The position numbers and the translations under genes were made by a program. Below the pieces are notes generated by a model. It made no database searches, was not told where the DNA came from, and saw nothing but the letters and a program-made list of their open reading frames with translations. Below are positions 1 to 64,000 of a stretch of 64,000 bases of DNA, piece by piece. Source of the DNA: Stigmatella aurantiaca DW4/3-1 (GTDB lineage Bacteria; Myxococcota; Myxococcia; Myxococcales; Myxococcaceae); contig NC_014623.1 of assembly GCF_000165485.1 (NCBI RefSeq), positions 9,566,893 to 9,630,892 of the forward strand, in the 5' to 3' direction. Every line of letters starts with the position of its first letter. The stretch's first letter is position 1.

Positions 1-1
1 A

Positions 2-1039
2 TATACCCTCGCCTTCCAACTTTCGGCGGAGGACGATGGCCGCCTTGAACTCCTCCACGAGTCGCTCAAACCCATCAAAGTTTCAGAGTCAAGCAAGAAC
101 CTCGGTTTCGAGACATCGAAAGACTTCAGAGATTCAGCCATTCAAGGAGTCAGGAGAGGCGGCGCGTTCATCGACACCGCACCTGAAACGAGGGAAATAA
201 CGGTTCACCAAGAGGGCCATGGAGGGCGCAAGATTCCTGCCCCCAAATCTTCCAGAACGGTCGTAGGCGGCAGCGCTTCTAGCGACTTTCCCACGGTCCT
301 GGCAGCACACCGCGAGATGGAGTCTTGGCACACCCTTCTCCTGGAACCCTCCGCCATGCGTGCCCCCTCCATCTATGGCGACTCACGCTTTATCGATCAG
401 CGCGGCGCCAACCTGCCTGCCACCCTTCAACGTCTGGCCCGGCTTGAGAAAACTCCTGGAAAAACCTATGCGCAGCTCGCCAACAAGCTGGCTCATCTCT
501 TGGAAGACGTCCGGGAGCTGCGCGTACGGGACGATCCCAAAACGGAGACCCTCACCGTCGAACTGCGCGGCAGGGACGATGTCTTCCATCCCGCCAGAGC
601 GCTCTCGGACGGCACCCTGAGATTCCTCATCCTTGCCACCCTTGCCTTGGATCCAGAGACGCGGGGGGTCATATGCTTGGAAGAGCCTGAGAACGGCATC
701 CATCCAGACCGAATCCCTGCCATGGTCAGCCTCTTGAGGGATATTGCTGTCGATCCCACGGGCGCTATCGGCCAAGACAACCCCTTGCGCCAAGTCATTG
801 TCAACACGCACTCACCCATTGTCTTTGAGAGCATCGACAGCAATGAACTTGTCTTCCTGGAATCCGTGGAGGCCATCCGAGGCGACGCACGGGGCAAAGT
901 GACGATCCCCCACATTCCCGGAGGCTCGTGGCGGCACCGGCTCTCTGAGAAATCCGCAAAACTCGCTCCGGGCAAGCTTTACCCCTACCTAGGCAAGCAA
1001 GGCTCGTTCGACTTCATCACAGAGCCGCCAAAGCCATGA
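2..1039 (+). CDS. AAA family ATPase, C-terminal part (5' end outside window)
   Basis: The reading frame is already open at base 2, so the start and the Walker A region lie upstream of the window. Visible are a helical stretch rich in charged residues, then the C-terminal lobe of an AAA_21/OLD-type ATPase: a signature-like ALSDGTLRFLILA, a Walker B GVICLEEPENGIHP with the catalytic Glu pair, and a switch-like VNTHSPIVFE. These are the standard C-terminal motifs of ABC-like ATPases of the OLD/RecF group. The stop overlaps the next gene by 4 bases (ATGA), so the two are translationally coupled. Third positions look less GC-biased than in the neighbouring core genes, which fits acquired DNA. The likely role is the ATPase half of a two-gene nuclease or defence module; the family call is firm, the role is inferred. 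Confidence 0.85.
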   Translation, partial: YTLAFQLSAEDDGRLELLHESLKPIKVSESSKNLGFETSKDFRDSAIQGVRRGGAFIDTAPETREITVHQEGHGGRKIPAPKSSRTVVGGSASSDFPTVLAAHREMESWHTLLLEPSAMRAPSIYGDSRFIDQRGANLPATLQRLARLEKTPGKTYAQLANKLAHLLEDVRELRVRDDPKTETLTVELRGRDDVFHPARALSDGTLRFLILATLALDPETRGVICLEEPENGIHPDRIPAMVSLLRDIAVDPTGAIGQDNPLRQVIVNTHSPIVFESIDSNELVFLESVEAIRGDARGKVTIPHIPGGSWRHRLSEKSAKLAPGKLYPYLGKQGSFDFITEPPKP

Positions 1040-1695
1040 GCATGTTAAACTATACTCTCGTTGCTGACGGCCCCAGTGACCGCTGCTTGATGCATGTGAT
1101 CAACTGGGCGCTCGCCAGAACGAGCCCATCCAACAGCACGCTGTTGATTAACAGCCACTTCGCCGACTACCGTGAAGCTCCCGCCGAACCCCGTGGACTG
1201 TCTGAAAGAATCGAACGGGCTGTTCAGGACTATCCCTGCGATATCTTATTTGTGCACCGCGATGACGAAGGCGAGTCACCTGGGCATCGCCGCAAGGAAA
1301 TTGCCGACGCAACACAGTCTCTGGAACTTCCGGCCCTGATCTGCATCATCCCGGTTCGCATGACGGAGGCATGGCTTCTCTTCGACGAAGCCGCTATCCG
1401 GCTCGCGGCGGGAAACCCTCACGGCACCGCAGCGCTCAAGCTTCCCTCGCTCCGCCGCCTGGAGCGTGAACCCGACCCCAAGGAAATCCTCCACAATGCC
1501 CTCGAGGTGGCCTCGGAAACCACCGGCCGCCGCCTGAAGCAGTTTCAACGCGACCTCCCCAAACTGGTGCAACGTGTTGCAGAGCTGATCGAGGACTTCT
1601 CTCCCTTGGAAAGCCTCCCAGCGTTCAGCTCATTTTACGGTGACCTCACCACCGAACTGGCTGCGCATGTCCTATCGCGCAGCGCAGACAAATAG
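1036..1695 (+). CDS. DUF4276-type (TOPRIM-like) partner of the AAA ATPase
   Basis: A 219-residue protein whose ATG overlaps the stop of the ATPase gene. Features typical of DUF4276 are an N-terminal LVADGPSD strand-turn (the position of the acidic TOPRIM motif, here Asp-rich rather than LVEG), a central FVHRDDEGE acidic motif, and the family hallmark PVRMTEAWLLFDEAAIR. OLD-like ATPases paired with a separate TOPRIM or DUF4276 protein are known in anti-phage systems of the AbiL/PARIS/OLD kind. Here the sequence shows only the pairing and the motifs; a nuclease or defence role is inference. It ends 32 bases before the convergent ettA stop. Confidence 0.75.
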   Translation: MSMLNYTLVADGPSDRCLMHVINWALARTSPSNSTLLINSHFADYREAPAEPRGLSERIERAVQDYPCDILFVHRDDEGESPGHRRKEIADATQSLELPALICIIPVRMTEAWLLFDEAAIRLAAGNPHGTAALKLPSLRRLEREPDPKEILHNALEVASETTGRRLKQFQRDLPKLVQRVAELIEDFSPLESLPAFSSFYGDLTTELAAHVLSRSADK

Positions 1696-1727
1696 AGGCC
1701 CAACCTTGTCCCCTAGAGCAAGAACGC

Positions 1728-3407
1728 TCAGCTCTTGGTGAGCGGCCGGTAGCGGATGCGGTGCGGCTCCAGCGCCTCGGGGCCCAGGCGCTTCTTCTTG
1801 TCCGCCTCGTAGTCCTCGAAGTTGCCCTCGAAGAAGAACGCCTTGCTGTCGCCCTCGAACGCCAGGATGTGCGTGGCGATGCGGTCCAGGAACCAGCGGT
1901 CGTGGCTGATCACCACCGCGCACCCGGCGAAGCTCAAGAGCGCGTCCTCCAGGCTGCGCAGCGTCTCCACGTCCAGGTCGTTCGTCGGCTCGTCCAGGAG
2001 CAGCAGGTTGCCGCCGCTCTTGAGCATCTTCGCCAGGTGCACCCGGTTGCGCTCGCCGCCCGACAGGTCCTTCACCCGCTTCTGCTGATCCTGGCCCTTG
2101 AAGGCAAACCCCGCCAGGTACGCGCGGCTCGGAATCTGCCCCGCCCGCCCCAGGTCGATGTGGTCCAGCCCGCCGCTCACCTCGTCGAACACCGACTTGT
2201 CGCCCGCCAGCGCGTCGCGGCTCTGGTCCACGTAGGCCAGCTTCACCGTCTCGCCCACGCGCAGCTCGCCCGAGTCGGGCTTCTCCACGCCGGTGATCAT
2301 CCGGAACAGCGTCGTCTTGCCCGCGCCGTTGGGGCCGATGACGCCGACGATGCCACCGGGTGGCAGCTTGAAGTTCAGGTCGTCGATGAGCAGCCGGTCC
2401 CCGAACGACTTGCGCAGCCCCTTGGCCTCCACCACCAGCCCGCCCAGCCGGGGCCCGGGAGGAATGGTGACTTCCCCCGTCGGCTCGCGCTTCTCCTGCG
2501 TCTGGTTGAGCAGGTCCTCGTAGGCGGCGATGCGCGCCTTGCTCTTGGCCTGGCGCGCCTTGGGGCTCGCGCGCACCCACTCCAGCTCGCGCTTGAGCGT
2601 CTTCTGCCGGTGGCTCTCCGACTTCTCCTCCAGTTCCAGCCGCTTCTGCTTCTGCTCCAGCCACGAGGAGTAGTTGCCCTTCCAGGGCACGCCCTCGCCG
2701 CGATCCAGCTCCAGGATCCACTCCGCCGCGTTGTCCAGGAAGTACCGGTCGTGGGTGATGCAGACGATGGTGCCCGTGTACTGCTTGAGCGCCTGCTCCA
2801 GCCACGCCACGCTCTCGGCGTCCAGGTGGTTGGTGGGCTCGTCCAAGAGCAGCAGGTCCGGCTTCTCCAGGAGAATGCGGCACAGCGCCACGCGGCGCTT
2901 CTCACCGCCGGACAGCTTCGTCACGTCCGCGTCCCCGGGGGGCAGCCGCAGCGCGTCCATGGCCATCTCGATGGTCCGGTCCAGCTCCCAGCCGTTCGCC
3001 GCGTCGATGGCGTCCTGGAGCTTGCCCTGCTCGGCCAGCAGCTTCTCCATCTCCGCGTCGCTCAGGGGCTCGGAGAACTTCGCCGAGACCTCGTTGAAGC
3101 GGTCCATCAAGCCGCGGATCTGCTTGAGCCCCAGCTCCACGTTGCCCTTCACGTCCAGGGTGGGGTCGAGCTGCGGCTCCTGCGGCAGGTAACCCACCCG
3201 GGCGCCCGGGTCCGGCTTGGCCACGCCGAAGAACTCCGTGTCCACCCCGGCCATGATGCGCAAGAGCGTGGACTTACCGGAGCCGTTGGGGCCGATGACG
3301 CCAATCTTCGCGCCCGGGAAGAAGGACAGGTAGATGCCCTTGAGGATCTCCTTCCCGCCCTTGACCTTGCGCAGGTCCTGCATGGTGAAGATGAAGTTCT
3401 GGGCCAT
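1728..3407 (-). CDS. ettA: Energy-dependent translational throttle protein EttA (ABC-F)
   Basis: A soluble ABC-F ATPase of 559 residues with two nucleotide-binding domains and no membrane segments. Domain 1 has Walker [10 protein letters not shown] (39-47), signature LSGGEKRR (165-172) and [12 protein letters not shown] (185-196). A charged P-site-interacting linker spans about 240-310. Domain 2 has GPNGAGKTT (358-366), LSGGERNR (448-455) and [12 protein letters not shown] (468-479). The length matches the EttA family (about 555). EttA binds the ribosomal E site and gates entry into elongation according to ADP/ATP levels. The start was set at MAQNFIFT because the family begins there; the open frame extends 60 residues upstream without homology. 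It is divergent from the ABC exporter operon. Confidence 0.93.
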
Positions 3408-3585
3408 CGCGGCTCTGATGCCTCCGGCAAAGGAATGACGTAGAAGCACGCGGATACTAAGGAGGGGTCCGCCGCGCAAGAACCTCCTCTGCCAGGGCCT
3501 GTCCTGAGGGCCACGGGTCCACACTCCAAGCTCTCCGCTGCGTGCCTGGGCACCCCGCCCGGGAAGTGCTACAGCCCCCCCTGCC

Positions 3586-4518
3586 ATGTCCTCGCCCGTC
3601 CTCGAACTTCAGGGGCTCACCAAGACCTACGGGGCGTTCACCGCCCTGTCCGACGTGAGCCTCTCCATCCAACCGGGAGAAATTTTCGCCCTGCTGGGCC
3701 CCAACGGCGCCGGCAAGACGACACTCATCGGCTCGGTGTGCGGCCTGGTGAAGAAGACGCGCGGCCGCATCCTCCTGTTCGGCAAGGACCTCGACCAGGA
3801 CGCCGTGGGCCCGCGCTACGACGTGGGGCTGGTGCCCCAGGAGATCAACTTCGACCCGTTCTTCTCCGTGGCCGAGTCGCTCCACATCCAACTGGGCTTC
3901 TATGGCCGCCCCCGGGACGAGGCCCGCGTGGACGAGGTGCTCACCGCGCTCAACCTCCAGGCCAAGAAGAACGCCATCACGCGCGCCCTGTCGGGCGGCA
4001 TGAAGCGGCGGCTCCTCATCGCCAAGGCGCTGGTGCACAAGCCCAAGCTCGTCTTCCTGGACGAGCCCACGGCGGGCGTGGACGTGGAGCTGCGCCGGGA
4101 CCTGTGGACATACGTGCGCAAGCTGGCCTCCGAGGGCACGACGATTGTCCTGACCACCCACTATCTGGAAGAGGCCGAGGAGTTGGCCGACCGGGTGGGC
4201 GTCATCAACGAGGGGCGCCTGCTGCTCGTGGAGAGCAAGGCCTCCGTGCTGCGCCGCTTCGGCGAGAAGCGCCTGGTGGTCACCTTCGAGCACCCCGTGG
4301 GGGAGATGCCCGAGCCCGGCCGCCGCTTCAACGCGGTGCTCTCCGAGGACCGCCGCTTCCTCACCTACGTGGAGCGCGAGGGCAATGCCCCCGCCGGCGC
4401 GCTCCTGAAGGCCCTGTATGACCTGGGCCTGCCCATTCTCGATGTGGAGACCCGCCGCTCCCGGATGGAAGACGTGCTCATCGAAATCCTCCGGGGCCGC
4501 CCCCAGAAGTCCGCCTGA
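3586..4518 (+). CDS. ABC-2 transporter ATP-binding protein
   Basis: A 310-residue ATPase subunit of an ABC-2 (CcmA/DrrA/YadG-like) exporter. It carries Walker [10 protein letters not shown] (38-46), a Q-loop in LVPQEINFD (about 84), signature LSGGMKRR (135-142), Walker [13 protein letters not shown] (155-166) and the switch His in [12 protein letters not shown]-terminal domain of about 80 residues follows, as in DrrA-like proteins. The permease gene starts 25 bases downstream on the same strand, so they form an operon. The pair may export a lipid, polysaccharide or drug; the sequence does not identify the substrate. Confidence 0.92.
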
Positions 4519-4543
4519 GCCCCTTTTCCCCTCTTCCGACGCC

Positions 4544-5305
4544 ATGAACACCCTTGGGATGAAGACGCTGTTCGCGAAGGAGGTCCGCCGCTTCATGCGC
4601 GTGCCGGGCCAAACCGTCCTTTCGCCCCTCATCAGCACCACGCTGTACTTCATCGTCTTTGGCTACTCGCTGGCCAACCGCGTCCACGAAGTCGAGGGGA
4701 TTCGCTACCTGCCCTTCATCGTGCCCGGCCTCGTCTTCCTGGGCATCGCCAACAACGCCTTCCTCAACTCCAGCTCCTCGCTGTTCATCACCAAGATTCA
4801 GGGCACGGTGGTGGACCTGCTGGTGGCCCCCCTGGGGCCGGGCGAGCTGATGGCCGGCTTCATTGGCGGCGCCATGGTGCGCGGCCTCGCGGTGGGCGGG
4901 CTCACCTGGGCCGTGGCCGCGCTCTTCACCGGTTTCAGCCTCGAGCACGCCCTGGTGGCCGTCTACTTCCTGTTCATTTCTTCTTATGTCTTCAGCGTGC
5001 TGGGGCTGCTGGCGGCGGTGTGGGCGGAGAAATTCGAGCAGATCAACTTCTTCCCCACCTTCGTGATGATGCCGCTGACGTTCCTGGGCGGCGTCTTCTA
5101 CTCGGTGCGGGAGCTGCCCTCGCCCTGGGACCGCATCAGCCTCTTCAACCCCATGGTCTACATGGTGGAGGGGCTGCGCTACGGGATGCTGGGGCGGAGC
5201 ACCTTCTCGCCCGCCATGGGCGCGGCCATCCTCCTGGTGCTGGCGGGCTTGGCCACGCTCCTCGCCTATGGGGCCCTGCGCTCTGGCTATAAGATGAAGG
5301 CCTGA
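4544..5305 (+). CDS. ABC-2 type transporter permease
   Basis: A 253-residue integral membrane protein of the ABC-2 family. It has a short cytoplasmic N-terminus (TLFAKEVRRFMRVPGQTVLSP) and about six hydrophobic segments. The conserved C-terminal region FLGGVFYSVRELPSPWDRISLFNPMVYMVEGLRYG is typical of Nod J/YadH-like permeases. The start at MNTLGMKTLF follows the stop of the ATPase gene by 25 bases; the longer open frame upstream would overlap that gene and has no homology. Together with the preceding ATPase it would form a dimeric exporter in the inner membrane. Confidence 0.9.
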   Translation: MNTLGMKTLFAKEVRRFMRVPGQTVLSPLISTTLYFIVFGYSLANRVHEVEGIRYLPFIVPGLVFLGIANNAFLNSSSSLFITKIQGTVVDLLVAPLGPGELMAGFIGGAMVRGLAVGGLTWAVAALFTGFSLEHALVAVYFLFISSYVFSVLGLLAAVWAEKFEQINFFPTFVMMPLTFLGGVFYSVRELPSPWDRISLFNPMVYMVEGLRYGMLGRSTFSPAMGAAILLVLAGLATLLAYGALRSGYKMKA

Positions 5306-5422
5306 GTCCAGGTCCGCTGACGCACACCGGCAATCCCGCTTTGTCCGCTTCCTGGCTCGAAGAGCAGGCTGGCAAGCAGCACGTTCGCCGGGAAACGGTG
5401 GCCGGGGTATCCTGCGCCCGCA

Positions 5423-7063
5423 ATGGCTGTGTCCTTCGGCAAGTACGAGCTTCTGCGGAAGATCGCCTCGGGCGGTATGGGCCAGGTTTTCCTGGCGCGT
5501 GAGCGAGGAGGCGTGGAGCGTCTCGTCGTCCTCAAGCTCATCCTGCCGCACCTGGCCGAGGACGATGAGTTCCTCACCATGTTCCTGGAGGAGGCCCGGC
5601 TCGTGGGCCGGCTCCGGCACCCCAACCTCGTCACCATTCTCGAACTCTCGGAGATCGAGGGCCGCCACTGCCTGGCCATGGAGTTCGTGCAGGGCGACGA
5701 TCTGCGGCGCCTCGACAAGCAGGCCCGGCTCAAGGGCCAGCTGCTGCCGCCCGGGGTGGTGCTGCGCATCGTCTCCGAGGCCGCGGCGGGGCTGGACTAC
5801 GCCCACCAGGCGCGCGATGCGCAAGGCCAGCCGCTCAAGCTGGTGCACCGGGACGTGTCCCCGCAGAACATCCTCGTCGGCTTCGACGGGGGCGTGAAGA
5901 TCATCGACTTCGGTGTGGCCAAGGCGGCCGGCAGCAGCCAGCAGACGGCCACCGGCGTGCTCAAGGGTAAGTATCCTTATATGTCGCCCGAGCAGGCCTC
6001 GGGACAGGCCATCGATGGGCGCAGCGATCAGTTCGCCCTGGGCGTGGTGATGTGGGAGCTGCTCACGGGCAAGCGGCTCTTCAAGGGCGAGTCGGACCTG
6101 ATGACGCTGCGGCTGGTGAAGGACTGCCAGGTGCCGTACCCCTCCCAGCTCAACCCCAAGCTGCCCCCGGGGTTGGACGAGGTGGTGATGCGGGCGCTGG
6201 AGTCCAACCCGCAGAAGCGCTTCCCCGACTGCGGCGCCTTCCGGCTGGCGCTGGAGGACTACATCATCCAGATGCGGCTGTCGGCCAGCAGCGCACACCT
6301 GGCCGCCTACCTGCGCGGGCTGTACGCCGAGCGCATCTCCAACGAGTCCGACCCCTCGACGCTGGACCAGCTCGCCGAGGACTCGGACCTGGACTCGAAG
6401 GCCGACTCCTCGCGCAGCAGCCTCCGCTCGGGCGTGCAGCCGCCCCCGGGCACCCCTTCGTCCCGCTCCCCGGCGAAATCCGAGACGCGCTCGCGGCGCG
6501 CGGTGGATGCGCTGATTGGCCCCCCCCCCACGCCCCGGCACGAGACCACCCGGGGCACCGTCTCGCTGGACAAGGCCCCGGCCACCCCGGGCCGCGTCCC
6601 CAAGGTGGCCCTGGCCATCGGAGGCGCGGTGGCGCTGCTGCTCGCGGGCACCGCCGTCGTCTTCCTGCGCCCGCCCTCCGAGCTGCCCCCACGGGTGGCG
6701 GTGAACACCCCACCTCCACCTCCCGTGGAGGTGCCCAAGCCGTCCACGCCCCCGCCTCCGCCCACCGAGCCGCAGAAGGTGAACCTGGTCCTCGCCTCCG
6801 AGCCGGAGGGCGCCCAGGTCCACGTGGGCGGTGAGCCCCTCGGGAAGACGCCGCGTCCGCTGACGCTGGAGCCGGGGGCGCCGCCCGTCCTGGTGACGAT
6901 GACGATGGAAGGCTACGAGCCGGTGACGCGGAGCGTGTCGGCCGCGGACGGCCCCACCGTCCAGGTGGCGCTGGAGCGCCGGGCCACGGGCGGCTCCAAG
7001 CCTCCCGCCCAGGGCAAGAAACCGGGCCCGGCGCCCTCGCTGGGCATCAAGACGGGCCGCTGA
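5423..7063 (+). CDS. Ser/Thr protein kinase with C-terminal PEGA domain
   Basis: A 546-residue Hanks-type kinase. The kinase domain (7-285) has glycine loop IASGGMGQV, catalytic Lys38, HRDVSPQN (142-149, the myxobacterial 'HRDvSPqN' variant), DFG (162-164) and APE-like SPE (188-190). A low-complexity Ser/Pro linker (330-390) leads to one transmembrane helix (394-415), a Pro-rich stalk (425-448) and a PEGA domain (451-518). The layout places the kinase in the cytoplasm and the PEGA sensor outside the inner membrane. It stands alone, convergent with the hybrid histidine kinase gene. The ligand and substrates cannot be inferred. Confidence 0.93.
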   Translation: MAVSFGKYELLRKIASGGMGQVFLARERGGVERLVVLKLILPHLAEDDEFLTMFLEEARLVGRLRHPNLVTILELSEIEGRHCLAMEFVQGDDLRRLDKQARLKGQLLPPGVVLRIVSEAAAGLDYAHQARDAQGQPLKLVHRDVSPQNILVGFDGGVKIIDFGVAKAAGSSQQTATGVLKGKYPYMSPEQASGQAIDGRSDQFALGVVMWELLTGKRLFKGESDLMTLRLVKDCQVPYPSQLNPKLPPGLDEVVMRALESNPQKRFPDCGAFRLALEDYIIQMRLSASSAHLAAYLRGLYAERISNESDPSTLDQLAEDSDLDSKADSSRSSLRSGVQPPPGTPSSRSPAKSETRSRRAVDALIGPPPTPRHETTRGTVSLDKAPATPGRVPKVALAIGGAVALLLAGTAVVFLRPPSELPPRVAVNTPPPPPVEVPKPSTPPPPPTEPQKVNLVLASEPEGAQVHVGGEPLGKTPRPLTLEPGAPPVLVTMTMEGYEPVTRSVSAADGPTVQVALERRATGGSKPPAQGKKPGPAPSLGIKTGR

Positions 7064-7096
7064 GCCGCTCCCCCACCCCCCTCGCCCGTTCCGTGC

Positions 7097-9124
7097 TCAG
7101 AGGCGCGGCGGGGACTGGGCGACCAGCCGCCGGATGAGCTCGGGCTCGAAGGGCTTGTCGATGCGCGGGTGGGAGAAGCGCTGGAGAAAGAGCCGGGCGC
7201 GCTCGGTGAAGCCGCCCCCCGTCATGAAGACGAGCCGAGACAGGCACTCGGGGTGGGAGGCCGCCAGCGCCGCGTGCACGTCCATGCCCGTCAGGTCCAG
7301 CATCATCAAGTCACAGAAGATGCGGTCGAACTCCGTGTCCCGCTCCAGCAGCGCCAGCGCCTCGCGGCCGCTGCGCGCCACCACCACCTCATTGCCCCGG
7401 CCGATGATGCGCCGCATGACCGAGGCGATGCCGGGCTCGTCATCGATGACGAGCACCCGCTTGCCCTGGACCCCGGCCTGCTCCATCGGCGCCGCCAGCA
7501 GGGGCAGCAGCGCCTCGGCCTCCTCGCCACGGGTGGGCAGCATCACGCGGAAGGTGCTGCCCTTGCCCGGCGTGCTCGCCGCGGACATCTCCCCGCGCAG
7601 CGCCTTGATGATGCCGTGACAGATGGACAGCCCCAGCCCCGTGCCCTCGCCCTGGGACTTGGTGGTGAAGAAGGGCTCGAAGGCGCGCGCCAGCACCTCT
7701 GGCGACATGCCCATGCCCGTGTCCGTCACATCCACCACCACCCGGTCCTCCTGGACATACGTGGTGAGCAGGATGCGGTGCTGGGCCACATCCCCCTCGG
7801 GGATGGCCTGGGCCGCGTTGATGAGCAGGTTGAGGAACACCTGCCCCAGCCGGGCTTCGTTGGCCCACACCGGCGGCACCGTTCCGTAACAGCGCACCAC
7901 CTGCGCGCGGTAGCGCACGTGGTTCATCGCCATGGAGAGGCTGAACTCCAGCGCCGCGTGCACATCCACCGGCCGCAACTGCGCGTCGTCCCCGCGGGCA
8001 AACGTCTTCAGGTCCCGGACGATGCGCCGGATGCGCTCGGCCCCTTCGCGCGCCTCATGCAGGGCCTCTTCCGTCTCCTGGATGACCTCGGGCGAGGCCA
8101 CCTCCGCGAGCGCGGCGAGCTGCTCCACCGCGAAGTGGATATTGCCCATCACGAACGACAGCGGGTTGTTGATTTCGTGGCCCACCCCGGCCGCGAGCTG
8201 CCCCGCCACGGCCAGCTTCTCCGACTGGATGAGCTTCTCGCGCGCCGCGAGCAACTCCCGGGCCCGCTGCCGGGCCAGGGCCTCCGCCTCCAGGCGGCCG
8301 GAGTGCTCGCGCTCCAGCAGCGCGTCGCGCTCCTGCTCCACCTGCTTCTTGCTGGTGATGTCCCGGAAGAGCACGGCGATGCCGCTGCCCGACGGGTAGG
8401 CGTGCATCTCGAACCAGCGGTTGAAGGGGGCCAGGAGCACCTCGAAGCAAGAGGCGACCCGGTCGGCCATCACCTGGCGGTACTCGCGCTCCACGATGGT
8501 GCCCCGCAGCTCCGGGCTCGTGTCCCACAGGCTGCGCCCAAAGAGCCGCTCCCGCGGCTTGCCCTTGAGCGTCAGGGCGTTGCGGTTGAGGTAGGTGTAG
8601 CGCCAGTGCGCGTCCACCGACAGGAAGCAATCCGGCGTGCCCTCGAGCAGCTCCACCATGCGGTCCCGCGTGTCACGCAGCCCCGTCTCCGCCCGGTAAG
8701 AGGTGGTGATGTCGCGCAGCCGCACCAGCACCCCATCCCGGAACCGGGACACGGTGGCCTGGAGCCACCCATCGAACCCATCGCTCGCGTGGGAGAACGC
8801 CTGCTGACAGGACTCCCCCGTCTCCACCACCTGGTGAAAGGCCTCGAATTGCCCCGCCAGCCCCAGCTCGGGGGGCACCTCGTGGAGGCGCCGCCCCTGG
8901 AGCCCATCCACGCGCCAGCCGAGCAAACGCTGCGCCGCCGGGTTGGCATAGCTCCACTCGAAGTCGACGAGGGCACCCTCCTCGTCCCGCATGGCCCGCA
9001 ACACCATGCTGCCCTCGGGGTGGCCGTGCTCCACCTCGGCCAGAACACGCAACACCTCGTCCCCGTCACTGACCCGGGCGCCCTTCAGGTGCTTTGGCGG
9101 TTCTTGGAAAACGGGTTTGAGCAT
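7097..9124 (-). CDS. PAS-domain hybrid sensor histidine kinase with C-terminal receiver
   Basis: A soluble 675-residue hybrid kinase with no membrane segment. Two PAS domains (about 40-145 and 155-262) are followed by a coiled coil, a HisKA domain with phosphorylatable His in GVGHEINNPLSF (about 316), and a HATPase_c domain with N-box NLLINAAQAI, G1 DTGMGM, F-box FEPFF and G2 GTGLGLSI. A receiver domain then shows IDDEPG, phosphoacceptor Asp in CDLMM (about 605), T in MTGG and K in DKPFEP. It probably starts phosphorelays from the cytoplasm with the PAS domains sensing the signal. The start was set at MLKPVF; an in-frame start 81 bases upstream (9205) is possible. No response regulator or phosphotransfer gene is adjacent. 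Confidence 0.9.
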   Translation of the reverse strand: MLKPVFQEPPKHLKGARVSDGDEVLRVLAEVEHGHPEGSMVLRAMRDEEGALVDFEWSYANPAAQRLLGWRVDGLQGRRLHEVPPELGLAGQFEAFHQVVETGESCQQAFSHASDGFDGWLQATVSRFRDGVLVRLRDITTSYRAETGLRDTRDRMVELLEGTPDCFLSVDAHWRYTYLNRNALTLKGKPRERLFGRSLWDTSPELRGTIVEREYRQVMADRVASCFEVLLAPFNRWFEMHAYPSGSGIAVLFRDITSKKQVEQERDALLEREHSGRLEAEALARQRARELLAAREKLIQSEKLAVAGQLAAGVGHEINNPLSFVMGNIHFAVEQLAALAEVASPEVIQETEEALHEAREGAERIRRIVRDLKTFARGDDAQLRPVDVHAALEFSLSMAMNHVRYRAQVVRCYGTVPPVWANEARLGQVFLNLLINAAQAIPEGDVAQHRILLTTYVQEDRVVVDVTDTGMGMSPEVLARAFEPFFTTKSQGEGTGLGLSICHGIIKALRGEMSAASTPGKGSTFRVMLPTRGEEAEALLPLLAAPMEQAGVQGKRVLVIDDEPGIASVMRRIIGRGNEVVVARSGREALALLERDTEFDRIFCDLMMLDLTGMDVHAALAASHPECLSRLVFMTGGGFTERARLFLQRFSHPRIDKPFEPELIRRLVAQSPPRL

Positions 9125-9292
9125 GCTTCGGGTCCCCGGAAACAACGACTGAACAGCGGGCCTGTCAGCCCCTTCCGGAATAGACCCTTCCCCCGCCGCT
9201 GACAACCGCCACTGATGTAGAGAAAAAGGCGCGGGGTTGGCCAGGGACCCCGCGTCCTTGCGCCAGGATACAGCGACACCGGGGGCGAGGCA

Positions 9293-10207
9293 CTAGGGCC
9301 AGATTTCGCGCACACTCAGCCACTTGAAGTCCACGTCGGGCGCGTTGTCCCACCGGAACACGGCGATGGGCCCTCCCCAGGTGATGGGCATCTTCGCGGA
9401 GGAGCCGGGGCACGGCATGGAGTCCTCGCCCCAGTCGCCCTGGTCATAGATGTCCTCCACCTCCCGCCATGTCAGCTTGTTGGCATCCTCATCCACCCAC
9501 AGTTGCAGGCGCACCCGTCCATCCGGGGTGTTGCGCATGATGGCCTTGAAGCCCACCCACTCGCCCCGTTTGAGTTCCGCCAGTTGAGAAAAACGGGACT
9601 GGGCGTAGCGCACATGCCACATCTCCTTCTGCCAGCGCACGCGCCCGTCATAGTGCAGCGCGCCCTTGTACGCGGAGCCCTCACACTCCTCGCCACCGGT
9701 GTGCTGGCCACCGCGCGCATACCAGGAGAAGTTGTCGTCCAGGCTCTGGGCCTGGTTGAGCCGGACGTAGCCGGTCATCTCCACGTTCTTCCAGTCGTTG
9801 GGCGCCTGCATGTAACCCTGGCGCGCCAGGACATCCCGGTCATAAGAGGCAATGCGGCTCTGGTTGTAACCCGTGGAGGTGAAGACGGACAGCCGCACCT
9901 CGTTGTGCCGGATCTTCCAAGAGCCATCCGGGTTCCGGGTGATGGGGTGCTGGGGCTCGAAGCGGGGATCTCCCAGGGGGTTGTTGGACAGGAACCACGT
10001 CTCACCGCCCAGCCGGGTTGGGTGGATCATCGCCACGCCGAACGGGTCCACGATGACCAAGATGGGCGGCAAGATGCCCGTGCTCCCGGGACCGTCCTGC
10101 GGCTGCGCTCGCGCGGACGGAGTCAGCGCGAGCCACAGCACCACGAACCATGCCGTCCACCCCTGCGGGCGCAAACGGCTGCCACCACCCTGCGTCTGTC
10201 GTTCCAT
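9293..10207 (-). CDS. Secreted protein of unknown function, probable beta-sandwich (polysaccharide-lyase/ConA-like)
   Basis: A 304-residue protein with a long N-terminus, a hydrophobic signal core (TAWFVVLWLALTPSARA) and a probable cleavage after ARA. The mature part is rich in Trp, Tyr and charged strands (SWYARGGQHTGGEECEG, KEMWHVRYAQSRFS, VRLQLWVDEDANKLTWREVEDIYD). This pattern resembles secreted carbohydrate-active jelly-roll domains of the alginate-lyase-7 or ConA type. No catalytic residues can be assigned with certainty. It lies downstream of, and on the same strand as, treZ but across a gap of 32 bases, so co-transcription is possible. Confidence 0.6.
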   Translation of the reverse strand: MERQTQGGGSRLRPQGWTAWFVVLWLALTPSARAQPQDGPGSTGILPPILVIVDPFGVAMIHPTRLGGETWFLSNNPLGDPRFEPQHPITRNPDGSWKIRHNEVRLSVFTSTGYNQSRIASYDRDVLARQGYMQAPNDWKNVEMTGYVRLNQAQSLDDNFSWYARGGQHTGGEECEGSAYKGALHYDGRVRWQKEMWHVRYAQSRFSQLAELKRGEWVGFKAIMRNTPDGRVRLQLWVDEDANKLTWREVEDIYDQGDWGEDSMPCPGSSAKMPITWGGPIAVFRWDNAPDVDFKWLSVREIWP

Positions 10208-10239
10208 GGCTCCCCCCGAGCAATGGGTATTGGGTCAGG

Positions 10240-12090
10240 TCAATCCCAGCGGCGCACCACGGCGGCCGAGGGCCCCTCCAACCGGAGGACCCCCTCGCGC
10301 AGGGGCGGTGTGTCCACCGCTCCGCCAAACCGGGGGGCTTCGCTCCACAGCAGCAACTCGGCCCGGGCTCCCGGGGACATCCGGTGCTCCAGCGTCCCCC
10401 GGATGTTGAGCAGGACCAGGAGCGACTGTCCCGCGGCCTTGAACTCGAGGGCGAGCGCGTCCGCGCCCAGCGTCTCGAGCGCGTAGCGGCCCCGGCGGCG
10501 CTCCTTCAGGGCTGGCTCGGTGGCACGCAGCCGCAACAGCTCCCGGTAGAGCTCACGCACGGGCGCATGGGGCGGCTTCTCCGCCTCACCCCAGTTCAGG
10601 CGGGAGCCCTCGAAGGTCTCCTTTGCCTGCGGATCCGGCACGGTGTCGCCCTCGAAACGCGAGAAGCCAGCGAACTCCTTGCGCCGCCCCTCGGTGACGA
10701 GCTTGCCCAACTCCGCGTGGTGATCCGTGAAGTAGAGGAACGGGGTGCTCGCGTTCCACTCCTGGCCCATGAAGAGCAGCGGCGTGTACGGGGAGAGCAG
10801 CAAGAGCGTGCTCATGGCGCGGTAGGCGGCCGGAGAGACATCCTGGCCGAGCCGCTCCCCGTGGGCGCGGTTGCCCACCTGGTCGTGGTTCTGGATGCAG
10901 TGGACAAAGCTGCGCGGGGGCAGGTGGCCCGCGGGGGTGCCCCGCGCGTGGCCCTGGTTCTTGGAGACCTGCCCCTCGTAGAACCAGCCCTGGCGGAGCG
11001 TCTTCGCGATGTCCTCCGCGCTGCCCGTGTAGTCCTGGTAGTAGCCCTCGCTGTCGCCCGCGAAGGCGCGCCGCAGCTGGTGGTGCAGGTCATCGGCCCA
11101 GACGCCATCCAGCCCCACGCCGCCTTCGGCCTCCGGGCGGAGCAGCCGGGCCTCGTTGCGCTCGTCCTCGGCGATGATGAGCACCCGCCGATCGGGCGCG
11201 GCGGCCCGGGCGCGGCGACAGATCTCCGTCAGCAGGTGGGGCGAGCTGTCATCCACGATGGCGTGCGCGGCATCCAGCCGCAGACCATCCGCGTGGTAGT
11301 CGCGGATCCACATGTCCACGTTGGAGAGCACCATCTCGCGGACGGGGGCGGACTCCTTGCCGTCGTAGTTGACCGCATCCCCCCAGGGGGTGTGGTGGCG
11401 GCCGGTGAAGTAGTGCGGCGAGTAGCAGCGCAGGTAGTTCCCGTCCGGCCCGAAGTGGTTGTAGACGGCGTCGATGAAGACGGCGAGCCCCTGAGCGTGC
11501 GCCGCGTCGATGAGCCGCCGGAGACTCTCGGGGCTGCCATAACTGTGGTGGGGCGCGAAGAGATCCACCCCGTCGTAGCCCCAGTTGCGCGTGCCCGGGA
11601 AACTGGCCAGCGGCATGAGCTCCAGGGCGGTGACGCCCAGCTCGCGAATGGCCTTCAGCCGGGGAATGAGCGCCTCGAAGGTGCCCTCGGGCGTGGCCGT
11701 GCCGACATGCACTTCATAGAGGACGAGCGCCTCGGGGTCCGGCCCCTTCCAGCCCGCGTCCGTCCAGGCGAAGTCCGGCACGGCGACCTCGGAGGGACCA
11801 TGAACGCCCTGCGGCTGGGAGCGGGACCAGGGGTCCGGGAAGGGCCCCTCACCCTCCACGCGGAGCTTGTAGCGCACGCCCGCGCCGGCATCCTCCAGCA
11901 CGGCGCTGAAGTACCCATGAGGCTCTGGCGACATGGGGAGCACGCGCCCGGGCTTGCCCTCCGCATCATGGAGGACCACGTCCACCTGGCGGTGTCCCGG
12001 GGCCCACACCCGCCAGTGGACCTTCGGCCCTGGCTCGACCCATGCTCCCATCTTCGGTACAGCGGCTCGCGTTGGCTCAACTGGCGTCAT
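10240..12090 (-). CDS. treZ: Malto-oligosyltrehalose trehalohydrolase
   Basis: A 616-residue GH13 enzyme of the TreY-TreZ trehalose pathway, which releases trehalose from the maltooligosyl-trehalose end. The N-terminal carbohydrate-binding module-48 like domain (15-105) has the TreZ hallmark VHWRVWAP. The (beta/alpha)8 barrel carries LYEVHVG, the nucleophile Asp273 in DGLRLDAAHAI, the acid/base Glu308 in LIIAEDERNE, and Asp403 in IQNHDQVGN. The C-terminal beta domain ends in AVVRRWD. The length fits TreZ (about 600). treY is not in the window; a GH77 enzyme for alpha-glucans lies at 36513. The start is the ATG at 12090; no better start is seen. Confidence 0.93.
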   Translation of the reverse strand: MTPVEPTRAAVPKMGAWVEPGPKVHWRVWAPGHRQVDVVLHDAEGKPGRVLPMSPEPHGYFSAVLEDAGAGVRYKLRVEGEGPFPDPWSRSQPQGVHGPSEVAVPDFAWTDAGWKGPDPEALVLYEVHVGTATPEGTFEALIPRLKAIRELGVTALELMPLASFPGTRNWGYDGVDLFAPHHSYGSPESLRRLIDAAHAQGLAVFIDAVYNHFGPDGNYLRCYSPHYFTGRHHTPWGDAVNYDGKESAPVREMVLSNVDMWIRDYHADGLRLDAAHAIVDDSSPHLLTEICRRARAAAPDRRVLIIAEDERNEARLLRPEAEGGVGLDGVWADDLHHQLRRAFAGDSEGYYQDYTGSAEDIAKTLRQGWFYEGQVSKNQGHARGTPAGHLPPRSFVHCIQNHDQVGNRAHGERLGQDVSPAAYRAMSTLLLLSPYTPLLFMGQEWNASTPFLYFTDHHAELGKLVTEGRRKEFAGFSRFEGDTVPDPQAKETFEGSRLNWGEAEKPPHAPVRELYRELLRLRATEPALKERRRGRYALETLGADALALEFKAAGQSLLVLLNIRGTLEHRMSPGARAELLLWSEAPRFGGAVDTPPLREGVLRLEGPSAAVVRRWD

Positions 12091-12523
12091 GGCTCGGCTT
12101 ACTTAAGCCGCCCAAGGGCTCGATGGGGAGCGCCCCCTTCCACGCCACACGCTTCAGGAGGGGAGATGTTCACTTGTCTGCCCCATGACTGGAGAGCGGC
12201 GGACAAAACCATGGGAGGCCCGTTCAACGCGCCGGGAGGAATTTCCGCTCCCACTCGTCCGCCCGCGGGTGAAGCTCCATCCGCAGGGCCATGGCGGGCG
12301 AGGTCAATGCGTGGACATCAACGAAGCTCACGGTCCGAGACCTCCTCTTTCCAATGAGCGGCTGGGTAGACAAGCGCCCGGGGAGTCCCCATGGAGGACC
12401 AGCGTCCTGGCGCCTGGGAGGAGGCCGCCCGCCAGGACCATCCCCTTGCCGGTGCTCACCCTGTCCTGGAAGATGCCGTGGCCCACGCACAGCCCGTGAG
12501 GCATTGACAGACAGGCGCCACGG
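12091..12523. other. Intergenic region between treZ and the ClpX-like gene
   Basis: No complete gene is supported. A short plus-strand frame from 12166 (63 residues) follows an AGGAGGGG motif but has no recognisable sequence. The minus strand holds the kinase-tail remnant listed separately at 12224. Promoters of the two divergent genes must lie here; no clear sigma-54 or -35/-10 pattern was seen. Confidence 0.5.
12224..12330 (-). pseudogene. Remnant of a kinase C-terminal tail (DEWERKFL motif)
   Basis: The minus-strand frame ends with MALRMELHPRADEWERKFL plus three residues and a stop. The kinase encoded at 20377-22524 ends with the closely similar MAVSIQLDEWERKFLAKR and a stop. The nucleotide sequence around both tails is also alike. 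The upstream part of this frame (to 12532) has no kinase-like sequence, so it is best read as the broken-off end of a related kinase gene rather than a gene. The boundary at 12330 is approximate. Confidence 0.4.
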
Positions 12524-13663
12524 ATGCCCCACCGATCAGGACCGGAGCCCCTTTCCCCCCTTCCTGCGGAGGACGTGCGCCAGCGCGTGGCGGAGCTGAA
12601 CGTGCTCTCGCCCAAGGAGATCGACGGCCGCTTGACCCAGCTGGGCTATCGCGGCCAGGAGGAGGCCCGGCGGGCCGCGGCGGTGCTCGCCTACCGCCAC
12701 GTGCGGCGGGTGCGAAGGCTGTACCTGGAGGGCATTCCTCCCGAGGGCGCCGCGCGCGAGAACTGCCTCTTCCTGGGCCCCACCGGCAGCGGAAAGACGT
12801 ACCTGGTGGAGCTGCTCTTCCGGGAGATCCTCTCCGTCCCCACGGTGATGGCGGACGCCACCCAGTTCTCCGAGACGGGCTACGTGGGGGACGACGTCAA
12901 CACGCTCGTCTCCCGCCTCTACGAGGCCGCCGAGGGCGATGTGGCTTGGGCGGGGTGCGGCGTCATCTGCATGGACGAGTTCGACAAGCTCGCCACGAGC
13001 CGTTCCGACAGCCGTTTCGCCGGGCAGCAGACCACCAAGGACGTGAGCGGCTTCGGCGTTCAGCGGAGCCTGCTGCACCTGCTGTCCGCCTCCGAGGTCG
13101 ACTTCCCGCCCGACTTTGGCTTCACCAGCCGGACCCGGCCGCTGTCCATTGGGATGGCGGGCATCACCTTCATCGCCTGTGGGGCCTTCAGCGGCCTGAG
13201 GAGCACCGCGGAGGGCATGACCCACGCCGAACGCCTGGGCTTCGGGCGCGAGCCCCAGCGCAGGGAGCAGGAGGCCATCGCCGAGCGCGTGACGGACGCC
13301 CAGCTCGAGCAGACCACCGCCTTCGCGCGCTACGGCTTTATCCCAGAGCTCATCGGCCGCTTCAACCGCATCGTCTCCTTCGCCCCGCTGGATGCCGCCA
13401 CCCTGAAGGACATCCTCCAGGCCAACGTGCTGCGGCTCTATGAGCAGGAGTTCGAGTTGGAGGGGCTCCAACTCGTGGTGGAACCCTCGGTCCGGGAGTG
13501 GGTGGTGGCCGGGGCCCTCAAGCGGGAAACGGGCGCCCGAGGGCTGCGCGCCGCCCTGGCCCCGGTGCTCGAACAGGCCGCCTATGAGCACTTCGGCCAA
13601 CACCAGGCATCCACCCTCCGCCTCGTGCTGAAGGACGGCCTCGTCACACTCATCGCGGAGTGA
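12524..13663 (+). CDS. ClpX-like AAA+ unfoldase lacking the N-terminal zinc domain
   Basis: A 379-residue AAA+ protein closely related to ClpX. It has Walker A GPTGSGKT (85-92), the ClpX pore-1 loop GYVG in ADATQFSETGYVGDDV (119-122), Walker B ICMDEFDK (148-155), the RDVSG-like TKDVSGFGVQ and sensor-2 KRETGARGLR (333-342). The four-Cys zinc-binding domain of genuine ClpX is absent, and the RKH loop is replaced by a GFTSRTRPL segment. An LGF tripeptide (238-240) sits where ClpX has its IGF ClpP-docking loop, so interaction with ClpP is plausible. No clpP, tig or lon gene is adjacent, so this is an orphan paralogue, not the housekeeping clpX. Confidence 0.85.
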   Translation: MPHRSGPEPLSPLPAEDVRQRVAELNVLSPKEIDGRLTQLGYRGQEEARRAAAVLAYRHVRRVRRLYLEGIPPEGAARENCLFLGPTGSGKTYLVELLFREILSVPTVMADATQFSETGYVGDDVNTLVSRLYEAAEGDVAWAGCGVICMDEFDKLATSRSDSRFAGQQTTKDVSGFGVQRSLLHLLSASEVDFPPDFGFTSRTRPLSIGMAGITFIACGAFSGLRSTAEGMTHAERLGFGREPQRREQEAIAERVTDAQLEQTTAFARYGFIPELIGRFNRIVSFAPLDAATLKDILQANVLRLYEQEFELEGLQLVVEPSVREWVVAGALKRETGARGLRAALAPVLEQAAYEHFGQHQASTLRLVLKDGLVTLIAE

Positions 13664-13923
13664 GGCAAAGCCCACCTAACCCCACCTGAGCACGGTTCGT
13701 GCATTGCCAGGGGCGCCGCGAGCAGCCGTCCCAAAGAACGCCCCGGCCCAAGATTCTTTGCATCATTTTCCTCCCCGCCGGCTCCTTCACCGTCGAGAGG
13801 ATGACGTGCCCGGCCTCACGAAAGTGAATTCGGGACGGGCCTGCCATCCGCTCATGTGGCACCGGGGAGCCCTACGGCCGCGCTCCCTGTGAACGAACAC
13901 ACCGCAGACAATTGGGGTTATCA

Positions 13924-14553
13924 ATGAACGGCAAGAACGTGTGGGGAATGTTTTCCGTGGTCATGGGCATGGCAGTCCTGTCGGGCTGCGGGGCCAACGG
14001 GCCGCAGGCGGCGGACAAGCTTCAGGCCCAGCCCGCCAAGGCGGAAGTGAAGGTGGTCGAAGCGCCGTCTTCCCGGATGCCGGACTTCAAGCTGGAGCAG
14101 ATGTCCGTGCTGCTGGATGGCAAGGTCCACTCGATGGGCTCGCTGTCTGAAATCAGCAGCCCGCTCTCCGTCATCGTCGATGAGGAGAGCCTCAAGACGG
14201 GCATGGCCCGGGCTTACCGGACCACGGAAGAGTTTGACGCTTACGTGGCGACTCAGAACAAGCAGTGCGACACCTCGGACGTATCCGCGATGGACACCAC
14301 GTCGCAGTGCGTGTTCTATGACACCCTCGGCTGCACGGGCTGGAACCTCCGGTTGGCGATCAACTGCGGCTACGCGATCGGCAATCTCTCGAGCTTGCTG
14401 ACCGTTCAGTCCTTCGGTCTGGGATGTGGCACGACCTTCGTCTGCCCCACCGCGGATTGTTCCGGCACCTGCATTGCCGCGACCGGGACCGCGGGCGCTT
14501 GTGTCGACATCACGAGCGGCTTGGTGCAGTGCGCGGGCTGCGCCAACTTCTAA
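13924..14553 (+). CDS. Cys-rich predicted lipoprotein of unknown function
   Basis: A 209-residue protein with a classical lipoprotein signal: MNGKNVWGMF, a hydrophobic core and the lipobox LSGC at about 22-25. The mature part contains about eleven further Cys residues concentrated in the last 100 residues, ending CAGCANF, which suggests several disulfides or a metal site in the envelope. No domain is recognised. The start was set at the ATG; a TTG four codons upstream is less likely. A hairpin with a T-tract follows at 14582-14645, so it is probably monocistronic. Confidence 0.75.
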   Translation: MNGKNVWGMFSVVMGMAVLSGCGANGPQAADKLQAQPAKAEVKVVEAPSSRMPDFKLEQMSVLLDGKVHSMGSLSEISSPLSVIVDEESLKTGMARAYRTTEEFDAYVATQNKQCDTSDVSAMDTTSQCVFYDTLGCTGWNLRLAINCGYAIGNLSSLLTVQSFGLGCGTTFVCPTADCSGTCIAATGTAGACVDITSGLVQCAGCANF

Positions 14554-14581
14554 TCCAAGGCGCAGCATCGGCAGCACCCAT

Positions 14582-14645
14582 GAGAGGGCAATGGGCTGGC
14601 TCGACCCTTTGGGGTCTGGCCTCCTGTTGCCCTCTCGTCGCTTTT
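14582..14645 (+). terminator. Probable Rho-independent terminator of the Cys-rich lipoprotein gene
   Basis: A perfect 10-bp inverted repeat pairs 14582-14591 (GAGAGGGCAA) with 14627-14636 (TTGCCCTCTC). A smaller GACCC/GGGTC hairpin lies inside the 35-base loop. The downstream stretch GTCGCTTTT ends in a short T run. It starts 29 bases after the stop at 14553. Confidence 0.6.
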
Positions 14646-14686
14646 CCCGTCCAGCATTCTGAGCATCCAAGAAAGGGGGCCCGCGC

Positions 14687-14763
14687 AATGAACCATTTCA
14701 CACCCCCAACGGCTGGCTTCCGCGCTGTGAACGCTTTCACAACTGGAAAGTGAAATCTTCACT
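14687..14763. promoter_or_regulatory. CRP-type palindrome with two degenerate neighbours
   Basis: At 14726-14741 there is a perfect TGTGA-N6-TCACA (TGTGAACGCTTTCACA), the binding pattern of CRP/FNR-family regulators. On its left, 14687-14702 keeps the TCACA half and TGA of the other half. On its right, 14749-14763 is a tighter palindrome AGTGAAATCTTCACT. The same 16-bp pattern occurs five times at 29664-29810, so one regulator may control both loci. The nearest downstream gene is the YhhN-like one, 218 bases away. Confidence 0.6.
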
Positions 14764-14958
14764 GGAGCAAAAGGCCCTTTGGGTGATTCATTGATGCAAC
14801 ACAAGCAAGCCCATGAATACAAGGAGGTCTTACCCGTTGACGTGAGTCACAAAAGCCAGCCAACCGCTCCGTCAAAGCGCTGCTGCCCATCGGCTGATGA
14901 CCGCGCAAGAACCACAAGCAACCAGATCTCAAGCATCCTCACACCCGCAAGGACTCCT

Positions 14959-15858
14959 ATGAGCAACGCCAACACCCCACACAGAACACAACGCAAACAG
15001 ATTGTCCGCTCCATGCTCCTCGTGGCGCTGATGGTTTTTCTGACGGGCTTGTACCAGGGCATGGGCTGGCTGGTGTATTCCCTGCTCCATCAGGAGGGGG
15101 GCTGCTTGACCCCGGAGTGCGCGCGCGCGAGTGAATACGCGATCTGGACCGCCCAGCATGCCGGTTTCGCACGCACGATTCTGTTCTTGGTGATGGTGCT
15201 GCGCATTGGACAGAACAACCTCTCGCGCGCCGATTACCGGCTCCTCGTGGTGGCCTCCGGATTGACCGTCGTCGCCGACTACTTCCTCGTGTACCAGCGT
15301 GAAAACTTCATGGCCGGGCTCGGGGTGTTCGTGGGGGTCCACCTTCTCTACACCCTCCGCCACGCCCGGGGCTTCGCCGAATCACTGCAACCCGCCCGGC
15401 GGGCACGCACGTGGCGCCTGCTCTTGCTCTCCGCCGCCGGGGTGCTGCTCCTGAGCGCCGCGGCGCTCTGGTGGATCCACGCGAAGACACGCGAGCTGTC
15501 CCTGACACCTCCTGGAGCACCGGTGGTCCTCTATCTCGCCGTGCTGTCGCTCTCGTTGTGGATGGCCTGGGGGACCTTGATCCGCCAAGGCTTCACGCGC
15601 TTCCACGCCCGGCTCATCGCGGTGGGGATGACGAGCTTCTACTTGTGCGATCTCTGCGTGGGAATGTCTTCCCTCCTCAACGGCCTTGAGACGAAGCCAG
15701 GCAGCTTCTTCGACAACTGCGTCGGCTTCTTCTACTCACCCGCCCTGGTGCTGCTGGCGATGAGTGGCTACCGCACACCTCCCTCCCCCCCTGCTGTGGT
15801 CAAGCTCCGCCTCAACGAGACTCAGGCTGCCCCGCTCTCGCTGAACCCAGGCGTGTAG
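14959..15858 (+). CDS. YhhN-like membrane protein (lysoplasmalogenase family)
   Basis: A 299-residue polytopic membrane protein with about seven to eight hydrophobic helices. Two conserved YhhN/TMEM86-like stretches are visible: LTVVADYFLVYQ followed by AGLGVFVGVHLLYTLRHAR, and ARLIAVGMTSFYLCDLCVG, each with the membrane-embedded Asp. This family includes lysoplasmalogenases that hydrolyse the vinyl-ether of lysoplasmalogens; ether lipids are developmental signals in myxobacteria, so such a role is attractive but inferred. The start MSNANTPHRT follows an AAGGA motif by 5 bases; the frame is open 60 residues further upstream. The gene overlaps the convergent kinase gene by 37 bases. Confidence 0.6.
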   Translation: MSNANTPHRTQRKQIVRSMLLVALMVFLTGLYQGMGWLVYSLLHQEGGCLTPECARASEYAIWTAQHAGFARTILFLVMVLRIGQNNLSRADYRLLVVASGLTVVADYFLVYQRENFMAGLGVFVGVHLLYTLRHARGFAESLQPARRARTWRLLLLSAAGVLLLSAAALWWIHAKTRELSLTPPGAPVVLYLAVLSLSLWMAWGTLIRQGFTRFHARLIAVGMTSFYLCDLCVGMSSLLNGLETKPGSFFDNCVGFFYSPALVLLAMSGYRTPPSPPAVVKLRLNETQAAPLSLNPGV

Positions 15859-18800
15859 AGGGCCGTCCAGCGGGCAGGATTCCGGATGCTCTGCCCACGC
15901 AGGGTGGCGTCGGCGGCCTCGATCAGCGCACGCCCCCCGCTGCCGCCCATCAGCTGCCCCATGCGCCTGCGCGCACACGCGGCGTGGAGCATCATGTCAG
16001 CCGCCACGAATCCACGGACCGCGGCGTCTAGCGGCTCCAAGGCCCTGTGAGACTGTCCTTGCGCCGCGAGGAGGCAGGCTCGCAACAAGGAGGCGGACGC
16101 GCTCGCCACGCCGGTCCGCTCCTTGTCGAGGCGCACGGCTTCCTTCTCGGCGGACGCGAGCAGGGCCTTGCGCTCGCCCGTGGGCCTTGCGCTCGCCGCG
16201 GCAATGGCGGCACTGCCGCGCAGCAGCGTCATGGGAATGCGGTGAAACTGGATGCGCAGGATGTTGGACTGCACCATGTCCGGCCACGTCCGGTTCAGCC
16301 GCTCCCATGCGCCCGCGGTATCCCCCGCGTAGAGCGCATACTGCGTCTCGCCATAGAGCGCCCAGAAGTGCATGACGTGGAAGCCCCGGTGGGACCACCG
16401 GCCAATGCTGTCCCGCATGGCCTCACTGGCGTGCGTCACATCGTCCGCCGCCAGGGGCGTGTACCAGGTGTGCATCCGCGCATACGTGGCCGCGAAGAGA
16501 TCCCCACGCTCCAGGGCGGTCCGGATGTGCGCGTCCACGAAACGGGCCAGCTCGTGAAGCTTTCCCATCCAGAGCAGGGAGACCTCGGAGAAGACGACGC
16601 CGGCCTCGATTTCGAAGGGAGCGCCCGTGCACTGATTGCGAAGCAGCGCACTGGCCGCGGTGGCGTGCTCGACCGTGACACGCCAGTGGCTCAGGCACAT
16701 CTCCACGGCGGCCCGGCAGATGCCCACGGTGCCAAGGACGAGCGGATCATCGAGCCGCTGGCCGAGCGCCTGGGCTTGCTCGAGCATCTGCTTCGCCCGG
16801 GGATAGCCCGCCAGGCCCTGAAGCGCCAGGATGGTGGCGTAGTGGCTCAAACCGAGCGCGACGCGGCGGGGCTCACCGCATTCGAGCGCGCTCAGCAGCG
16901 CGGTGCCGAAAAAAGCCCCTCCTCGGAGGGTGTCCACCAGGGCCAGTCCCCTGCCAGCCGAGTGGCAGATGTCGATGGGGAGGAGCTCGTCGGCGGAGAG
17001 CGCCTCCGCGGAACGCTCGTGGAAATCCGTGCCCCGGAGTTGGATCTGAGCGAAGCGGGCAGCGAGGGTGAGGGTGGCGCGAAAGGCCGTCTCCGGGTAA
17101 GGCACCCGCGCCCAGGCAAGCACCCCGCGCAGCACTTCAACACCCTCGTCGATGTGGCCGCTCACCATGAATTGCTCCGCCGCGCGGCGCCGCAGGTCCA
17201 CGGCTTCCGCGTCCGGCCGGCCGACGGCGGCCGCGAGCAGCAACGGCGCGGCCTCCGCGCCCCGGCCCGCGTTGACGAGCGCATTCGCCAAGCGCAAATG
17301 GAGCACCTGCGTGTCATCGGTTCCGTGCCAGGAAAGCGCGCGCTGATAGAGCCGGGCGGCATGATCGAACGCGAGGGTGGCCTCGGCCCGCTCCGCGGCG
17401 AGGAGGACGTAGGTCCGGGCGCGCGGGAGGTCGCCAGCCCCCTCCAGGTGGACGGCGAGCACTTCGGGATCCGCGCCGTTCGCTTCGAGGGCGTCGGCAA
17501 GGCACTGATGGCACTCGCGCAGCAGCGCCTCGCCGAGCGCGCCCACCACGGCTTCGCGGACGCGATCGTGGTAGGGCTCGACCAGATCGCGCGCCCTCGC
17601 TCCATGCGTGCGAACCAGGTGCGCGGCGCGAAGCAAGCCCAACGTGGTGGCTGCATCCGAGGCCAGCGCTGCCGCGGCCACCGCCACGTTCTGCTCCAGC
17701 GGCCGCGACGCGACGGAGAGCACATTCAACAGCCGCCGGGCATCCTCCGGCAGTTGGCGCACATACTCGAGGAGCACGCCCTCCATCGAGAGGCCCCTGA
17801 GCGCCGTCTCGCTGATCTCTTCCCGGGCAAGCACATGCCGCGCGAGCAGGCCGATGAAGAACGGGCTTCCTTCTGCCTCCTGGGAGATGACCGCGGGAAG
17901 CTCCCCCATGGCCGCGCCGCGGGGGCCGAGGAGCGCGCGGGCCAAGCGGGCCCCCGCCTCGGGGGCGAGCCGCCCCAGCTCGACCCGGCGTTGCTCGCCG
18001 AGATCGAACGAGCCACTGTCCAGAAACGCCCTGAGCGTTTGGAAGAACCCGCTTCGCTGCTCCTCCTCACTGCGAAAGGTGCACAACAACAACATTTGAG
18101 GGGGCTCTGAAGAGGAGAGCAGACTCGCCATCAGCCGTGCGCTGTCGACATCCCCCCATTGGAGATCTTCGAGACAGAGCACCAGCGGGCGCTGCCGCGC
18201 CAGCTCACAGAGGATCTCCTTGAGCGCACGGAAGGCGCGCAGGCGCGACTCGGCCTGGTTTTCAACCTCTGGCGCGAGCGTTTCTGGAGATGCGCCGAGG
18301 CATTCAAAGCGGCGGAGCGTCGGGAAGATGCGTGCCAGCGCGTGCCCATCCGCTCCGAGCAGCGACTGGGTTTGGGCAGGCGGCAGGCTTTCGAGGTGCT
18401 CTGCCAAGGCATCGATGAGGCTGTCCCATGCCTTGTAGGGCACGCTCTCGCGCTCGTAGCAGCGCCCGGAGAGGACGAGGACCTCGCTGCTTCGGCAAAG
18501 CTCGCCGACAAAGTGGTGGATGAGCGCGGACTTCCCCATGCCCGAATGCCCGCTGACGTAGACGGTCACCGCGCGGCCTTGGCGCGACACCTCGAAAGCC
18601 TGGTGAAGTTGGGCGAGCCACTCCTCGCGGCCGAGCAACGGCAGTTCGTCCACCGTGGGAACGGCCCGGTTCCTGCCGCCGTCCAGCCACCGGAGGAAAT
18701 CTTCGCCCGTCGGCCGTTGCTCGGGCGACACGCTGAGACAAGCGAGACAGAGCCGCTCCAGTTCCTCCGGAATGCCCTGAACCCGCGAGGAGGGCGGCGG

Positions 18801-19676
18801 CGGGAGCCGCAAGCACTTGGCCTTCAGGATGTCGGAGAGCCCCCCTTGATAGGGAAGCTGGCCGGTGAGGGCTTCGTAAACCATGGTCCCCACCGCATAC
18901 CAATCGCTCGCAGGCGTCACCGCATTGGGAGAGAGCTGCTCTGGGGCCATATACGCAGGCGTTCCGGCCACCGCGGGAGAGCCAGAGAGGCCCCGCGCCA
19001 GCGCCAGGCCGAAGTCCAGGATGACCAGACGTCCGGAAGGGGTGACCAGGACGTTGCTCGGCTTCAGGTCCCGGTGGAGCTTGCCTGCGGCGTGAATCGC
19101 GGAGACCCCTTCGACCAACTGCCGCAGCGCGCCGCGCAGCCGGTCGAGATCGCACCATGGCGTCAGCCTTGATTCAAGCGCTGGCCAAGGCGGAGCGGGG
19201 GCCAACCGGCCGGACGCGAGTGTCGCCGCGAGACCCGCGCTCTTCATGGTGCGAGTGGCCGCAAGCGCAGGCTGGGTCAAGGTCTCCGTGGGCAGGTGCC
19301 CGGCGTTCTGTCTCGGGAGCGTCCCGGCGTCCGGCGCCGCCACCTCCTGAACACCTCGCACCCAGGCCAGGAAGTTCACACCTTCCACCACCTCCATCGT
19401 CAGAAACCAGTGGCCATCCTCCGAGACCAGCTCGTGGAGCGTGACCAGGTTGGGATGGAGCAGATCCGAGAGTGAACGAAACTCGTTCTTGATGCACGCG
19501 AGCCCATCGGCATCCAGACGGCTCAACGCCTTGAGCGCCACCTTCGTGCCGCGCTCAACATCCCGCGCGAGGTAGACAACGCCCATGGCGCCCTTGCCCA
19601 AGCGCCGCTCCAGGACAAAGCGGGGCGTTCCACGGAACTCAAGAATAGGACTCAATGGCATCTTGGGAACGGGCAT
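15822..19676 (-). CDS. Large Ser/Thr kinase with AAA ATPase and helical-repeat C-terminus
   Basis: A 1,284-residue soluble protein. The kinase domain (20-335) has GKGAMGVV, Lys49, HRDLKPSN (201-208), DFG (221-223) and APE in AYMAPEQ; an extra segment of about 70 residues (105-178) sits between the two lobes. It is followed by an AAA_16-type ATPase: PLLGREEWL (346-354), Walker A GHSGMGKS (376-383) and Walker B-like LVLCLEDLQWGD. The last 600 residues are Ala/Leu-rich helical hairpins like TPR repeats. This PknB-AAA-TPR layout is common in myxobacteria and matches signal-transduction ATPases with tetratricopeptide-like sensors. Partners are unknown. The 3' end overlaps the convergent YhhN-like gene. 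Confidence 0.9.
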   Translation of the reverse strand: MPVPKMPLSPILEFRGTPRFVLERRLGKGAMGVVYLARDVERGTKVALKALSRLDADGLACIKNEFRSLSDLLHPNLVTLHELVSEDGHWFLTMEVVEGVNFLAWVRGVQEVAAPDAGTLPRQNAGHLPTETLTQPALAATRTMKSAGLAATLASGRLAPAPPWPALESRLTPWCDLDRLRGALRQLVEGVSAIHAAGKLHRDLKPSNVLVTPSGRLVILDFGLALARGLSGSPAVAGTPAYMAPEQLSPNAVTPASDWYAVGTMVYEALTGQLPYQGGLSDILKAKCLRLPPPPSSRVQGIPEELERLCLACLSVSPEQRPTGEDFLRWLDGGRNRAVPTVDELPLLGREEWLAQLHQAFEVSRQGRAVTVYVSGHSGMGKSALIHHFVGELCRSSEVLVLSGRCYERESVPYKAWDSLIDALAEHLESLPPAQTQSLLGADGHALARIFPTLRRFECLGASPETLAPEVENQAESRLRAFRALKEILCELARQRPLVLCLEDLQWGDVDSARLMASLLSSSEPPQMLLLCTFRSEEEQRSGFFQTLRAFLDSGSFDLGEQRRVELGRLAPEAGARLARALLGPRGAAMGELPAVISQEAEGSPFFIGLLARHVLAREEISETALRGLSMEGVLLEYVRQLPEDARRLLNVLSVASRPLEQNVAVAAAALASDAATTLGLLRAAHLVRTHGARARDLVEPYHDRVREAVVGALGEALLRECHQCLADALEANGADPEVLAVHLEGAGDLPRARTYVLLAAERAEATLAFDHAARLYQRALSWHGTDDTQVLHLRLANALVNAGRGAEAAPLLLAAAVGRPDAEAVDLRRRAAEQFMVSGHIDEGVEVLRGVLAWARVPYPETAFRATLTLAARFAQIQLRGTDFHERSAEALSADELLPIDICHSAGRGLALVDTLRGGAFFGTALLSALECGEPRRVALGLSHYATILALQGLAGYPRAKQMLEQAQALGQRLDDPLVLGTVGICRAAVEMCLSHWRVTVEHATAASALLRNQCTGAPFEIEAGVVFSEVSLLWMGKLHELARFVDAHIRTALERGDLFAATYARMHTWYTPLAADDVTHASEAMRDSIGRWSHRGFHVMHFWALYGETQYALYAGDTAGAWERLNRTWPDMVQSNILRIQFHRIPMTLLRGSAAIAAASARPTGERKALLASAEKEAVRLDKERTGVASASASLLRACLLAAQGQSHRALEPLDAAVRGFVAADMMLHAACARRRMGQLMGGSGGRALIEAADATLRGQSIRNPARWTALYTPGFSESGAA

Positions 19677-19939
19677 GGATCGACATCCATGCTATCCGGC
19701 CTCATCACTTCAGGTCATGATGGGGCAACATTCACCCGGGCAACGCCAAATACTGAGCAGTTCAAAGCAAGCAGGCGGTGGGTGTAGGGGCATTGACCAT
19801 GCCCCGGGGGGCAGGTTGACAACAGAGTCCGTTCGAGCGCTCGCCAGGCAGCAAGGCTTCCAGTCAGGGAGGATAATCCCACCGTGCTTCTCGCCCGGAG
19901 GGTCTTAACGTGTGAGGGAGTACCCGGAGGCCAAACGCC

Positions 19940-20326
19940 ATGCACTACTCTCGGGAGATCCCTCGTGAAGGCTGGGCCGACTACTTGGCCCTGCTGAGCA
20001 GCCTCGCGCGCGCCCGCCGGGTCCGAATCGATGCGGGCAACACGGAATTCGACGAGCAACCCCTCTCCCAGAGCCTGCCCTTGGTGAGCATCGGCTTTGC
20101 CGAGGAGGACAACGCACAGGGTTTCATTATTGTGACGGTGGGACGCCCCGGAGAAGAAATCACCCACCGCATCCTCAACCCCGCGTGCATTCGCGCCGAT
20201 GAGAACGAGAGCGGGGACCTGGAGTGCCTCGCGTTTCAGGATGCGGAGCAGACCCGGACGCTCCTCTTCTTCGAGCCCTCCGAGGTCTTCCTGGAGTGTG
20301 TCGGTTCTCCGGCGGACGCCTCGTAG
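19940..20326 (+). CDS. DUF5335 family protein
   Basis: A 128-residue acidic soluble protein. The N-terminus REIPREGWADYLALLSSLARAR, the central PLVSIGFAEEDNAQGFIIVTVG and the ITHRILNPACIRADEN stretch are the pattern of the DUF5335 family. The function of this family is not known. The gene is alone between the upstream part of a minus-strand kinase gene and the 3' end of another, and it ends 50 bases before the convergent kinase stop. Confidence 0.65.
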   Translation: MHYSREIPREGWADYLALLSSLARARRVRIDAGNTEFDEQPLSQSLPLVSIGFAEEDNAQGFIIVTVGRPGEEITHRILNPACIRADENESGDLECLAFQDAEQTRTLLFFEPSEVFLECVGSPADAS

Positions 20327-20352
20327 AAAGCGCCGGGGAAAGCATCGCCTCC

Positions 20353-20384
20353 AGCGCTGAGAATCCTCGGCACATCTCAGCGCT
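20353..20384. terminator. Stem-loop between convergent genes
   Basis: A perfect 10-bp inverted repeat, AGCGCTGAGA (20353-20362) and TCTCAGCGCT (20375-20384), with a 12-base loop. It lies between the DUF5335 stop and the kinase stop and overlaps the last codons of the kinase. There is no T run on either side, so termination is only a possibility. Confidence 0.35.
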
Positions 20385-22524
20385 TCGCCAGGAACTTCCG
20401 CTCCCACTCATCCAATTGGATGGAGACGGCCATGCGCTCACCGGCCGTCGAGGCGTTTGCAGCCTGCTGTTTCAACTCTGCCAATGGGCCCTGGGCCTGA
20501 GCCGCAACCGCCTGGCCTTTGGCCTCGTGCAGCCAGGCCTCGTTCCGGGCGACCCGCTGAAGGAGCACCTGACGGTCGATGCGGCTTCTTGGATGGGCGG
20601 AGGACTCAGGAGCCTCTGCCACAGCGGCAGCGGGTGCCTCAGAAGGCGAGGTGACCGGTGCAGGCTGTGCCGCAGCCCGGGGAGGAGGGGCTTCTGTCAT
20701 GGCGGGTAACACCAAGGGACCATGCTCCCGATCGTAACGCGCCTTCAGCGCATCCACGGACTGAGTCACTTCCATTCGCTCTCTGGCAGTCTGGACAGTC
20801 TTCGCCGCATGCCGCAAACGTGAGATTTCACCCAGGAGCGCATTGGAGATTCTCTCGTCGCCGTCATCGACCTGGACACGGGCCTCCAAGCAGTTAATTC
20901 GCGCCAGGAGAATCTCCACTTGCTGCGTCCGGCGATCGAACCCGTTGGCCCTGCATGCCGCAAGTCCCGCCCGCTGCGGCGGGGGCGGGGCCTGAATGAC
21001 CGCCTCCACGGGACGAACCTGAGGAGGCGAAATGACAGTGGGGGCCGGTCCTGCTTCCGTGGCCTTGAGAGAAGCAGAGCCACTCGGATTGCTCCCTCCA
21101 CTCGGCGGACCCGGGGCCACGGATGCAGTCATGCTGGGCGGAGGTTCCGCCTGCTCGGAAGTAGGCCTCTTGCGAGAGAGAGGCTTGAGCCGTCTCTTGG
21201 GCCGCTGCGAGGGAGTTTCAGAATCCAGCACCTCCTGCAGTTCAACTTCTTCCCAATCCTCCTCCGTGGCATCGGACGCGGCCTGAGCTCCTGCCGGCTC
21301 TTCCCCTGACGCTTTCTGAGGCGCAGCTTGGGTATCCGGGGCGCCGGCAGCCGCTGGTTCCTGCTGCCCCGAAGCGCCTTGGCTCAGAACATGGAAGGCC
21401 CCTCCCGCCACGACGAGCCCCAGGGCCGTCAGCCCTCCTCCGAGGAACCACCGGCCCTTCCCGGGCTTCGAAGCTTTGGCGCTGGCCGTCTCGCTCAGCC
21501 TCGCCGTGATAGCCCCCGTCGGCGGTGAATCGGCAGGCTGCACAGTCTTGGCCTCTCGCGGAGGAGCGGTGCGCCTTCCACGGCCCGGCAAGACGCCATT
21601 GAGTTCTTGCCGCACCGCTTCCGCGGTCTGAAATCGCTCAGCCGGGCTCTTGGCCAACAGCCGCAACACCATCCGTTCGAGCTCCGGAGGAATTCCGGCC
21701 ACCAGGCTAGAAGGCGAGACGGGCGCCTCTTCTACTTGTGCGAAGAGCACGCTCATCTGCTCCCCCGAGAATGGGCGCGCGCCTGTCAACATCTGAAAAG
21801 CAATCACTCCCACGGCATAGAGGTCGGCGGTGGCCTCGACCTTGTTTCCCCGGATCTGTTCAGGCGCCATGTACTCTGGCGTCCCGAGCAACATCCCCTG
21901 CATCGTCATGGGACTTGCCGCTCCAGACGCGGCCACCTTCGCAATTCCAAAATCGAGGATCTTGACGGCCCGGGCGCCCTCGGAGCCCTCTACCAGGAAG
22001 ATGTTGCCTGGCTTCAAGTCTCGGTGAATGACCCCCGCGCGGTGCGCGGCGCCCAAGGCAGACAGAACCTCGTCCAAGATGGACACGGTCTCATCCGCGG
22101 CCACCCTCCCTCTGCGCTTGATGAACTGATCGAGCGAGAGCCCTTGGAGCAACTCCATCACCACATACGGCCGTCCATCGGGAAGCTGCCCAAATCCAAA
22201 GATATCGATGATGCCGCGATGCTGGATGGCATTGACCACACGGGCTTCCACCAATAGGCGCTGGACCAACTCCTGGGCATTGGCAAACTCCGCCTTCAAC
22301 ACCTTAATGGCCACCTGCTTGCCAATGAGCGGCTGGATGGCCCGGTAGACGATCCCCATCCCCCCTGCGCCGATGCGCTCCTGAATGATGTAGTCGCTGA
22401 CTTGTGCGTCTATCAGTGGGTCTACCTGGGACTGAGAAGCCCGCACGGACTCCAGCGCGCTCCCATCCCACGGACAAAACACCGTCCCCTTGGGAAGCTG
22501 CTTGCGACAGGATGGACACCTCAT
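20377..22524 (-). CDS. Ser/Thr protein kinase with N-terminal zinc-ribbon-like motif
   Basis: A 715-residue kinase. The N-terminus MRCPSC...FCPWDG keeps three of the four ligands of a zinc ribbon. The kinase domain (44-305) has IGAGGMGIV, Lys74, HRDLKPGN (167-174), DFG (191-193) and APE in EYMAPEQ. A transmembrane helix follows (359-380), then a Glu/Pro-rich stalk and a long helical region with repeated NCLEARV / NEAWLHEAK-type segments, ending DEWERKFLAKR. The C-terminal part would be periplasmic. The start was set at MRCPSC because related myxobacterial kinases begin with this motif; TTG and ATG starts up to 22641 are open in frame. Confidence 0.88.
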   Translation of the reverse strand: MRCPSCRKQLPKGTVFCPWDGSALESVRASQSQVDPLIDAQVSDYIIQERIGAGGMGIVYRAIQPLIGKQVAIKVLKAEFANAQELVQRLLVEARVVNAIQHRGIIDIFGFGQLPDGRPYVVMELLQGLSLDQFIKRRGRVAADETVSILDEVLSALGAAHRAGVIHRDLKPGNIFLVEGSEGARAVKILDFGIAKVAASGAASPMTMQGMLLGTPEYMAPEQIRGNKVEATADLYAVGVIAFQMLTGARPFSGEQMSVLFAQVEEAPVSPSSLVAGIPPELERMVLRLLAKSPAERFQTAEAVRQELNGVLPGRGRRTAPPREAKTVQPADSPPTGAITARLSETASAKASKPGKGRWFLGGGLTALGLVVAGGAFHVLSQGASGQQEPAAAGAPDTQAAPQKASGEEPAGAQAASDATEEDWEEVELQEVLDSETPSQRPKRRLKPLSRKRPTSEQAEPPPSMTASVAPGPPSGGSNPSGSASLKATEAGPAPTVISPPQVRPVEAVIQAPPPPQRAGLAACRANGFDRRTQQVEILLARINCLEARVQVDDGDERISNALLGEISRLRHAAKTVQTARERMEVTQSVDALKARYDREHGPLVLPAMTEAPPPRAAAQPAPVTSPSEAPAAAVAEAPESSAHPRSRIDRQVLLQRVARNEAWLHEAKGQAVAAQAQGPLAELKQQAANASTAGERMAVSIQLDEWERKFLAKR

Positions 22525-22950
22525 GGTGCCCTGCGGTGCGGCGGTCTCCAAGAACGGCCCCTCCCCGGTTATGTCTGTTCCTGATGCGCCCCTTGCACCC
22601 AGGCCCGGTGGATACCAGCACATTCCTTCTCTTCTTGCCAATCTCCTCCCTGCTCACGGAGCGCCGCTGGCCACCAATCCCTTGGAAAAGCGAGGTAACC
22701 CGGGGTGACAACCGTTCAGGGAGTACGACCTTCGATGCCCCCACTCTGATTACCGAAGCACGCGGCCTGCTCGCCGGAAGCGGACTTGGAGCTGCGGTAC
22801 GCCGACGCGACCCGGTTGGAGTTGTTGCCAGTCGTCTCCTCGATGTGGCGCCGCCGAGAGCACCGTCAATGGATACCGGCGCCCCTCCGTGACCAGACCA
22901 CGCTTGAGGCCGCCAGCCCCGAAGTGCGCGCATAGCGACTGCCGAACCAT
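22525..22950 (-). other. Gene-poor stretch with a possible DDE transposase scrap
   Basis: No intact gene is supported. On the minus strand (22750-22950) a short frame reads GLKRGLVTEGRRYPLTVL followed by SAAPHRGDDW, which resembles the K-R-x-L-V-x(5)-PL-x-V plus ANRHD segment around the first catalytic Asp of IS5-type transposases. The match is short and the frame breaks at once, so only a decayed fragment is proposed. Confidence 0.3.
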
Positions 22951-23870
22951 TCAGATGCCGTCCGCCTTCTTCGCAGATTGCGTCGCTCCGAACGAGGGCG
23001 TCTGAAGGCCGCGTCGGTGCGCGCGCAGCGTATCGGTCAGGAAGGTCAGAACACCGCGCCGTTGGAGCTTGAGCGTGGTGACCGCCGTGAGGATGCGTTC
23101 CACGAAGCGACTCCCCTGGGGGCTTTGCGTCCCAAAGGAAGTCTTCCGGTACATGACAGCGTGACGCAGGCACCTCTCGCCGAAATTGTGGGTTGGCTCC
23201 AATCCCAGCACGTCGACAAACGTCCACAGGCACTTCTCCCACTGGAGAATTTCCCGGGCCATCCCGGCTGTCTTCTTCTTCGAATGTATTGCCGCACGGC
23301 GCAGAAGTCGTCCCACCTCGCGTTCCACTTCGGGCATTCTCTTCTCGAAGTCCTGACGAGTCAGGGTTCCATCGCGCACACGATGGTATTAGTTGAAGAA
23401 GAGGTTTCTCTGGTGCATCAATTTCTTGCCCAGGCGGCCTCCCTTACCGCCTCGAAGTCACGGGTGAGGTGGGCCCAGCACACTTGCCGCAGGCCCGCGT
23501 CATACCACTGGTAGCCACTCCATCTGCCGGTAACGATGCAGCCTGTGAAGGCCTCTCCCAGCAGGCGACCCGCGCGGTAGCCACCATCCACAGCCAAGCG
23601 CGCTTGCCCCGACCGTCCTCACGTCCCTCCACCCACCCGGTTTCATCCGCATGGACTGTATCGGCTGCCAGCACGTACTGAGAGGCCTGCACTACCGCTG
23701 GCGCAACCGACAGAGGCGGCACCTCCACCACCTGATGGCGCTGCGGTTCGGCGTCCCGTCCCACCAGCCCTCGCCGACAGCTTTTGCACTGCTCGCAGAA
23801 CAACTCCACCAGCGCGGATCCCGAACTGCACATCACGGTGAAGGTCGGCATCAAGAGAGCCCGGCACCTG
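22951..23870 (-). pseudogene. Inactivated IS66-family transposase
   Basis: Three reading frames on the minus strand read through one IS66 transposase. The 5' part (23854 down to about 23560) has a zinc-finger scrap CEQCKSC, RHQVVEVPPL and the catalytic region HADETGWVEG...KRAWLWMVAT. The middle part, in another frame, reads GEAFTGCIVTGRWSGYQWYD then QVCWAHLTRDFEA down to a stop at 23418. The last part returns to a third segment with GKKLMHQRNLFFN, an in-frame TAA at 23389-23391 and then YHRVRDGTLTR and the family C-terminus EPTHNFGERCLRHAVMYRK, FGTQSPQGSRFVERIL. At least two frameshifts, one nonsense codon and a deletion between the zinc finger and the HADETGW block make it dead. Terminal inverted repeats and tnpB/tnpA partners were not found. 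Confidence 0.8.
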
Positions 23871-23985
23871 GCATGCCGCGAGCATCCGCGGCTTCACATC
23901 ATCCACATCTCGGAAGAGGCTTGACTCGAACGCGCGCTGAAGGACGGCGCATGTCCGTCAGCGGGCGCGGCCATCTCCCGGGACA

Positions 23986-24924
23986 TCACATCAACACATA
24001 GGACTGGGGTTGCAACGGCTCGGGCGTGGGTTCTCCCAGCGCTTCGAGGAGTCCCCGCTCCGCCGTCCGGGCGATGGCGAGCAGGGGAAGCCCATTGGGC
24101 ACCTGGCCAAAGGGGTTCTCCAGCTCATCTCCCAGCGCATCCAGCCCGAAGAAGGTATAGGCCAGGATGGCGGACAGCACCGGCGCCAGCCAGCCGAGCA
24201 TCTCCGCCAAGCCGAAAGGCAATATCAGACAGAACAGGTAGGCGGTGCGGTGCAGCAGCACGGTGTAGGCGAAGGGCAAGGGGGTGAAGCGGATGCGCTC
24301 GCAGGCCGCCAGCACCGCGGTCAGGGCGCCCACCCGTTCGCTCAAGGTCTGCCAAGGAATGTCGGCGAGACGGCCCGTGCGCCGCAGGGCCGCGAGTTCA
24401 TTCGCCATCTCGCGCAGCAGCGCATCCGGGGGGTTGATGCTGGCCTGGACGCGCCCGGCCTCTTCTGGCGAGAGGAAGTGGGTGAGGTTCTCGCGCGCAT
24501 CGTGACCGCGCAGGTACCCGGCAAAGGCATAGGCAAAGGCAATGCCGCGATAGACGAGCCGCCGCGCCTCCTGGCGTCCCTGGGACGGGACACCAGGCAC
24601 CGCGCCATCATCGAGCAAGGCCACCGTCTCCCGGGCCAGGGAGCGCAGCTCGATGATAAGGGCCCCCCAGTGCTTGCGGGCCTCCCACCAACGGTCGTAG
24701 CTGGCATTGTTGCGAAAGCCGAGGAAGATCGAGAGCGCAAGCCCCAGCAGGGACATCGGCACCGCCGTGCTGGGGGGAAGGTGGATGCCCAGATTCCTCG
24801 GTCCCCAGACCGCGAGACAGGACAGTCCAGCCACTCCCAACACCTGCGGCAGGACCCGGGGAAGCACCGTGCCTCGAAGGATGTAGAGCAACTGCCATGC
24901 GGTAGGACGAGAACGGACGATCAT
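23986..24924 (-). CDS. Bestrophin-like (UPF0187) membrane channel protein
   Basis: A 312-residue membrane protein starting MIVRSRPTAWQLLYILRG, the standard start of prokaryotic bestrophins. It has the family motifs FLGFRNNASYDRWWEARKHWG after the second helix, and PLPFAYTVLLHRTAYLF plus FGLDALGDELENPFG toward the C-terminus. Bacterial bestrophins are pentameric ion channels in the inner membrane. A TTG 12 bases upstream is also open but the ATG fits the family. It is downstream of the Top3-RecQ gene on the same strand with a gap of 66 bases. Confidence 0.9.
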   Translation of the reverse strand: MIVRSRPTAWQLLYILRGTVLPRVLPQVLGVAGLSCLAVWGPRNLGIHLPPSTAVPMSLLGLALSIFLGFRNNASYDRWWEARKHWGALIIELRSLARETVALLDDGAVPGVPSQGRQEARRLVYRGIAFAYAFAGYLRGHDARENLTHFLSPEEAGRVQASINPPDALLREMANELAALRRTGRLADIPWQTLSERVGALTAVLAACERIRFTPLPFAYTVLLHRTAYLFCLILPFGLAEMLGWLAPVLSAILAYTFFGLDALGDELENPFGQVPNGLPLLAIARTAERGLLEALGEPTPEPLQPQSYVLM

Positions 24925-24990
24925 GGTGTGACCCAATGCGTGGCTTCAGCGGCGGCCATCCTGACACCGGACGGGCGGCAGCGTGGGGAA

Positions 24991-27900
24991 TTACCGGCCC
25001 ACGAGCGCCAGGAGTTGCGCGCCGTAGCGCTCGACCAGCTTCGGCCCCACGCCCTGAATGGCCATGAGCGCCTCCCGGTCCTCGGGCCTCGCGGCGGCGA
25101 TGGCCCCGAGCACCCGGTCCGTGAGGATGCGGAAGGCAGGGACCCGCCGCTTGCGCGCTTCGGCCAGCCGCCACGCCTTGAGCGCCTCCACCAGCGCCGG
25201 CGAAGGCTTCGGGAGTGGCATCGGCTGCCGCCTTCCGCCCCGCCGCACGCCAATGTCTTGCTCCTCGTCCCAGTCCTCCTCGGTGGCGGGGGGCGCGTCC
25301 ATCCCCTCCCACTCCCGGACGACGGAGAGCGCCTTCGAGGACCGTCCCGTCACGGCCCCCGCCCGCTCCCGGGTGCCGCCCCAGGGGACGGCCACCGGCC
25401 GCTGACGGCCTTCGGATGCACTGCCCGCCGAGTGGCCCACCGGCGGCCCCCGCGTGCCCGCGCGACGGGGTTTCTCCAGGCGCGCGCCGGCAGCCTTCCC
25501 CCGGGTGGCCCGCCGCTTCTTCGCGGATTTCGCCTCGAGCGGCATCGGCAGCATGACCAGGTCGGGTTCGATGACACGCGTGCGCTGGCCCTCCGGCGTG
25601 AGCGTCAGCCGTTGGAACGAGATGCTCTGTCCATCCTTCTCGAAGGAGTCCTCGCTCAGCCGGGTCAGCCCCGCGCGCACCATGCCGCCAATCAGGCGCT
25701 CGAACTCGCGGCGCGGCAGCGCCTCCCCGAAGAGTTCGCGGTGCAGGCGGCCCGTGGCCTGCCCATCCCGCTCGTGCAGCGCATCCAGGATGCGGCCCAG
25801 GGCCTGCAACTCGCGCTCCCCCGGCTCGGCGAAGCGCAAGGTGACACACGTCTCGGGCGCGCACACGTCACACAGCCCGCACGGCTTGCCCGAGTCCTGC
25901 ACGTCGCCGAAGTGGCTCACCAAGTGCCGCATCCGGCACCCCGAGGCCTCCGCGTAACGCCCCATCTGCTCCAGGTGGAGCATCTTGCGCTCACGCTGTG
26001 CCGTGTAAGGCGCGGGCCACTCCGGCCGTCCCCGGCGCACGTTCTCGTCCGGAGTCATCTCCAGCCCGCCGTGAATCCAGAGCTGCTCGAGGGCCTTGTC
26101 GAACACCTCGGGGTCCATGCGCACACGGGCCTGGAGGGCCTCCTTGGGCTCCAACCCGGCACCGGCCGCATGGAACAGCTTCGCCAGCATGGACGGCTCC
26201 GGGTAGTCCCGCTGGTGGAAGAACTCGTGCGTGCGCCGGTCCACGTACGAGTGCAGCAGCACCGCGCGAGAGGGTTTCCCATCCCGGCCCGCACGCCCCA
26301 GCTCCTGGTAATAGCCTTCCAGGCTCGCCGGCAGCGCCGCATGCACCACGGTGCGGACATCCGCCTTGTCGATGCCCATCCCAAAGGCAGTCGTGGCGAC
26401 AATAACTTCCAGCCGCCCTGACAGGAATGCCGACTGGACCCGGTCCCGGTCGGCCGGGGTCATCCCCGCGTGATACACGGCCGTAGGAACTTCCTCCGCC
26501 AGCCGCTCCGCGAGCTGCTCGGCGTGTTTGCGCGTGGAGGCGTAGACGATGGCAGGGCGGTTTTCAGGCTCGGCCAGCACGTCGCGGATGGCGTCGCCCC
26601 GCTGGCCAGGGTTCAGCTCGCGCACCTCGATGGCGATGTTGGTGCGGCGAAAGCCGTGGATGAAGGTGCGCGACGCCCCGCCCCGTGAGCCTCTCAGCCC
26701 CAGTTGCTGGACGATGTCACGCTGCACATCCGGCGTCGCCGTGGCGGTGAGCGCGACGACCGGCGAGGGACGCAGCAGGGGCAACCGCGCGCCCAGCAGC
26801 CGGTAGTCCGGCCGGAAGTCATGTCCCCACTGGGAGATGCAGTGCGCTTCGTCGATGGCGATGAGCGCGGGCGGGCGCCGCGCCAGCAACTCCACGAAGC
26901 CAGGCACTCCCAGGCGCTCGGGCGCGATGAAGAGAAAATCCAGCCGCCCTTCCAGGTAGTCCGTGCACACCTGGCGCGAGGCGGCCCGGTCCCGCCCCGA
27001 GTGGATGCGCTCCGCCGCGAACCCGAGCGACTGGAGCCGCGTCACCTGATCCTCCATCAAGGCGATGAGGGGGCTGACCACCAGCGTCGTCCCCGCCCGC
27101 GCCAGTCCTGGAAGCTGATAACAGAGCGACTTGCCCGCCCCCGTCGGCATCACCAGCAGCAGGTCCTCCCCCGCCGTGGCCGCCTTGCACACCTCTTCCT
27201 GGTACGGCCGGAAGTCCTCGAAGCCAAAGGCCTCCTTGAGGAGCTTCCGCAGCTCACCCGGGGGCGTGGGGGCGCGCGGGGTGCGTTCCACGCTGCGCTT
27301 CGAGGCCCCCTGCGGAGCCTCCACGCGCACACGCATGGCGGCGGGGCTGCTGGGGCTTGGGCTCGCCGGCCGGGGCGCTGAAAGCGGAGCCCTCGCGGCC
27401 ACGGACACGGCCGGGACGCTGGCCGGGGGCGCCCCGGAAGCAGGTGCCCCGCTCGGTGGGGGGGGCCTCGGGCCCTCTGCCCGGGGGGGCATGGGCTGCG
27501 CGGGCATCTTGCCCACCACCTCGATGACATAGGCCTCGATGCCCCGCAGGAAGGCTTGCAGGTCTCCCTGGCCTCGCTCGATGCGCTGGAGCCACGCCTC
27601 CCACTGCCCCGTCATCGCCGGCGTCTTCACGTCCGGGTGCACCACCTGGATCAGCCGGATGCCCTTCTCCGTGACCTCCAGGGATTTGCCCCGGCGTTGG
27701 AGGTACTCCCGCTCCAGCAGCACCTCGATGATGGCCGCGCGCGTGGCCGGGGTGCCCAGGCCTGTCTCCTTCATCGCGTCCGCCAGCTCCTTCTCGTCCA
27801 GCGTCCGCCCGGCGGTCTCCATCGCGGTGAGCAGCGACGCATCCGTGAGGCGCGGCGGCGGACGGGTGCGCTTCTTCACCGCCTCCACGTCCTCCACGCG

Positions 27901-29505
27901 CTGCTTCTGGCCCCGCGCCAGCACGGCGGGGAGATCCTGCGGCTCGTCCTCGGGCTCCTTGCCCTCGCCCTCCTCCTTCGGGCCCTTGCCCTCGCGGCCC
28001 TTCGGGGGCCTTTGCCCCCCGCCGATGTCCAGCACCTTCCAGCCCACGCGCACCACCTGCGTGCCCGAGCTGTGAAAGCGATCCACCCGGGGCGAACCCG
28101 GGGCGGGCCCCACGGAGCTCACCGCCGTCACCACCGTGGTGACGGCCCAGACATGCTCGTCATGCCACGCCGCGAGCAGCCGCCGGCACACCAGCTCATA
28201 GAGCCGCTTCTCATCCGGCGGCAGCCGCTCCCCTTCAGGGGAGGTGGCGGTGGGAATGATGGCGTGGTGATCCGTCACCTTCGCGTCGTCCACGAAGCGC
28301 CGGCCCAGGGGCTTCTCCCCCGTCCCGGGCGCCAGCAACGGCTCGTACGGCGCGCGGATGGCACGCACCACCTCGGGCAGCGTCTCCGCCACCGCGGAGG
28401 ACAGATGCCGGCTCGCCGTGCGCGGATAGCTCAGCAGCTTGTGTTTCTCATACAGGTTCTGCGCCAGCTCCAACGTCCGCTGCGCGCTGAAGCCATAGAG
28501 CCGGTTCGCGTGCCGCTGCAGCTCCGTCAAGTCATAGAGCAGCGGCGGCGCCATCCGCTTCGTCTCCGAGGTGAGCGACTCGATGACGGCCGCCCCCGAG
28601 CGGACCCGCGCCATCACCTCCCCCGCCTCCACCCCATCGGCCGGCAGGCGCCGGGCCTCGCGGGCCGTCTCCGCCGTGCGGGGCCCGCCCTTCGGCTCCG
28701 CCTCGCGGAACCACGTCCCCCGGTACTGCGTCCCCGCGGGCACCCCGGCCGCCTGGGGCGCGAAGGTGGCCACCACCTCCAGGTAGTCCTCCGGGACGAA
28801 GTCGCGGATGGCCAGCTCCCGCTCCACCAGCATCGCCAAGGTAGGCGTCTGCACCCGTCCCACCGACAGCGTCTCCCCACACGCCAGCGTGTAGAGGCGC
28901 GACAGGTTCATCCCCACCAGCCAGTCCGCCCGGCTGCGCCCCTTCGCCGCGTCCGCCAGCGCGTCGTACGCGCGGCCGTCCTTGAGCGTCCGGAAGCCCT
29001 CGCGAATGGCCCCCTCCGTCAGCGACGACACCCACAGCCGCTTCACCGGCTTGCGGCACCCCGCGGCCTCGTAGATGTAGCGAAAGATGAGCTCGCCTTC
29101 GCGCCCCGCGTCCGTGGCGCACACCACCCCACTCACCTCGGGCGCGTTCACCACCGCGCGCACCACCTCGAACTGGGTCCGTGTGTTCTCGGAAACCACC
29201 AAGGGCCACGTGCTGGGCAGCATGGGCAATTGCTCCCGGTGCCAGCGCTTCCACGCGGGGTGCATCTCGTGCGGCTGCGCCAGCCCCACCAGGTGCCCGA
29301 TGGCCCACGTCACCACGTAGCCGTTGCCCCGGAACCAGCCCTCCCCCCGCTGCGTGGCCCCCAGCGCCCGGGCGATGTCCCGCGCCACCGCGGGCTTCTC
29401 GGCCACCACGGCCAGCACGGACGAAGGCCCTCGGGGCGCCACGCCACCGCCTGCCTGCCGGGTCTTCTCCTGCTCGGGTGCTGTGCCCATCTGCTCCCAC
29501 CTCAT
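24991..29505 (-). CDS. Natural fusion of DNA topoisomerase III and RecQ helicase
   Basis: One uninterrupted 1,504-residue frame. Residues 28-665 are a type IA topoisomerase of the TopB class: TOPRIM with Glu in AEKPAV (37) and TDAGREGE (131-138), active-site Tyr360 in [12 protein letters not shown] (the usual Asp/Ser after RT is Ala here), and C-terminal [13 protein letters not shown] Pro/Ala/Ser-rich linker (666-745) follows. Residues 750-1260 are RecQ: Walker A MPTGAGKS (786-793), DEAH (885-888), motif [12 protein letters not shown] (1067-1076), and a RecQ-Ct zinc site with Cys1190, 1209, 1212 and 1215. A basic linker leads to an HRDC domain (about 1430-1504). Together these give the Sgs1/BLM-Top3 pair that dissolves double Holliday junctions, in one chain. 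The start at 29505 has GGAGG just upstream; an ATG 15 bases on (29490) is equally possible. Confidence 0.92.
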
Positions 29506-29973
29506 ACCTCCCCCTCCCCCGGCCCGCCTACCTGCCCTGTCACATCCCGCCGCGCGCGGCGAACCCCCTTCCTATCGCGGTGGGCCGACACCTCGCCCGC
29601 CTCCGCCGCCCCTTGCCCACAAGGCCGCCCGCCCTGCGGCCAGGAAGGCCTTCCACCCACCTGTGTGAAACCATTCACAGCCATTCAATCCCTCTCCTGT
29701 GAAACGCGTCACAAAAAAGCCCCTTCGGTGTGAAGGCTTTCACTGCCTCCGGCCCCTCGGGTGTGAAGCCACTCACAGGCTCCGGCCCCTCGGATGTGAA
29801 ACCTTTCACACCCCCTCAAGAGCGCTGTACACGGTGATGTTTTCATGCAACTGTTTGCATCAGCTTCCTGGGGCGGCGGCGCCATCGCCCGCCCTGGACC
29901 GCGCCTTCCGCCAGGGCGGTCAGGGGAGTGGTACCGCGCAGCCAACATGGTCTGTGCATTCAGGAGACGCGCA
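29506..29973. other. Divergent intergenic region with operator array
   Basis: The 468 bases between the divergent Top3-RecQ gene and the small gene at 29974. It holds five CRP-type palindromes (29664-29810), listed separately, placed about 160-170 bases from both start codons. No convincing coding frame or RNA gene is seen in the rest. Confidence 0.6.
29664..29810. promoter_or_regulatory. Array of five CRP-type operators
   Basis: Five 16-bp palindromes of the form TGTGA-N6-TCACA: 29664-29679, 29698-29713, 29729-29744 (last base T instead of A), 29762-29777 and 29795-29810. Four are perfect in the ten fixed positions and the first N is always A. Start-to-start spacings are 34, 31, 33 and 33 bases, close to three helical turns, so bound dimers would lie on one face of the DNA. 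A CRP/FNR-family regulator is the natural reader. The array lies midway between two divergent genes, so it may control either or both. Confidence 0.8.
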
Positions 29974-30366
29974 ATGCCGCAATCGCTTGAGCAGCACCGT
30001 TCGCAGGGGGGGAAGTTGCCAGGGGGGGTGTGCGAGCTGGTTCTGTTCGCGGACGAGGGCACGGGTGCCCCCGCGGCGAAGACGCGCTCCCGGATGTCAT
30101 GGGGGGGCAGTGAGCTGTCCATGGAAGAGACTGTCACGGCACCGGGGCTGGCTGCTTTCGGTGGGGAAAAGCGGTTGCAGCTCGCCGCCCTCGCGGCCTC
30201 GAGGGTGACGCTTTCGTTGCGCCAGGTGGTGGAGGGAAGAACGTGGCTCGCCTCGCTGCTGCGCAGCCCGGAGTCCCGTCAGGGGCCCGCGGCGCGCCGC
30301 CGGACCAGCCGCGTGCTCGCCCTTCACCCCACGCGGCTGGTGAACGTGCTGAACAAGGAGTGCTGA
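29974..30366 (+). CDS. Small protein of unknown function behind the operator array
   Basis: A 130-residue protein, MPQSLEQHRS to LVNVLNKEC, with no recognised domain, signal peptide or membrane helix. The C-terminal half is helical and basic (LAALAASRVTLSLRQVVEGR, RRRTSRVLALHPTRLV). The start was chosen because AGGAGA lies 7 bases upstream of this ATG; the frame is open back to 29845 but lacks a ribosome site there. A strong terminator follows at 30491. Its position 164 bases after the last CRP-type site suggests it is a target of that array. Confidence 0.6.
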   Translation: MPQSLEQHRSQGGKLPGGVCELVLFADEGTGAPAAKTRSRMSWGGSELSMEETVTAPGLAAFGGEKRLQLAALAASRVTLSLRQVVEGRTWLASLLRSPESRQGPAARRRTSRVLALHPTRLVNVLNKEC

Positions 30367-30490
30367 AATCCTCTCCAGGGGGGTGCCGGGGAATCCAAGG
30401 GCTCCGGTTCCCCTGGAGGAGGATGCAGTCCGCAACCTGGGTTGGATTCGGTCTCCTGAGGGGGTGAACGAACGCTGGCCCGGGTCGGTG

Positions 30491-30530
30491 AAGGGGATGC
30501 CTCTCAAGGGGCATCCCCTTTGCTTTTTTT
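30491..30530 (+). terminator. Strong Rho-independent terminator
   Basis: A perfect 11-bp stem, AAGGGGATGCC (30491-30501) with GGCATCCCCTT (30510-30520), an 8-base loop and then TGCTTTTTTT. It is oriented to end plus-strand transcription from the small gene at 29974 and abuts the stop codon of the convergent epimerase gene. Confidence 0.9.
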
Positions 30531-31670
30531 CTAGGGGCGGGCCGTGGGCGGTGTTCCGGTCTCCCCCTGCTGGTGCCAGGCGGCGAGCACCTCGCGCTCC
30601 CGCTCCGGGGGGAGGCCCGAGCGCAGCTTCGCCTGCCGCTCCGGGGGCAGCGTCCGGAACCACGCCAGCGTGTCCCGCACGGTCTCTTCCAGGGGGCGGA
30701 ACCCCAGCCCCTGGGCCCGGGCCCGGGCGTGGCTCACCCGGCTGATGCCCATGTCCGTGCTGGCGCGGGGTATCCACACGGGCATGTCCGACCAGGGGCT
30801 CACCTTCTGCGCCTCCAGGAAGGGGGAGGCTGCCCAGGTGAAGGTGGCGTTGCTCCCATGGGCCGCCTTGCACGTCTCCAGCAGCCCCCGCATGGACAGC
30901 GTCTCCGCCGGCCCCGTCGCGTTGAAGACGCCCATGGCCTGGTGTTCCACCAGGCCGATGAGGAAGGCCGCCAAATCCCTCACGTCAATGAATTGCACGG
31001 GGTCCTCGCCATCCCCCGGCGCCAGCACCTCGCCCCCCTGGGCCACGCGCACCGGCCAGTAGGTGAAGCGGTCGGTCGGGTCGTCCGGCCCCACGATGAG
31101 GCCCGGCCGGACGTTCGAGACGCGGCCCGGCAGGGCCGCCTCCGCGGCCTTCTCGCACAGGGCCTTGAGGGCGCCGTAGTGCTGGGACACATCCTCCGTC
31201 GTCTCGTCCGCCACGGTGGCCACGGGCGAGTCCTCGCCGATGCCGCCCTTGCTCGTGTCGCCGTAGACCGAGATGGAGGAAACGAACAGATAGTGGCCCA
31301 CATTGGGTGCGAGCAGCTCCGCGCTGGCCTTCACCACGCGCGGCACATACCCGGAGGTGTCGATGACGGCATCCCACTGCCGGCCCTCCAGGGCCTGGAG
31401 CTTGCCGTCGCGATCGCCCTGGAGCTTCTCCACCTGGGGGAAGAGCCCAGGCCGGGTCTTGCCCCGGTTGAAGAGGGTGAGGGTATGGCCCCGGGACAAG
31501 GCCCGCTCCACCAGCGCGGGCCCCAGGAAGGCCGTCCCTCCCAGAATGAGGATCTTCTTCTTCACGGGGGGAGACTCCCTTTCCGCGGTCTTCGTCGAAG
31601 CACAGCCCATCGCCCAGAGCGAGCCGAGCGCGGCCGCCCCCTTCATCAATCTTCTGCGGGTCAGACTCAT
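30531..31670 (-). CDS. NAD-dependent epimerase/dehydratase-like lipoprotein with Tat-type signal
   Basis: A 379-residue extended-SDR protein. The N-terminus MSLTRRRLMKGAAALGSLWAMGCAS combines a twin-arginine motif with a lipobox (MGC, Cys23), so it is probably exported folded with its cofactor and lipid-anchored. The Rossmann motif GGTAFLG (44-50), the SSISVYG strand and the YGALK catalytic pair (Tyr165, Lys169) are present. It resembles isoflavone-reductase/epimerase-type proteins. An extracytoplasmic NAD-dependent SDR is unusual. The substrate is unknown. The start was placed at the Tat motif; the upstream open frame has no homology and would overlap the transporter gene. Confidence 0.82.
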   Translation of the reverse strand: MSLTRRRLMKGAAALGSLWAMGCASTKTAERESPPVKKKILILGGTAFLGPALVERALSRGHTLTLFNRGKTRPGLFPQVEKLQGDRDGKLQALEGRQWDAVIDTSGYVPRVVKASAELLAPNVGHYLFVSSISVYGDTSKGGIGEDSPVATVADETTEDVSQHYGALKALCEKAAEAALPGRVSNVRPGLIVGPDDPTDRFTYWPVRVAQGGEVLAPGDGEDPVQFIDVRDLAAFLIGLVEHQAMGVFNATGPAETLSMRGLLETCKAAHGSNATFTWAASPFLEAQKVSPWSDMPVWIPRASTDMGISRVSHARARAQGLGFRPLEETVRDTLAWFRTLPPERQAKLRSGLPPEREREVLAAWHQQGETGTPPTARP

Positions 31671-31705
31671 GTCCGTGTTGTCCTCCGGAAAGGGCGCCTC
31701 AGGCC

Positions 31706-32989
31706 TCAGAGGGCCTGGGCATCCGTGGAAAGGGCGGCGGGCGCCTGGGTGCGCTCGCGGACGCGGGGGTGCCGGGCCAGGAACAGCGAGACCGCCAGCC
31801 ACAGCGCGGCGACGGGGGCAGAGGCCAGGAGCAGTCCGGCGGCCCCCAACCCCAGCACGCGGAGCCCGTCTCCGGCCCAGGTCGCCAGCGTGTCACCGCC
31901 CCGGTACACCACCGTGTCGATGACGCTCTTGGCCTTGTACTTCTCCTCGCGCCCCACCGTGGTGAAGAGCAGCTCCCGGCACGGGCGCTCCAGGGCGTAG
32001 TGCGCCGCCCCCCGCAGCGAGCGGACCCCGATGAACAGCCACACCGAGGGCAGCACCGCCAGCCCCACGAACCCCAGCAAGGTGAGCACCGGGGTAACCG
32101 CCAGCGCCACCACCAGCCCCAGCTTCGACAGGAGGCGCGCCGTGACAAAGGCCTGAAGCCCCAGCGTGGCGGCCTGCACCCACAAGTCGATGCTGGCGAA
32201 CGCCGCGGTGCGCTCGGCCTCGCCCAGGGCCACCGTGTCCACGAGCTGCACCTGCAAGAGGTACAGGAAGGTGGAGGTGACGGTGTAGAAGACCGTCTGG
32301 AACCCCAGCGCCAAGAGGAACGGCGAGGTGGCCAGCAACCGCAGCCCCGCGAGGATGCCGCCCCCCACCGGCCCCTCCTCGGGGGGCGTGGCGTGGACAT
32401 CGTGGGCCCAGCGCGAGAGCCGCTGGACGCACCGCACGCTCACCTCCAGCAGCACCAGCGCCACCAGGATGAGGTTCACGGGCCCCACGGGCACGGCCAG
32501 CATGCGCACCAGCAGCAGCCCGGCGATGACGCCCGCGGTGCCCCCCGCGGAGATGAGGCCAAAGAGGCGCCGGGCCTGCTCGCTGGCGAACAGGTCCGCC
32601 ATGAAGCTCCAGAAAATGGAGACGACGAAGAGGTTGTAGACGCTGACCCAGACATAGAAGGTGCGCGCCACCAGCTCGCGCGACACGTCCAGCTTCAGCA
32701 GCACGAAGAAGCCCAGCAACTGCACCAGGAAGAGCCGGTAGATGAACGGAATGACGCGCTTGCGGGGCCAGCGCGCCACCAGCGCCGAGAAGACAGGCAC
32801 GGCGATCAACATCACCCCGAAGGTGGCGGTGAACAGCCACTTCAGCTGCTTCACCCCGCCGGCCGTCCCCATCGCGTCGCGCAGCGGCTTGAGGATGAAG
32901 TAGCCGCTCATCAGCGTGAAGAAATAGAGGAAGGACCAGAGCACCGCCCCCACCTCTTCATCCTTCACATCCACGAATCGTCTGAGCAT
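31706..32989 (-). CDS. MFS-type carrier related to NTP/NDP exchangers
   Basis: A 427-residue membrane protein with 10-12 hydrophobic segments. The start MLRRFVDVKDEEVGAVLWSFLYFFTLMSGYFILKPLRDAMG is typical of the Npt1/Npt2-like NTP/NDP exchange transporter group of free-living bacteria. Later hallmarks are FWSFMADLFASEQARRLFGLISAGGTAG and RELLFTTVGREEKYKAKSVIDTVVYRGGD. In free-living bacteria the substrate is not established. It lies just upstream of the epimerase gene on the same strand with a gap of 35 bases, so the two may be co-transcribed. Confidence 0.82.
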   Translation of the reverse strand: MLRRFVDVKDEEVGAVLWSFLYFFTLMSGYFILKPLRDAMGTAGGVKQLKWLFTATFGVMLIAVPVFSALVARWPRKRVIPFIYRLFLVQLLGFFVLLKLDVSRELVARTFYVWVSVYNLFVVSIFWSFMADLFASEQARRLFGLISAGGTAGVIAGLLLVRMLAVPVGPVNLILVALVLLEVSVRCVQRLSRWAHDVHATPPEEGPVGGGILAGLRLLATSPFLLALGFQTVFYTVTSTFLYLLQVQLVDTVALGEAERTAAFASIDLWVQAATLGLQAFVTARLLSKLGLVVALAVTPVLTLLGFVGLAVLPSVWLFIGVRSLRGAAHYALERPCRELLFTTVGREEKYKAKSVIDTVVYRGGDTLATWAGDGLRVLGLGAAGLLLASAPVAALWLAVSLFLARHPRVRERTQAPAALSTDAQAL

Positions 32990-33085
32990 GGGTGACGGTC
33001 GCGCCCCTCACGGCAACGGCTCGCCCTTCCGCCCGGGCGTGCCGCCCTCAACCTCGCGGCGCGGCGCCTATTCCCATCCGCCGGC

Positions 33086-34378
33086 TCAGCCCCCGGCCAG
33101 CACTGCCCGCAGGGCGGCCTCCACCCGGGGCAGCGCCTCCTGGATCTCCGCCACCGACGTGGCCCCCACCGAGAGCCGGAACCAGCCCGTGTCCTCCATC
33201 AGCCCGAACGCCTGGAAGGGCACCACCGCGAAGCTCGCCTGATCCAGCAGCAGCTTGCGGATCTCGTCATTGCCCTTCAGCCCCGCCTTGCCCACCAGAT
33301 CGAAGCGCACCGAGAGGTAGATGGCTCCCTGCGGCGCGATGGCCTCCACCGGCAGCCCCGCCGCGCGCATCCGCGTGAAGCCCTGGTGCAGCGCCTCCAG
33401 CCGCTCGTCCACCTGGCGCCGCATCGACTCCAGGAAGGCGGTGTTGGAGCCCACCGCGTCCAGGTAGCGCGCCGTCGCCACCTGCTCCGCCTTGGGCGCC
33501 CATGCCCCCACGTGCCCCAGCACATCCCGCATCCGCGCGATGAGGGCCGGCGGCCCCACCCCCCAGCCCACCCGCACCCCCGTGGCCGCGAAGGCCTTGG
33601 AGATGCCATCCACGAAGACCGTGTAGTGCGCCATCTCTGGCACCACCTCCACCGGCGTCACGTGCTTCACCCGGCCGAAGCTCAGCGTCCAGTAGATGTG
33701 GTCATACATCAGGATGAGCGGCCGCTCGCCCCGTCCCTGGCGCGCCCGGTTCTCCGCGACGATCTGCTCGCAGATGGCCTTGAGCGCCGCCGGATCAATC
33801 ATCGTCCCCGTGGGGTTGAGCGGGCTGCTCAGGCACAGCAGCCGCGCGCCTGGCAGGTGCGGCGTCAGCTGCTCCACCGTGGGCATGAAGCCATGGGCGG
33901 CGTCCGTGATGACCACCGTCTCCTTCGCCCCCATCATGTGGACGTAGTGGTTGTTGTTCCACGAGGGCACCGGGTAGATGACCCGGTCCCCCGCATCCAG
34001 CACCGTGCGGTACGTGCCGTAGATGATGGGCCGCGCGCCGCCGGTGATGACGATCCCCTCCACCGGGTACTTCAGCCCCAGGCTCCGCTCGTAAAAGCGC
34101 TGCACGCTCAGGCGCAATTCCAGCACCCCGTCCGAGGGCGGGTAGTTCGTCTCTCCCGCCTGGAGGGCCGCGGAGATGCCCTCGCCCAGCGCCGTGGGGA
34201 TGGGGAACTCGCGCGGGCTGAAGTCTCCCACGGTCAGGTTGCACACCTTTCGCCCCTGCGCCGTGAGCTCGCGAATCTCCGCCGCGATGCGGAGGATGTC
34301 GCTGCCCTTGAGGCCGCGCGCCATGGTGCCAACGTGGGTGTCTTCCCGCTTGGGAAGAGAGGTCAGATCGAGGGCCAT
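33086..34378 (-). CDS. Pyridoxal-phosphate aminotransferase (class I/II)
   Basis: A 430-residue fold-type I aminotransferase. Visible are the N-terminal helix and GETNYPPSDGVLELR, the cofactor-binding DGxxP equivalents, SSPLNPTGT with Asn188, MYDHIYW with Asp226 and Tyr229, and the Schiff-base Lys261 in DGISKAFAATGVRVGWG. The C-terminus carries the carboxylate-binding Arg in GWFRLSVGATS. The amino-acid donor is not clear from sequence. The start was set at MALDLTSLPK; an ATG at 34435, with GGGAAGG 6 bases upstream, is a real alternative and would add 19 residues. Confidence 0.88.
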   Translation of the reverse strand: MALDLTSLPKREDTHVGTMARGLKGSDILRIAAEIRELTAQGRKVCNLTVGDFSPREFPIPTALGEGISAALQAGETNYPPSDGVLELRLSVQRFYERSLGLKYPVEGIVITGGARPIIYGTYRTVLDAGDRVIYPVPSWNNNHYVHMMGAKETVVITDAAHGFMPTVEQLTPHLPGARLLCLSSPLNPTGTMIDPAALKAICEQIVAENRARQGRGERPLILMYDHIYWTLSFGRVKHVTPVEVVPEMAHYTVFVDGISKAFAATGVRVGWGVGPPALIARMRDVLGHVGAWAPKAEQVATARYLDAVGSNTAFLESMRRQVDERLEALHQGFTRMRAAGLPVEAIAPQGAIYLSVRFDLVGKAGLKGNDEIRKLLLDQASFAVVPFQAFGLMEDTGWFRLSVGATSVAEIQEALPRVEAALRAVLAGG

Positions 34379-34761
34379 CGAGATGTCGCTCCGGTCGGCG
34401 CCCGGCTCCGCTGCCTGCTCGGGCGGCGCGACCATACACGCCTTCCCAACATCCAAAGTGATTTGAGAAGCGTAGAACTCGCCTTGAAGGGCAACATGCC
34501 AACCCGCCTTCCAGGACACAAAGGGACGTCAGGTGTGACCCACCTGTCCTCCAAAGCGTCGCCCTTTCGGACAGGCAGGCCCCTCTCGCCCTTTATGTAG
34601 TCAGGGATGAGAGAAAGCTGTTTTCCCAAGAAAATAAGCGAAATAGGACTCTGTTCATAAACCAGATAAACGCCAGCACCGGAGGGGCTTGTCCCTTGCA
34701 GGTGCCTTCCCCCAGCGCACCGGGTCCACCCCTTCGTTCCCTCTCCCCGCGAGGTCCCCCC
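34379..34761. other. Divergent intergenic region
   Basis: About 380 bases between the aminotransferase and the DUF1028 gene (about 326 if the aminotransferase starts at 34435). The middle (34590-34690) is distinctly AT-richer than the surroundings and probably holds promoters. No palindromic operator, RNA gene or coding frame was recognised. Confidence 0.5.
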
Positions 34762-35760
34762 ATGACACCCGAATCTCGATGCTCCGTGCTGTTGGCCCTC
34801 TTGCTCTCGGCGGCGGCCTCCGCCCAGTCCGAGCCCGAGGCCGCGCTCAACCCCGACGTGCTCGGCACCCGTTCCATCGTGGCGTGCGACGTGGCGGCCC
34901 AGGCGTGTGGCGTGGCCGTGATCTCGTTTCCCGTCACCTCCTCGATGGTGCCCTACGGCAAGCCTGGCCTCGCGCTGGCCAACCAAATGCTGCCCTCGGT
35001 GGAGCTCGCCCACGACATCATCGCGCGCATCGACTCGGGACAGCACCCGCAGCAGGCCCTCACCGCCGCGCTCGCGCCGCCGGGGACCGATCCGCAGAAC
35101 CGGCAGATCGGCGTGGCGATCATCCGCAACAACGCGGTGCAGGTAGGCCAGTACACGGGCCAGGCCAGTTGGACGGAGCGGTGCTCGCTGCTGGGCAGCA
35201 CCTACGCGATTCAGGCGGCGGGGCAGACGAGCGCCGCGGTATGCCAGGCCATGGCGACGGGATTCGAGCGCGCGCGCGGCAGCCTCGCGTTGCGGCTCTT
35301 GGAGTCGCTCAAGGCGGGCGCCGCGGTCGGCCAGGATGCGCGCGGCGAGCGCTCGGGCACCGTGCGCGTCTGGGCCCCCTCCTCGCAGACGGATGGCTTC
35401 ACCTACTACATCGCCGACGCCTCGGTGGCCGGCAAGCGGGACGCGCTCCTGCTGCTGGAGTCCGAGCTGTACCGGTACCTGGGGCAGATGGCCCGTGAGT
35501 CGCCCGCGAACCGGGTGGAGCTGGATCCCTGGACCGTCATGAGCCTGAAGTGGGCGCTCAAGGAGACGCGGTACTACCGCGGCCCGGTGGACTTCCAGTG
35601 GACGACCGAGGCCGATCAGGCCCTGAAGGCCTACCAGACCGCCAACGTGCTCTTCCCCCGGGACACCATCCGGTCCAGTGGAAAAGTCTACATCGACTGG
35701 GCCCTCGTGCAGTTCATCCTGCGCGCGCAGGATGGCTCGGTGCAGTCCGCGGCCCGGTAA
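34762..35760 (+). CDS. Secreted DUF1028 (Ntn-hydrolase-like) protein
   Basis: A 332-residue protein with a signal peptide (MTPESRCSVLLALLLSAAASA). The mature part starts like DUF1028: TRSIVACDVAAQACGVAVISFPV, then PYGKPGLALANQMLPSVELAHDII and the QIGVAIIRNNAVQVGQYTG segment. The family resembles the Ntn-hydrolase fold, but its enzyme activity is not established. The last 80 residues (LGQMARESPANRVELDPWTVMSL onward) look like a peptidoglycan-binding-type helical domain. The ATG has GAGG 8 bases upstream. It is followed by a lipoprotein gene on the same strand, 79 bases away. Confidence 0.8.
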   Translation: MTPESRCSVLLALLLSAAASAQSEPEAALNPDVLGTRSIVACDVAAQACGVAVISFPVTSSMVPYGKPGLALANQMLPSVELAHDIIARIDSGQHPQQALTAALAPPGTDPQNRQIGVAIIRNNAVQVGQYTGQASWTERCSLLGSTYAIQAAGQTSAAVCQAMATGFERARGSLALRLLESLKAGAAVGQDARGERSGTVRVWAPSSQTDGFTYYIADASVAGKRDALLLLESELYRYLGQMARESPANRVELDPWTVMSLKWALKETRYYRGPVDFQWTTEADQALKAYQTANVLFPRDTIRSSGKVYIDWALVQFILRAQDGSVQSAAR

Positions 35761-35839
35761 ACCTGGGCTGGCACCCGGTGTTCGCTCGTGCGAGAGGGGA
35801 CACCGGCCCGGGGCTCCGGGCCTCCTGGGAGGGTGACGG

Positions 35840-36505
35840 ATGACGCAGTGGAAAGCCGTTGGACGTGGGATGAGCGCCCTGTGGCTGATGGGCGTGCTGG
35901 TGGCCGCCGGGTGCACGAAGAAGGAAGAGTCTCCCCCCCCTCCTCCTCCTCCCCCCGTGGCCGCCCCAACGCCCGCGCCGCCCCCGCCTCCCGCCGAGCC
36001 CGCCGCCCCGCCGGCGGCCCCCGCGGCGGCCGCCCCCGCTCCTACCGAAGCGCCCCCCGAGCCCCAGGGCCGGGAGTGGGGCACGGACCGCCTGGCGGTG
36101 CAGTACACCCCATCCGCGACCGTGACGCTGCGCTCGGTGCGCACCGGGCGCAACGAGGGCTTTGACCGGGTGGTGTTCGAGTTCGACGGTCCCGAGCTCC
36201 CCGGCTACCGCGTCGAGTTCGTGGAGAAGCCCGTCATCAAATGCGGCTCGGGAGACCCCACCGAGTTGCAGGGCCAAGGCGCCCTCCAGGTGAGTCTCTC
36301 CCCCGCCCAGGCCCACGAGGGCGGCCAGGTGACAGTGGCCGAGCGCGAGCGCAAGCTCGCACTGCCCTCCCTCCAGGCCCTGAAGCTCATCTGTGATTTC
36401 GAGGCCGAGGTGATCTGGGTGCTCGGCACGCCCCAGGCCCGGCAGCCCTACCGCGTGCTGGAGCTGCGCGAGCCCACCCGCCTCGTGGTGGACGTGCGGC
36501 ACTGA
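35840..36505 (+). CDS. Lipoprotein with Pro-rich stalk and AMIN-like domain
   Basis: A 221-residue protein with a lipobox (LVAAGC, Cys25), a stalk of about 45 residues of Pro/Ala, and a C-terminal domain with YTPSATVTLRSVRTGRNEGFDRVVFEFDG and ending RVLELREPTRLVVDVRH, the pattern of AMIN-like domains. Such domains bind cell-wall or polymer surfaces. The stalk would hold the domain away from the membrane through the periplasm. GGGAGGGTGACGG precedes the ATG. It converges with malQ. Confidence 0.85.
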   Translation: MTQWKAVGRGMSALWLMGVLVAAGCTKKEESPPPPPPPPVAAPTPAPPPPPAEPAAPPAAPAAAAPAPTEAPPEPQGREWGTDRLAVQYTPSATVTLRSVRTGRNEGFDRVVFEFDGPELPGYRVEFVEKPVIKCGSGDPTELQGQGALQVSLSPAQAHEGGQVTVAERERKLALPSLQALKLICDFEAEVIWVLGTPQARQPYRVLELREPTRLVVDVRH

Positions 36506-36512
36506 GCGCCCC

Positions 36513-38504
36513 TCACGGCCGCCGCCCCCCCGAGGCCCGCTGCTCCAGGGCGTCGATCAAGGAGGGATGCCGTGCGCGCGCCGGAGCCCCTCCCGCGCGC
36601 AGGGCCAGCGCCAGCACCCGGGGCAGATCGAGCGCCGCCCCCCGCCCGAGCTTCTCCGGGTACGCGCGCGCGTAGTCCGCCGGCACCCGCAGGCTCCAGT
36701 TCTCCTCGTTGACGGTGCCGGGCACGTTGTAGACCTCCGTCATCCCGAGCAGGTCCGCGAAGAAGATGGACACGTTCTGGGCCCGGCTCGCGAACAGGTC
36801 CGCGAACTTCGCCTGCTCCAGCAGCCCTGGCTCCTCGCGCAGCCGCCGCGCGAAGTCCTCGCGCCCCTCGGCCTCCGGGTGCAGCCGCCACGCCAGGTAA
36901 TCCGCCTGCTCGCGGAAGGTGCCCATCTCCCGCCACCCGGCGGCCACCCGCCACAGCGGGGGCGTGTCGTGGGTGCCCACCATGACCCAGTCCTCCGGCG
37001 CCGCGTTCTCGCTCCGGTAGACGTCGGCCGGCTCCTTCAAGTTCGCCTTCTGGGTGACGCGGAAGCGGCCCATGCCGTACTGCGCGAGCACGCGCTGGAG
37101 CGGATACGGCTGGGTGCTGAGCACCTCGCCCAGCAGGTCCGTCAGGTGCCGGCCGTGGCGGCGCGCGGAGGTGACGATGGTGTCGATGAGCACGCTGTAC
37201 TGGCGCACCTGCTCCGGCGTGAGCGTGCGCACCCAGCCATCCGCGTGGCGCGGCACCGACACGTCCAGCTGCGCGGCGGTGGCGATCGCATAGCGCGCCA
37301 GCTCCGGGTGGTCCGGCAGTGCCGGGGAGTCGAGCAGCCGCGCCCCGCCTTGCACCGCGCGCAGGGGGTCCGGTGCATCCGCGCGGTAGACCCAGGGGCA
37401 CACCAGTCCGTGCGGGTGGTCGATGCGCAGCCCGTCGTACTCGCCGAGCATCTTGTCCATGCGCGCCTCCATGAAGCGCAGCACGGGGCCGGCCCGGTGC
37501 TCCGGGGAGAGCCCCTCGCGCGGCGCGAAGAAGCGCGAGGGATCCAACACCGGGTAGTTCCAGGGCTGCCCCTCGGGGTTGGTGCGGCTCGGCGGCGCCC
37601 CCATCAGGTACGTGCGCAGGAACAGCCCCTGCCAGGCCCACGCATCCTCCAACGAGAAGCCGATTTGCAGATCCCCGTAGAGCTTCAGCCCCCCGCGGGC
37701 CGCGCGCTCCCGGAGCTGGCCGTGCGCGCCGTGGACGAGGAACTGGTGAAAGGCATAGCGCTCGAAGAGCGCCGCGTGCTTCGCGCGCACGGCCTTGATC
37801 CGGGCCTCGCACGCGCCGTCCTCCCCCGGGAGCGGGGCCAGCAGCCGCGCATCGTGCGCCGCGCCCTCCCGCCCCGCCCACTGCCGCCAGTCGCGCTGGC
37901 CATGCTCGACGCAGAGCGCCTCGAAGAGCGCATCGCGCAGCAACCAGTCCTGGTTCTCCCGGGCGAAGTCCTCGAAGCGCCGCACCTGCTCGCGCATGCC
38001 CGGGCGGAGCGCCCCCTGGCCCCGCGCCCGCTGGAGCACCTCCCAGGCCTCATCGAGCGCGGCCCGCTGGGCGCGGAACGCATACCGGTACCGAGGCCCC
38101 GGTCCCTCCCGCACCGGGCGCGAGGAGACGAGGGCCTCCAGACGCCCAGCGGGCAACAGCCCGCCGTTCTCCTCCCCGGTGAGCGGCGCCAGGGGGATGT
38201 TGAGGACGTTGCGCGAGAAGAGCGTCGCGTCGTAGGGCGAGGCGTTGGACTCGGAGGTCTGCCCCTGGGGCCCCAGCTGAATGCCGGTGAAGCCCAGCTC
38301 CCGGATGAACTCGAGGAAGCGCGTGGCCCCCCGGGTGTACGGAGAGCCCCGGCCCGTGTCCTCCTCCGGCTCGCTGGGAAAACACGGATCATGAATGCTC
38401 AGCACCAAGTTGCGCACATCCAGCGCTTCGAGGGCCGAGGCGATGAGCTGTCGAGGGTGTTCCGGCATGGGCGTCCGTGGAGACTCGTGCGAGGCCCCAA
38501 ACAC
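36513..38504 (-). CDS. malQ: 4-alpha-glucanotransferase (GH77)
   Basis: A 663-residue GH77 enzyme that transfers alpha-1,4-glucan segments between malto-oligosaccharides. Visible motifs are FTGIQLGPQGQTSESNASPY near the N-terminus, YGDLQIGFSLEDAWAWQ, the nucleophile region LRIDHPHGLVCPW, and MVGTHDTPPLW with the catalytic Asp. The GTG at 38504 is preceded at 7 bases by GGGAGG and is chosen as start; an ATG 36 bases on (38468) has only a weak site. treZ, which acts on the same glucan pool, lies 24 kb away. No glycogen genes are adjacent. Confidence 0.85.
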   Translation of the reverse strand: MFGASHESPRTPMPEHPRQLIASALEALDVRNLVLSIHDPCFPSEPEEDTGRGSPYTRGATRFLEFIRELGFTGIQLGPQGQTSESNASPYDATLFSRNVLNIPLAPLTGEENGGLLPAGRLEALVSSRPVREGPGPRYRYAFRAQRAALDEAWEVLQRARGQGALRPGMREQVRRFEDFARENQDWLLRDALFEALCVEHGQRDWRQWAGREGAAHDARLLAPLPGEDGACEARIKAVRAKHAALFERYAFHQFLVHGAHGQLRERAARGGLKLYGDLQIGFSLEDAWAWQGLFLRTYLMGAPPSRTNPEGQPWNYPVLDPSRFFAPREGLSPEHRAGPVLRFMEARMDKMLGEYDGLRIDHPHGLVCPWVYRADAPDPLRAVQGGARLLDSPALPDHPELARYAIATAAQLDVSVPRHADGWVRTLTPEQVRQYSVLIDTIVTSARRHGRHLTDLLGEVLSTQPYPLQRVLAQYGMGRFRVTQKANLKEPADVYRSENAAPEDWVMVGTHDTPPLWRVAAGWREMGTFREQADYLAWRLHPEAEGREDFARRLREEPGLLEQAKFADLFASRAQNVSIFFADLLGMTEVYNVPGTVNEENWSLRVPADYARAYPEKLGRGAALDLPRVLALALRAGGAPARARHPSLIDALEQRASGGRRP

Positions 38505-38564
38505 CTATCATCCTCCCGGGGCCGGAACCCGCCCCCTGTTGTGGGCCCCTCGCGCTTTTGCCCG

Positions 38565-39560
38565 CTACGGCTGCGCGCTCGGCGGCGTCTCGCTGATGAT
38601 CAGCGTGTTCGCGGAGAAGCGCTCACCGCAGCTGGTCACCAGCCGGCCATCCGCGCACTGCACCGGCTGCGTGGCCCGGGTGTGCGAGGTGAAGCAGGTG
38701 GCGCCCTGGCTCGTCCACTCGGCCTCGGCCACCCACGGCTCGGAGTCCGTCTGCACGCTCTGGGTGTCGTAGAGGTTCACCCAGTTGCCGTCCTGCGTGT
38801 AGGAGGTGCCGTTGCCGCAGAAGTCCGCGCGGATCAGCCGCGTGCAGGCCTGGTGGTGCTCCTCCAGGCTCACGCCCCCCACGGACTGCCAGGGCTTGTA
38901 GCCAAAGCGCACGCACTTGGCGAGCGCGGCCCCGTCACACGCGAAGGTGAACACGGTGTTGTCGTGGATCTTCGAGCCGCCGCCCTCCACGCCCTCCTTG
39001 TAGTTCCAGGTCCCCTCCAGCGGGATGGCCTTCAGCGCCGAGCCATCCGCCGTGGTGCAGATGGGGTGCCACGCGCCCGTCTTCGAGTCCTGGAAGGACA
39101 CGTCATAGGCCCAGAGGTCTTGATCCACGCCGCTGCCTTGGGTGACGCCATCGATGCGCAGCGGCAGCGTGCTGCCATCCTCCAGGTTGCCGATCAGGTG
39201 CAGCTTGACGAGATCCTGCCCCGACAGCTCCTCGCCCCGCACCGCCCCATGGAGGGCCGAGCCCTCCAGCCACAACGCACTCATGGGCAGCCCCATGCCC
39301 TCCCGCTTCGCCCCCTCGTAGCGCACCGACACCAGCATCTGATTCATCCACGGGCCGTTCACATTCCGCCCGTTCACATTCCGCCCGTTCAACGTCGGAC
39401 CATTGGCTGCCGCCACCCCCGCCACCACCCCTCCCACCGTCTCGGGGGTCGCGTCCTCCACCCCCTGCGTTCCGCAACCTACAGTCACCCACATCCCCAA
39501 CGCCGCCGCCACCACGTGCCGAGCACCCACGGGACACCTCCCAGCCAACCCAGACTGCAT
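38565..39560 (-). CDS. ADYC-domain lipoprotein with NGRNV repeats
   Basis: A 331-residue predicted lipoprotein (lipobox in WVTVGC, about residue 29). After a short linker come NGRNVNGRNVNGPW, two copies of an NGRNV five-residue repeat. The body shows the ADYC-type pattern: FACDGAALAKCVRFGYKPWQ and EEHHQACTRLIRADFCGNGTSYT (here ADFC), followed by NWVNLYDTQ and Cys-rich strands to the end. The ADYC domain is common in myxobacteria and has no known function. The start is the ATG at 39560; a TTG 33 bases upstream is unlikely. The gene sits between malQ and the large kinase gene. Confidence 0.78.
   Translation of the reverse strand: MQSGLAGRCPVGARHVVAAALGMWVTVGCGTQGVEDATPETVGGVVAGVAAANGPTLNGRNVNGRNVNGPWMNQMLVSVRYEGAKREGMGLPMSALWLEGSALHGAVRGEELSGQDLVKLHLIGNLEDGSTLPLRIDGVTQGSGVDQDLWAYDVSFQDSKTGAWHPICTTADGSALKAIPLEGTWNYKEGVEGGGSKIHDNTVFTFACDGAALAKCVRFGYKPWQSVGGVSLEEHHQACTRLIRADFCGNGTSYTQDGNWVNLYDTQSVQTDSEPWVAEAEWTSQGATCFTSHTRATQPVQCADGRLVTSCGERFSANTLIISETPPSAQP
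39355..39390 (-). repeat. 15-bp tandem repeat encoding NGRNV
   Basis: Two perfect 15-bp units (39355-39369 and 39370-39384) and a partial third encode the NGRNV repeats of the ADYC-domain lipoprotein. Such units change number easily, so the linker length may vary between strains. Confidence 0.75.
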
Positions 39561-39732
39561 GCGGACGGTGTGCAGTGGGAGGGAGAGCGACAAGGTACGG
39601 GGAAGCCCTCAAGCACTTGGACCGTCGCGTCAGCAGCACTCGGTTCGCCCCCAAGCGCTGTCCTGGCGACACTCTCGTCGTGGGAGCGACAGTGTCCTTT
39701 CCAAGCCAGCAGAAACTTCTTGGCAGGAAGGA

Positions 39733-42700
39733 TCAGCGAGCAGGCGAGGGAGGCGTGGCGCAGACGCGCAGGCCCACGGTGGGGTCTCGCGCATCGCGCT
39801 CGGGCAGCTCGCGGTTGGAGGAGCGAGCGGTCGGGGAAGCGAAGTAGTAGCTGCCTCCCCTCACGACGGGCTTGCCGGGCTCCAGCCAGGAGTAGGCCCA
39901 CTCCCAGACGTTGCCGGCCAAATCATCTACCCCAAAGGGGCTGCGGGAGGCCGGGTGGCTGCCGACCTCATCCGGGCCAAAGCCGCCCGCCTCCTTGCCG
40001 TAGGTGAGATCAAAGTTGGCCTCGCGCGGCGACAACCGGTCTCCATGGGGGTACTCGCGCCCATCGGCCCCGCGGGCGGCGCGCTCCCACTCCAGCTCGG
40101 AGCACAGGCGGGCGCCGGGCACCCGGCCCGTCTTCGACAGCCACGCGGCGTAGGCCTCGGCGCTCTCGAAGTTGATGCCGGAGACGGGCATCTTCAGCCA
40201 GTCCTGCTCGGCGTTCCAGCTGCGCTTGGCATAGCGGAGCTTGTCGCCCGCCCGCGCCATATAAAGGATGGAGCTGGGCTGCATCTTCAGCCGCCAGGTG
40301 TCCCCCTCCTGCTCCAGCTTCAACAACGAGCCCAGCGAGCCCACCGCCGGGGCATGCTTCGCCCGCTGCCCGGGGGGCAGGGATTCGAGGAAGGCGATCC
40401 AGTCCGCGTAGGTCGTCTCGTGGCGGGCGATGAGGAAGCCCGCCGTCTTCATCTCGTGGATGGGCACGGCGTTGAAGAACTCCCGCACGCTCTCATCCTC
40501 GGCGCTGCCGAAGAGCACCTGCCCCGGGGGAACGTAGACGAAGCCCTTGGGCAGCGAGCCCTTGGGCAGCAGCGCCAGCTCCAGGACCCGCCGCTCGCCC
40601 CGCACCAGCCGCACCGGCAAGAGCAGGGGCTCGTGGTCCGGCGCGTTCGCCTCGAGGCGGTAGTTCCCCGGAGGCACCTGGAACTCCGCCAGGCTGCCCG
40701 CGGGCACCGGCACCGGCGCCCCCAGCACCTCGTGGCCATCCGCGTCGCGGGAGACCGGGAGCAACCGCGCCTGGGCCACCGGGGGCTTGAACGACATCGT
40801 CAGGTGCGCCGGCTCGCTCCACTGGTGCCAGCGCCGTCCCCCCACGTCATAGAGCCGCAGCCGCTGAAGCAGCGTGGGGAGGGTGACCTTCTCATCCTCC
40901 TGCTCGGCCAGCAGGGCGCGCTCGTGGAGGTAGCTGGCCAGCTCGTCCCAGACTTCCTTGCGGCCCGGCTCCAGCACCAGCGCGCGCTCCAACCGGTCCG
41001 CCACGGCGTCGAAGTGCTCGCGCACCTGGGCGCTCCGGGCCGCGGCGTGCGCCCAGGCCCGGTCGCCTTCCACCTTGTGGCCGGCGCTGTAGAGCCGGAA
41101 GGCCTCGTCGCGCTCGGCGCTCAGCGCCTGGCGCTTGCTCCGGGCCTCGTCGAGCGCCTGCGAGGCCTCGCTCAGCTGGGCTTGCACCTCCTGGCTCAAC
41201 CGCCAGCGCTCGCGCAGCCGCCCGCCGCCATAGACGAGCGCCAGCAGCATGAGGAACCCCGCGGCCAGCGCGCGCCGCGTCTGCCGGCTGCGCACCACCG
41301 TGCGGCGGGACACCTCCAGGAAGTCCTGCTCCCGGCGCGTCAGCTCCGCCGGATCCAGCACCGCCGTCTCCGCGAGCTGGCGCGGCCCCCAGAGCACATC
41401 GCGCGCGTGCCCCAGCCGCTCCCAGTGGGCGGCGGCGGCCTCCAGCCGCGCCTGCACCTCGCGGCGCTCGGTGGCCTCCACCAACCAGCGCGCCAGCGTC
41501 TTCCACCCGGTGACGAGCGCCTCGTGGGCCACTTCGTAGGAGGTGCCCTCCTCCGCCTCGCGCGCCACGAGCAGCCGCGCGCGCACGAGCGCCTCCAGCG
41601 CGGCGCGGTAGCGCGGATCCGCGCCCACCAGCTCCCGGTCCGTCTTGCGCGCGCGCGTGCCATCCGCGGTGATGAGGCGCAGCAACACCCCGCGCGCGGC
41701 CACCCGCTGATCCGGCAGCAGGCTGTCCACGGCCCCATCCGCGTGCCGCGCCAGCGCGCCCGACACCCCGCCCAGCCCATCCAGCGCCGCCTGGGTGATG
41801 ACGCCCGCGGCCCGGTCGCGCGCCTCCCACAGCTCGGCCAGGGCGAACTGGAGCAGCGGCAGCCCGCCCTCCGTGGCGGCGGTGGCGGACACCAGCGTGT
41901 CCACCAAGGCCTCGGACTCGAAGCGCACGCCCTTGACGCGCGCCGGGCCCATGATGGCCTCGCGCATCTCCTCCGGCGTGAGCGCGCGCAGCAGGTACAG
42001 CGCGCGCGGCACCGCGGCGCCCAGCCCCGGCACGCCCGTCAACCGGGTGAGAAAGTCGCTGCGGCCGGTGGCCAGCAACCGGACGCCGGTGACGCCCTCG
42101 GCCAGCTCGCCCAGGGCGATGCCCGCGTGCGCCGCCTCCTCGGGGTGCGCGAGCGTCACCAACTCCTCGAGCTGATCCACGTACAGCAGCAGCCCCTCGT
42201 GCGCGCCCAGCTTCGCGCGCAGCCTTCGCGCCAGCGCGGCGGGCTCGGCGTGCAGGGACTCGGCGAGCGCCTCCTCGGCCACCTCCAGAATGGGGGCCAG
42301 CGCGGCGGCGAGCGCGGCCACCGGGTGGCGGCCCGGCACCAGCCGCATGGAGCGCCAGCGCCGCCCATCCTCCAGCGCCCCATCCGCCACGAGGGGAATG
42401 ACGCCCGCGAGGCACAAGGAGGACTTGCCCACGCCGGAGTCACCGGTGATGAGCAGGAACGGCTCGCCCTTGAGCCGCTCCAGCACCGCGCGCTGTTCGC
42501 GACGCCGGCCAAAGAAGAGGGCGCGGTGCTCGGCCTCGAAGGCCTGGAGGCCGCGGAAGGGGTTGCCCTCGGGAATGGTGCCCGAGGCCAGCTCGTCCCG
42601 GCCCAGCTGCTCCAGCGCGTCCAGCAGCACCGCGGCGGACGCATAGCGCTCGGAAGGCTCGCGCCGCAGGCACCGGTCGATGACGGCGGCCAGGCCCGTG

Positions 42701-43545
42701 TCCACCCCTGGCGAAACCTCGGCGAGCGGCCGCGCGTCGCGCGTACGGACCAGTTCGGACAGCTCGCGCCAGGGCACGTCGCGGAAGGGCCCCTTGCCCG
42801 AGCACAGCTCGTAGAGCACCACCCCCAGCGAGTACACGTCGCTGCGCGCCGTCAGCTCCTCGCCCGCCCAGGCCTCCGGAGACATGTAATAAGGCGTGCC
42901 CACCAGCGCGCCCCGGGGCAGCGAGGGCAAGAACACCCCATCCAGCGAGCGGGCCCCGAACCCGGCGGACGCCTCGGGATCCAACTCCGCGGGCAGCACG
43001 GGGGGCGCGGCCGGGCGGCCCGGGCCCGCCTCGGAGGCGGTGGCGGCCGGATCCAGCAGCTTGGCGAGGCCAAAGTCCAGCAGCTTCACCTCGCCGCCCT
43101 CGGTGAGCACCGCGTTGCCCGGCTTGATGTCCCGGTGCAGCACCCCGCGCCGGTGCGCCGCGCTCAGCCCGCGCGCCAGATCCTTGCCGATGGACAACAC
43201 GCGCTCGGGCGGCACGGGCTTGGCGACCCGGTCCAGGCTCACGCCGCGAATGAACTCGGAGATGAGGTAGGGCTGATCCTCCAACTGGCCCACGCGGTAG
43301 AGCGTGACGACGTTGGGGTGCTGGATCCGGGCCGCGGCGCGGGCCTCCACCAGGAAGCGCGCCAGGGCGTTCTGGCCCAGCGCGGGGATGAACTTCACCG
43401 CCACGGGGCGCTCCAGCAGCGTGTCGTGTGCCAGATACACCCGGCCGGTGCGCCCACGGCCGATCAGCCGGATCAGCCGGTACTCGTCGAACTCCTCGGG
43501 CGGAGTCCACGCATCAGGTGGGGTCAGAGATGCTGGGGAAGCCAC
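39733..43545 (-). CDS. Giant Ser/Thr kinase with STAND-type ATPase and C-terminal SUMF1 domain
   Basis: A 1,270-residue protein. The kinase domain (22-310) has GRGRTGRV (29-36), Lys51, HRDIKPGN (137-144) and DFG (157-159). A linking segment NPFRGLQAFEAEHRALFFGR leads to a STAND-like ATPase with Walker A GDSGVGKSS (368-376) and a long helical region. One transmembrane helix (RRALAAGFLMLLALVYGG) precedes a coiled coil. The last 220 residues are a formylglycine-generating-enzyme-like (SUMF1) domain: FVYVPPGQVLFGS, FLIARHETTYADWIAFL, PVSGINFESAEAYAAWLSK, DDLAGNVWEWAYSW, VVRGGSYYF. The catalytic Cys pair of true FGEs is not evident, so it is likely a ligand-binding version on the other side of the membrane. 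Confidence 0.88.
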   Translation of the reverse strand: MASPASLTPPDAWTPPEEFDEYRLIRLIGRGRTGRVYLAHDTLLERPVAVKFIPALGQNALARFLVEARAAARIQHPNVVTLYRVGQLEDQPYLISEFIRGVSLDRVAKPVPPERVLSIGKDLARGLSAAHRRGVLHRDIKPGNAVLTEGGEVKLLDFGLAKLLDPAATASEAGPGRPAAPPVLPAELDPEASAGFGARSLDGVFLPSLPRGALVGTPYYMSPEAWAGEELTARSDVYSLGVVLYELCSGKGPFRDVPWRELSELVRTRDARPLAEVSPGVDTGLAAVIDRCLRREPSERYASAAVLLDALEQLGRDELASGTIPEGNPFRGLQAFEAEHRALFFGRRREQRAVLERLKGEPFLLITGDSGVGKSSLCLAGVIPLVADGALEDGRRWRSMRLVPGRHPVAALAAALAPILEVAEEALAESLHAEPAALARRLRAKLGAHEGLLLYVDQLEELVTLAHPEEAAHAGIALGELAEGVTGVRLLATGRSDFLTRLTGVPGLGAAVPRALYLLRALTPEEMREAIMGPARVKGVRFESEALVDTLVSATAATEGGLPLLQFALAELWEARDRAAGVITQAALDGLGGVSGALARHADGAVDSLLPDQRVAARGVLLRLITADGTRARKTDRELVGADPRYRAALEALVRARLLVAREAEEGTSYEVAHEALVTGWKTLARWLVEATERREVQARLEAAAAHWERLGHARDVLWGPRQLAETAVLDPAELTRREQDFLEVSRRTVVRSRQTRRALAAGFLMLLALVYGGGRLRERWRLSQEVQAQLSEASQALDEARSKRQALSAERDEAFRLYSAGHKVEGDRAWAHAAARSAQVREHFDAVADRLERALVLEPGRKEVWDELASYLHERALLAEQEDEKVTLPTLLQRLRLYDVGGRRWHQWSEPAHLTMSFKPPVAQARLLPVSRDADGHEVLGAPVPVPAGSLAEFQVPPGNYRLEANAPDHEPLLLPVRLVRGERRVLELALLPKGSLPKGFVYVPPGQVLFGSAEDESVREFFNAVPIHEMKTAGFLIARHETTYADWIAFLESLPPGQRAKHAPAVGSLGSLLKLEQEGDTWRLKMQPSSILYMARAGDKLRYAKRSWNAEQDWLKMPVSGINFESAEAYAAWLSKTGRVPGARLCSELEWERAARGADGREYPHGDRLSPREANFDLTYGKEAGGFGPDEVGSHPASRSPFGVDDLAGNVWEWAYSWLEPGKPVVRGGSYYFASPTARSSNRELPERDARDPTVGLRVCATPPSPAR

Positions 43546-43613
43546 GATCAGTGCCTACGCGCTCGGCCCGAGGCGATCAACCCTCCACGGGCCCCCAAGC
43601 GCTTGCCGCGAGG

Positions 43614-44066
43614 CTAGCGCTTGCCCTTCGCCTTGCTCGGCTTGAGCATCGTCCGGATCTTGTCCTCGAGGTCCGAGGGCAGGCACGGCTTGGCGACGAA
43701 CTCGTCGGCGCCCGCCTCCTTCGCGTGGTGCTCGCTGCCGGCCAGCACATGGCCGCTGAGCGCCATCACGGGGATGTCCCGCGTGCGCACATCGTTCTTG
43801 ATGAGCCGCGTGGCCTCCCACCCGTCCATCACCGGCAGGGAGAGGTCCATGAGGATGATGTCGGGCGAGGCCTCTTGGGCCTTCTCCACGGCCTCCGCCC
43901 CGTTGCGCGCCGTCTCCACGGCGAAGCCAGCGAACTCGAGGTACTCCGCATACATCTCCCGCGCGTCATCGAAGTCATCGACGACGAGCACCCGCTTCTT
44001 GGCCGGAGAGGGCTGGACCGCTGCACCCACATCCTCTGGCAGTATCTTGGTGGCCGACTGGCTCAT
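43614..44066 (-). CDS. Stand-alone response regulator receiver protein
   Basis: A 150-residue protein with only a receiver domain (24-142) and short tails. The acidic pair Asp30/Asp31 (VVDDFDD), phosphoacceptor Asp74 (LMDLSLP), Ser104 (ALSGH) and Lys126 (VAKPC) are all present, so it should be phosphorylated. It lacks an output domain and acts as a phosphorelay or protein-interaction module. It lies between the kinase/SUMF1 gene and a lipoprotein gene, on the same strand. A perfect GTGTC-N8-GACAC palindrome is 105 bases upstream. Confidence 0.93.
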   Translation of the reverse strand: MSQSATKILPEDVGAAVQPSPAKKRVLVVDDFDDAREMYAEYLEFAGFAVETARNGAEAVEKAQEASPDIILMDLSLPVMDGWEATRLIKNDVRTRDIPVMALSGHVLAGSEHHAKEAGADEFVAKPCLPSDLEDKIRTMLKPSKAKGKR

Positions 44067-44170
44067 GGCGCGGGCTCCAACGGGGAAATGACAGGGACCA
44101 TTCTATACACGCCCACCCGGCCGCGCCTTGTCCCCCCGGCCGTGAATGAGTAGGCCCAAGTGCGCCCAGA

Positions 44171-44188
44171 GTGTCCTGCACAGGACAC
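44171..44188. promoter_or_regulatory. MrpC-like palindrome GTGTC-N8-GACAC
   Basis: GTGTCCTGCACAGGACAC is an almost perfect dyad (8-bp arms around CA) and matches the GTGTC-N8-GACAC pattern reported for the myxobacterial developmental regulator MrpC, a CRP/FNR protein. It is 105 bases upstream of the response-regulator start and 59 bases downstream (on the minus strand) of the lipoprotein stop. Control of the response regulator is the simplest reading. Confidence 0.5.
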
Positions 44189-44219
44189 CTCCCTCCGAAA
44201 ACCCAGTCCCGGAGGGAGG
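44188..44219 (-). terminator. Hairpin behind the lipoprotein gene
   Basis: A 10-bp inverted repeat, CCTCCCTCCG (44188-44197) with CGGAGGGAGG (44210-44219), 12-base loop, begins 28 bases after the minus-strand stop at 44247. There is no T run, so it may be a weak or Rho-assisted terminator. It directly touches the MrpC-like palindrome. Confidence 0.45.
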
Positions 44220-44246
44220 TTGACGCGTGTCACCGGAACGTCCAAC

Positions 44247-45884
44247 TCACGGCAAAGGCGGGATGGCGCCCGTGTTGTACAGGGCTGTTGTCATGTCGGA
44301 GACTTGGCTGACCCCCCAGGCGTTGGCATAGCCGTTGCGGGAGGGATCCTTGATGCTGCTGAAGGACACCACCACGGGGACCCCACCGGGGAAGCTCGCG
44401 AAGTCCACCGGCCGGGTGCCCGTGTACCGGAAGGAGTAGCGCGTGGTGAACCCGGAGGCGGTGATGGTGAACACCGGTTCCTCGGGGGGCGTGCGCGTCA
44501 CCAGGGGGGCCAGCGGCTCATCGGCCAGCAGCGCGAAGCCCACCTTGTTGCCCACCTCGCCCACGGCGTTGCCCACCGCGCCGTTGCCATCCAGGTCCGC
44601 GTTGAAGAACACGGACGCGGTCTGGGCGCCGTAGCGGCTCATCACGTGGTTGAAGTGGATGTACACCTGCTCGTTGGGATCCAACTGGCCGTTCACGTAG
44701 CCCACCGCCGGCTTGACGTCGCGGAACTGCACGCTCTCGATGGTGGTGAACTGGGGCTGGAACAGGTCCCCGCCAAAGAAGGAGACGGTGTTGCTGTACT
44801 GCGTGGCCCCCGTGGCGGAGCCGTTGAGGGCCACCGCGCGCAGCGCGAGGTTGTACTCCTTGCCCGGCTGGAACGGCAGATCCGGCTGGAGGGTCAACAC
44901 GGTGCCACCGCCCGACACCGACTTGGTGAAGCCCAGCAGCTGGCCGCTGTACTCGTCCGTGAGGCCAACGATGACGGAGGTGGGCTGCACCGGCTGGTTG
45001 AAGACGATGGAGACGCCCTCGCCTGAGCGGACCATGTTGAAGATGGGGTCCTTCGAGCCGCCCTTCAGCGAGGCGATGCTGCTGTGGCTGATGCCCAGGT
45101 TCGCCTCCGGCAGGTAGGCATACGGCAGGCTCTCGGTGCGCTGCGTGCCGCTCTCCAGGAGCGCCTGTCCGGAGTAGGTGACCACCTTGCCGCCGGCCTC
45201 GAACACGCCGTCATTGTTCACGTCCAGCGCGGCGACCGAGAGCCGGTACTCGCCCTGCAACCGCTGCATCTCGGCCGGACGGGGCACCCGCTCGAAGGTC
45301 AGCAGGCCCTGGGCGTCCGCGGTCGCCTCGACGACCACGGTGCTGGTGGTCCGCTCGGAGGCGCCGAAGAGCACCTTGCCCGCGGGGTCCACCTCCAGCG
45401 TGCCCTGGGCACCCGCGGCGGGGCGGCCATCCGGGCTGAAGACGTAGACCTTCAACGCGCCGTTGAGCTCGCTCAACAGCACGGGCCCGAAGCTCGCGTT
45501 GCCGTTGTTGATGGGGACGTTGCCCGCCGAGGTGGGAACGATGGAGGTGGCGCGCAGCGAGGAGAAGCCATCCTTGCCGAAGGTCAGCAGCACCTCGGCG
45601 CCGCCCGGCACGTTCTGGAAGGTGAAGTTGCCCCCCTCGTCCGTGGTGGCGGAGGCGGCACTGGGGGTGCTGCCAATCGTCATCGTGACGGTGGCGCCCG
45701 GCAGCGGCCGCTGCTGGGTCGTCAGCACTTGGCCCGAGACGGTTCCCCGGGGCGTAGAGGGCACCACCACCGAGACGTTGTTCGGGTCCCGGATACCATC
45801 CGCGATGCCATCCCCATCGTCATCGGACGGACCACACCCTACGGCCAGGAGGGACACCGCGGCCATTGCCAGCTTCTTCATCAT
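44247..45884 (-). CDS. Lipoprotein with carboxypeptidase-regulatory-like and Ig-like domains
   Basis: A 545-residue predicted lipoprotein: MMKKLAMAAVSLLAVGC with Cys17 as the lipid-attachment residue, then an acidic calcium-loop-like PSDDDGDGIADGIRD. Residues 45-130 are a carboxypeptidase-regulatory-like beta domain (VSGQVLTTQQRPLPGATVTM, TDEGGNFTFQNVPGG). Further beta domains follow with SIVFNQP and VLTLQPDLPFQPGKEYNLALRA like Big_5 repeats. No catalytic motif is seen; it is probably a surface or adhesive structural protein. The first ATG of the tandem pair touches AGGTGGAG, so the second (45881) may be the real start. ATGTC-N8-GACAC, one mismatch from the MrpC pattern, lies 25 bases upstream at 45909-45926. 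Confidence 0.82.
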   Translation of the reverse strand: MMKKLAMAAVSLLAVGCGPSDDDGDGIADGIRDPNNVSVVVPSTPRGTVSGQVLTTQQRPLPGATVTMTIGSTPSAASATTDEGGNFTFQNVPGGAEVLLTFGKDGFSSLRATSIVPTSAGNVPINNGNASFGPVLLSELNGALKVYVFSPDGRPAAGAQGTLEVDPAGKVLFGASERTTSTVVVEATADAQGLLTFERVPRPAEMQRLQGEYRLSVAALDVNNDGVFEAGGKVVTYSGQALLESGTQRTESLPYAYLPEANLGISHSSIASLKGGSKDPIFNMVRSGEGVSIVFNQPVQPTSVIVGLTDEYSGQLLGFTKSVSGGGTVLTLQPDLPFQPGKEYNLALRAVALNGSATGATQYSNTVSFFGGDLFQPQFTTIESVQFRDVKPAVGYVNGQLDPNEQVYIHFNHVMSRYGAQTASVFFNADLDGNGAVGNAVGEVGNKVGFALLADEPLAPLVTRTPPEEPVFTITASGFTTRYSFRYTGTRPVDFASFPGGVPVVVSFSSIKDPSRNGYANAWGVSQVSDMTTALYNTGAIPPLP

Positions 45885-46011
45885 CTCCACCTTTAAAGTG
45901 ACTCTGATATGTCCACGCCGTGACACACCGGCGGCGTGAGACACTCTCCCGGCGCGGGCCGCAGCGTCAAGCGGGGGCTCGGGGCCCCCCCCCATCCGAG
46001 AGAGAGAAGCG

Positions 46012-46455
46012 ATGTCCGATGTGAATGAGCCCTGTCTGGGTTGTGCCGTGGTGGCAGGCACCACCCGCCCGGTGGGCGGCGTGCTCGCCCGGGCCCCGGG
46101 GCTGGTGGTGCATGGGGTGGCGGCGCCGAGCGCGCTGCCTGGCTGGCTGGTCATCTCCAGCGAGCGGCACGTGCGCGCCTGGTACGAGCTGGACGACGAG
46201 GGCGCGCGCGAGCTGGGCCCCCTGGCCGCCCGGGTGATGCGGGCCCAGCGCGAGGTGCTCGGGGCCGAGCACGCCTATGCCTTCGCCATCGGCGACGTGC
46301 TGCGTCACTTCCACCTGCACCTGGTGCCCCGCTTCGCGCAGACCCCCCGGCGGCTCTGGGGCCGCGGCGCCTTTGACGCCACCGAGGCCGACCACCTCCC
46401 CGCAAGCGAGCTGGAGGCCGCGGCCCAGGCGCTCGCCGGGGCCCTGACGCGCTGA
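46012..46455 (+). CDS. HIT-family nucleotide hydrolase/transferase
   Basis: A 147-residue histidine-triad protein. Strand GWLVISSERHVRAWYEL is followed by an alpha helix and the triad HFHLHL (His99, 101, 103) within DVLRHFHLHLVPR. The N-terminal CxxC (CLGC) is also seen in many HIT proteins. These proteins hydrolyse or transfer nucleoside monophosphates. The methyltransferase gene follows 26 bases downstream on the same strand, so they are probably co-transcribed. Confidence 0.85.
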   Translation: MSDVNEPCLGCAVVAGTTRPVGGVLARAPGLVVHGVAAPSALPGWLVISSERHVRAWYELDDEGARELGPLAARVMRAQREVLGAEHAYAFAIGDVLRHFHLHLVPRFAQTPRRLWGRGAFDATEADHLPASELEAAAQALAGALTR

Positions 46456-46481
46456 GGCGAAGCAGCCCCGGCCCCTGTCCG

Positions 46482-47297
46482 ATGACCGCCCCCCCGAGCA
46501 TGCGGTGGCCTCTGGCCGTCACCACCTCCGACCGGGTGGACCCGGCCCTCGCGGAACGGGCCCAGAGGGCGGCCCAGGACGTGGGGGTGCCGTATGTGAC
46601 ACGGCACCACAAGCTGCCGCTGAAGAACCTGCTGGCGGACACCGCCCAGGCCCTGGTCGTCTTCGAGGCCTCGGCGGTGGCGCTCGTGGATGCCCAAGGC
46701 GTGCTGCGCTTCTCCCCCGGCCTGGGCCACCTGCGGGTGAAGCAGCTCGACGCGGGCGTCCTGGAGGACATGCTCGTGCGCATCGCGGGGCTGCGCGAGG
46801 GCGAACGCGTCCTGGACTGCACGCTGGGGCTGGGCGCCGATGCCCAGGTGGCCGCGCGCCTCGTCGGGCCCTCCGGCACGCTCACCGCGCTGGAGAAGAG
46901 CCCCGCGCTCTACCTCCTCGCCCGGCATGGGCTCGAGGGCCTTCCTCGCCACCCGGGCGCCTGCCCCATTCAGGTGGTGCACGCCGACGCGGATACCTAC
47001 CTGCGGACCCTGCCAGACCAGGCCTTTGACGTCGTGCTGTTCGACCCGATGTTCGAGCGCAAGCGTAAGTCCTCCCACGCCTTCGAGATGCTCCGCCGCC
47101 ACGCGGACTACACGCCCCTCACGCGAGCGACGCTGGCCGAGGCCCAGCGCGTGGCCCGGCGCGCGGTGGTGCTCAAGGGCTCGCGCTACTCCAGCGACTT
47201 TCCGAAGCTCGGCGTCCAGCACGAGCCCGTCCGGCCCAATGGCACCATCCTCTGGGCGAAGCTGCCCGGCGGCCTCACCGCCCCCGGCTCAGAATGA
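46482..47297 (+). CDS. RsmJ-like SAM-dependent methyltransferase
   Basis: A 271-residue class I methyltransferase. The SAM-binding motif VLDCTLGLGADAQVAA (about 110-125) and LTALEKSPALYLLA are followed by VLFDPMFERKRKSS, which closely fits the LDPMFPxRxKS motif of RsmJ, the 16S rRNA guanine-1516 N2-methyltransferase. An N-terminal domain of about 90 residues (PYVTRHHKLPLKNLLAD) is present. It overlaps the 3' end of the convergent SDR gene by 9 bases. rRNA methylation is likely but not certain. Confidence 0.78.
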   Translation: MTAPPSMRWPLAVTTSDRVDPALAERAQRAAQDVGVPYVTRHHKLPLKNLLADTAQALVVFEASAVALVDAQGVLRFSPGLGHLRVKQLDAGVLEDMLVRIAGLREGERVLDCTLGLGADAQVAARLVGPSGTLTALEKSPALYLLARHGLEGLPRHPGACPIQVVHADADTYLRTLPDQAFDVVLFDPMFERKRKSSHAFEMLRRHADYTPLTRATLAEAQRVARRAVVLKGSRYSSDFPKLGVQHEPVRPNGTILWAKLPGGLTAPGSE

Positions 47298-48065
47298 AGG
47301 CAGGCCGCTCGCCACGTGCGAGGACAGGCCGCCGTCAATCACCAGCGCGCTGCCATTGATGTAGCCCCCGGAAGGCCCCGCCAGGAAGGCCACCAGTTGG
47401 GCGATCTCCCCGGAGGTCCCAAACCGCCCCGCGGGAATCCGCTTCAGCAAGTCCGTCCTGACCTGGGGATCCGCCTTCGCCAGCATCTCCGTGTCGATGT
47501 AGCCGGGGCAGATGGCGTTGCAGGTGATGCCATAGGCGCCCCACTCGGCGGCGACGGCCTTGGAGTAGCCCACGACCGCGTGCTTGGTGGCCGCGTAGGT
47601 CGAGGAGCGCGCGCCCCCAAACAGCCCCATGAGGGAGGCGATGTTGATGATCCGCCCGAACCCGCGCGCCTTCATGCGGGGCAAGGCCCACCGGCAGAGG
47701 TGGTGAAGGCCATCCACGTTCACCCCGAACAAGGCGTCCCACTCCTCCTTGGGAACCTCGTCCGCGCGATGGAAAGGGCCTCCGAGGCCGGCGTTGTTCA
47801 CGAGCACCCCGGGCGTCCCCAGGCGCGCCTCCACCTGACCCAGCATCGCCGCCACCGCGGCCTCGTCCGAGACATCACAGACAAACGGCCACGCCTGGGC
47901 TCCCGCGGCGGCCAACGTCTTCTCAAGCGTGGACAGGGCCTCCCCATCCCGCGCCACCAGGGCCACCCGGAAGGCGTTTCGCGCGAGCACCTCCGCGATC
48001 GCCGCGCCGATGCCGCGGCTGGCCCCGGTGACGATCGCGAGCGGGGCCTCCGGGGGCGGCCCCAT
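47289..48065 (-). CDS. SDR-family NAD(P)-dependent oxidoreductase
   Basis: A 258-residue classical SDR. TGASRGIG (13-20), NNAG, the catalytic Ser in INIASLMG and YAATK are present, and the C-terminal ICPGYIDTEM is conserved. It is most like beta-ketoacyl-ACP reductase or 3-hydroxybutyrate-dehydrogenase types, but the substrate is not fixed by sequence. Its ATG overlaps the stop of the upstream SDR gene by one base (TGATG), so the two are coupled. Confidence 0.9.
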   Translation of the reverse strand: MGPPPEAPLAIVTGASRGIGAAIAEVLARNAFRVALVARDGEALSTLEKTLAAAGAQAWPFVCDVSDEAAVAAMLGQVEARLGTPGVLVNNAGLGGPFHRADEVPKEEWDALFGVNVDGLHHLCRWALPRMKARGFGRIINIASLMGLFGGARSSTYAATKHAVVGYSKAVAAEWGAYGITCNAICPGYIDTEMLAKADPQVRTDLLKRIPAGRFGTSGEIAQLVAFLAGPSGGYINGSALVIDGGLSSHVASGLPSF

Positions 48066-48757
48066 CAGAGCACGCCCTTGGGGGGAAGCAGCCGGATCTC
48101 ATCGACGCGCACGTTCAGGGGCTTGCGGGCAATCTCCCAGATGCTCTGGGCCACTTCCTCCAAGGGCAGCATGTCGTCCGGACTGAACTCCGGGCGCGAG
48201 TGCCAGATGGAGGTGTAGACAGCCCCCAGCGAGATGAGCGTGGCCCGGACGGAGTAGGCCTTCCCCTCCTCGTTCAGGATGCCCGTCAGCCCCCGGACCC
48301 CGTGCTTGGACGCGGCATAGGCCGCATTCATGGGCAGGGCGAGGTGGTCACTCACCGAGCCGATGTGGATGATCCGCCCTCCGCCCTGGGCCTTCATCCG
48401 CTTGAACGCCTCGCGCGAGCACAGGAAGGCGCCCGTCAGGTTCACGTCGAGCGTCTTGCGCCAATCCTGGATGGACGTCTCCTGGATCGGCGTGAAGATG
48501 CCAATCCCCGCGCAGTTGACCAGCAGGCCGATGGGGCCCAGCTCCTTCTCCACCTGCTCGAACATCGCCGCCACGGAGGCCTCATCCGTGATGTCCACCC
48601 GGCGCGTGTCCGCCGTGTCCTGCGAGACGTCATTCGAGGCGCACACCGTGTGCACGCCCTCGGCCCTCAGCCTGCGGATGACCGCCGTGCCAATGTCTCC
48701 GGTCCCGCCAACGACGATCGCATTCCGGGCAGCCATGACCTGTGCCTCTCCAGACAT
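48065..48757 (-). CDS. Second SDR-family oxidoreductase of the operon
   Basis: A 230-residue SDR with a degenerate nucleotide-binding motif (GGTGDIG rather than TGxxxGIG), NCAG, the catalytic Ser in IGSVSD, and YAASK. It is the first gene of a two-gene operon with the SDR encoded downstream. The divergent glycine motif suggests a different cofactor preference or substrate. The start may also be 21 bases further in (48736), where AGAGGCACAGG precedes MAARNAIVV. Confidence 0.88.
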   Translation of the reverse strand: MSGEAQVMAARNAIVVGGTGDIGTAVIRRLRAEGVHTVCASNDVSQDTADTRRVDITDEASVAAMFEQVEKELGPIGLLVNCAGIGIFTPIQETSIQDWRKTLDVNLTGAFLCSREAFKRMKAQGGGRIIHIGSVSDHLALPMNAAYAASKHGVRGLTGILNEEGKAYSVRATLISLGAVYTSIWHSRPEFSPDDMLPLEEVAQSIWEIARKPLNVRVDEIRLLPPKGVL

Positions 48758-48781
48758 CCCGTGAGAAAGGCCTGGACCCTA

Positions 48782-49564
48782 TCACCCGGCCGCGCCGGGA
48801 ACGGGGGGGAAGAACGGCAAGGAGGTGAAGCCGCCGCAGGAATTCACCCCGCCTCGCCCCAGGAACGCCGGCGCCCGCGCGGAGATGCCGAGCTGCCGCC
48901 GCACCTCCTCCAGCGGCACCTCCAGCAGGGCTTCGAACCGCGCCCCCAGCAAGGCCGCGGCCGTCACGCCCCGCTCGAAGTCCTCCGCCTGGATCTGCCC
49001 CGAATAGATGTCGCGCAGGTGCTTGTAGCGCCCCTGCGCGATGTCCGGGTGCGCGGACGCCTCCGCCAGGAAGAGGGCCAACGCCACGGGCGCCACGCCG
49101 AGCGCGAACGACTGCACGGCGACCTCGTCCGCGTCCGACGTCTCATAGGCGCCCAGCACGTGAAGGAAGTCATGGCCCTTGTTGAGCCGGTGAACGGCGT
49201 ACTGCGTGGGCGTTGCGTCCGCGCCGAGGCGCGGCTGGATGGGAAAGAAGTCCGGGAACAGCCGGTAGTGCGCCATGTAGCGCGCATAGGCGTTGCCGAG
49301 CGAGCCCTCCGGCAACGCCGCGAGCGCCTCGGGCTCTGGAAGCGGCGGATCCCAGCGCTCGGCGTGCAGCCGAGCGAAGCCCGGCACCGCGAGCAGGGCG
49401 GCATCGCTGGCCGCCAGGCCCCCCGTCGGGGACAGCGCGGGGATGACCTCCGCCAGGGTGGCCTGGCGCCGTGTCAGGCCCCGCGCAAGCTCCACTGAAG
49501 TGTCAGACACGGGCAGCTCCGGGCAGGGGCCATCCCGGCACGGCGCGCGCCGGGGATTCTCCAT
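48782..49564 (-). CDS. Coq4-like protein
   Basis: A 260-residue protein with the Coq4 signature HDxxH-x11-E: His131, Asp132, His135 and Glu147 in KGHDFLHVLGAYETSDADE, a zinc-ligand set. Eukaryotic Coq4 is needed for ubiquinone assembly and has been linked to oxidative decarboxylation of the quinone ring; bacterial homologues are less well known. Myxobacteria mainly use menaquinone, so the role here is open. The ATG chosen lacks a clear ribosome site. Confidence 0.75.
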   Translation of the reverse strand: MENPRRAPCRDGPCPELPVSDTSVELARGLTRRQATLAEVIPALSPTGGLAASDAALLAVPGFARLHAERWDPPLPEPEALAALPEGSLGNAYARYMAHYRLFPDFFPIQPRLGADATPTQYAVHRLNKGHDFLHVLGAYETSDADEVAVQSFALGVAPVALALFLAEASAHPDIAQGRYKHLRDIYSGQIQAEDFERGVTAAALLGARFEALLEVPLEEVRRQLGISARAPAFLGRGGVNSCGGFTSLPFFPPVPGAAG

Positions 49565-49778
49565 GGCCACGTTATTTCGGCCCGGAGGGAGCCTTCAAAC
49601 ACCATCGATGGACTCCCTCCAGGGCCCCTGCTGGACCGAGGCCGTTGGCTGGTAGACGTGGTTCACGGCCCGTGTGTTGGAGCCCCGACAAGCCCCCGAG
49701 GCCGTGGGGTGAAGTCACGGGCCGCTGGGACCTTCGTACATAGCGTGGCGCCCTCATCCTCCGAGAAGGAGTTCATGC

Positions 49779-51221
49779 ATGCGGCGCAGCAGATCCCACC
49801 GACGCACCCTCACCCTGGGAGCTGTCTTCCTAGCCCTGGGCTGCGCCTCCGCGCAGCCGGCCAAGGACCCCAAACCCGGCAACCAGAAGACGCCCACGCC
49901 CAAGGAGACCGGGGAACAGACCTACAACTTCCCCGTGGTGGCCGAGGAAAGCTTCCAGGCCGTCATGGACCGGGACATGAAGGAGAAAGGCGGGGTCATG
50001 CGCCGCCAGCAGACGCTCCTGGAGTCCCGGTATGATCTCTCCAACCGGCCCTCGAAGCTCATGATGTCGGGGGGCCGCAAGGCCCAGCAGGAGGGCGTCC
50101 GCGTCAAGCTCCCGAAGGGGGTCACGTGGGAGCAGCTCTCCGCCATGAGCCCGGCCGAGATTCGCGAGAAGGGCCTCTTCCCGCAGGGCTTCCTGCCCCT
50201 GCCCCACGTGAAGCACGCGGTGGGGGGGCAGGTGTTCCCGCAGATGGAGATCGACGAGATCCGCAAGCAGGAGGCCCGCTCCCTGGAGCGCTTCGACGTC
50301 GGCTTTGATCTTCCCGAGCACCTGCTGCCGGAGTTCCCTCCGCCCATCTTCCTCTCGCAGCGGCCCGAGCTGGGCGATGTGTCCCAGGGCAAGGTGCTCA
50401 CCATCCGGAACTTCTACGACATCATGAACGGCAAGCTCACGCCCGTTCAGATGGACGGCCTGCGCCAGTTGCTCACGCCGTTTCCGCAGGCGGAGTTCAA
50501 CGCGACCGACGGCCGGAAGGTGGCCGAGGGGAGCCTGGGCGTCACCTGCCTGGACTGCCACACGAACGGCCACACCAACGCGGCCTTCCACCTGAACCCG
50601 GACACCCGGCCCCAGGCCGCGCGCTTCCGGCTGGACACCACCAGCCTCCGGGGCCTGTTCAACCAGCAGATCCACGGCTCGAAGCGCTCGCTGCGCTCCG
50701 TCGAGGACTTCACCGAGTTCGAGCAGCGCACCGCCTACTTCAATGGAGACATCGCGGATGCCGCCAAGAAGGGCGTGAACGAACCGGACCGCCCCACCCA
50801 GGTGGCGATGATGGCCCAGATGCAGAACATGTTCGACTTCCCGCCCGCCCCCAAGCTGCTGCCCACCGGGCGCCTGGATCCGGCCCTGGCCACGGACATG
50901 GAGAAGCTCGGGGAGACCGTCTTCCACGGCAAGGGCCAGTGCGCCACCTGCCACCCGGCCCCCTTCTTCCTCGACAACAACATGCACGACCTCAAGGCCG
51001 AGCGCTTCTTCAAGCCCCAGACGATCAATGACCAGTTCATCCACGCCGATGGACCCATCAAGGCGTTCACCCTGCGCGGCATCAAGGACTCGCCTCCATA
51101 CCTGCACGACGGGCGCCTGCTGACGCTCGAGGACACGGTGGAGTTCTTCAACCTCGTCCTGGGCCTCAAGCTGGAGCCCCGCGAGAAGGAAGCGCTCGTC
51201 CATTACATGCGGGCCCTCTAA
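49779..51221 (+). CDS. Di-heme cytochrome c peroxidase-like lipoprotein
   Basis: A 480-residue exported protein with a lipobox (LALGC, Cys22). Two c-type heme motifs are visible: CLDCH (257-261) and CATCH (388-392). The second lies in the typical GKGQCATCHPAPFF, followed by RGIKDSPPYLHDGRLLTLEDTVEFFN, a hallmark of the MauG/CCP family. The N-terminal 230 residues are not conserved in that family. It should act in the periplasm as a di-heme peroxidase or electron carrier. A TonB receptor gene follows 76 bases downstream on the same strand. Confidence 0.85.
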   Translation: MRRSRSHRRTLTLGAVFLALGCASAQPAKDPKPGNQKTPTPKETGEQTYNFPVVAEESFQAVMDRDMKEKGGVMRRQQTLLESRYDLSNRPSKLMMSGGRKAQQEGVRVKLPKGVTWEQLSAMSPAEIREKGLFPQGFLPLPHVKHAVGGQVFPQMEIDEIRKQEARSLERFDVGFDLPEHLLPEFPPPIFLSQRPELGDVSQGKVLTIRNFYDIMNGKLTPVQMDGLRQLLTPFPQAEFNATDGRKVAEGSLGVTCLDCHTNGHTNAAFHLNPDTRPQAARFRLDTTSLRGLFNQQIHGSKRSLRSVEDFTEFEQRTAYFNGDIADAAKKGVNEPDRPTQVAMMAQMQNMFDFPPAPKLLPTGRLDPALATDMEKLGETVFHGKGQCATCHPAPFFLDNNMHDLKAERFFKPQTINDQFIHADGPIKAFTLRGIKDSPPYLHDGRLLTLEDTVEFFNLVLGLKLEPREKEALVHYMRAL

Positions 51222-51297
51222 ATCCCCCTCTGGAGACGATTTCGGGCGCCCCCCGGTAGACCTCTCCCCCCCGGGCAGAGAGAATGTGGGGGCTCCC

Positions 51298-54165
51298 ATG
51301 ATCTGGTTTCGGCCCGCCGTCCTCCTCTTGCTGCCGCTGCTGCTCCTTCCTTCGCTCGCGCTGGCCAACAACACCGCCGATGAGGCGGATGTCGCCTTCG
51401 AACTGGGAAACGAGGCCTATGCCCGGGGCAACTACAACGAGGCTCTGAGCGCCTACTTCACCAGCTACCGCCTGGTGCCCAACCGCAACGTCCTCTTCAA
51501 CATCGCCCGCTGTTACGAGGCCCAGAACCGGCTCAACGAGGCCTACCGCTACTACGACGACCTCTCCAACGAGGCGCTCTCCAGCGACGATGCCGCCGAG
51601 GTCCGGCGCTCCCTGGAGCGGCTGCGTCCCCGGGTCGCCCTGGTGCGCGTCACCACGATTCCCGAGGGCGCCGAGGTCTACATCGACCGCACGGACCTGG
51701 GCAGCCGGGGCCGCTCCCCCCAGACGCTCGCGCTGCCCCCAGGGCGCCACAAGGTCATGGTGAAAAAGGAGGGCTACCAGCCCGCCGAGGCCACCGTGTA
51801 CCTGGCGCGCGGCAAGCCCGTGTCCCAGGAGATCGAACTCACCCTCATCACCGGCCTGGTGGAGCTGACCGGAACCCCCGAGGGCGCCGAGGTGCGCAAC
51901 GCGCCGGACGGCCCCGTGCTGACCGAGGTGCCCGGCCGCCTGCGCCTGCCGCCGGGCCAGCACCTGCTCTACGTCCGCGCGCCGGGGCATGCGCCCGCGC
52001 AGCTCGTCGCCGAGGTGACCGCCGATGCCACCGTGAAGGTGCCGGTGGCGCTGCGCACCCAGGAGAAGCCCACCGGGCGCCTCGTCGTCACCGCCAACCG
52101 CGACAACGCCAGCGTGCGCGTGGATGGACAGCCCGTGGGCTTCACCCCCACGGTGCTCACCCTGCCCGAGGGCGAGCACACGCTGGAGGTCGAGAGCCTC
52201 GAGGTGCGCCCCCTGCGCAAGCAGGTGACCGTGGTGGCCGAGCAGGAAGTCAAAGTCCACGCCGAATTGCGCTACATCCCCCCGCCGGTGCGCGCTGCCT
52301 CCAAGGGCCTTCTCTCCGTGGACGAGGCCCCCGCCTCCACCACGGTGCTCTCCCAGGAGGAGCTGCGCGCCTTCGGCTGGCGCACCCTGGCCGAGGCCCT
52401 GTCCGGGGTGCGCGGCTTCTTCCTCGTGGATGACCGCAACTACACCCACGTGGGCGTGCGCGGCTTCTCCCCGCCCGGAGACCTCAACACCCGCCTGCTC
52501 ATCCTCTGGGATGGCCACGCCCTGAACGACGTCTGGGCCGGCCAGGGCTATGCGGCGCACGACCTCTCGGTGGACCTGGAAGAGGTGGAGCGCATCGAGG
52601 TGGTGCGCGGCCCGGGCAGCGCCCTGTACGGCACGGGCGCCTTCTTCGCCGTCATCAACGTGGTGCCGCGCGAGTCGCTGGGCACGCGGCGCGCGGAGCT
52701 GACCGGGGCGGTGGGGGCGCTGGGCACCACGCGCGTGCACGCCACCTCGGGGTGGGACAACGGCACGGGCCGCTCGGTGCTCTTCTCCGCCGCGGGAATG
52801 CACGCCCGGGGCGCGGACACCACGCCGCTCGGGACGGGCGTCCGCGTGGTGGGGCTCGACGGAGAGCGGGCCGGCACCGCCTCCCTGCGCGCGCGCCTGG
52901 GCCACCTCACCCTCATGGCCCAGCTCCACGGCCGCCGGAAGGACATCCCCACCGGCGCCTCCCACACGGTGATCGGCGCCGAGGGCACCCAGGTCCAGGA
53001 CGTGCGCGGCTTCGCCGAGGCCCGGTACGAGCGCCCCCTGGGAGCGCGCGTCAGCCTCTCGCTCCGCGGCTCGCTCGACCTGAGCCGGTACCGGGGCTAC
53101 TGGATGTATGACGAGGGCGTCGAGGGCTCGCCGCTGACCCGGGACACCGACGCCGGCCAGGCCGAGTGGCTCTCGGCCGAGGCCCGGGTGCTGCTGAACC
53201 TGTTCGCGGGCAACGACCTCACGCTGGGCCTGGAGGGCCAGCACCAGTTGCGCATCGAGCAGGAGGTCTTCGGCGGCGAGGGGCTCATGCCCTTGAACAA
53301 GCGCACCCTGCTGTCGCTCTACCTCTTGGACGAGTGGCGGCTGCACCCGCGGCTCAGCCTGTCGGTGGGCATCCGCGTGGACCGGTACTCGGACCTGGAC
53401 ACCACCCCTTTCACCCCCCGGCTGGCCTTCATCGGGCGCCCCTACGCGGTGGGCCTCACCAAGCTCGTCGTGGGCCGCGCCTTCCGCGCCCCCAACGCCT
53501 ATGAGCTGTTCTACGAGGACCGGCTCGTCACCCAGCGGCCCGCGCTCCAGCTGGACCCGGAGACCATCACCACCTTCGAGCTGGAGCACTCGCACGACCT
53601 GACGGATGAGCTGCGGCTGACGCTCGCGGGCTACCACAACCGCATCTCCAACCTGGTGACGCTGGAGCTGGAGCAGTTGGGCACGCCCCAGTGCGGCGCG
53701 CCCACCGGCACCGAGCAGTGCCTCGTCTACCGCAACACCTCCGGCGAGACGCTCGCCTGGGGCGCCGAGGCTGGCATCCACTGGCAGCCGGGCCGCTACC
53801 TCCTGGTGGACCTGAGCTACTCCTACGTGACGTTGCACAATGCCTCGGACGAGGTGCAATCCGTCTCCCCGGCCCACATCGCCTCGGGACGCCTGCTGCT
53901 GCCCTTGAGCGGCGGGGAGCTGCGGCTGGCCACCCAGGCCACCTACCAGAGCGCACGCAAGAGCAGCGCCACGGGCCCCAGCGTGGGCGAGGCCGTGCTC
54001 GTCAGCTTCGGTGTCTCCGGGGACCTGGCCCGCTTCCGCTACTTCGCCGGCGTGCAGAACCTGCTGGATGAGCGGTACGCGCTTCCAGTGAGCAACGAAA
54101 TCTCCACGGAGCCGGTGCCCCAGTACGGCCGGACCTTCACCCTTCAGCTCACGGGAGCCTTCTGA
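51298..54165 (+). CDS. TPR-PEGA-TonB-dependent outer membrane receptor
   Basis: A 955-residue protein: signal peptide (1-23), two TPR-like repeats (about 30-95), three PEGA-like domains (112-182, 184-252, 256-326), a TonB plug (337-460, with VRGFSPPGDLNTRLLILWDGHALNDV and RIEVVRGPGSALYGTGAFFAVINVV), and a beta-barrel ending in an aromatic LTGAF. The plug and barrel are those of siderophore/cobalamin-type TonB receptors, which import bound nutrients. The periplasmic TPR-PEGA front is unusual and could couple the receptor to other envelope proteins. A GTG 12 bases upstream is open but the ATG is preferred. Confidence 0.9.
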   Translation: MIWFRPAVLLLLPLLLLPSLALANNTADEADVAFELGNEAYARGNYNEALSAYFTSYRLVPNRNVLFNIARCYEAQNRLNEAYRYYDDLSNEALSSDDAAEVRRSLERLRPRVALVRVTTIPEGAEVYIDRTDLGSRGRSPQTLALPPGRHKVMVKKEGYQPAEATVYLARGKPVSQEIELTLITGLVELTGTPEGAEVRNAPDGPVLTEVPGRLRLPPGQHLLYVRAPGHAPAQLVAEVTADATVKVPVALRTQEKPTGRLVVTANRDNASVRVDGQPVGFTPTVLTLPEGEHTLEVESLEVRPLRKQVTVVAEQEVKVHAELRYIPPPVRAASKGLLSVDEAPASTTVLSQEELRAFGWRTLAEALSGVRGFFLVDDRNYTHVGVRGFSPPGDLNTRLLILWDGHALNDVWAGQGYAAHDLSVDLEEVERIEVVRGPGSALYGTGAFFAVINVVPRESLGTRRAELTGAVGALGTTRVHATSGWDNGTGRSVLFSAAGMHARGADTTPLGTGVRVVGLDGERAGTASLRARLGHLTLMAQLHGRRKDIPTGASHTVIGAEGTQVQDVRGFAEARYERPLGARVSLSLRGSLDLSRYRGYWMYDEGVEGSPLTRDTDAGQAEWLSAEARVLLNLFAGNDLTLGLEGQHQLRIEQEVFGGEGLMPLNKRTLLSLYLLDEWRLHPRLSLSVGIRVDRYSDLDTTPFTPRLAFIGRPYAVGLTKLVVGRAFRAPNAYELFYEDRLVTQRPALQLDPETITTFELEHSHDLTDELRLTLAGYHNRISNLVTLELEQLGTPQCGAPTGTEQCLVYRNTSGETLAWGAEAGIHWQPGRYLLVDLSYSYVTLHNASDEVQSVSPAHIASGRLLLPLSGGELRLATQATYQSARKSSATGPSVGEAVLVSFGVSGDLARFRYFAGVQNLLDERYALPVSNEISTEPVPQYGRTFTLQLTGAF

Positions 54166-54166
54166 C

Positions 54167-54685
54167 ATGCACGCCCCCCTGGAAGCCCGGAAGGTGGCCC
54201 AGCAGCTCACCAACGCCCTGACCCGGGTGGCCTACCGAGGGGCCTACTCGCTGGCCATGGCGTACTGGTTCGTGCGCCGCCCCGAGGGCAGCGGCGTCCT
54301 CGTGGGCATCTGGTGTGGCCAGCGCGTCCTGTTGCTCCAGAACTCGTACAAGCGCCTGTTCAGCATGCCGGGAGGCGGCGCCCACCGGGGCGAGTCCGTG
54401 CCCGAAACGGGGGCGCGCGAGCTGCGCGAAGAGGTCGGCCTCACCGTGGACCCCTCCTCCCTGCGCCACGCCTTCGAGGTGGTGGTGTGGGAGGAGTTCA
54501 AGCGGGACCATGTCTTTTTCGTGGAACTGGACGTGGAGACTGAACCTCCGCTCACCCTCGACCAACGCGAGGTGGTTTGGGCAGACTTCATCGATGTCCG
54601 GGACGCGCTGCGGCTGCCTTTGTCCGCCCACGTCCGTGCCTACCTCACCGACGCCGTGCGAAGACGGCCCCGTACTCCGCCCTGA
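54167..54685 (+). CDS. NUDIX hydrolase
   Basis: A 172-residue protein with a complete Nudix box, GGAHRGESVPETGARELREEVG, matching GX5EX7REUXEEXGU, so hydrolysis of a nucleoside-diphosphate-linked compound is expected. The ATG comes one base after the stop of the TonB receptor, and the GNAT gene follows 5 bases after its stop, so the genes are co-transcribed. The substrate is unknown. Confidence 0.9.
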   Translation: MHAPLEARKVAQQLTNALTRVAYRGAYSLAMAYWFVRRPEGSGVLVGIWCGQRVLLLQNSYKRLFSMPGGGAHRGESVPETGARELREEVGLTVDPSSLRHAFEVVVWEEFKRDHVFFVELDVETEPPLTLDQREVVWADFIDVRDALRLPLSAHVRAYLTDAVRRRPRTPP

Positions 54686-54690
54686 AACAC

Positions 54691-55185
54691 ATGCGCCCTC
54701 CCGCTTCTCCTCCTTCCTTGGATGCCCTCGCGCTGAGCTTCATCTCCCCCGGGCATCCTCTTTATGAGGAGGAACTGGAGCTGCGCTTCCGCGTGCTGCG
54801 CGAGCCGCTGGGCTTCCCACGCTCCGCGGTGGCCTTTCCCTTCGAGCAGGAGAGCCTCCACCTGGTGGCTCACCAGGGAGGCACCGTGGCGGGATGCGTC
54901 CTGTTTCACCCCGAGAGCCCTTCTGAAGGCCGCCTCTTCCAGATGGCCGTCTTGCCTGCCCTCCAAGGGCTCGGGCTGGGGGCGCGCCTGGTCTCCGGAC
55001 TCGAGGCGGAGCTGCCGCGGCGCGGCATCGTCTCTGTGCACCTCCATGCACGCGCCCACGTGGTCCCCTTCTATGAGCGCCTGGGCTACGCCACCTACGG
55101 AGAGCCCTTCACGGAAGTGAACATTCCCCATCGGCACATGCGCAAGTCGCTGCCTTCCTCTATCCTCGGCGGCCTGGAGAAGTGA
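54691..55185 (+). CDS. GNAT-family N-acetyltransferase
   Basis: A 164-residue acetyltransferase. The acetyl-CoA-binding motif reads RLFQMAVLPALQGLGLGARLVSGLE (with Q/R-x-x-G-x-G/A), followed by VHLHARAHVVPFYERLGYA. The last conserved segment PHRHMRKS is like elaA-type GNATs. It follows the NUDIX gene by 5 bases. A longer upstream frame would overlap that gene. Confidence 0.85.
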   Translation: MRPPASPPSLDALALSFISPGHPLYEEELELRFRVLREPLGFPRSAVAFPFEQESLHLVAHQGGTVAGCVLFHPESPSEGRLFQMAVLPALQGLGLGARLVSGLEAELPRRGIVSVHLHARAHVVPFYERLGYATYGEPFTEVNIPHRHMRKSLPSSILGGLEK

Positions 55186-55191
55186 GGCGCA

Positions 55192-55980
55192 ATGACGGGC
55201 ACCCCAGAGCGTGAGCTGGCGACGCGCGCACGAGACTTTCTCGAGCTGCACGAGCGCATTCACCGCGTCCCCGATGCGCGTGCGCAGGAGGCGCTGCTCG
55301 AAGAGCTCCAGCGCCCCTCCCGGCCCTTCATCGTCTCCTTCGTCAACGCGCACGCGGCCAACCTGGGGTGGAACACGCCGGCCATGCTGGAGAGCCTGCT
55401 GCGCTCGGATCTGCTGCTGCGCGACGGCATCGGCGTGAAGCTGGGGCTCCAGGCCTTCGGGCAGCCGCCCGGGTTGAACATGAACGGCACCGACTTCATC
55501 CCGCGCATTGCCCGCGCCTACCGGGGCCGCCGCGCCGCGCTCTTCGGCACGAAGTCCCCGTGGCTGGACACCGCGCGGCGCAAGCTCGAGGACGAGGGGC
55601 TCGTCGTCGTCGCCTGCCACGATGGCTTCGCCCCGCCGGAGACGTACCTGGCGCTGGCCGCCGAGACAAAACCGGAGCTCATCCTGCTCGCCATGGGCAT
55701 GCCCAAGCAGGAGGACATCGCCGTGCGCCTGCGCGAGCGCCTCTCGCACCCGGTGCTCATCGTCAATGGGGGCGCCATCCTCGACTTCTTGGGGGGCAAG
55801 GTGACCCGGGCCCCCACCGCGCTCCGCACGCTCGGCCTGGAGTGGATGTACCGCCTCTACTTGGAGCCGCAAAGGCTCGCCCGCCGGTATCTCCTCGGAA
55901 TACCGGTATTTTTTTCTCATGTGGCCGTCACCCGGTTGGTTGATCCCCAAACGTCCAAGGGCCAGAAAGGGTCCATCTGA
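55192..55980 (+). CDS. WecG/TagA/CpsF-family glycosyltransferase
   Basis: A 262-residue GT26 enzyme. Hallmarks are NAHAANLGWNTPAMLESLLRSD, LNMNGTDFIPRIA, GMPKQED and LGLEWMYRLYLEPQRLARRYL. Members transfer a sugar (for example N-acetylmannosaminuronate or glucose) to a lipid carrier in surface-polysaccharide synthesis. The gene starts 6 bases after the GNAT stop. The membrane acyltransferase follows 106 bases later; together they suggest a small polysaccharide-modification set. Confidence 0.9.
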   Translation: MTGTPERELATRARDFLELHERIHRVPDARAQEALLEELQRPSRPFIVSFVNAHAANLGWNTPAMLESLLRSDLLLRDGIGVKLGLQAFGQPPGLNMNGTDFIPRIARAYRGRRAALFGTKSPWLDTARRKLEDEGLVVVACHDGFAPPETYLALAAETKPELILLAMGMPKQEDIAVRLRERLSHPVLIVNGGAILDFLGGKVTRAPTALRTLGLEWMYRLYLEPQRLARRYLLGIPVFFSHVAVTRLVDPQTSKGQKGSI

Positions 55981-56086
55981 GAGCCCCCCTCCCCATTGTG
56001 TACGGCTTCCCCTCACACGAGCGACCCACCCTTCGGAGTGGGGGGCTTGTGGTGCGCGAAGAAGTGCGCGTTCCTTGAGAGCGGCC

Positions 56087-57250
56087 ATGGCCTTCGATCG
56101 CGCCCATGTGGAATTCCTGAGCACCCGTCACTTCCCAGGACTGGATGGACTGCGCTGCTTGAGCGTCCTCCTGGTGGTGGCGTACCACGTCTCCGGCCAG
56201 CACTCGGGCCTGCTGGGGCGTGGCTACCTGGGTGTCTCGCTCTTCTTCGCCATCAGTGGCTTTCTCATCACCACGCTGCTGTTGCGTGAGCGCGATGGGC
56301 ACGGCCGCATCTCACTGACCCGCTTCTCGGGCCGGCGCGCGCTGCGCATCTTCCCGCTCTACTACGCGGTGATCGCCGTGTACGTGGTGACGGTGCTGCT
56401 GCTGGAGAAGGGCGTCCAGGAGAAGGCCGAGTTCTTCGCGAACCTGCCGGCCTTCCTCACGTACACGTCCAACTGGTTCGTGCCGCTGGTGCCCGATAAA
56501 CGCATCATCTTCTATTTCGCCTGGTCGCTGGCCACCGAGGAACAGTTCTATCTGATCTGGCCCGGGGTGATGCGCGTGGCGCGCCGCTGGGGGGCCCCGG
56601 CCTTCATGGTGGTGCTGCTCACCGTCTCGCTCGTGACGCCGTGGGCGGTGGAGACGGGCCGGCTCGACGGGGGGCCGCTCTGGGTGCGCATCCTCGCCAG
56701 CTTCTCCCCGGCCATCTGCCTGGGCTGCCTGGCCGCGTATGCCGTGCACTCGCGCGCGGGCTTCGAGTGGGTGTACCGGGCGCTGGGCGCGCCGTGGTGT
56801 GCCCCGGCGCTCCTGGTGCTCGTGCTCGCCGCCGTGTCCACGGATGGGACGGCCTTCTGGCTCACCTCGCTGGTGATGACGGCGCTGGTGGTGGCGTGCT
56901 GCCTGCGCAATGACCACCTGCTCATGCCGCTGCTCACCCTGGCGCCGGTGCGCTACGTGGGGATGATCAGCTACGGCATCTACCTGATGCACATGCTCGC
57001 GCTGAACACCGTGCGGCGCGCGCTGCCAGGCCAGGGCTTCACCGTCTACTTCCTGTTGACCATCGCCCTGAGCGTGGTGGGCGCGGGCCTGAGCTACCGC
57101 TACTTCGAGAGCCGCTTCCTGCGCATCAAGCAGCGCCTGACCCTGGAGCCCAAGCCCCCGGCCGGCCCCGCGCCGGAGAAGCACGTGCAGGCCGCGGTGC
57201 CCTCCCGCGCCACCCCCTCGGCCGCGACCGCGTCGAATCCCGTGCCGTGA
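56087..57250 (+). CDS. Acyltransferase family 3 membrane protein (OafA/YrhL-like)
   Basis: A 387-residue protein with about ten membrane helices. The N-terminus has FPGLDGLRCLSVLLVVAYH with the catalytic His, GYLGVSLFFAISGFLITTLL, RFSGRRALRIFPLYY and WSLATEEQFYLIWP, the standard motifs of acyltransferase 3. It O-acylates surface polysaccharides or lipids. A Pro/Ala-rich C-tail of about 30 residues is extra. The start MAFDRAHVEF was chosen over a longer frame that would overlap the glycosyltransferase gene. Confidence 0.9.
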   Translation: MAFDRAHVEFLSTRHFPGLDGLRCLSVLLVVAYHVSGQHSGLLGRGYLGVSLFFAISGFLITTLLLRERDGHGRISLTRFSGRRALRIFPLYYAVIAVYVVTVLLLEKGVQEKAEFFANLPAFLTYTSNWFVPLVPDKRIIFYFAWSLATEEQFYLIWPGVMRVARRWGAPAFMVVLLTVSLVTPWAVETGRLDGGPLWVRILASFSPAICLGCLAAYAVHSRAGFEWVYRALGAPWCAPALLVLVLAAVSTDGTAFWLTSLVMTALVVACCLRNDHLLMPLLTLAPVRYVGMISYGIYLMHMLALNTVRRALPGQGFTVYFLLTIALSVVGAGLSYRYFESRFLRIKQRLTLEPKPPAGPAPEKHVQAAVPSRATPSAATASNPVP

Positions 57251-57326
57251 AGGCGCGAACGCCCCTCCCCCAGCATCCAGAGTAGGGTAAGGAGGGGCAA
57301 CGCGAAGTGCCCGGGGAGACATCACG

Positions 57327-57941
57327 GTGGCTGAGAATCAGATCCCTTTGCATGGCAGCGGCCTGCAGCAGATCGTCGGTTTCATCCTGGAGCTGGACAA
57401 GCTCAAGGGGGTGACCCGAAAGACCCGGCCGCTGGGGCTCGAGCGCTACGAGAACTCCGCCGAGCACAGCTGGCAGATCGCGATGCTGGCCGCCTCCCTG
57501 GCGCCCCATGCCGGCTCCGCCCTGGATGTCCCGCGGGTGATCAGCATGCTGCTGGTGCACGACATTGGCGAGATCGACACCGGGGACACCCTCGTGTACG
57601 CCGAAGGGGGCTGGGAGGAGCGCAAGGCGGCCGAGCTGGCGGCGGTGAAGCGGATTTTCGGGCTGCTGCCGGGACCGCAAGGCGCGGCCTTTCTGGCGCT
57701 GTGGCAGGAGTTCGAGCGCGGCGACACGCCGGAGGCCCGCTTCGCCCAGGCCGTGGACCGGGCCATGCCGGTGCTGCTGAACCTGGCCAACCAGGGGCAG
57801 AGCTGGCGCGAGAACGGCGTGAGCCATGAGCGTGTGGTCCGCCGCATCGCCGCGCCGATCCAGGCGGGCTGCCCGGCCCTGTGGGAGTATCTGGAAGTCC
57901 GCCTCGAAGAGGCTCGCCAGAAGGGTTGGTTCGGCGCCTGA
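57327..57941 (+). CDS. HD-domain phosphohydrolase, YfbR-like
   Basis: A 204-residue HD protein. Metal ligands are seen in ENSAEHSW, LLVHDIGEIDTGD and the C-terminal AVDR. This layout fits HD_2/YfbR-like 5'-nucleotidases acting on deoxynucleotides. It starts with GTG after GGGGAG. Its stop overlaps the start of the NUDIX gene by one base (TGATG), so they are coupled and both likely clean up nucleotides. Confidence 0.82.
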   Translation: MAENQIPLHGSGLQQIVGFILELDKLKGVTRKTRPLGLERYENSAEHSWQIAMLAASLAPHAGSALDVPRVISMLLVHDIGEIDTGDTLVYAEGGWEERKAAELAAVKRIFGLLPGPQGAAFLALWQEFERGDTPEARFAQAVDRAMPVLLNLANQGQSWRENGVSHERVVRRIAAPIQAGCPALWEYLEVRLEEARQKGWFGA

Positions 57942-58342
57942 TGACCTCCTCCATCGACAAGATCGCCTGGATCCACCTCGTCAACGGCCGGATCCTGACC
58001 GCCCGCTCCCAGGGCAAGGACCTCTATTACCTGCCCGGGGGAAAGAGGGACCCCGGGGAGACGGACCTCGAGACCCTGGCGCGGGAGGTTCAGGAGGAGC
58101 TGTCCGTCCGGATCAAACCCGAGACCGTCTCGCACGTGGGAACGTTCGAGGCCCAGGCCCATGGCAAGGCGGACGGCGTCCAGGTGCGGATGACCTGCTA
58201 CGCGGCGGAGTTCGAGGGCGAGCTGGCGCCCGCCTCCGAGATCGCCGAGCTGGCCTGGCTGACGTACGGCGACCGGGGCCGGGTCTCGCGGGTCAGCCAG
58301 CTCATCTTCGACCAGCTCCACGCGCAGAAGCGGCTCTCATGA
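57941..58342 (+). CDS. NUDIX hydrolase coupled to the HD protein
   Basis: A 133-residue NUDIX protein with the box GGKRDPGETDLETLAREVQEEL, which fits the consensus except for the last Gly (Ser here). The start is fixed by the one-base overlap with the HD gene stop (TGATG). It converges with a GNAT gene with a 6-base overlap. A dNTP-sanitising role is inferred from the coupling with a YfbR-like protein. Confidence 0.88.
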   Translation: MTSSIDKIAWIHLVNGRILTARSQGKDLYYLPGGKRDPGETDLETLAREVQEELSVRIKPETVSHVGTFEAQAHGKADGVQVRMTCYAAEFEGELAPASEIAELAWLTYGDRGRVSRVSQLIFDQLHAQKRLS

Positions 58343-58876
58343 GCCGCCCGGAAAGCCGCGCCCGAAGAGCCTCACGGGCTCGCCTCCCGCGGTGAGGGTG
58401 ATCAACCGCTCGAACGTCAAGCCCAGCCTTTCGAGCAGCTTGATGGAGCTGTGGTTGTCGAGCGAGGTGATCGCCACGATGCGTTTCAAGCCGTAGGTGC
58501 GATGCCCATGCGCCAGCACGGCGGAAGCCGCCTCGTAACCATACCCCTGGCTCCAGAAGCCGGGCAGAAAGGCGAAGCCAATGTCCACATCCGGCAAGGT
58601 CTCTCGTTGAATCAAGCCACAGAGCCCGATGGGAAGGCCGCTGTCTTTCAACGCCACAAGGTACAGGCCAAAGCCGAACCGGCCGTACATCGCGAGGGGC
58701 CCCGTGAGCAGGTAGTTGCGCGCGTCGTCGAGGGTCCTCACGCCCTTGTCGCCGATGAATCGCAGCCACGAGGGCTCATTCAGCAGCTTCAAGATGAACT
58801 CCGCATCCTCCAGGGAGAGCCTGCGGAGGAGCAGACGATCTGTTTCCAGGACCTTCGTTTCGGATTCCAAGCGCAC
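58337..58876 (-). CDS. GNAT acetyltransferase, RimJ/RimL type
   Basis: A 179-residue GNAT protein: ETDRLLLRRLSLEDAEFILKLLNEP is the Acetyltransf_3 start, IGFAFLPGFWSQGYGYEAASAVL is the CoA-binding motif, and TSLDNHSSIKLLERLGL the following helix. Such enzymes acetylate protein N-termini or small amines. GTG at 58876 is taken as start because no ATG is available near the domain; a TTG two codons on is possible. The start faces the nucleotidyltransferase gene 73 bases away. Confidence 0.82.
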   Translation of the reverse strand: MRLESETKVLETDRLLLRRLSLEDAEFILKLLNEPSWLRFIGDKGVRTLDDARNYLLTGPLAMYGRFGFGLYLVALKDSGLPIGLCGLIQRETLPDVDIGFAFLPGFWSQGYGYEAASAVLAHGHRTYGLKRIVAITSLDNHSSIKLLERLGLTFERLITLTAGGEPVRLFGRGFPGGS

Positions 58877-58949
58877 CTCGCACCGGGGGACTGTCAGGCA
58901 CGAGCCTCTACCACGTCCCTGCCCCTCCGCCCTCCTCCAGGAGCCCCGC

Positions 58950-60230
58950 ATGACCCGTGACACCCCACCCCCCGCCCGGCCCCGAGGGTATGAACAGGTC
59001 GACCGGCTCTCGGTTTCCCTGCCCCATGGCACCGAGGTGACGACGCGCGTGGAGCGCCTGGCCGGTGAGCGGCGCATCCCCCAGGGCGTGGTGGGACGCG
59101 TGGCGCGCGCCCGGGACGGCGGCTTCGATGTGCAGATTGTGGGCGTGGGCGAGCTCTGGTACGCCCGGGACGAGCTGGTGCCCCGCAAGCCGGGCCAGCT
59201 CCAGTTCGCGCTCCGGCGCGCCGCCACCTGGGACGCCCTGCGCCCTTGCGTGGTGCTGGAGACCCTCGTGGGCTCCCATGCCTGGGGGCTCGCCAACGAG
59301 GCCTCCGACATCGACACCCGCGGCGTCTTTGGCCTGCCCCTGCCCTGGCACTTCGGGCTCGCGGACAAGGCGAAGGACCTCGTCAGCGCGGATGGCAGCC
59401 ACACCTTCTGGGAGTTCTCCAAGGCGGTGGATCAGGCGCTGCGCGCCGACCCCAACACGCTGGAGATGCTCTTCGTCCCCAGCGCCCGCGCCCTGGACGT
59501 GCTGGGCGAGTGGCTGCTCGCCGAGCGCGAGGCCTTCGTGTCCAAGGCCCTCTTCGGCAGCTTCGGGCGCTACGCCATGAGCCAGCTCGACAAGCTCACG
59601 CGCAGCCAGCGGCTCGCCGAACACCGGGACCTCGTGCTCGCGTGGCTGTGCGAGGAGCCCGCGCCGTCGCTCGACGAGGTGGCCCGGAGGCTGTCCGCCA
59701 TCTCGCCGCGCACCGCGCCAACCCCCGAGGACGCGCTGCTCTCGGCCAAGACGTACCTCAAGCAGCTCTACCGCTCGCTGTCGGACCAGGGCCTCATCGA
59801 AGCCAACGACTTCGCCGCCCTCATCCGCTACGCGCGCGGCGGGGGACAGCGGCCCCCCAGCGCCCGCGAGCTGCGGCCGAAGAACGCCTACAACCTCTTG
59901 CGCCTGGTGGTGCTCGCCACCGGCTGGTTGAAGGAGGGCGTCCCCACCTTCGAGGCGTCCGGCGCCATCAAGGCCCGCCTGCTGGACATCAAGGCGGGCC
60001 ACGTCCCGCTGGAGGACGTGCTGCGGGACGCCGAGGCGCTCGCCCCGGAGCTGGAGGAGGCCCACCGCACCAGCGCCCTCCCCGAGCTGCCAGACCACGC
60101 GCGCGCGGACCGGCTGCTGCGCCGGGCCGGAGAGGAGCTGGCGCGGCGTTGGGTGTTGCAGGAGCCCGGACCGCTGGGACGGGAAGCGCCCTTGCCCCCG
60201 GTCTACGAAACCCAGGAGGAGAAATCATGA
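58950..60230 (+). CDS. RlaP-like nucleotidyltransferase 1 (long form)
   Basis: A 426-residue protein of the predicted nucleotidyltransferase family PF10127/COG3541 (RlaP-like, polymerase-beta fold). The core has GSHAWGLANEASDIDTRGVFGLP with GS (108-109) and the catalytic Asp120/Asp122. An N-terminal domain of about 95 residues precedes it, and the C-terminal 270 residues are helical. Members are found beside RNA ligases and in RNA-repair clusters, where they may add nucleotides. CAGGAG precedes the ATG. The next gene, a second family member, overlaps it by 4 bases. Confidence 0.8.
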   Translation: MTRDTPPPARPRGYEQVDRLSVSLPHGTEVTTRVERLAGERRIPQGVVGRVARARDGGFDVQIVGVGELWYARDELVPRKPGQLQFALRRAATWDALRPCVVLETLVGSHAWGLANEASDIDTRGVFGLPLPWHFGLADKAKDLVSADGSHTFWEFSKAVDQALRADPNTLEMLFVPSARALDVLGEWLLAEREAFVSKALFGSFGRYAMSQLDKLTRSQRLAEHRDLVLAWLCEEPAPSLDEVARRLSAISPRTAPTPEDALLSAKTYLKQLYRSLSDQGLIEANDFAALIRYARGGGQRPPSARELRPKNAYNLLRLVVLATGWLKEGVPTFEASGAIKARLLDIKAGHVPLEDVLRDAEALAPELEEAHRTSALPELPDHARADRLLRRAGEELARRWVLQEPGPLGREAPLPPVYETQEEKS

Positions 60231-61006
60231 CGGACCCATTGATGACGGAACACCAGACCCGCGTCTCCGGCCGCATCCTCGACGAGGAGGCCTCGCGCAG
60301 ACAGCACCTCGTCGTCTCCCTGACGGGCGCGCACGCGTACGGCTTCCCCTCGCCCGACAGCGACCTGGACCTCAAGTGCGTCCACATCACGCCCACCGCC
60401 CACCTGCTCCGGCTGGAGCAGCGCACCACGCCCGCTGAGCGCCTGGAGGTCGTGGAGGGGGTCGAGGTGGATTACTCCTCCAACGAGCTGGGGCCCGTGC
60501 TGCTGGGGGTGCTCCAGGGCAATGGCAACTTCGTGGAGCGGCTGCTCGGGGCCCACACCCTGAGGGGCTCGGCCGAACTGGAATCCCTGCGTCCGCGCGT
60601 GCGCGGGGTGCTGTCGCGGCGCCTCCACCGGCACTACCGAGGCTTCGCGCAGGGGCAGCTGCGCGAGTGGGAGAAGACGGGCTTTCGCTCCACCAAGAAG
60701 CTCCTTTATGTGCTGCGCACGACGCTCACCGGTACCCATGCGCTGCTCACGGGAGAGGTAGAGACGGACCTCACCGCCCTGATGGACCGCTACGGCTTCG
60801 CGGAAGCGGGGGAACTCGTCGCATGGAAGCGGCGGGGAGAGCGCAGCGAGCTGTCCGAGGCGCTCTCCGAGCGCTGGCGAGGACAGGTCGGGCGCGCCTT
60901 CGAGCAGCTCGACTCGGCGCGCGAGCGTTCCGTGCTTCCCGAGGATCCCCGGGAAACGGGGGCCCTGGAGGCATGGCTGCTCGAGCTGCGGCGCTCACAC
61001 TGGTGA
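60227..61006 (+). CDS. RlaP-like nucleotidyltransferase 2 (short form)
   Basis: A 259-residue second member of the same family: TGAHAYGFPSPDSDLDLKCVHI carries Gly-Ala where the first has Gly-Ser, and Asp46/Asp48. A helical C-terminal part ends ALEAWLLELRRSHW. The ATG overlaps the first gene's stop (ATGA) and is preceded by AGGAGGAG, so expression should be strong and coupled. Divergence from the first copy suggests a heterodimer or division of labour. Confidence 0.8.
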   Translation: MTDPLMTEHQTRVSGRILDEEASRRQHLVVSLTGAHAYGFPSPDSDLDLKCVHITPTAHLLRLEQRTTPAERLEVVEGVEVDYSSNELGPVLLGVLQGNGNFVERLLGAHTLRGSAELESLRPRVRGVLSRRLHRHYRGFAQGQLREWEKTGFRSTKKLLYVLRTTLTGTHALLTGEVETDLTALMDRYGFAEAGELVAWKRRGERSELSEALSERWRGQVGRAFEQLDSARERSVLPEDPRETGALEAWLLELRRSHW

Positions 61007-61061
61007 GCCCGCGGTGCGGCGCGCGCTATAAGGGCGAACGCCTACCTCCCGAGGAGAACCC

Positions 61062-61679
61062 ATGACGACCGCACTCGAGACGCGCCCCAGCTCCGGGCTG
61101 GCCCCTGGCCGCTTTGGCCAGAGCCGCTATGTCATCCGCCGCAAGTTCTTCAAGCTCTTCGGAGGGGCCTTCCACATCTACGATGAGGCGGGCGGGCTCG
61201 CCTTCTACTCGAAGATGAAGGCGTTCAAGTTGAAGGAGGACCTGCGCGTCTTCACGGGCGAGGACATGCAGGAGCAGGTGCTCACCATCCAGGCGCGCAC
61301 CATCTTGGACTTCGGGGCCACGTACGACGTGACGGACCCCAGGACGGGGGAGAAGCTGGGCGCGCTGCGCCGCAAGGGATTCAAGTCGATGCTGCGCGAC
61401 GAGTGGGTGGTGCTGGACGCGCGAGATCAGGAAGTGGGGCTCATCCAGGAGGACAGCCTCGCGCTCGCGCTGGTGAGGCGCTTCCTGTCCAACCTGGTAC
61501 CGCAAACCTTCACGGGCACGGTGGGGGGGGAACCGGTGTTGAGCTTCCGCCAGCACTTCAACCTCTTCATCCAACGCATCTCGCTCGATTTCTCCATGGA
61601 TCGCTCGGGACGGCTGGACCGCCGCATGGGCATCGCGGCGGCCGTGCTCCTGTGTGCCATCGAAGGCCGTCAACAGTAG
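61062..61679 (+). CDS. LURP-one-related (tubby-like fold) protein
   Basis: A 205-residue protein with the pattern of LURP-one-related/DUF567 proteins: SRYVIRRKFFKLFGGAFHIYDEAGGLAFYSKMKAFKLKEDLRVFTGED, LTIQARTILDFGATYDVTD, and VGLIQEDSLA. The fold is a membrane- or phosphoinositide-binding barrel in eukaryotes; its bacterial role is unknown. The GAGGAG upstream of the ATG supports the start. It is 55 bases downstream of the RlaP pair on the same strand. Confidence 0.82.
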   Translation: MTTALETRPSSGLAPGRFGQSRYVIRRKFFKLFGGAFHIYDEAGGLAFYSKMKAFKLKEDLRVFTGEDMQEQVLTIQARTILDFGATYDVTDPRTGEKLGALRRKGFKSMLRDEWVVLDARDQEVGLIQEDSLALALVRRFLSNLVPQTFTGTVGGEPVLSFRQHFNLFIQRISLDFSMDRSGRLDRRMGIAAAVLLCAIEGRQQ

Positions 61680-62303
61680 GGTGGGCGAATCACCGTCGCC
61701 TCCCTGATGCAGCAGCAAGCCCAGGCATTCGGCAGTCGCTGGAGCGCTCGTACCGAGGAATGGCCCGGCGGCTGGTATGCGCAGGCCCCTCGGCAGTGGG
61801 CACTCTGTGCGCTGCACGCCTTGGCTGCCAAGGAGGCGCGGTGCTGCGACGGGAACTGCCCGCCTTGCTCCAGGCGAGCGATGCGCACCTGCTCGCAGGC
61901 CTCCCACCCCTGCAGGAACCAAGGGGGTCGTCACGGCCTCCACTCTGCGCAGACACAGTCCCCCCTCACCCCACCCCGGAGCATGAGGACGCCACGGAGA
62001 GGCTGTCGGAGGCGAATCGTCCCATCCAGTCTGCTTGTCCTACAGGTTTGCGCCAACGGCCGCCCACGGGCGGCTCCCCACCCGAGGCTCCCTCCTCTGA
62101 CTTACCCAACCCTCTGATGGACGGATTGTCCGGCGCGGATATCCCTCAAGGCCAGGAAGCGTCGCGAAGGGCTCCGCCTGGCCTCCAGGAGCGACCGTCC
62201 CAGGCTCCGGTTGGCTCTGGCTCTGGTGAACATCCATGTTTGGGAGCTTAGACACCCTTCAGCCAGAGAAAGAGTTCGTCTACGCAGGCCGCGTTTGGAG
62301 ACA
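61680..62303. other. Non-coding or decayed region
   Basis: About 620 bases without a supported gene. Several frames stay open on both strands, but none has a ribosome site, domain or hydrophobic pattern, and base composition is more mixed than in the genes to the left. It looks like decayed sequence at the start of an accessory stretch. Confidence 0.45.
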
Positions 62304-62535
62304 TTAATCCGACAGGAGCCGGTCCTTGAGCCTCTGCAACGTATCCTGCTCGATTCCGCAGGCTTCGCGGAGGTAGCTCTCGACGGAGCCGTGCCGTTTC
62401 ACGAGGGTGCCGTGCACCTCGTTCAGGAATTCGGGGTGCGCCCCCGCGAGCAACCTGATGCGCTCCGGCGAAACCTGGAACAACGTCATGATCCGCATCA
62501 CCCGGATGAACTTCTCCAGGCGCGGCCTGAAGAAG
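62304..62535 (-). pseudogene. C-terminal remnant of a tyrosine-phosphatase-like gene
   Basis: The last 75 residues of a minus-strand frame read RLLAGAHPEFLNEVHGTLVK then RHGSVESYLREACGIEQDTL and RLKDRLLSD, which resembles the C-terminal helices of Y_phosphatase3-type tyrosine phosphatases (…yGSvesYLre…Lgi…LrerLL). The catalytic HCxxGKDR part is missing: the frame upstream is open but unrelated. The left end is the stop at 62304; the right boundary is approximate. Confidence 0.4.
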
Positions 62536-63030
62536 TCAAGACTCCTGGAATGCAGTGGATTTCCGCACTCGCAGTTGGACTCTTGCTCTCTGGCTGCGGA
62601 GCAACTGGAACGGCTCGAATGCCTGGATAGCCAAATGACTGGAACGGCCCTCGTGACTTCTGCGTCGACAATTGCTCGCCGGGCTATGGTCTGGCGCAAG
62701 GAGTCCTCAGTCTCGCCCAAGCTTCCGCCATGACGCCCTGAATGCGTCCGGGGACCATGGTACGAGGTGCGGAGACGCTGAGGCATCCCTTCATTTTGCG
62801 TGCAGGCAGGCAAGCATTGACTCAGCCGTCTGATCCGCCCACCTTCTCGGGTCGGTACGCCAAAAGGAGAAAGTAGCGTCCATGTTGGAACCAGACTCGC
62901 GTGTGCCCGCAGTCTGCGGGTGGCTCCCACACTGGCGCGTCCAGTGCATCGGGACCAACCCAGCAAACCCCTCGCAACCCTGCAGGCGGTACTCCCGATA
63001 ATCGGGCGAGGTTCGTTCCGAGAGACGAGC
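62536..63030. other. Upstream region of the terminal lipoprotein operon
   Basis: About 495 bases. On the minus strand (62791-63061) two overlapping frames could be pieces of one frameshifted protein (VWFQHGRYFLLLAYRP joined to RRWADQTAESMLACLHAK), but no family is recognised. The promoter of the lipoprotein operon must lie here. No CRP-type palindrome is seen. Confidence 0.35.
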
Positions 63031-63495
63031 ATGCCCACCGACAGACAGCATCGAAGCTCAAGCCTGCTCTGGGGACTGCTGCTCATTGCTGGGGGATTGA
63101 GTGGATCTGGCTGCTCCATGAACGGCTTGGGGTGCCAGCCGGGCGACGACACGGAAACCTGTTGCCTCAAGGAACACCCAGGAGCCTGGGCGCGCTGCAC
63201 GGGAACTGCGGGCCCCAGGACCCAACCCAAGACCGGCAACCAGGCCAAGCCCAACCATCAGCCCACCCCCAAAGAGAACCCAGCGCCGGTTTCGCCGCCA
63301 ATCCCCACACCCGAGGAAAAGCAGCGCTGGCGCGTGGCCTGTAGAGAGCACTACGTGGCATGCAAAGATTTTCTCGCGGGGGACAAACAGCGCCGCGTGT
63401 GGGGAGAGAGTCAGTGTCAGTCATGCATGGATCTCTGCATGCGCGACGGACAGTGGCCAACAGAAGCAAACGGCCACACCTGCACAGGAGGTTGA
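63031..63495 (+). CDS. Small Cys-containing lipoprotein, possible effector
   Basis: A 154-residue predicted lipoprotein: MPTDRQHRSSSLLWGLLLIAGG, then lipobox-like LSGSGC (about 28). The middle is a Pro/Lys-rich spacer (PKTGNQAKPNHQPTPKENPAP). The C-terminal 55 residues form a compact Cys-rich domain: WRVACREHYVACKDFLAG, then ESQCQSCMDLCMRDGQWPTEANGHTC. A lipoprotein signal, a flexible spacer and a small C-terminal domain, followed at once by a separate gene, is the layout of lipoprotein toxins with immunity partners (for example the Sit system of Myxococcus). No toxin family is recognised, so the role is open. Confidence 0.6.
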   Translation: MPTDRQHRSSSLLWGLLLIAGGLSGSGCSMNGLGCQPGDDTETCCLKEHPGAWARCTGTAGPRTQPKTGNQAKPNHQPTPKENPAPVSPPIPTPEEKQRWRVACREHYVACKDFLAGDKQRRVWGESQCQSCMDLCMRDGQWPTEANGHTCTGG

Positions 63496-63497
63496 CA

Positions 63498-64000
63498 GTG
63501 AGATCCACGCGCAAAGATTGGTGGCAGAGCATTACAGATCGCCGCGATGATCTCCTCGTCAAACTCTACAAGGCGAGGGCGCCCTATGCAGAGCTGAAGC
63601 AAGCCGTACTGGCGCAAGAAAAGGAGCTGATCCGCGAGGCGAGAACACGAGCCGAGAGTTTGCACCTCCAGCAGCTCACCGCGAAGCTCCTCCTCACTGA
63701 GGCGTACGGCGCCGACGCAGGATGGGACGAATTCGGCGCGCTCTTAAAGCGCATCGAGCGGCTCGGGTATGCAGACATAACCCATCGGGTCCATGTTGCC
63801 TGCCTCTATGTCCAGTCGTTACCGCGCTTCCCAAAGAAGGCCCTGCAAGCGTTTGCCATGCTGAATGACGTGGAGAGGCGGCTTCAGCGCATCGCAAAGA
63901 GTCACTATCTGCGCCGCGAAGGGATGCAAAGCATTGCTCACGCCCGGGCGGCCGCAGCGGCGTCCGGCATCAGTCCTTCCGTCACAGATCGCCGTGTCCC
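63498..64000 (+). CDS. Unknown helical protein, partner of the lipoprotein (3' end outside window)
   Basis: A GTG at 63498 preceded by AGGAGG (6 bases) opens a frame that continues through the window end without stop (at least 167 residues). It starts two bases after the lipoprotein stop, so it is coupled to it. The visible sequence, from STRKDWWQSITDRRDDLLV to HARAAAAASGISPSVTDRR, is charged and helical with no signal peptide, membrane segment or known motif. A cytoplasmic partner or immunity protein for the lipoprotein is a reasonable guess. It would be missed by a search that requires ATG or a stop. Confidence 0.65.
   Translation, partial: MRSTRKDWWQSITDRRDDLLVKLYKARAPYAELKQAVLAQEKELIREARTRAESLHLQQLTAKLLLTEAYGADAGWDEFGALLKRIERLGYADITHRVHVACLYVQSLPRFPKKALQAFAMLNDVERRLQRIAKSHYLRREGMQSIAHARAAAAASGISPSVTDRRV

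Follow-up and report, generated by a model that had tools for sequence, protein, structure and literature searches.

For M. tuberculosis CRP, 14 of 191 ChIP sites carry more than one copy of a motif that resembles the E. coli CRP motif, according to the portion of the study cited here (PMC4117774). A myxobacterial promoter with several CRP-family sites is known, namely that of mrpC in Myxococcus xanthus, which, as described in the cited part of PMC10701913, differs from the locus presented below in its motif (TGTYN8RAC), in the overlap of its sites with those of enhancer-binding proteins and in its negative autoregulation. We analyzed an intergenic region of Stigmatella aurantiaca in which five CRP-type palindromes follow one another between two divergent genes. 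Its position numbers refer to the window, that is, the whole 64-kb stretch of DNA that was analyzed, which covers bases 9566893-9630892 of a complete genome of 10,260,756 bases in a single contig.

The operator array and its surroundings

The features of the region are the following:

24991-29505, minus strand: Top3-RecQ-HRDC fusion (topB-recQ), the divergent neighbour, with Topoisom_bac, Toprim, DEAD, Helicase_C, RecQ_Zn_bind and HRDC domains
29664-29679, no strand: operator 1, TGTGAAACCATTCACA, whose inner arm bases (GTGA, TCAC) do not vary among the four array genomes
29698-29713, no strand: operator 2, TGTGAAACGCGTCACA
29729-29744, no strand: operator 3, TGTGAAGGCTTTCACT, one mismatch
29762-29777, no strand: operator 4, TGTGAAGCCACTCACA
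29795-29810, no strand: operator 5, TGTGAAACCTTTCACA, the closest to the small gene
29719-29817, plus strand: 33-nt unit made up of operator and spacer, repeated three times in tandem, from a repeat search
29825-29868, plus strand: conserved block CTGTACAC..GYGATNNNTTCATGCAACTGTTTG..., common to array 2 (see below) and the orthologs
29974-30363, plus strand: 130-aa conserved protein, the likely target gene, with AGGAG seven bases before the start

The five TGTGA-N6-TCACA elements start at 29664, 29698, 29729, 29762 and 29795 and span 29664-29810. The first-pass annotation had described five palindromes at 31-34-base steps lying midway between divergent starts, and both statements are borne out: the start-to-start steps are 34, 31, 33 and 33 bp, four operators are perfect and operator 3 has a single mismatch (T as final base), and the array is separated from the Top3-RecQ start by 158 bp and from the 130-aa gene by 163 bp. 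The array probably grew via tandem duplication of a 31-34-bp unit, because the 33-nt units are alike, spacers included; two copies match the reference copy at 79% and 70% identity over operator and spacer, and a fourth (61%) is found at 29654-29686.

Between 29506 and 29974 there are five sites with at most one mismatch, whereas 3000 dinucleotide-shuffled versions of the intergenic region averaged 0.006 and never exceeded 1. With up to two mismatches, the whole window holds 9 sites against 12.45 expected, which is no excess; it is the clustering and exactness of the sites, not their number in the window, that set the array apart. The 10.26 Mb genome contains 12 exact matches to the motif (reversed control, 0), and sites with at most one mismatch number 79 versus 45 in the reversed control. 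Since this genome-wide excess is modest, and there is none in the window at two mismatches, isolated near-matches are to be distrusted, and most single ones are probably noise. Pairs of strict cores with starts 29-43 bp apart exist at only two loci of the genome, the present array (array 1) and array 2.

It had also been proposed that the spacing stacks regulator dimers on one side of the helix. Compared with random steps of 26-40 bp, the phase of the five sites gives R = 0.59 (P = 0.10) at 10.5 bp per turn, R = 0.75 (P = 0.02) at 10.6 and R = 0.90 (P = 0.003) at 11.0, and the best period over the range 10.0-11.2 is 10.87 bp (R 0.95, P = 0.014). The spacing is regular and near three turns, but a single helix face needs a twist slightly looser than 10.5 bp per turn. 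Stacking on one side is partly supported, for periods of about 10.6-11.0 bp; at 10.5 bp per turn, where some 170 degrees separate operator 1 from operator 5, it suits neighbouring sites better than the array as a whole.

Downstream of the array, the block at 29825-29868 is a possible core promoter or leader element, judging from its conservation. No sigma-70-like promoter was found near the array. Two terminator-like hairpins are present there versus 0.2 expected, one of which (29823-29836) overlaps the block. Three other explanations were discarded. A known structured RNA finds no match in Rfam at the gathering threshold over 29000-30600. An ATG at 29845 could start a longer protein, and its frame is open in the present genome (G000) and in G005; in G004 and G001 it does not lead into the small protein. 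Finally, a leader peptide was considered at array 2, where the differences between G000 and G001 in a 25-codon ORF are distributed 4/2/1 over first, second and third codon positions, which is not a coding pattern.

Orthologs of the small gene are found in all seven genomes of the genus (the present one and six relatives), and its product has no match in Pfam or NCBIfam. Differences by codon position amount to 3/1/15 against G005, 27/20/33 against G004 and 29/19/35 against G001. As for its divergent neighbour, topoisomerase III, RecQ helicase and HRDC are joined in one 1504-aa protein, and an ORF of similar size (1511 aa) is present in G006.

Re-use of the module and conservation within the genus

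Two further arrays are located in the same genome, the second of them within the window:

G000:C1:9462818-9462897: array 2, three sites with steps of 31 and 33, before a lipoprotein-like gene
29625-29886, plus strand: module homologous to array 2 (upstream flank, array and downstream flank), from blastn to L195
14687-14762, no strand: array 3, looser, with AATGAACCATTTCACA (14687), TGTGAACGCTTTCACA (14726) and GTGAAATCTTCAC (14750, one base short)

The lipoprotein-like product of the gene following array 2 contains PKD and Ig-like domains. In the blastn comparison of arrays 1 and 2, positions 29730-29886 are 78% identical over 157 bp and positions 29625-29680 are 79% identical over 56 bp. Array 2 is also present in G001 and was not found in G004 or G005. 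Array 3 lies upstream of a YhhN-family membrane protein (14959-15855), and among the six relatives a recognisable homolog of it, with three sites and steps of 33 and 44, is seen in G005 only. That a module with three sites is shared suggests re-use of the architecture and not of one exact number of sites. The element GYGATNNNTTSATGCAAC occurs exactly at three places of the genome, all beside arrays. As a promoter common to all three arrays it was rejected, given that the motif was defined from those very places and that the array 3 ortholog of G005 is devoid of it; it is retained as a putative shared element of arrays 1 and 2 only.

These copies bear on the identity of the regulated gene. The idea that the array controls topB-recQ, and with it DNA topology or repair, or else both divergent genes, draws on the position of the array midway between the two starts. 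However, the homology with array 2 ends 120 bp short of the topB-recQ start. Moreover, at arrays 2 and 3 the left gene runs in the same direction and ends before the array, with no divergent gene called, so that only a rightward gene start faces them. For both reasons the target is likely the small gene, not topB-recQ; we regard control of topB-recQ as quite unlikely, and the control of both divergent genes that was implied at first finds no support.

Among six relatives of the same genus, three (G001, G004 and G005) have all five sites, with at most one mismatch each, before the small gene. Over the four array genomes, every inner arm base is invariant (40 of 40 columns), against 34 of 67 columns in the spacers; the corresponding counts are 8 of 10 for the outer arm bases, 23 of 30 for the six core bases and 87 of 124 for the upstream flank. 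A rather unlikely reading of these data is that the array arose chiefly as a side effect of tandem duplication, in which one or two operators matter and the others are passengers. It would account for the 33-nt repeat family with its similar spacers, for the variation in array length between loci (5, 3 and about 3 sites) and for the three relatives that manage without the array, but it is at odds with the retention of each inner arm base in all five operators of four genomes while about half of the spacer columns vary. Unselected copies should have decayed like the spacers, and this points to selection on all operators. By this comparison of species, in which the operators are kept more than the spacers, the array behaves as a homotypic operator cluster under selection. 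After the duplication, the operator arms were probably maintained by selection and the spacers left to drift.

The other three relatives differ in their arrangement. In G002 and G006 topB-recQ adjoins the small gene, and no site with up to two mismatches exists in the 3.3 kb examined; in G003 the two genes are several kilobases apart, with at least one other gene between them and no array. As three of the six relatives have the array and three do not, while the small gene is present in all seven genomes, the array is an accessory carried by part of the genus and maintained by selection where present. The first-pass annotation had named conservation in relatives as a check, loss of the repeats beside both retained genes counting against it, and the outcome is divided: the array is kept in three relatives, and the other three retain both genes without it. 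Pair matches in G012, G013, G034 and G054 consist of one pair each, with no row of three, and the reversed control gave one match, in G005; we treat these single pairs as chance, though one site of G054 reads GTGAA-N4-TTCAC.

The array-less relatives (L188-L190, about 1350-1380) share a block GCAAGTGTTTGGCGCTG...GGAAAACTC before the small gene, the start of which has diverged in G003; this block is perhaps their own upstream control. Concerning 'GCAASTGTTTG', considered as a weak trace of the block at 29825-29868 in two array-less relatives, these show 12 of 14 identical positions (G002) and 11 of 14 (G006), a score that the best of 40 shuffles equals or surpasses, and in G003 the position concerned is not the best match. 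Its being common to the array-less species is suggestive only because the positions are collinear.

Candidate regulators

A search of the genome with HTH_Crp_2 returned ten matches, five of them above the Pfam cut-off. Two paralogs among the encoded proteins were retained:

8836658-8837335, minus strand: CRP-A, cNMP_binding plus HTH_Crp_2
1558961-1559620, minus strand: CRP-B, cNMP_binding plus HTH_Crp_2

They are 74% identical over 220 aa and carry the same recognition helix, LTRESTNKWL, so that the array genome encodes a compatible CRP-family recognition helix in two copies. Residues 4-224 of the 226 of CRP-A align to PDB entry 3d0s, which is probably of the CRP/FNR family (E 2.2e-34) and which we take to be M. 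tuberculosis CRP; in this alignment LTRESTNKWL lies over ASRETVNKAL. On the basis of the motif and of the helix of the paralogs, a CRP-family protein is the best-supported candidate reader of the sites, and to this extent their initial designation as CRP-type operators stands, though it is unproven.

The surroundings of the two genes contain the motif as well. In each of the seven genus genomes at least one site with at most one mismatch is located 99-176 bp upstream of crp-A, followed in six of them by a second site (up to two mismatches) exactly 23 bp further on. This upstream gap is shared with a divergent gene in six of the seven genomes; in G004 the upstream gene has the same direction. 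In four genomes of three other genera (G020, G013, G034 and G017) a 23-bp pair with at most one mismatch is found 0.2-1.3 kb beyond the 3' terminus of crp-A and may therefore serve a neighbour gene there; no such site was seen in the 1.5 kb upstream of crp-A in these four. Two more near-perfect pairs exactly 23 bp apart, at G000:C1:1243908-1243946 and 5448550-5448588, are included in the 41 sites listed for the first 5.57 Mb; if these sites were placed at random, at least two pairs within 60 bp would arise with P 5e-5. In all four genus genomes that possess crp-B, the gene beside it is preceded by an exact site.

CRP-A is found in all seven genus genomes, CRP-B in the four array genomes and in none of the three array-less ones (Fisher 0.029, ignoring phylogeny). 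This co-occurrence reads as one clade split and proves little; relatives of CRP-B without arrays are present in G013, G017 and G034, from two other genera. TGTGAA is the preferred form at the array sites, whereas most of the genus's sites at crp-A read TGTGAG or CGTGAR; different regulators for the two kinds of site are therefore possible. Several exact sites of this genome are located 30-260 bp before genes for lipoprotein-like or secreted-looking products (L280:3640, L281:3773, L194:2083 and L013:1500-1579), hinting at an envelope regulon.

Two other kinds of regulator have to be weighed. Rex is an NAD(H)-sensing repressor with the consensus TGTGAA-N4-TTCACA, given as TGTGAACNNNTTCACA in S. 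coelicolor and TTGTGAAWWWWTTCACAA in S. aureus in the cited parts of PMC5355995 and PMC2883068. The array sequence fits this Rex operator (ROP), and 26 of 27 collected array sites have A at position 6, a tally that leaves out the weak array 3 sites (14687 and 14750) and all sites of the G005 array 3 ortholog. When the sites are compared with the full operator TTGTGAA-N4-TTCACAA, however, the inner TGTGAA/TTCACA is mostly present and the outer T/A positions are mostly missing. Moreover, the N-terminal domain of Rex (PF06971) was found in none of the seven genus genomes, whereas the control search was positive in 7 of 14 known genomes, including B. subtilis; a search for PF06971 in 12 genomes gave a single match, in G034, below the cut-off. 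Rex operators were thus set aside, their sequence fitting yet no Rex domain being found in any genome of the genus, and we hold this reading to be very improbable.

A second alternative assigns the sites to MrpC, a developmental CRP-family protein, or to another of the many cNMP/HTH proteins of the genome. Indeed, the genome encodes a third strong HTH_Crp_2 protein (L175), presumably MrpC-like, and a search with CRP-A yields 21 matches in the genome, mostly cNMP domains. According to the excerpt of PMC10701913, MrpC has four or more sites at the promoter of mrpC in M. xanthus. The MrpC motif TGTYN8RAC, as stated in the cited part of PMC4320627, requires Y4 and R13, but all 27 collected array sites have G4 and C13. 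MrpC sites were rejected for this mismatch at both positions, and the alternative as a whole is unlikely.

Proposed mode of action and comparison with known systems

In our view it is reasonably probable that five putative CRP-family operators form a homotypic cluster upstream of a promoter, and that this cluster is read by CRP-A and/or CRP-B and controls the rightward small gene. According to this proposal, cyclic-nucleotide-bound CRP dimers would occupy all five sites, each bending the DNA, with neighbouring dimers about three turns apart on roughly the same face. Five sites would raise occupancy, and neighbours that touch or bend the DNA jointly would make the response steeper; the filled array would then alter transcription from a core promoter in or near 29825-29868 more steeply or strongly than a single site. 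The array thereby probably gives graded or cooperative control of the gene. Activation rather than repression is our guess, because the array precedes the conserved block without overlapping it.

A more elaborate proposal, improbable as it stands, would make the array a dose-counting switch read by the clade-restricted CRP-B, competing or cooperating with CRP-A. The module would have been gained with the use of CRP-B, copied to other envelope genes, and would make the response to a shallow cyclic-nucleotide signal steep and on/off in starvation or fruiting.

Provided that binding occurs as predicted, the array would serve as a natural titration series of CRP operators in a large-genome and probably multicellular myxobacterium, which lets one ask what extra operators buy in steepness, amplitude or noise; natural controls are provided by the three-site copy of the module in the same genome and by the sister species without the array. 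CRP-A/B would, with such binding, gain a motif and a first target. Among the open-access matches listed there was no paper on the binding site of CRP-A/B or on CRP arrays in Stigmatella.

Rows of similar sites were also seen outside the genus. A scan of the genome collection for triple arrays returned at least 119 stretches, many of them plain tandem repeats. Rows of GTGA-N6-TCAC with exact 32-bp steps are found at L052:6502-6675 (six copies) and at L088, L091, L093, L096 and L125; they belong to Bacteroidetes-like genomes and a Nitrosovibrio MAG, and the period recurs in unrelated groups. In Paenibacillus/Saccharibacillus (L044-L160, e.g. L046:5622-5704) a triple array precedes an oxidoreductase gene in nine of the ten loci looked at; the one such gene that was typed is Pyr_redox_2. 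L045 and L050 show a second array before a gene that resembles, as guessed from its sequence, a formate transporter. These Gram-positive arrays are possibly, at a guess, Rex or FNR operators. The initial statement that dense arrays are rare is correct for this genome, with its two loci, but triple arrays recur elsewhere, many of them in Paenibacillus among the matches listed.

Comparing the locus with described and recurrent systems, the E. coli and M. tuberculosis CRP operators have the same core motif and half-site spacing, and the difference resides in the five evenly spaced sites at one promoter. The triple arrays of Paenibacillus/Saccharibacillus likewise immediately precede a single gene in several species, with steps of 29-35 bp, and differ in being Gram-positive, in their AT-rich sites and in the gene concerned. 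The presence of several CRP-family sites per myxobacterial promoter was already known, what is new is an unusually long, evenly spaced row of CRP-type sites, and the array is unusual in the number of its sites, not in kind.
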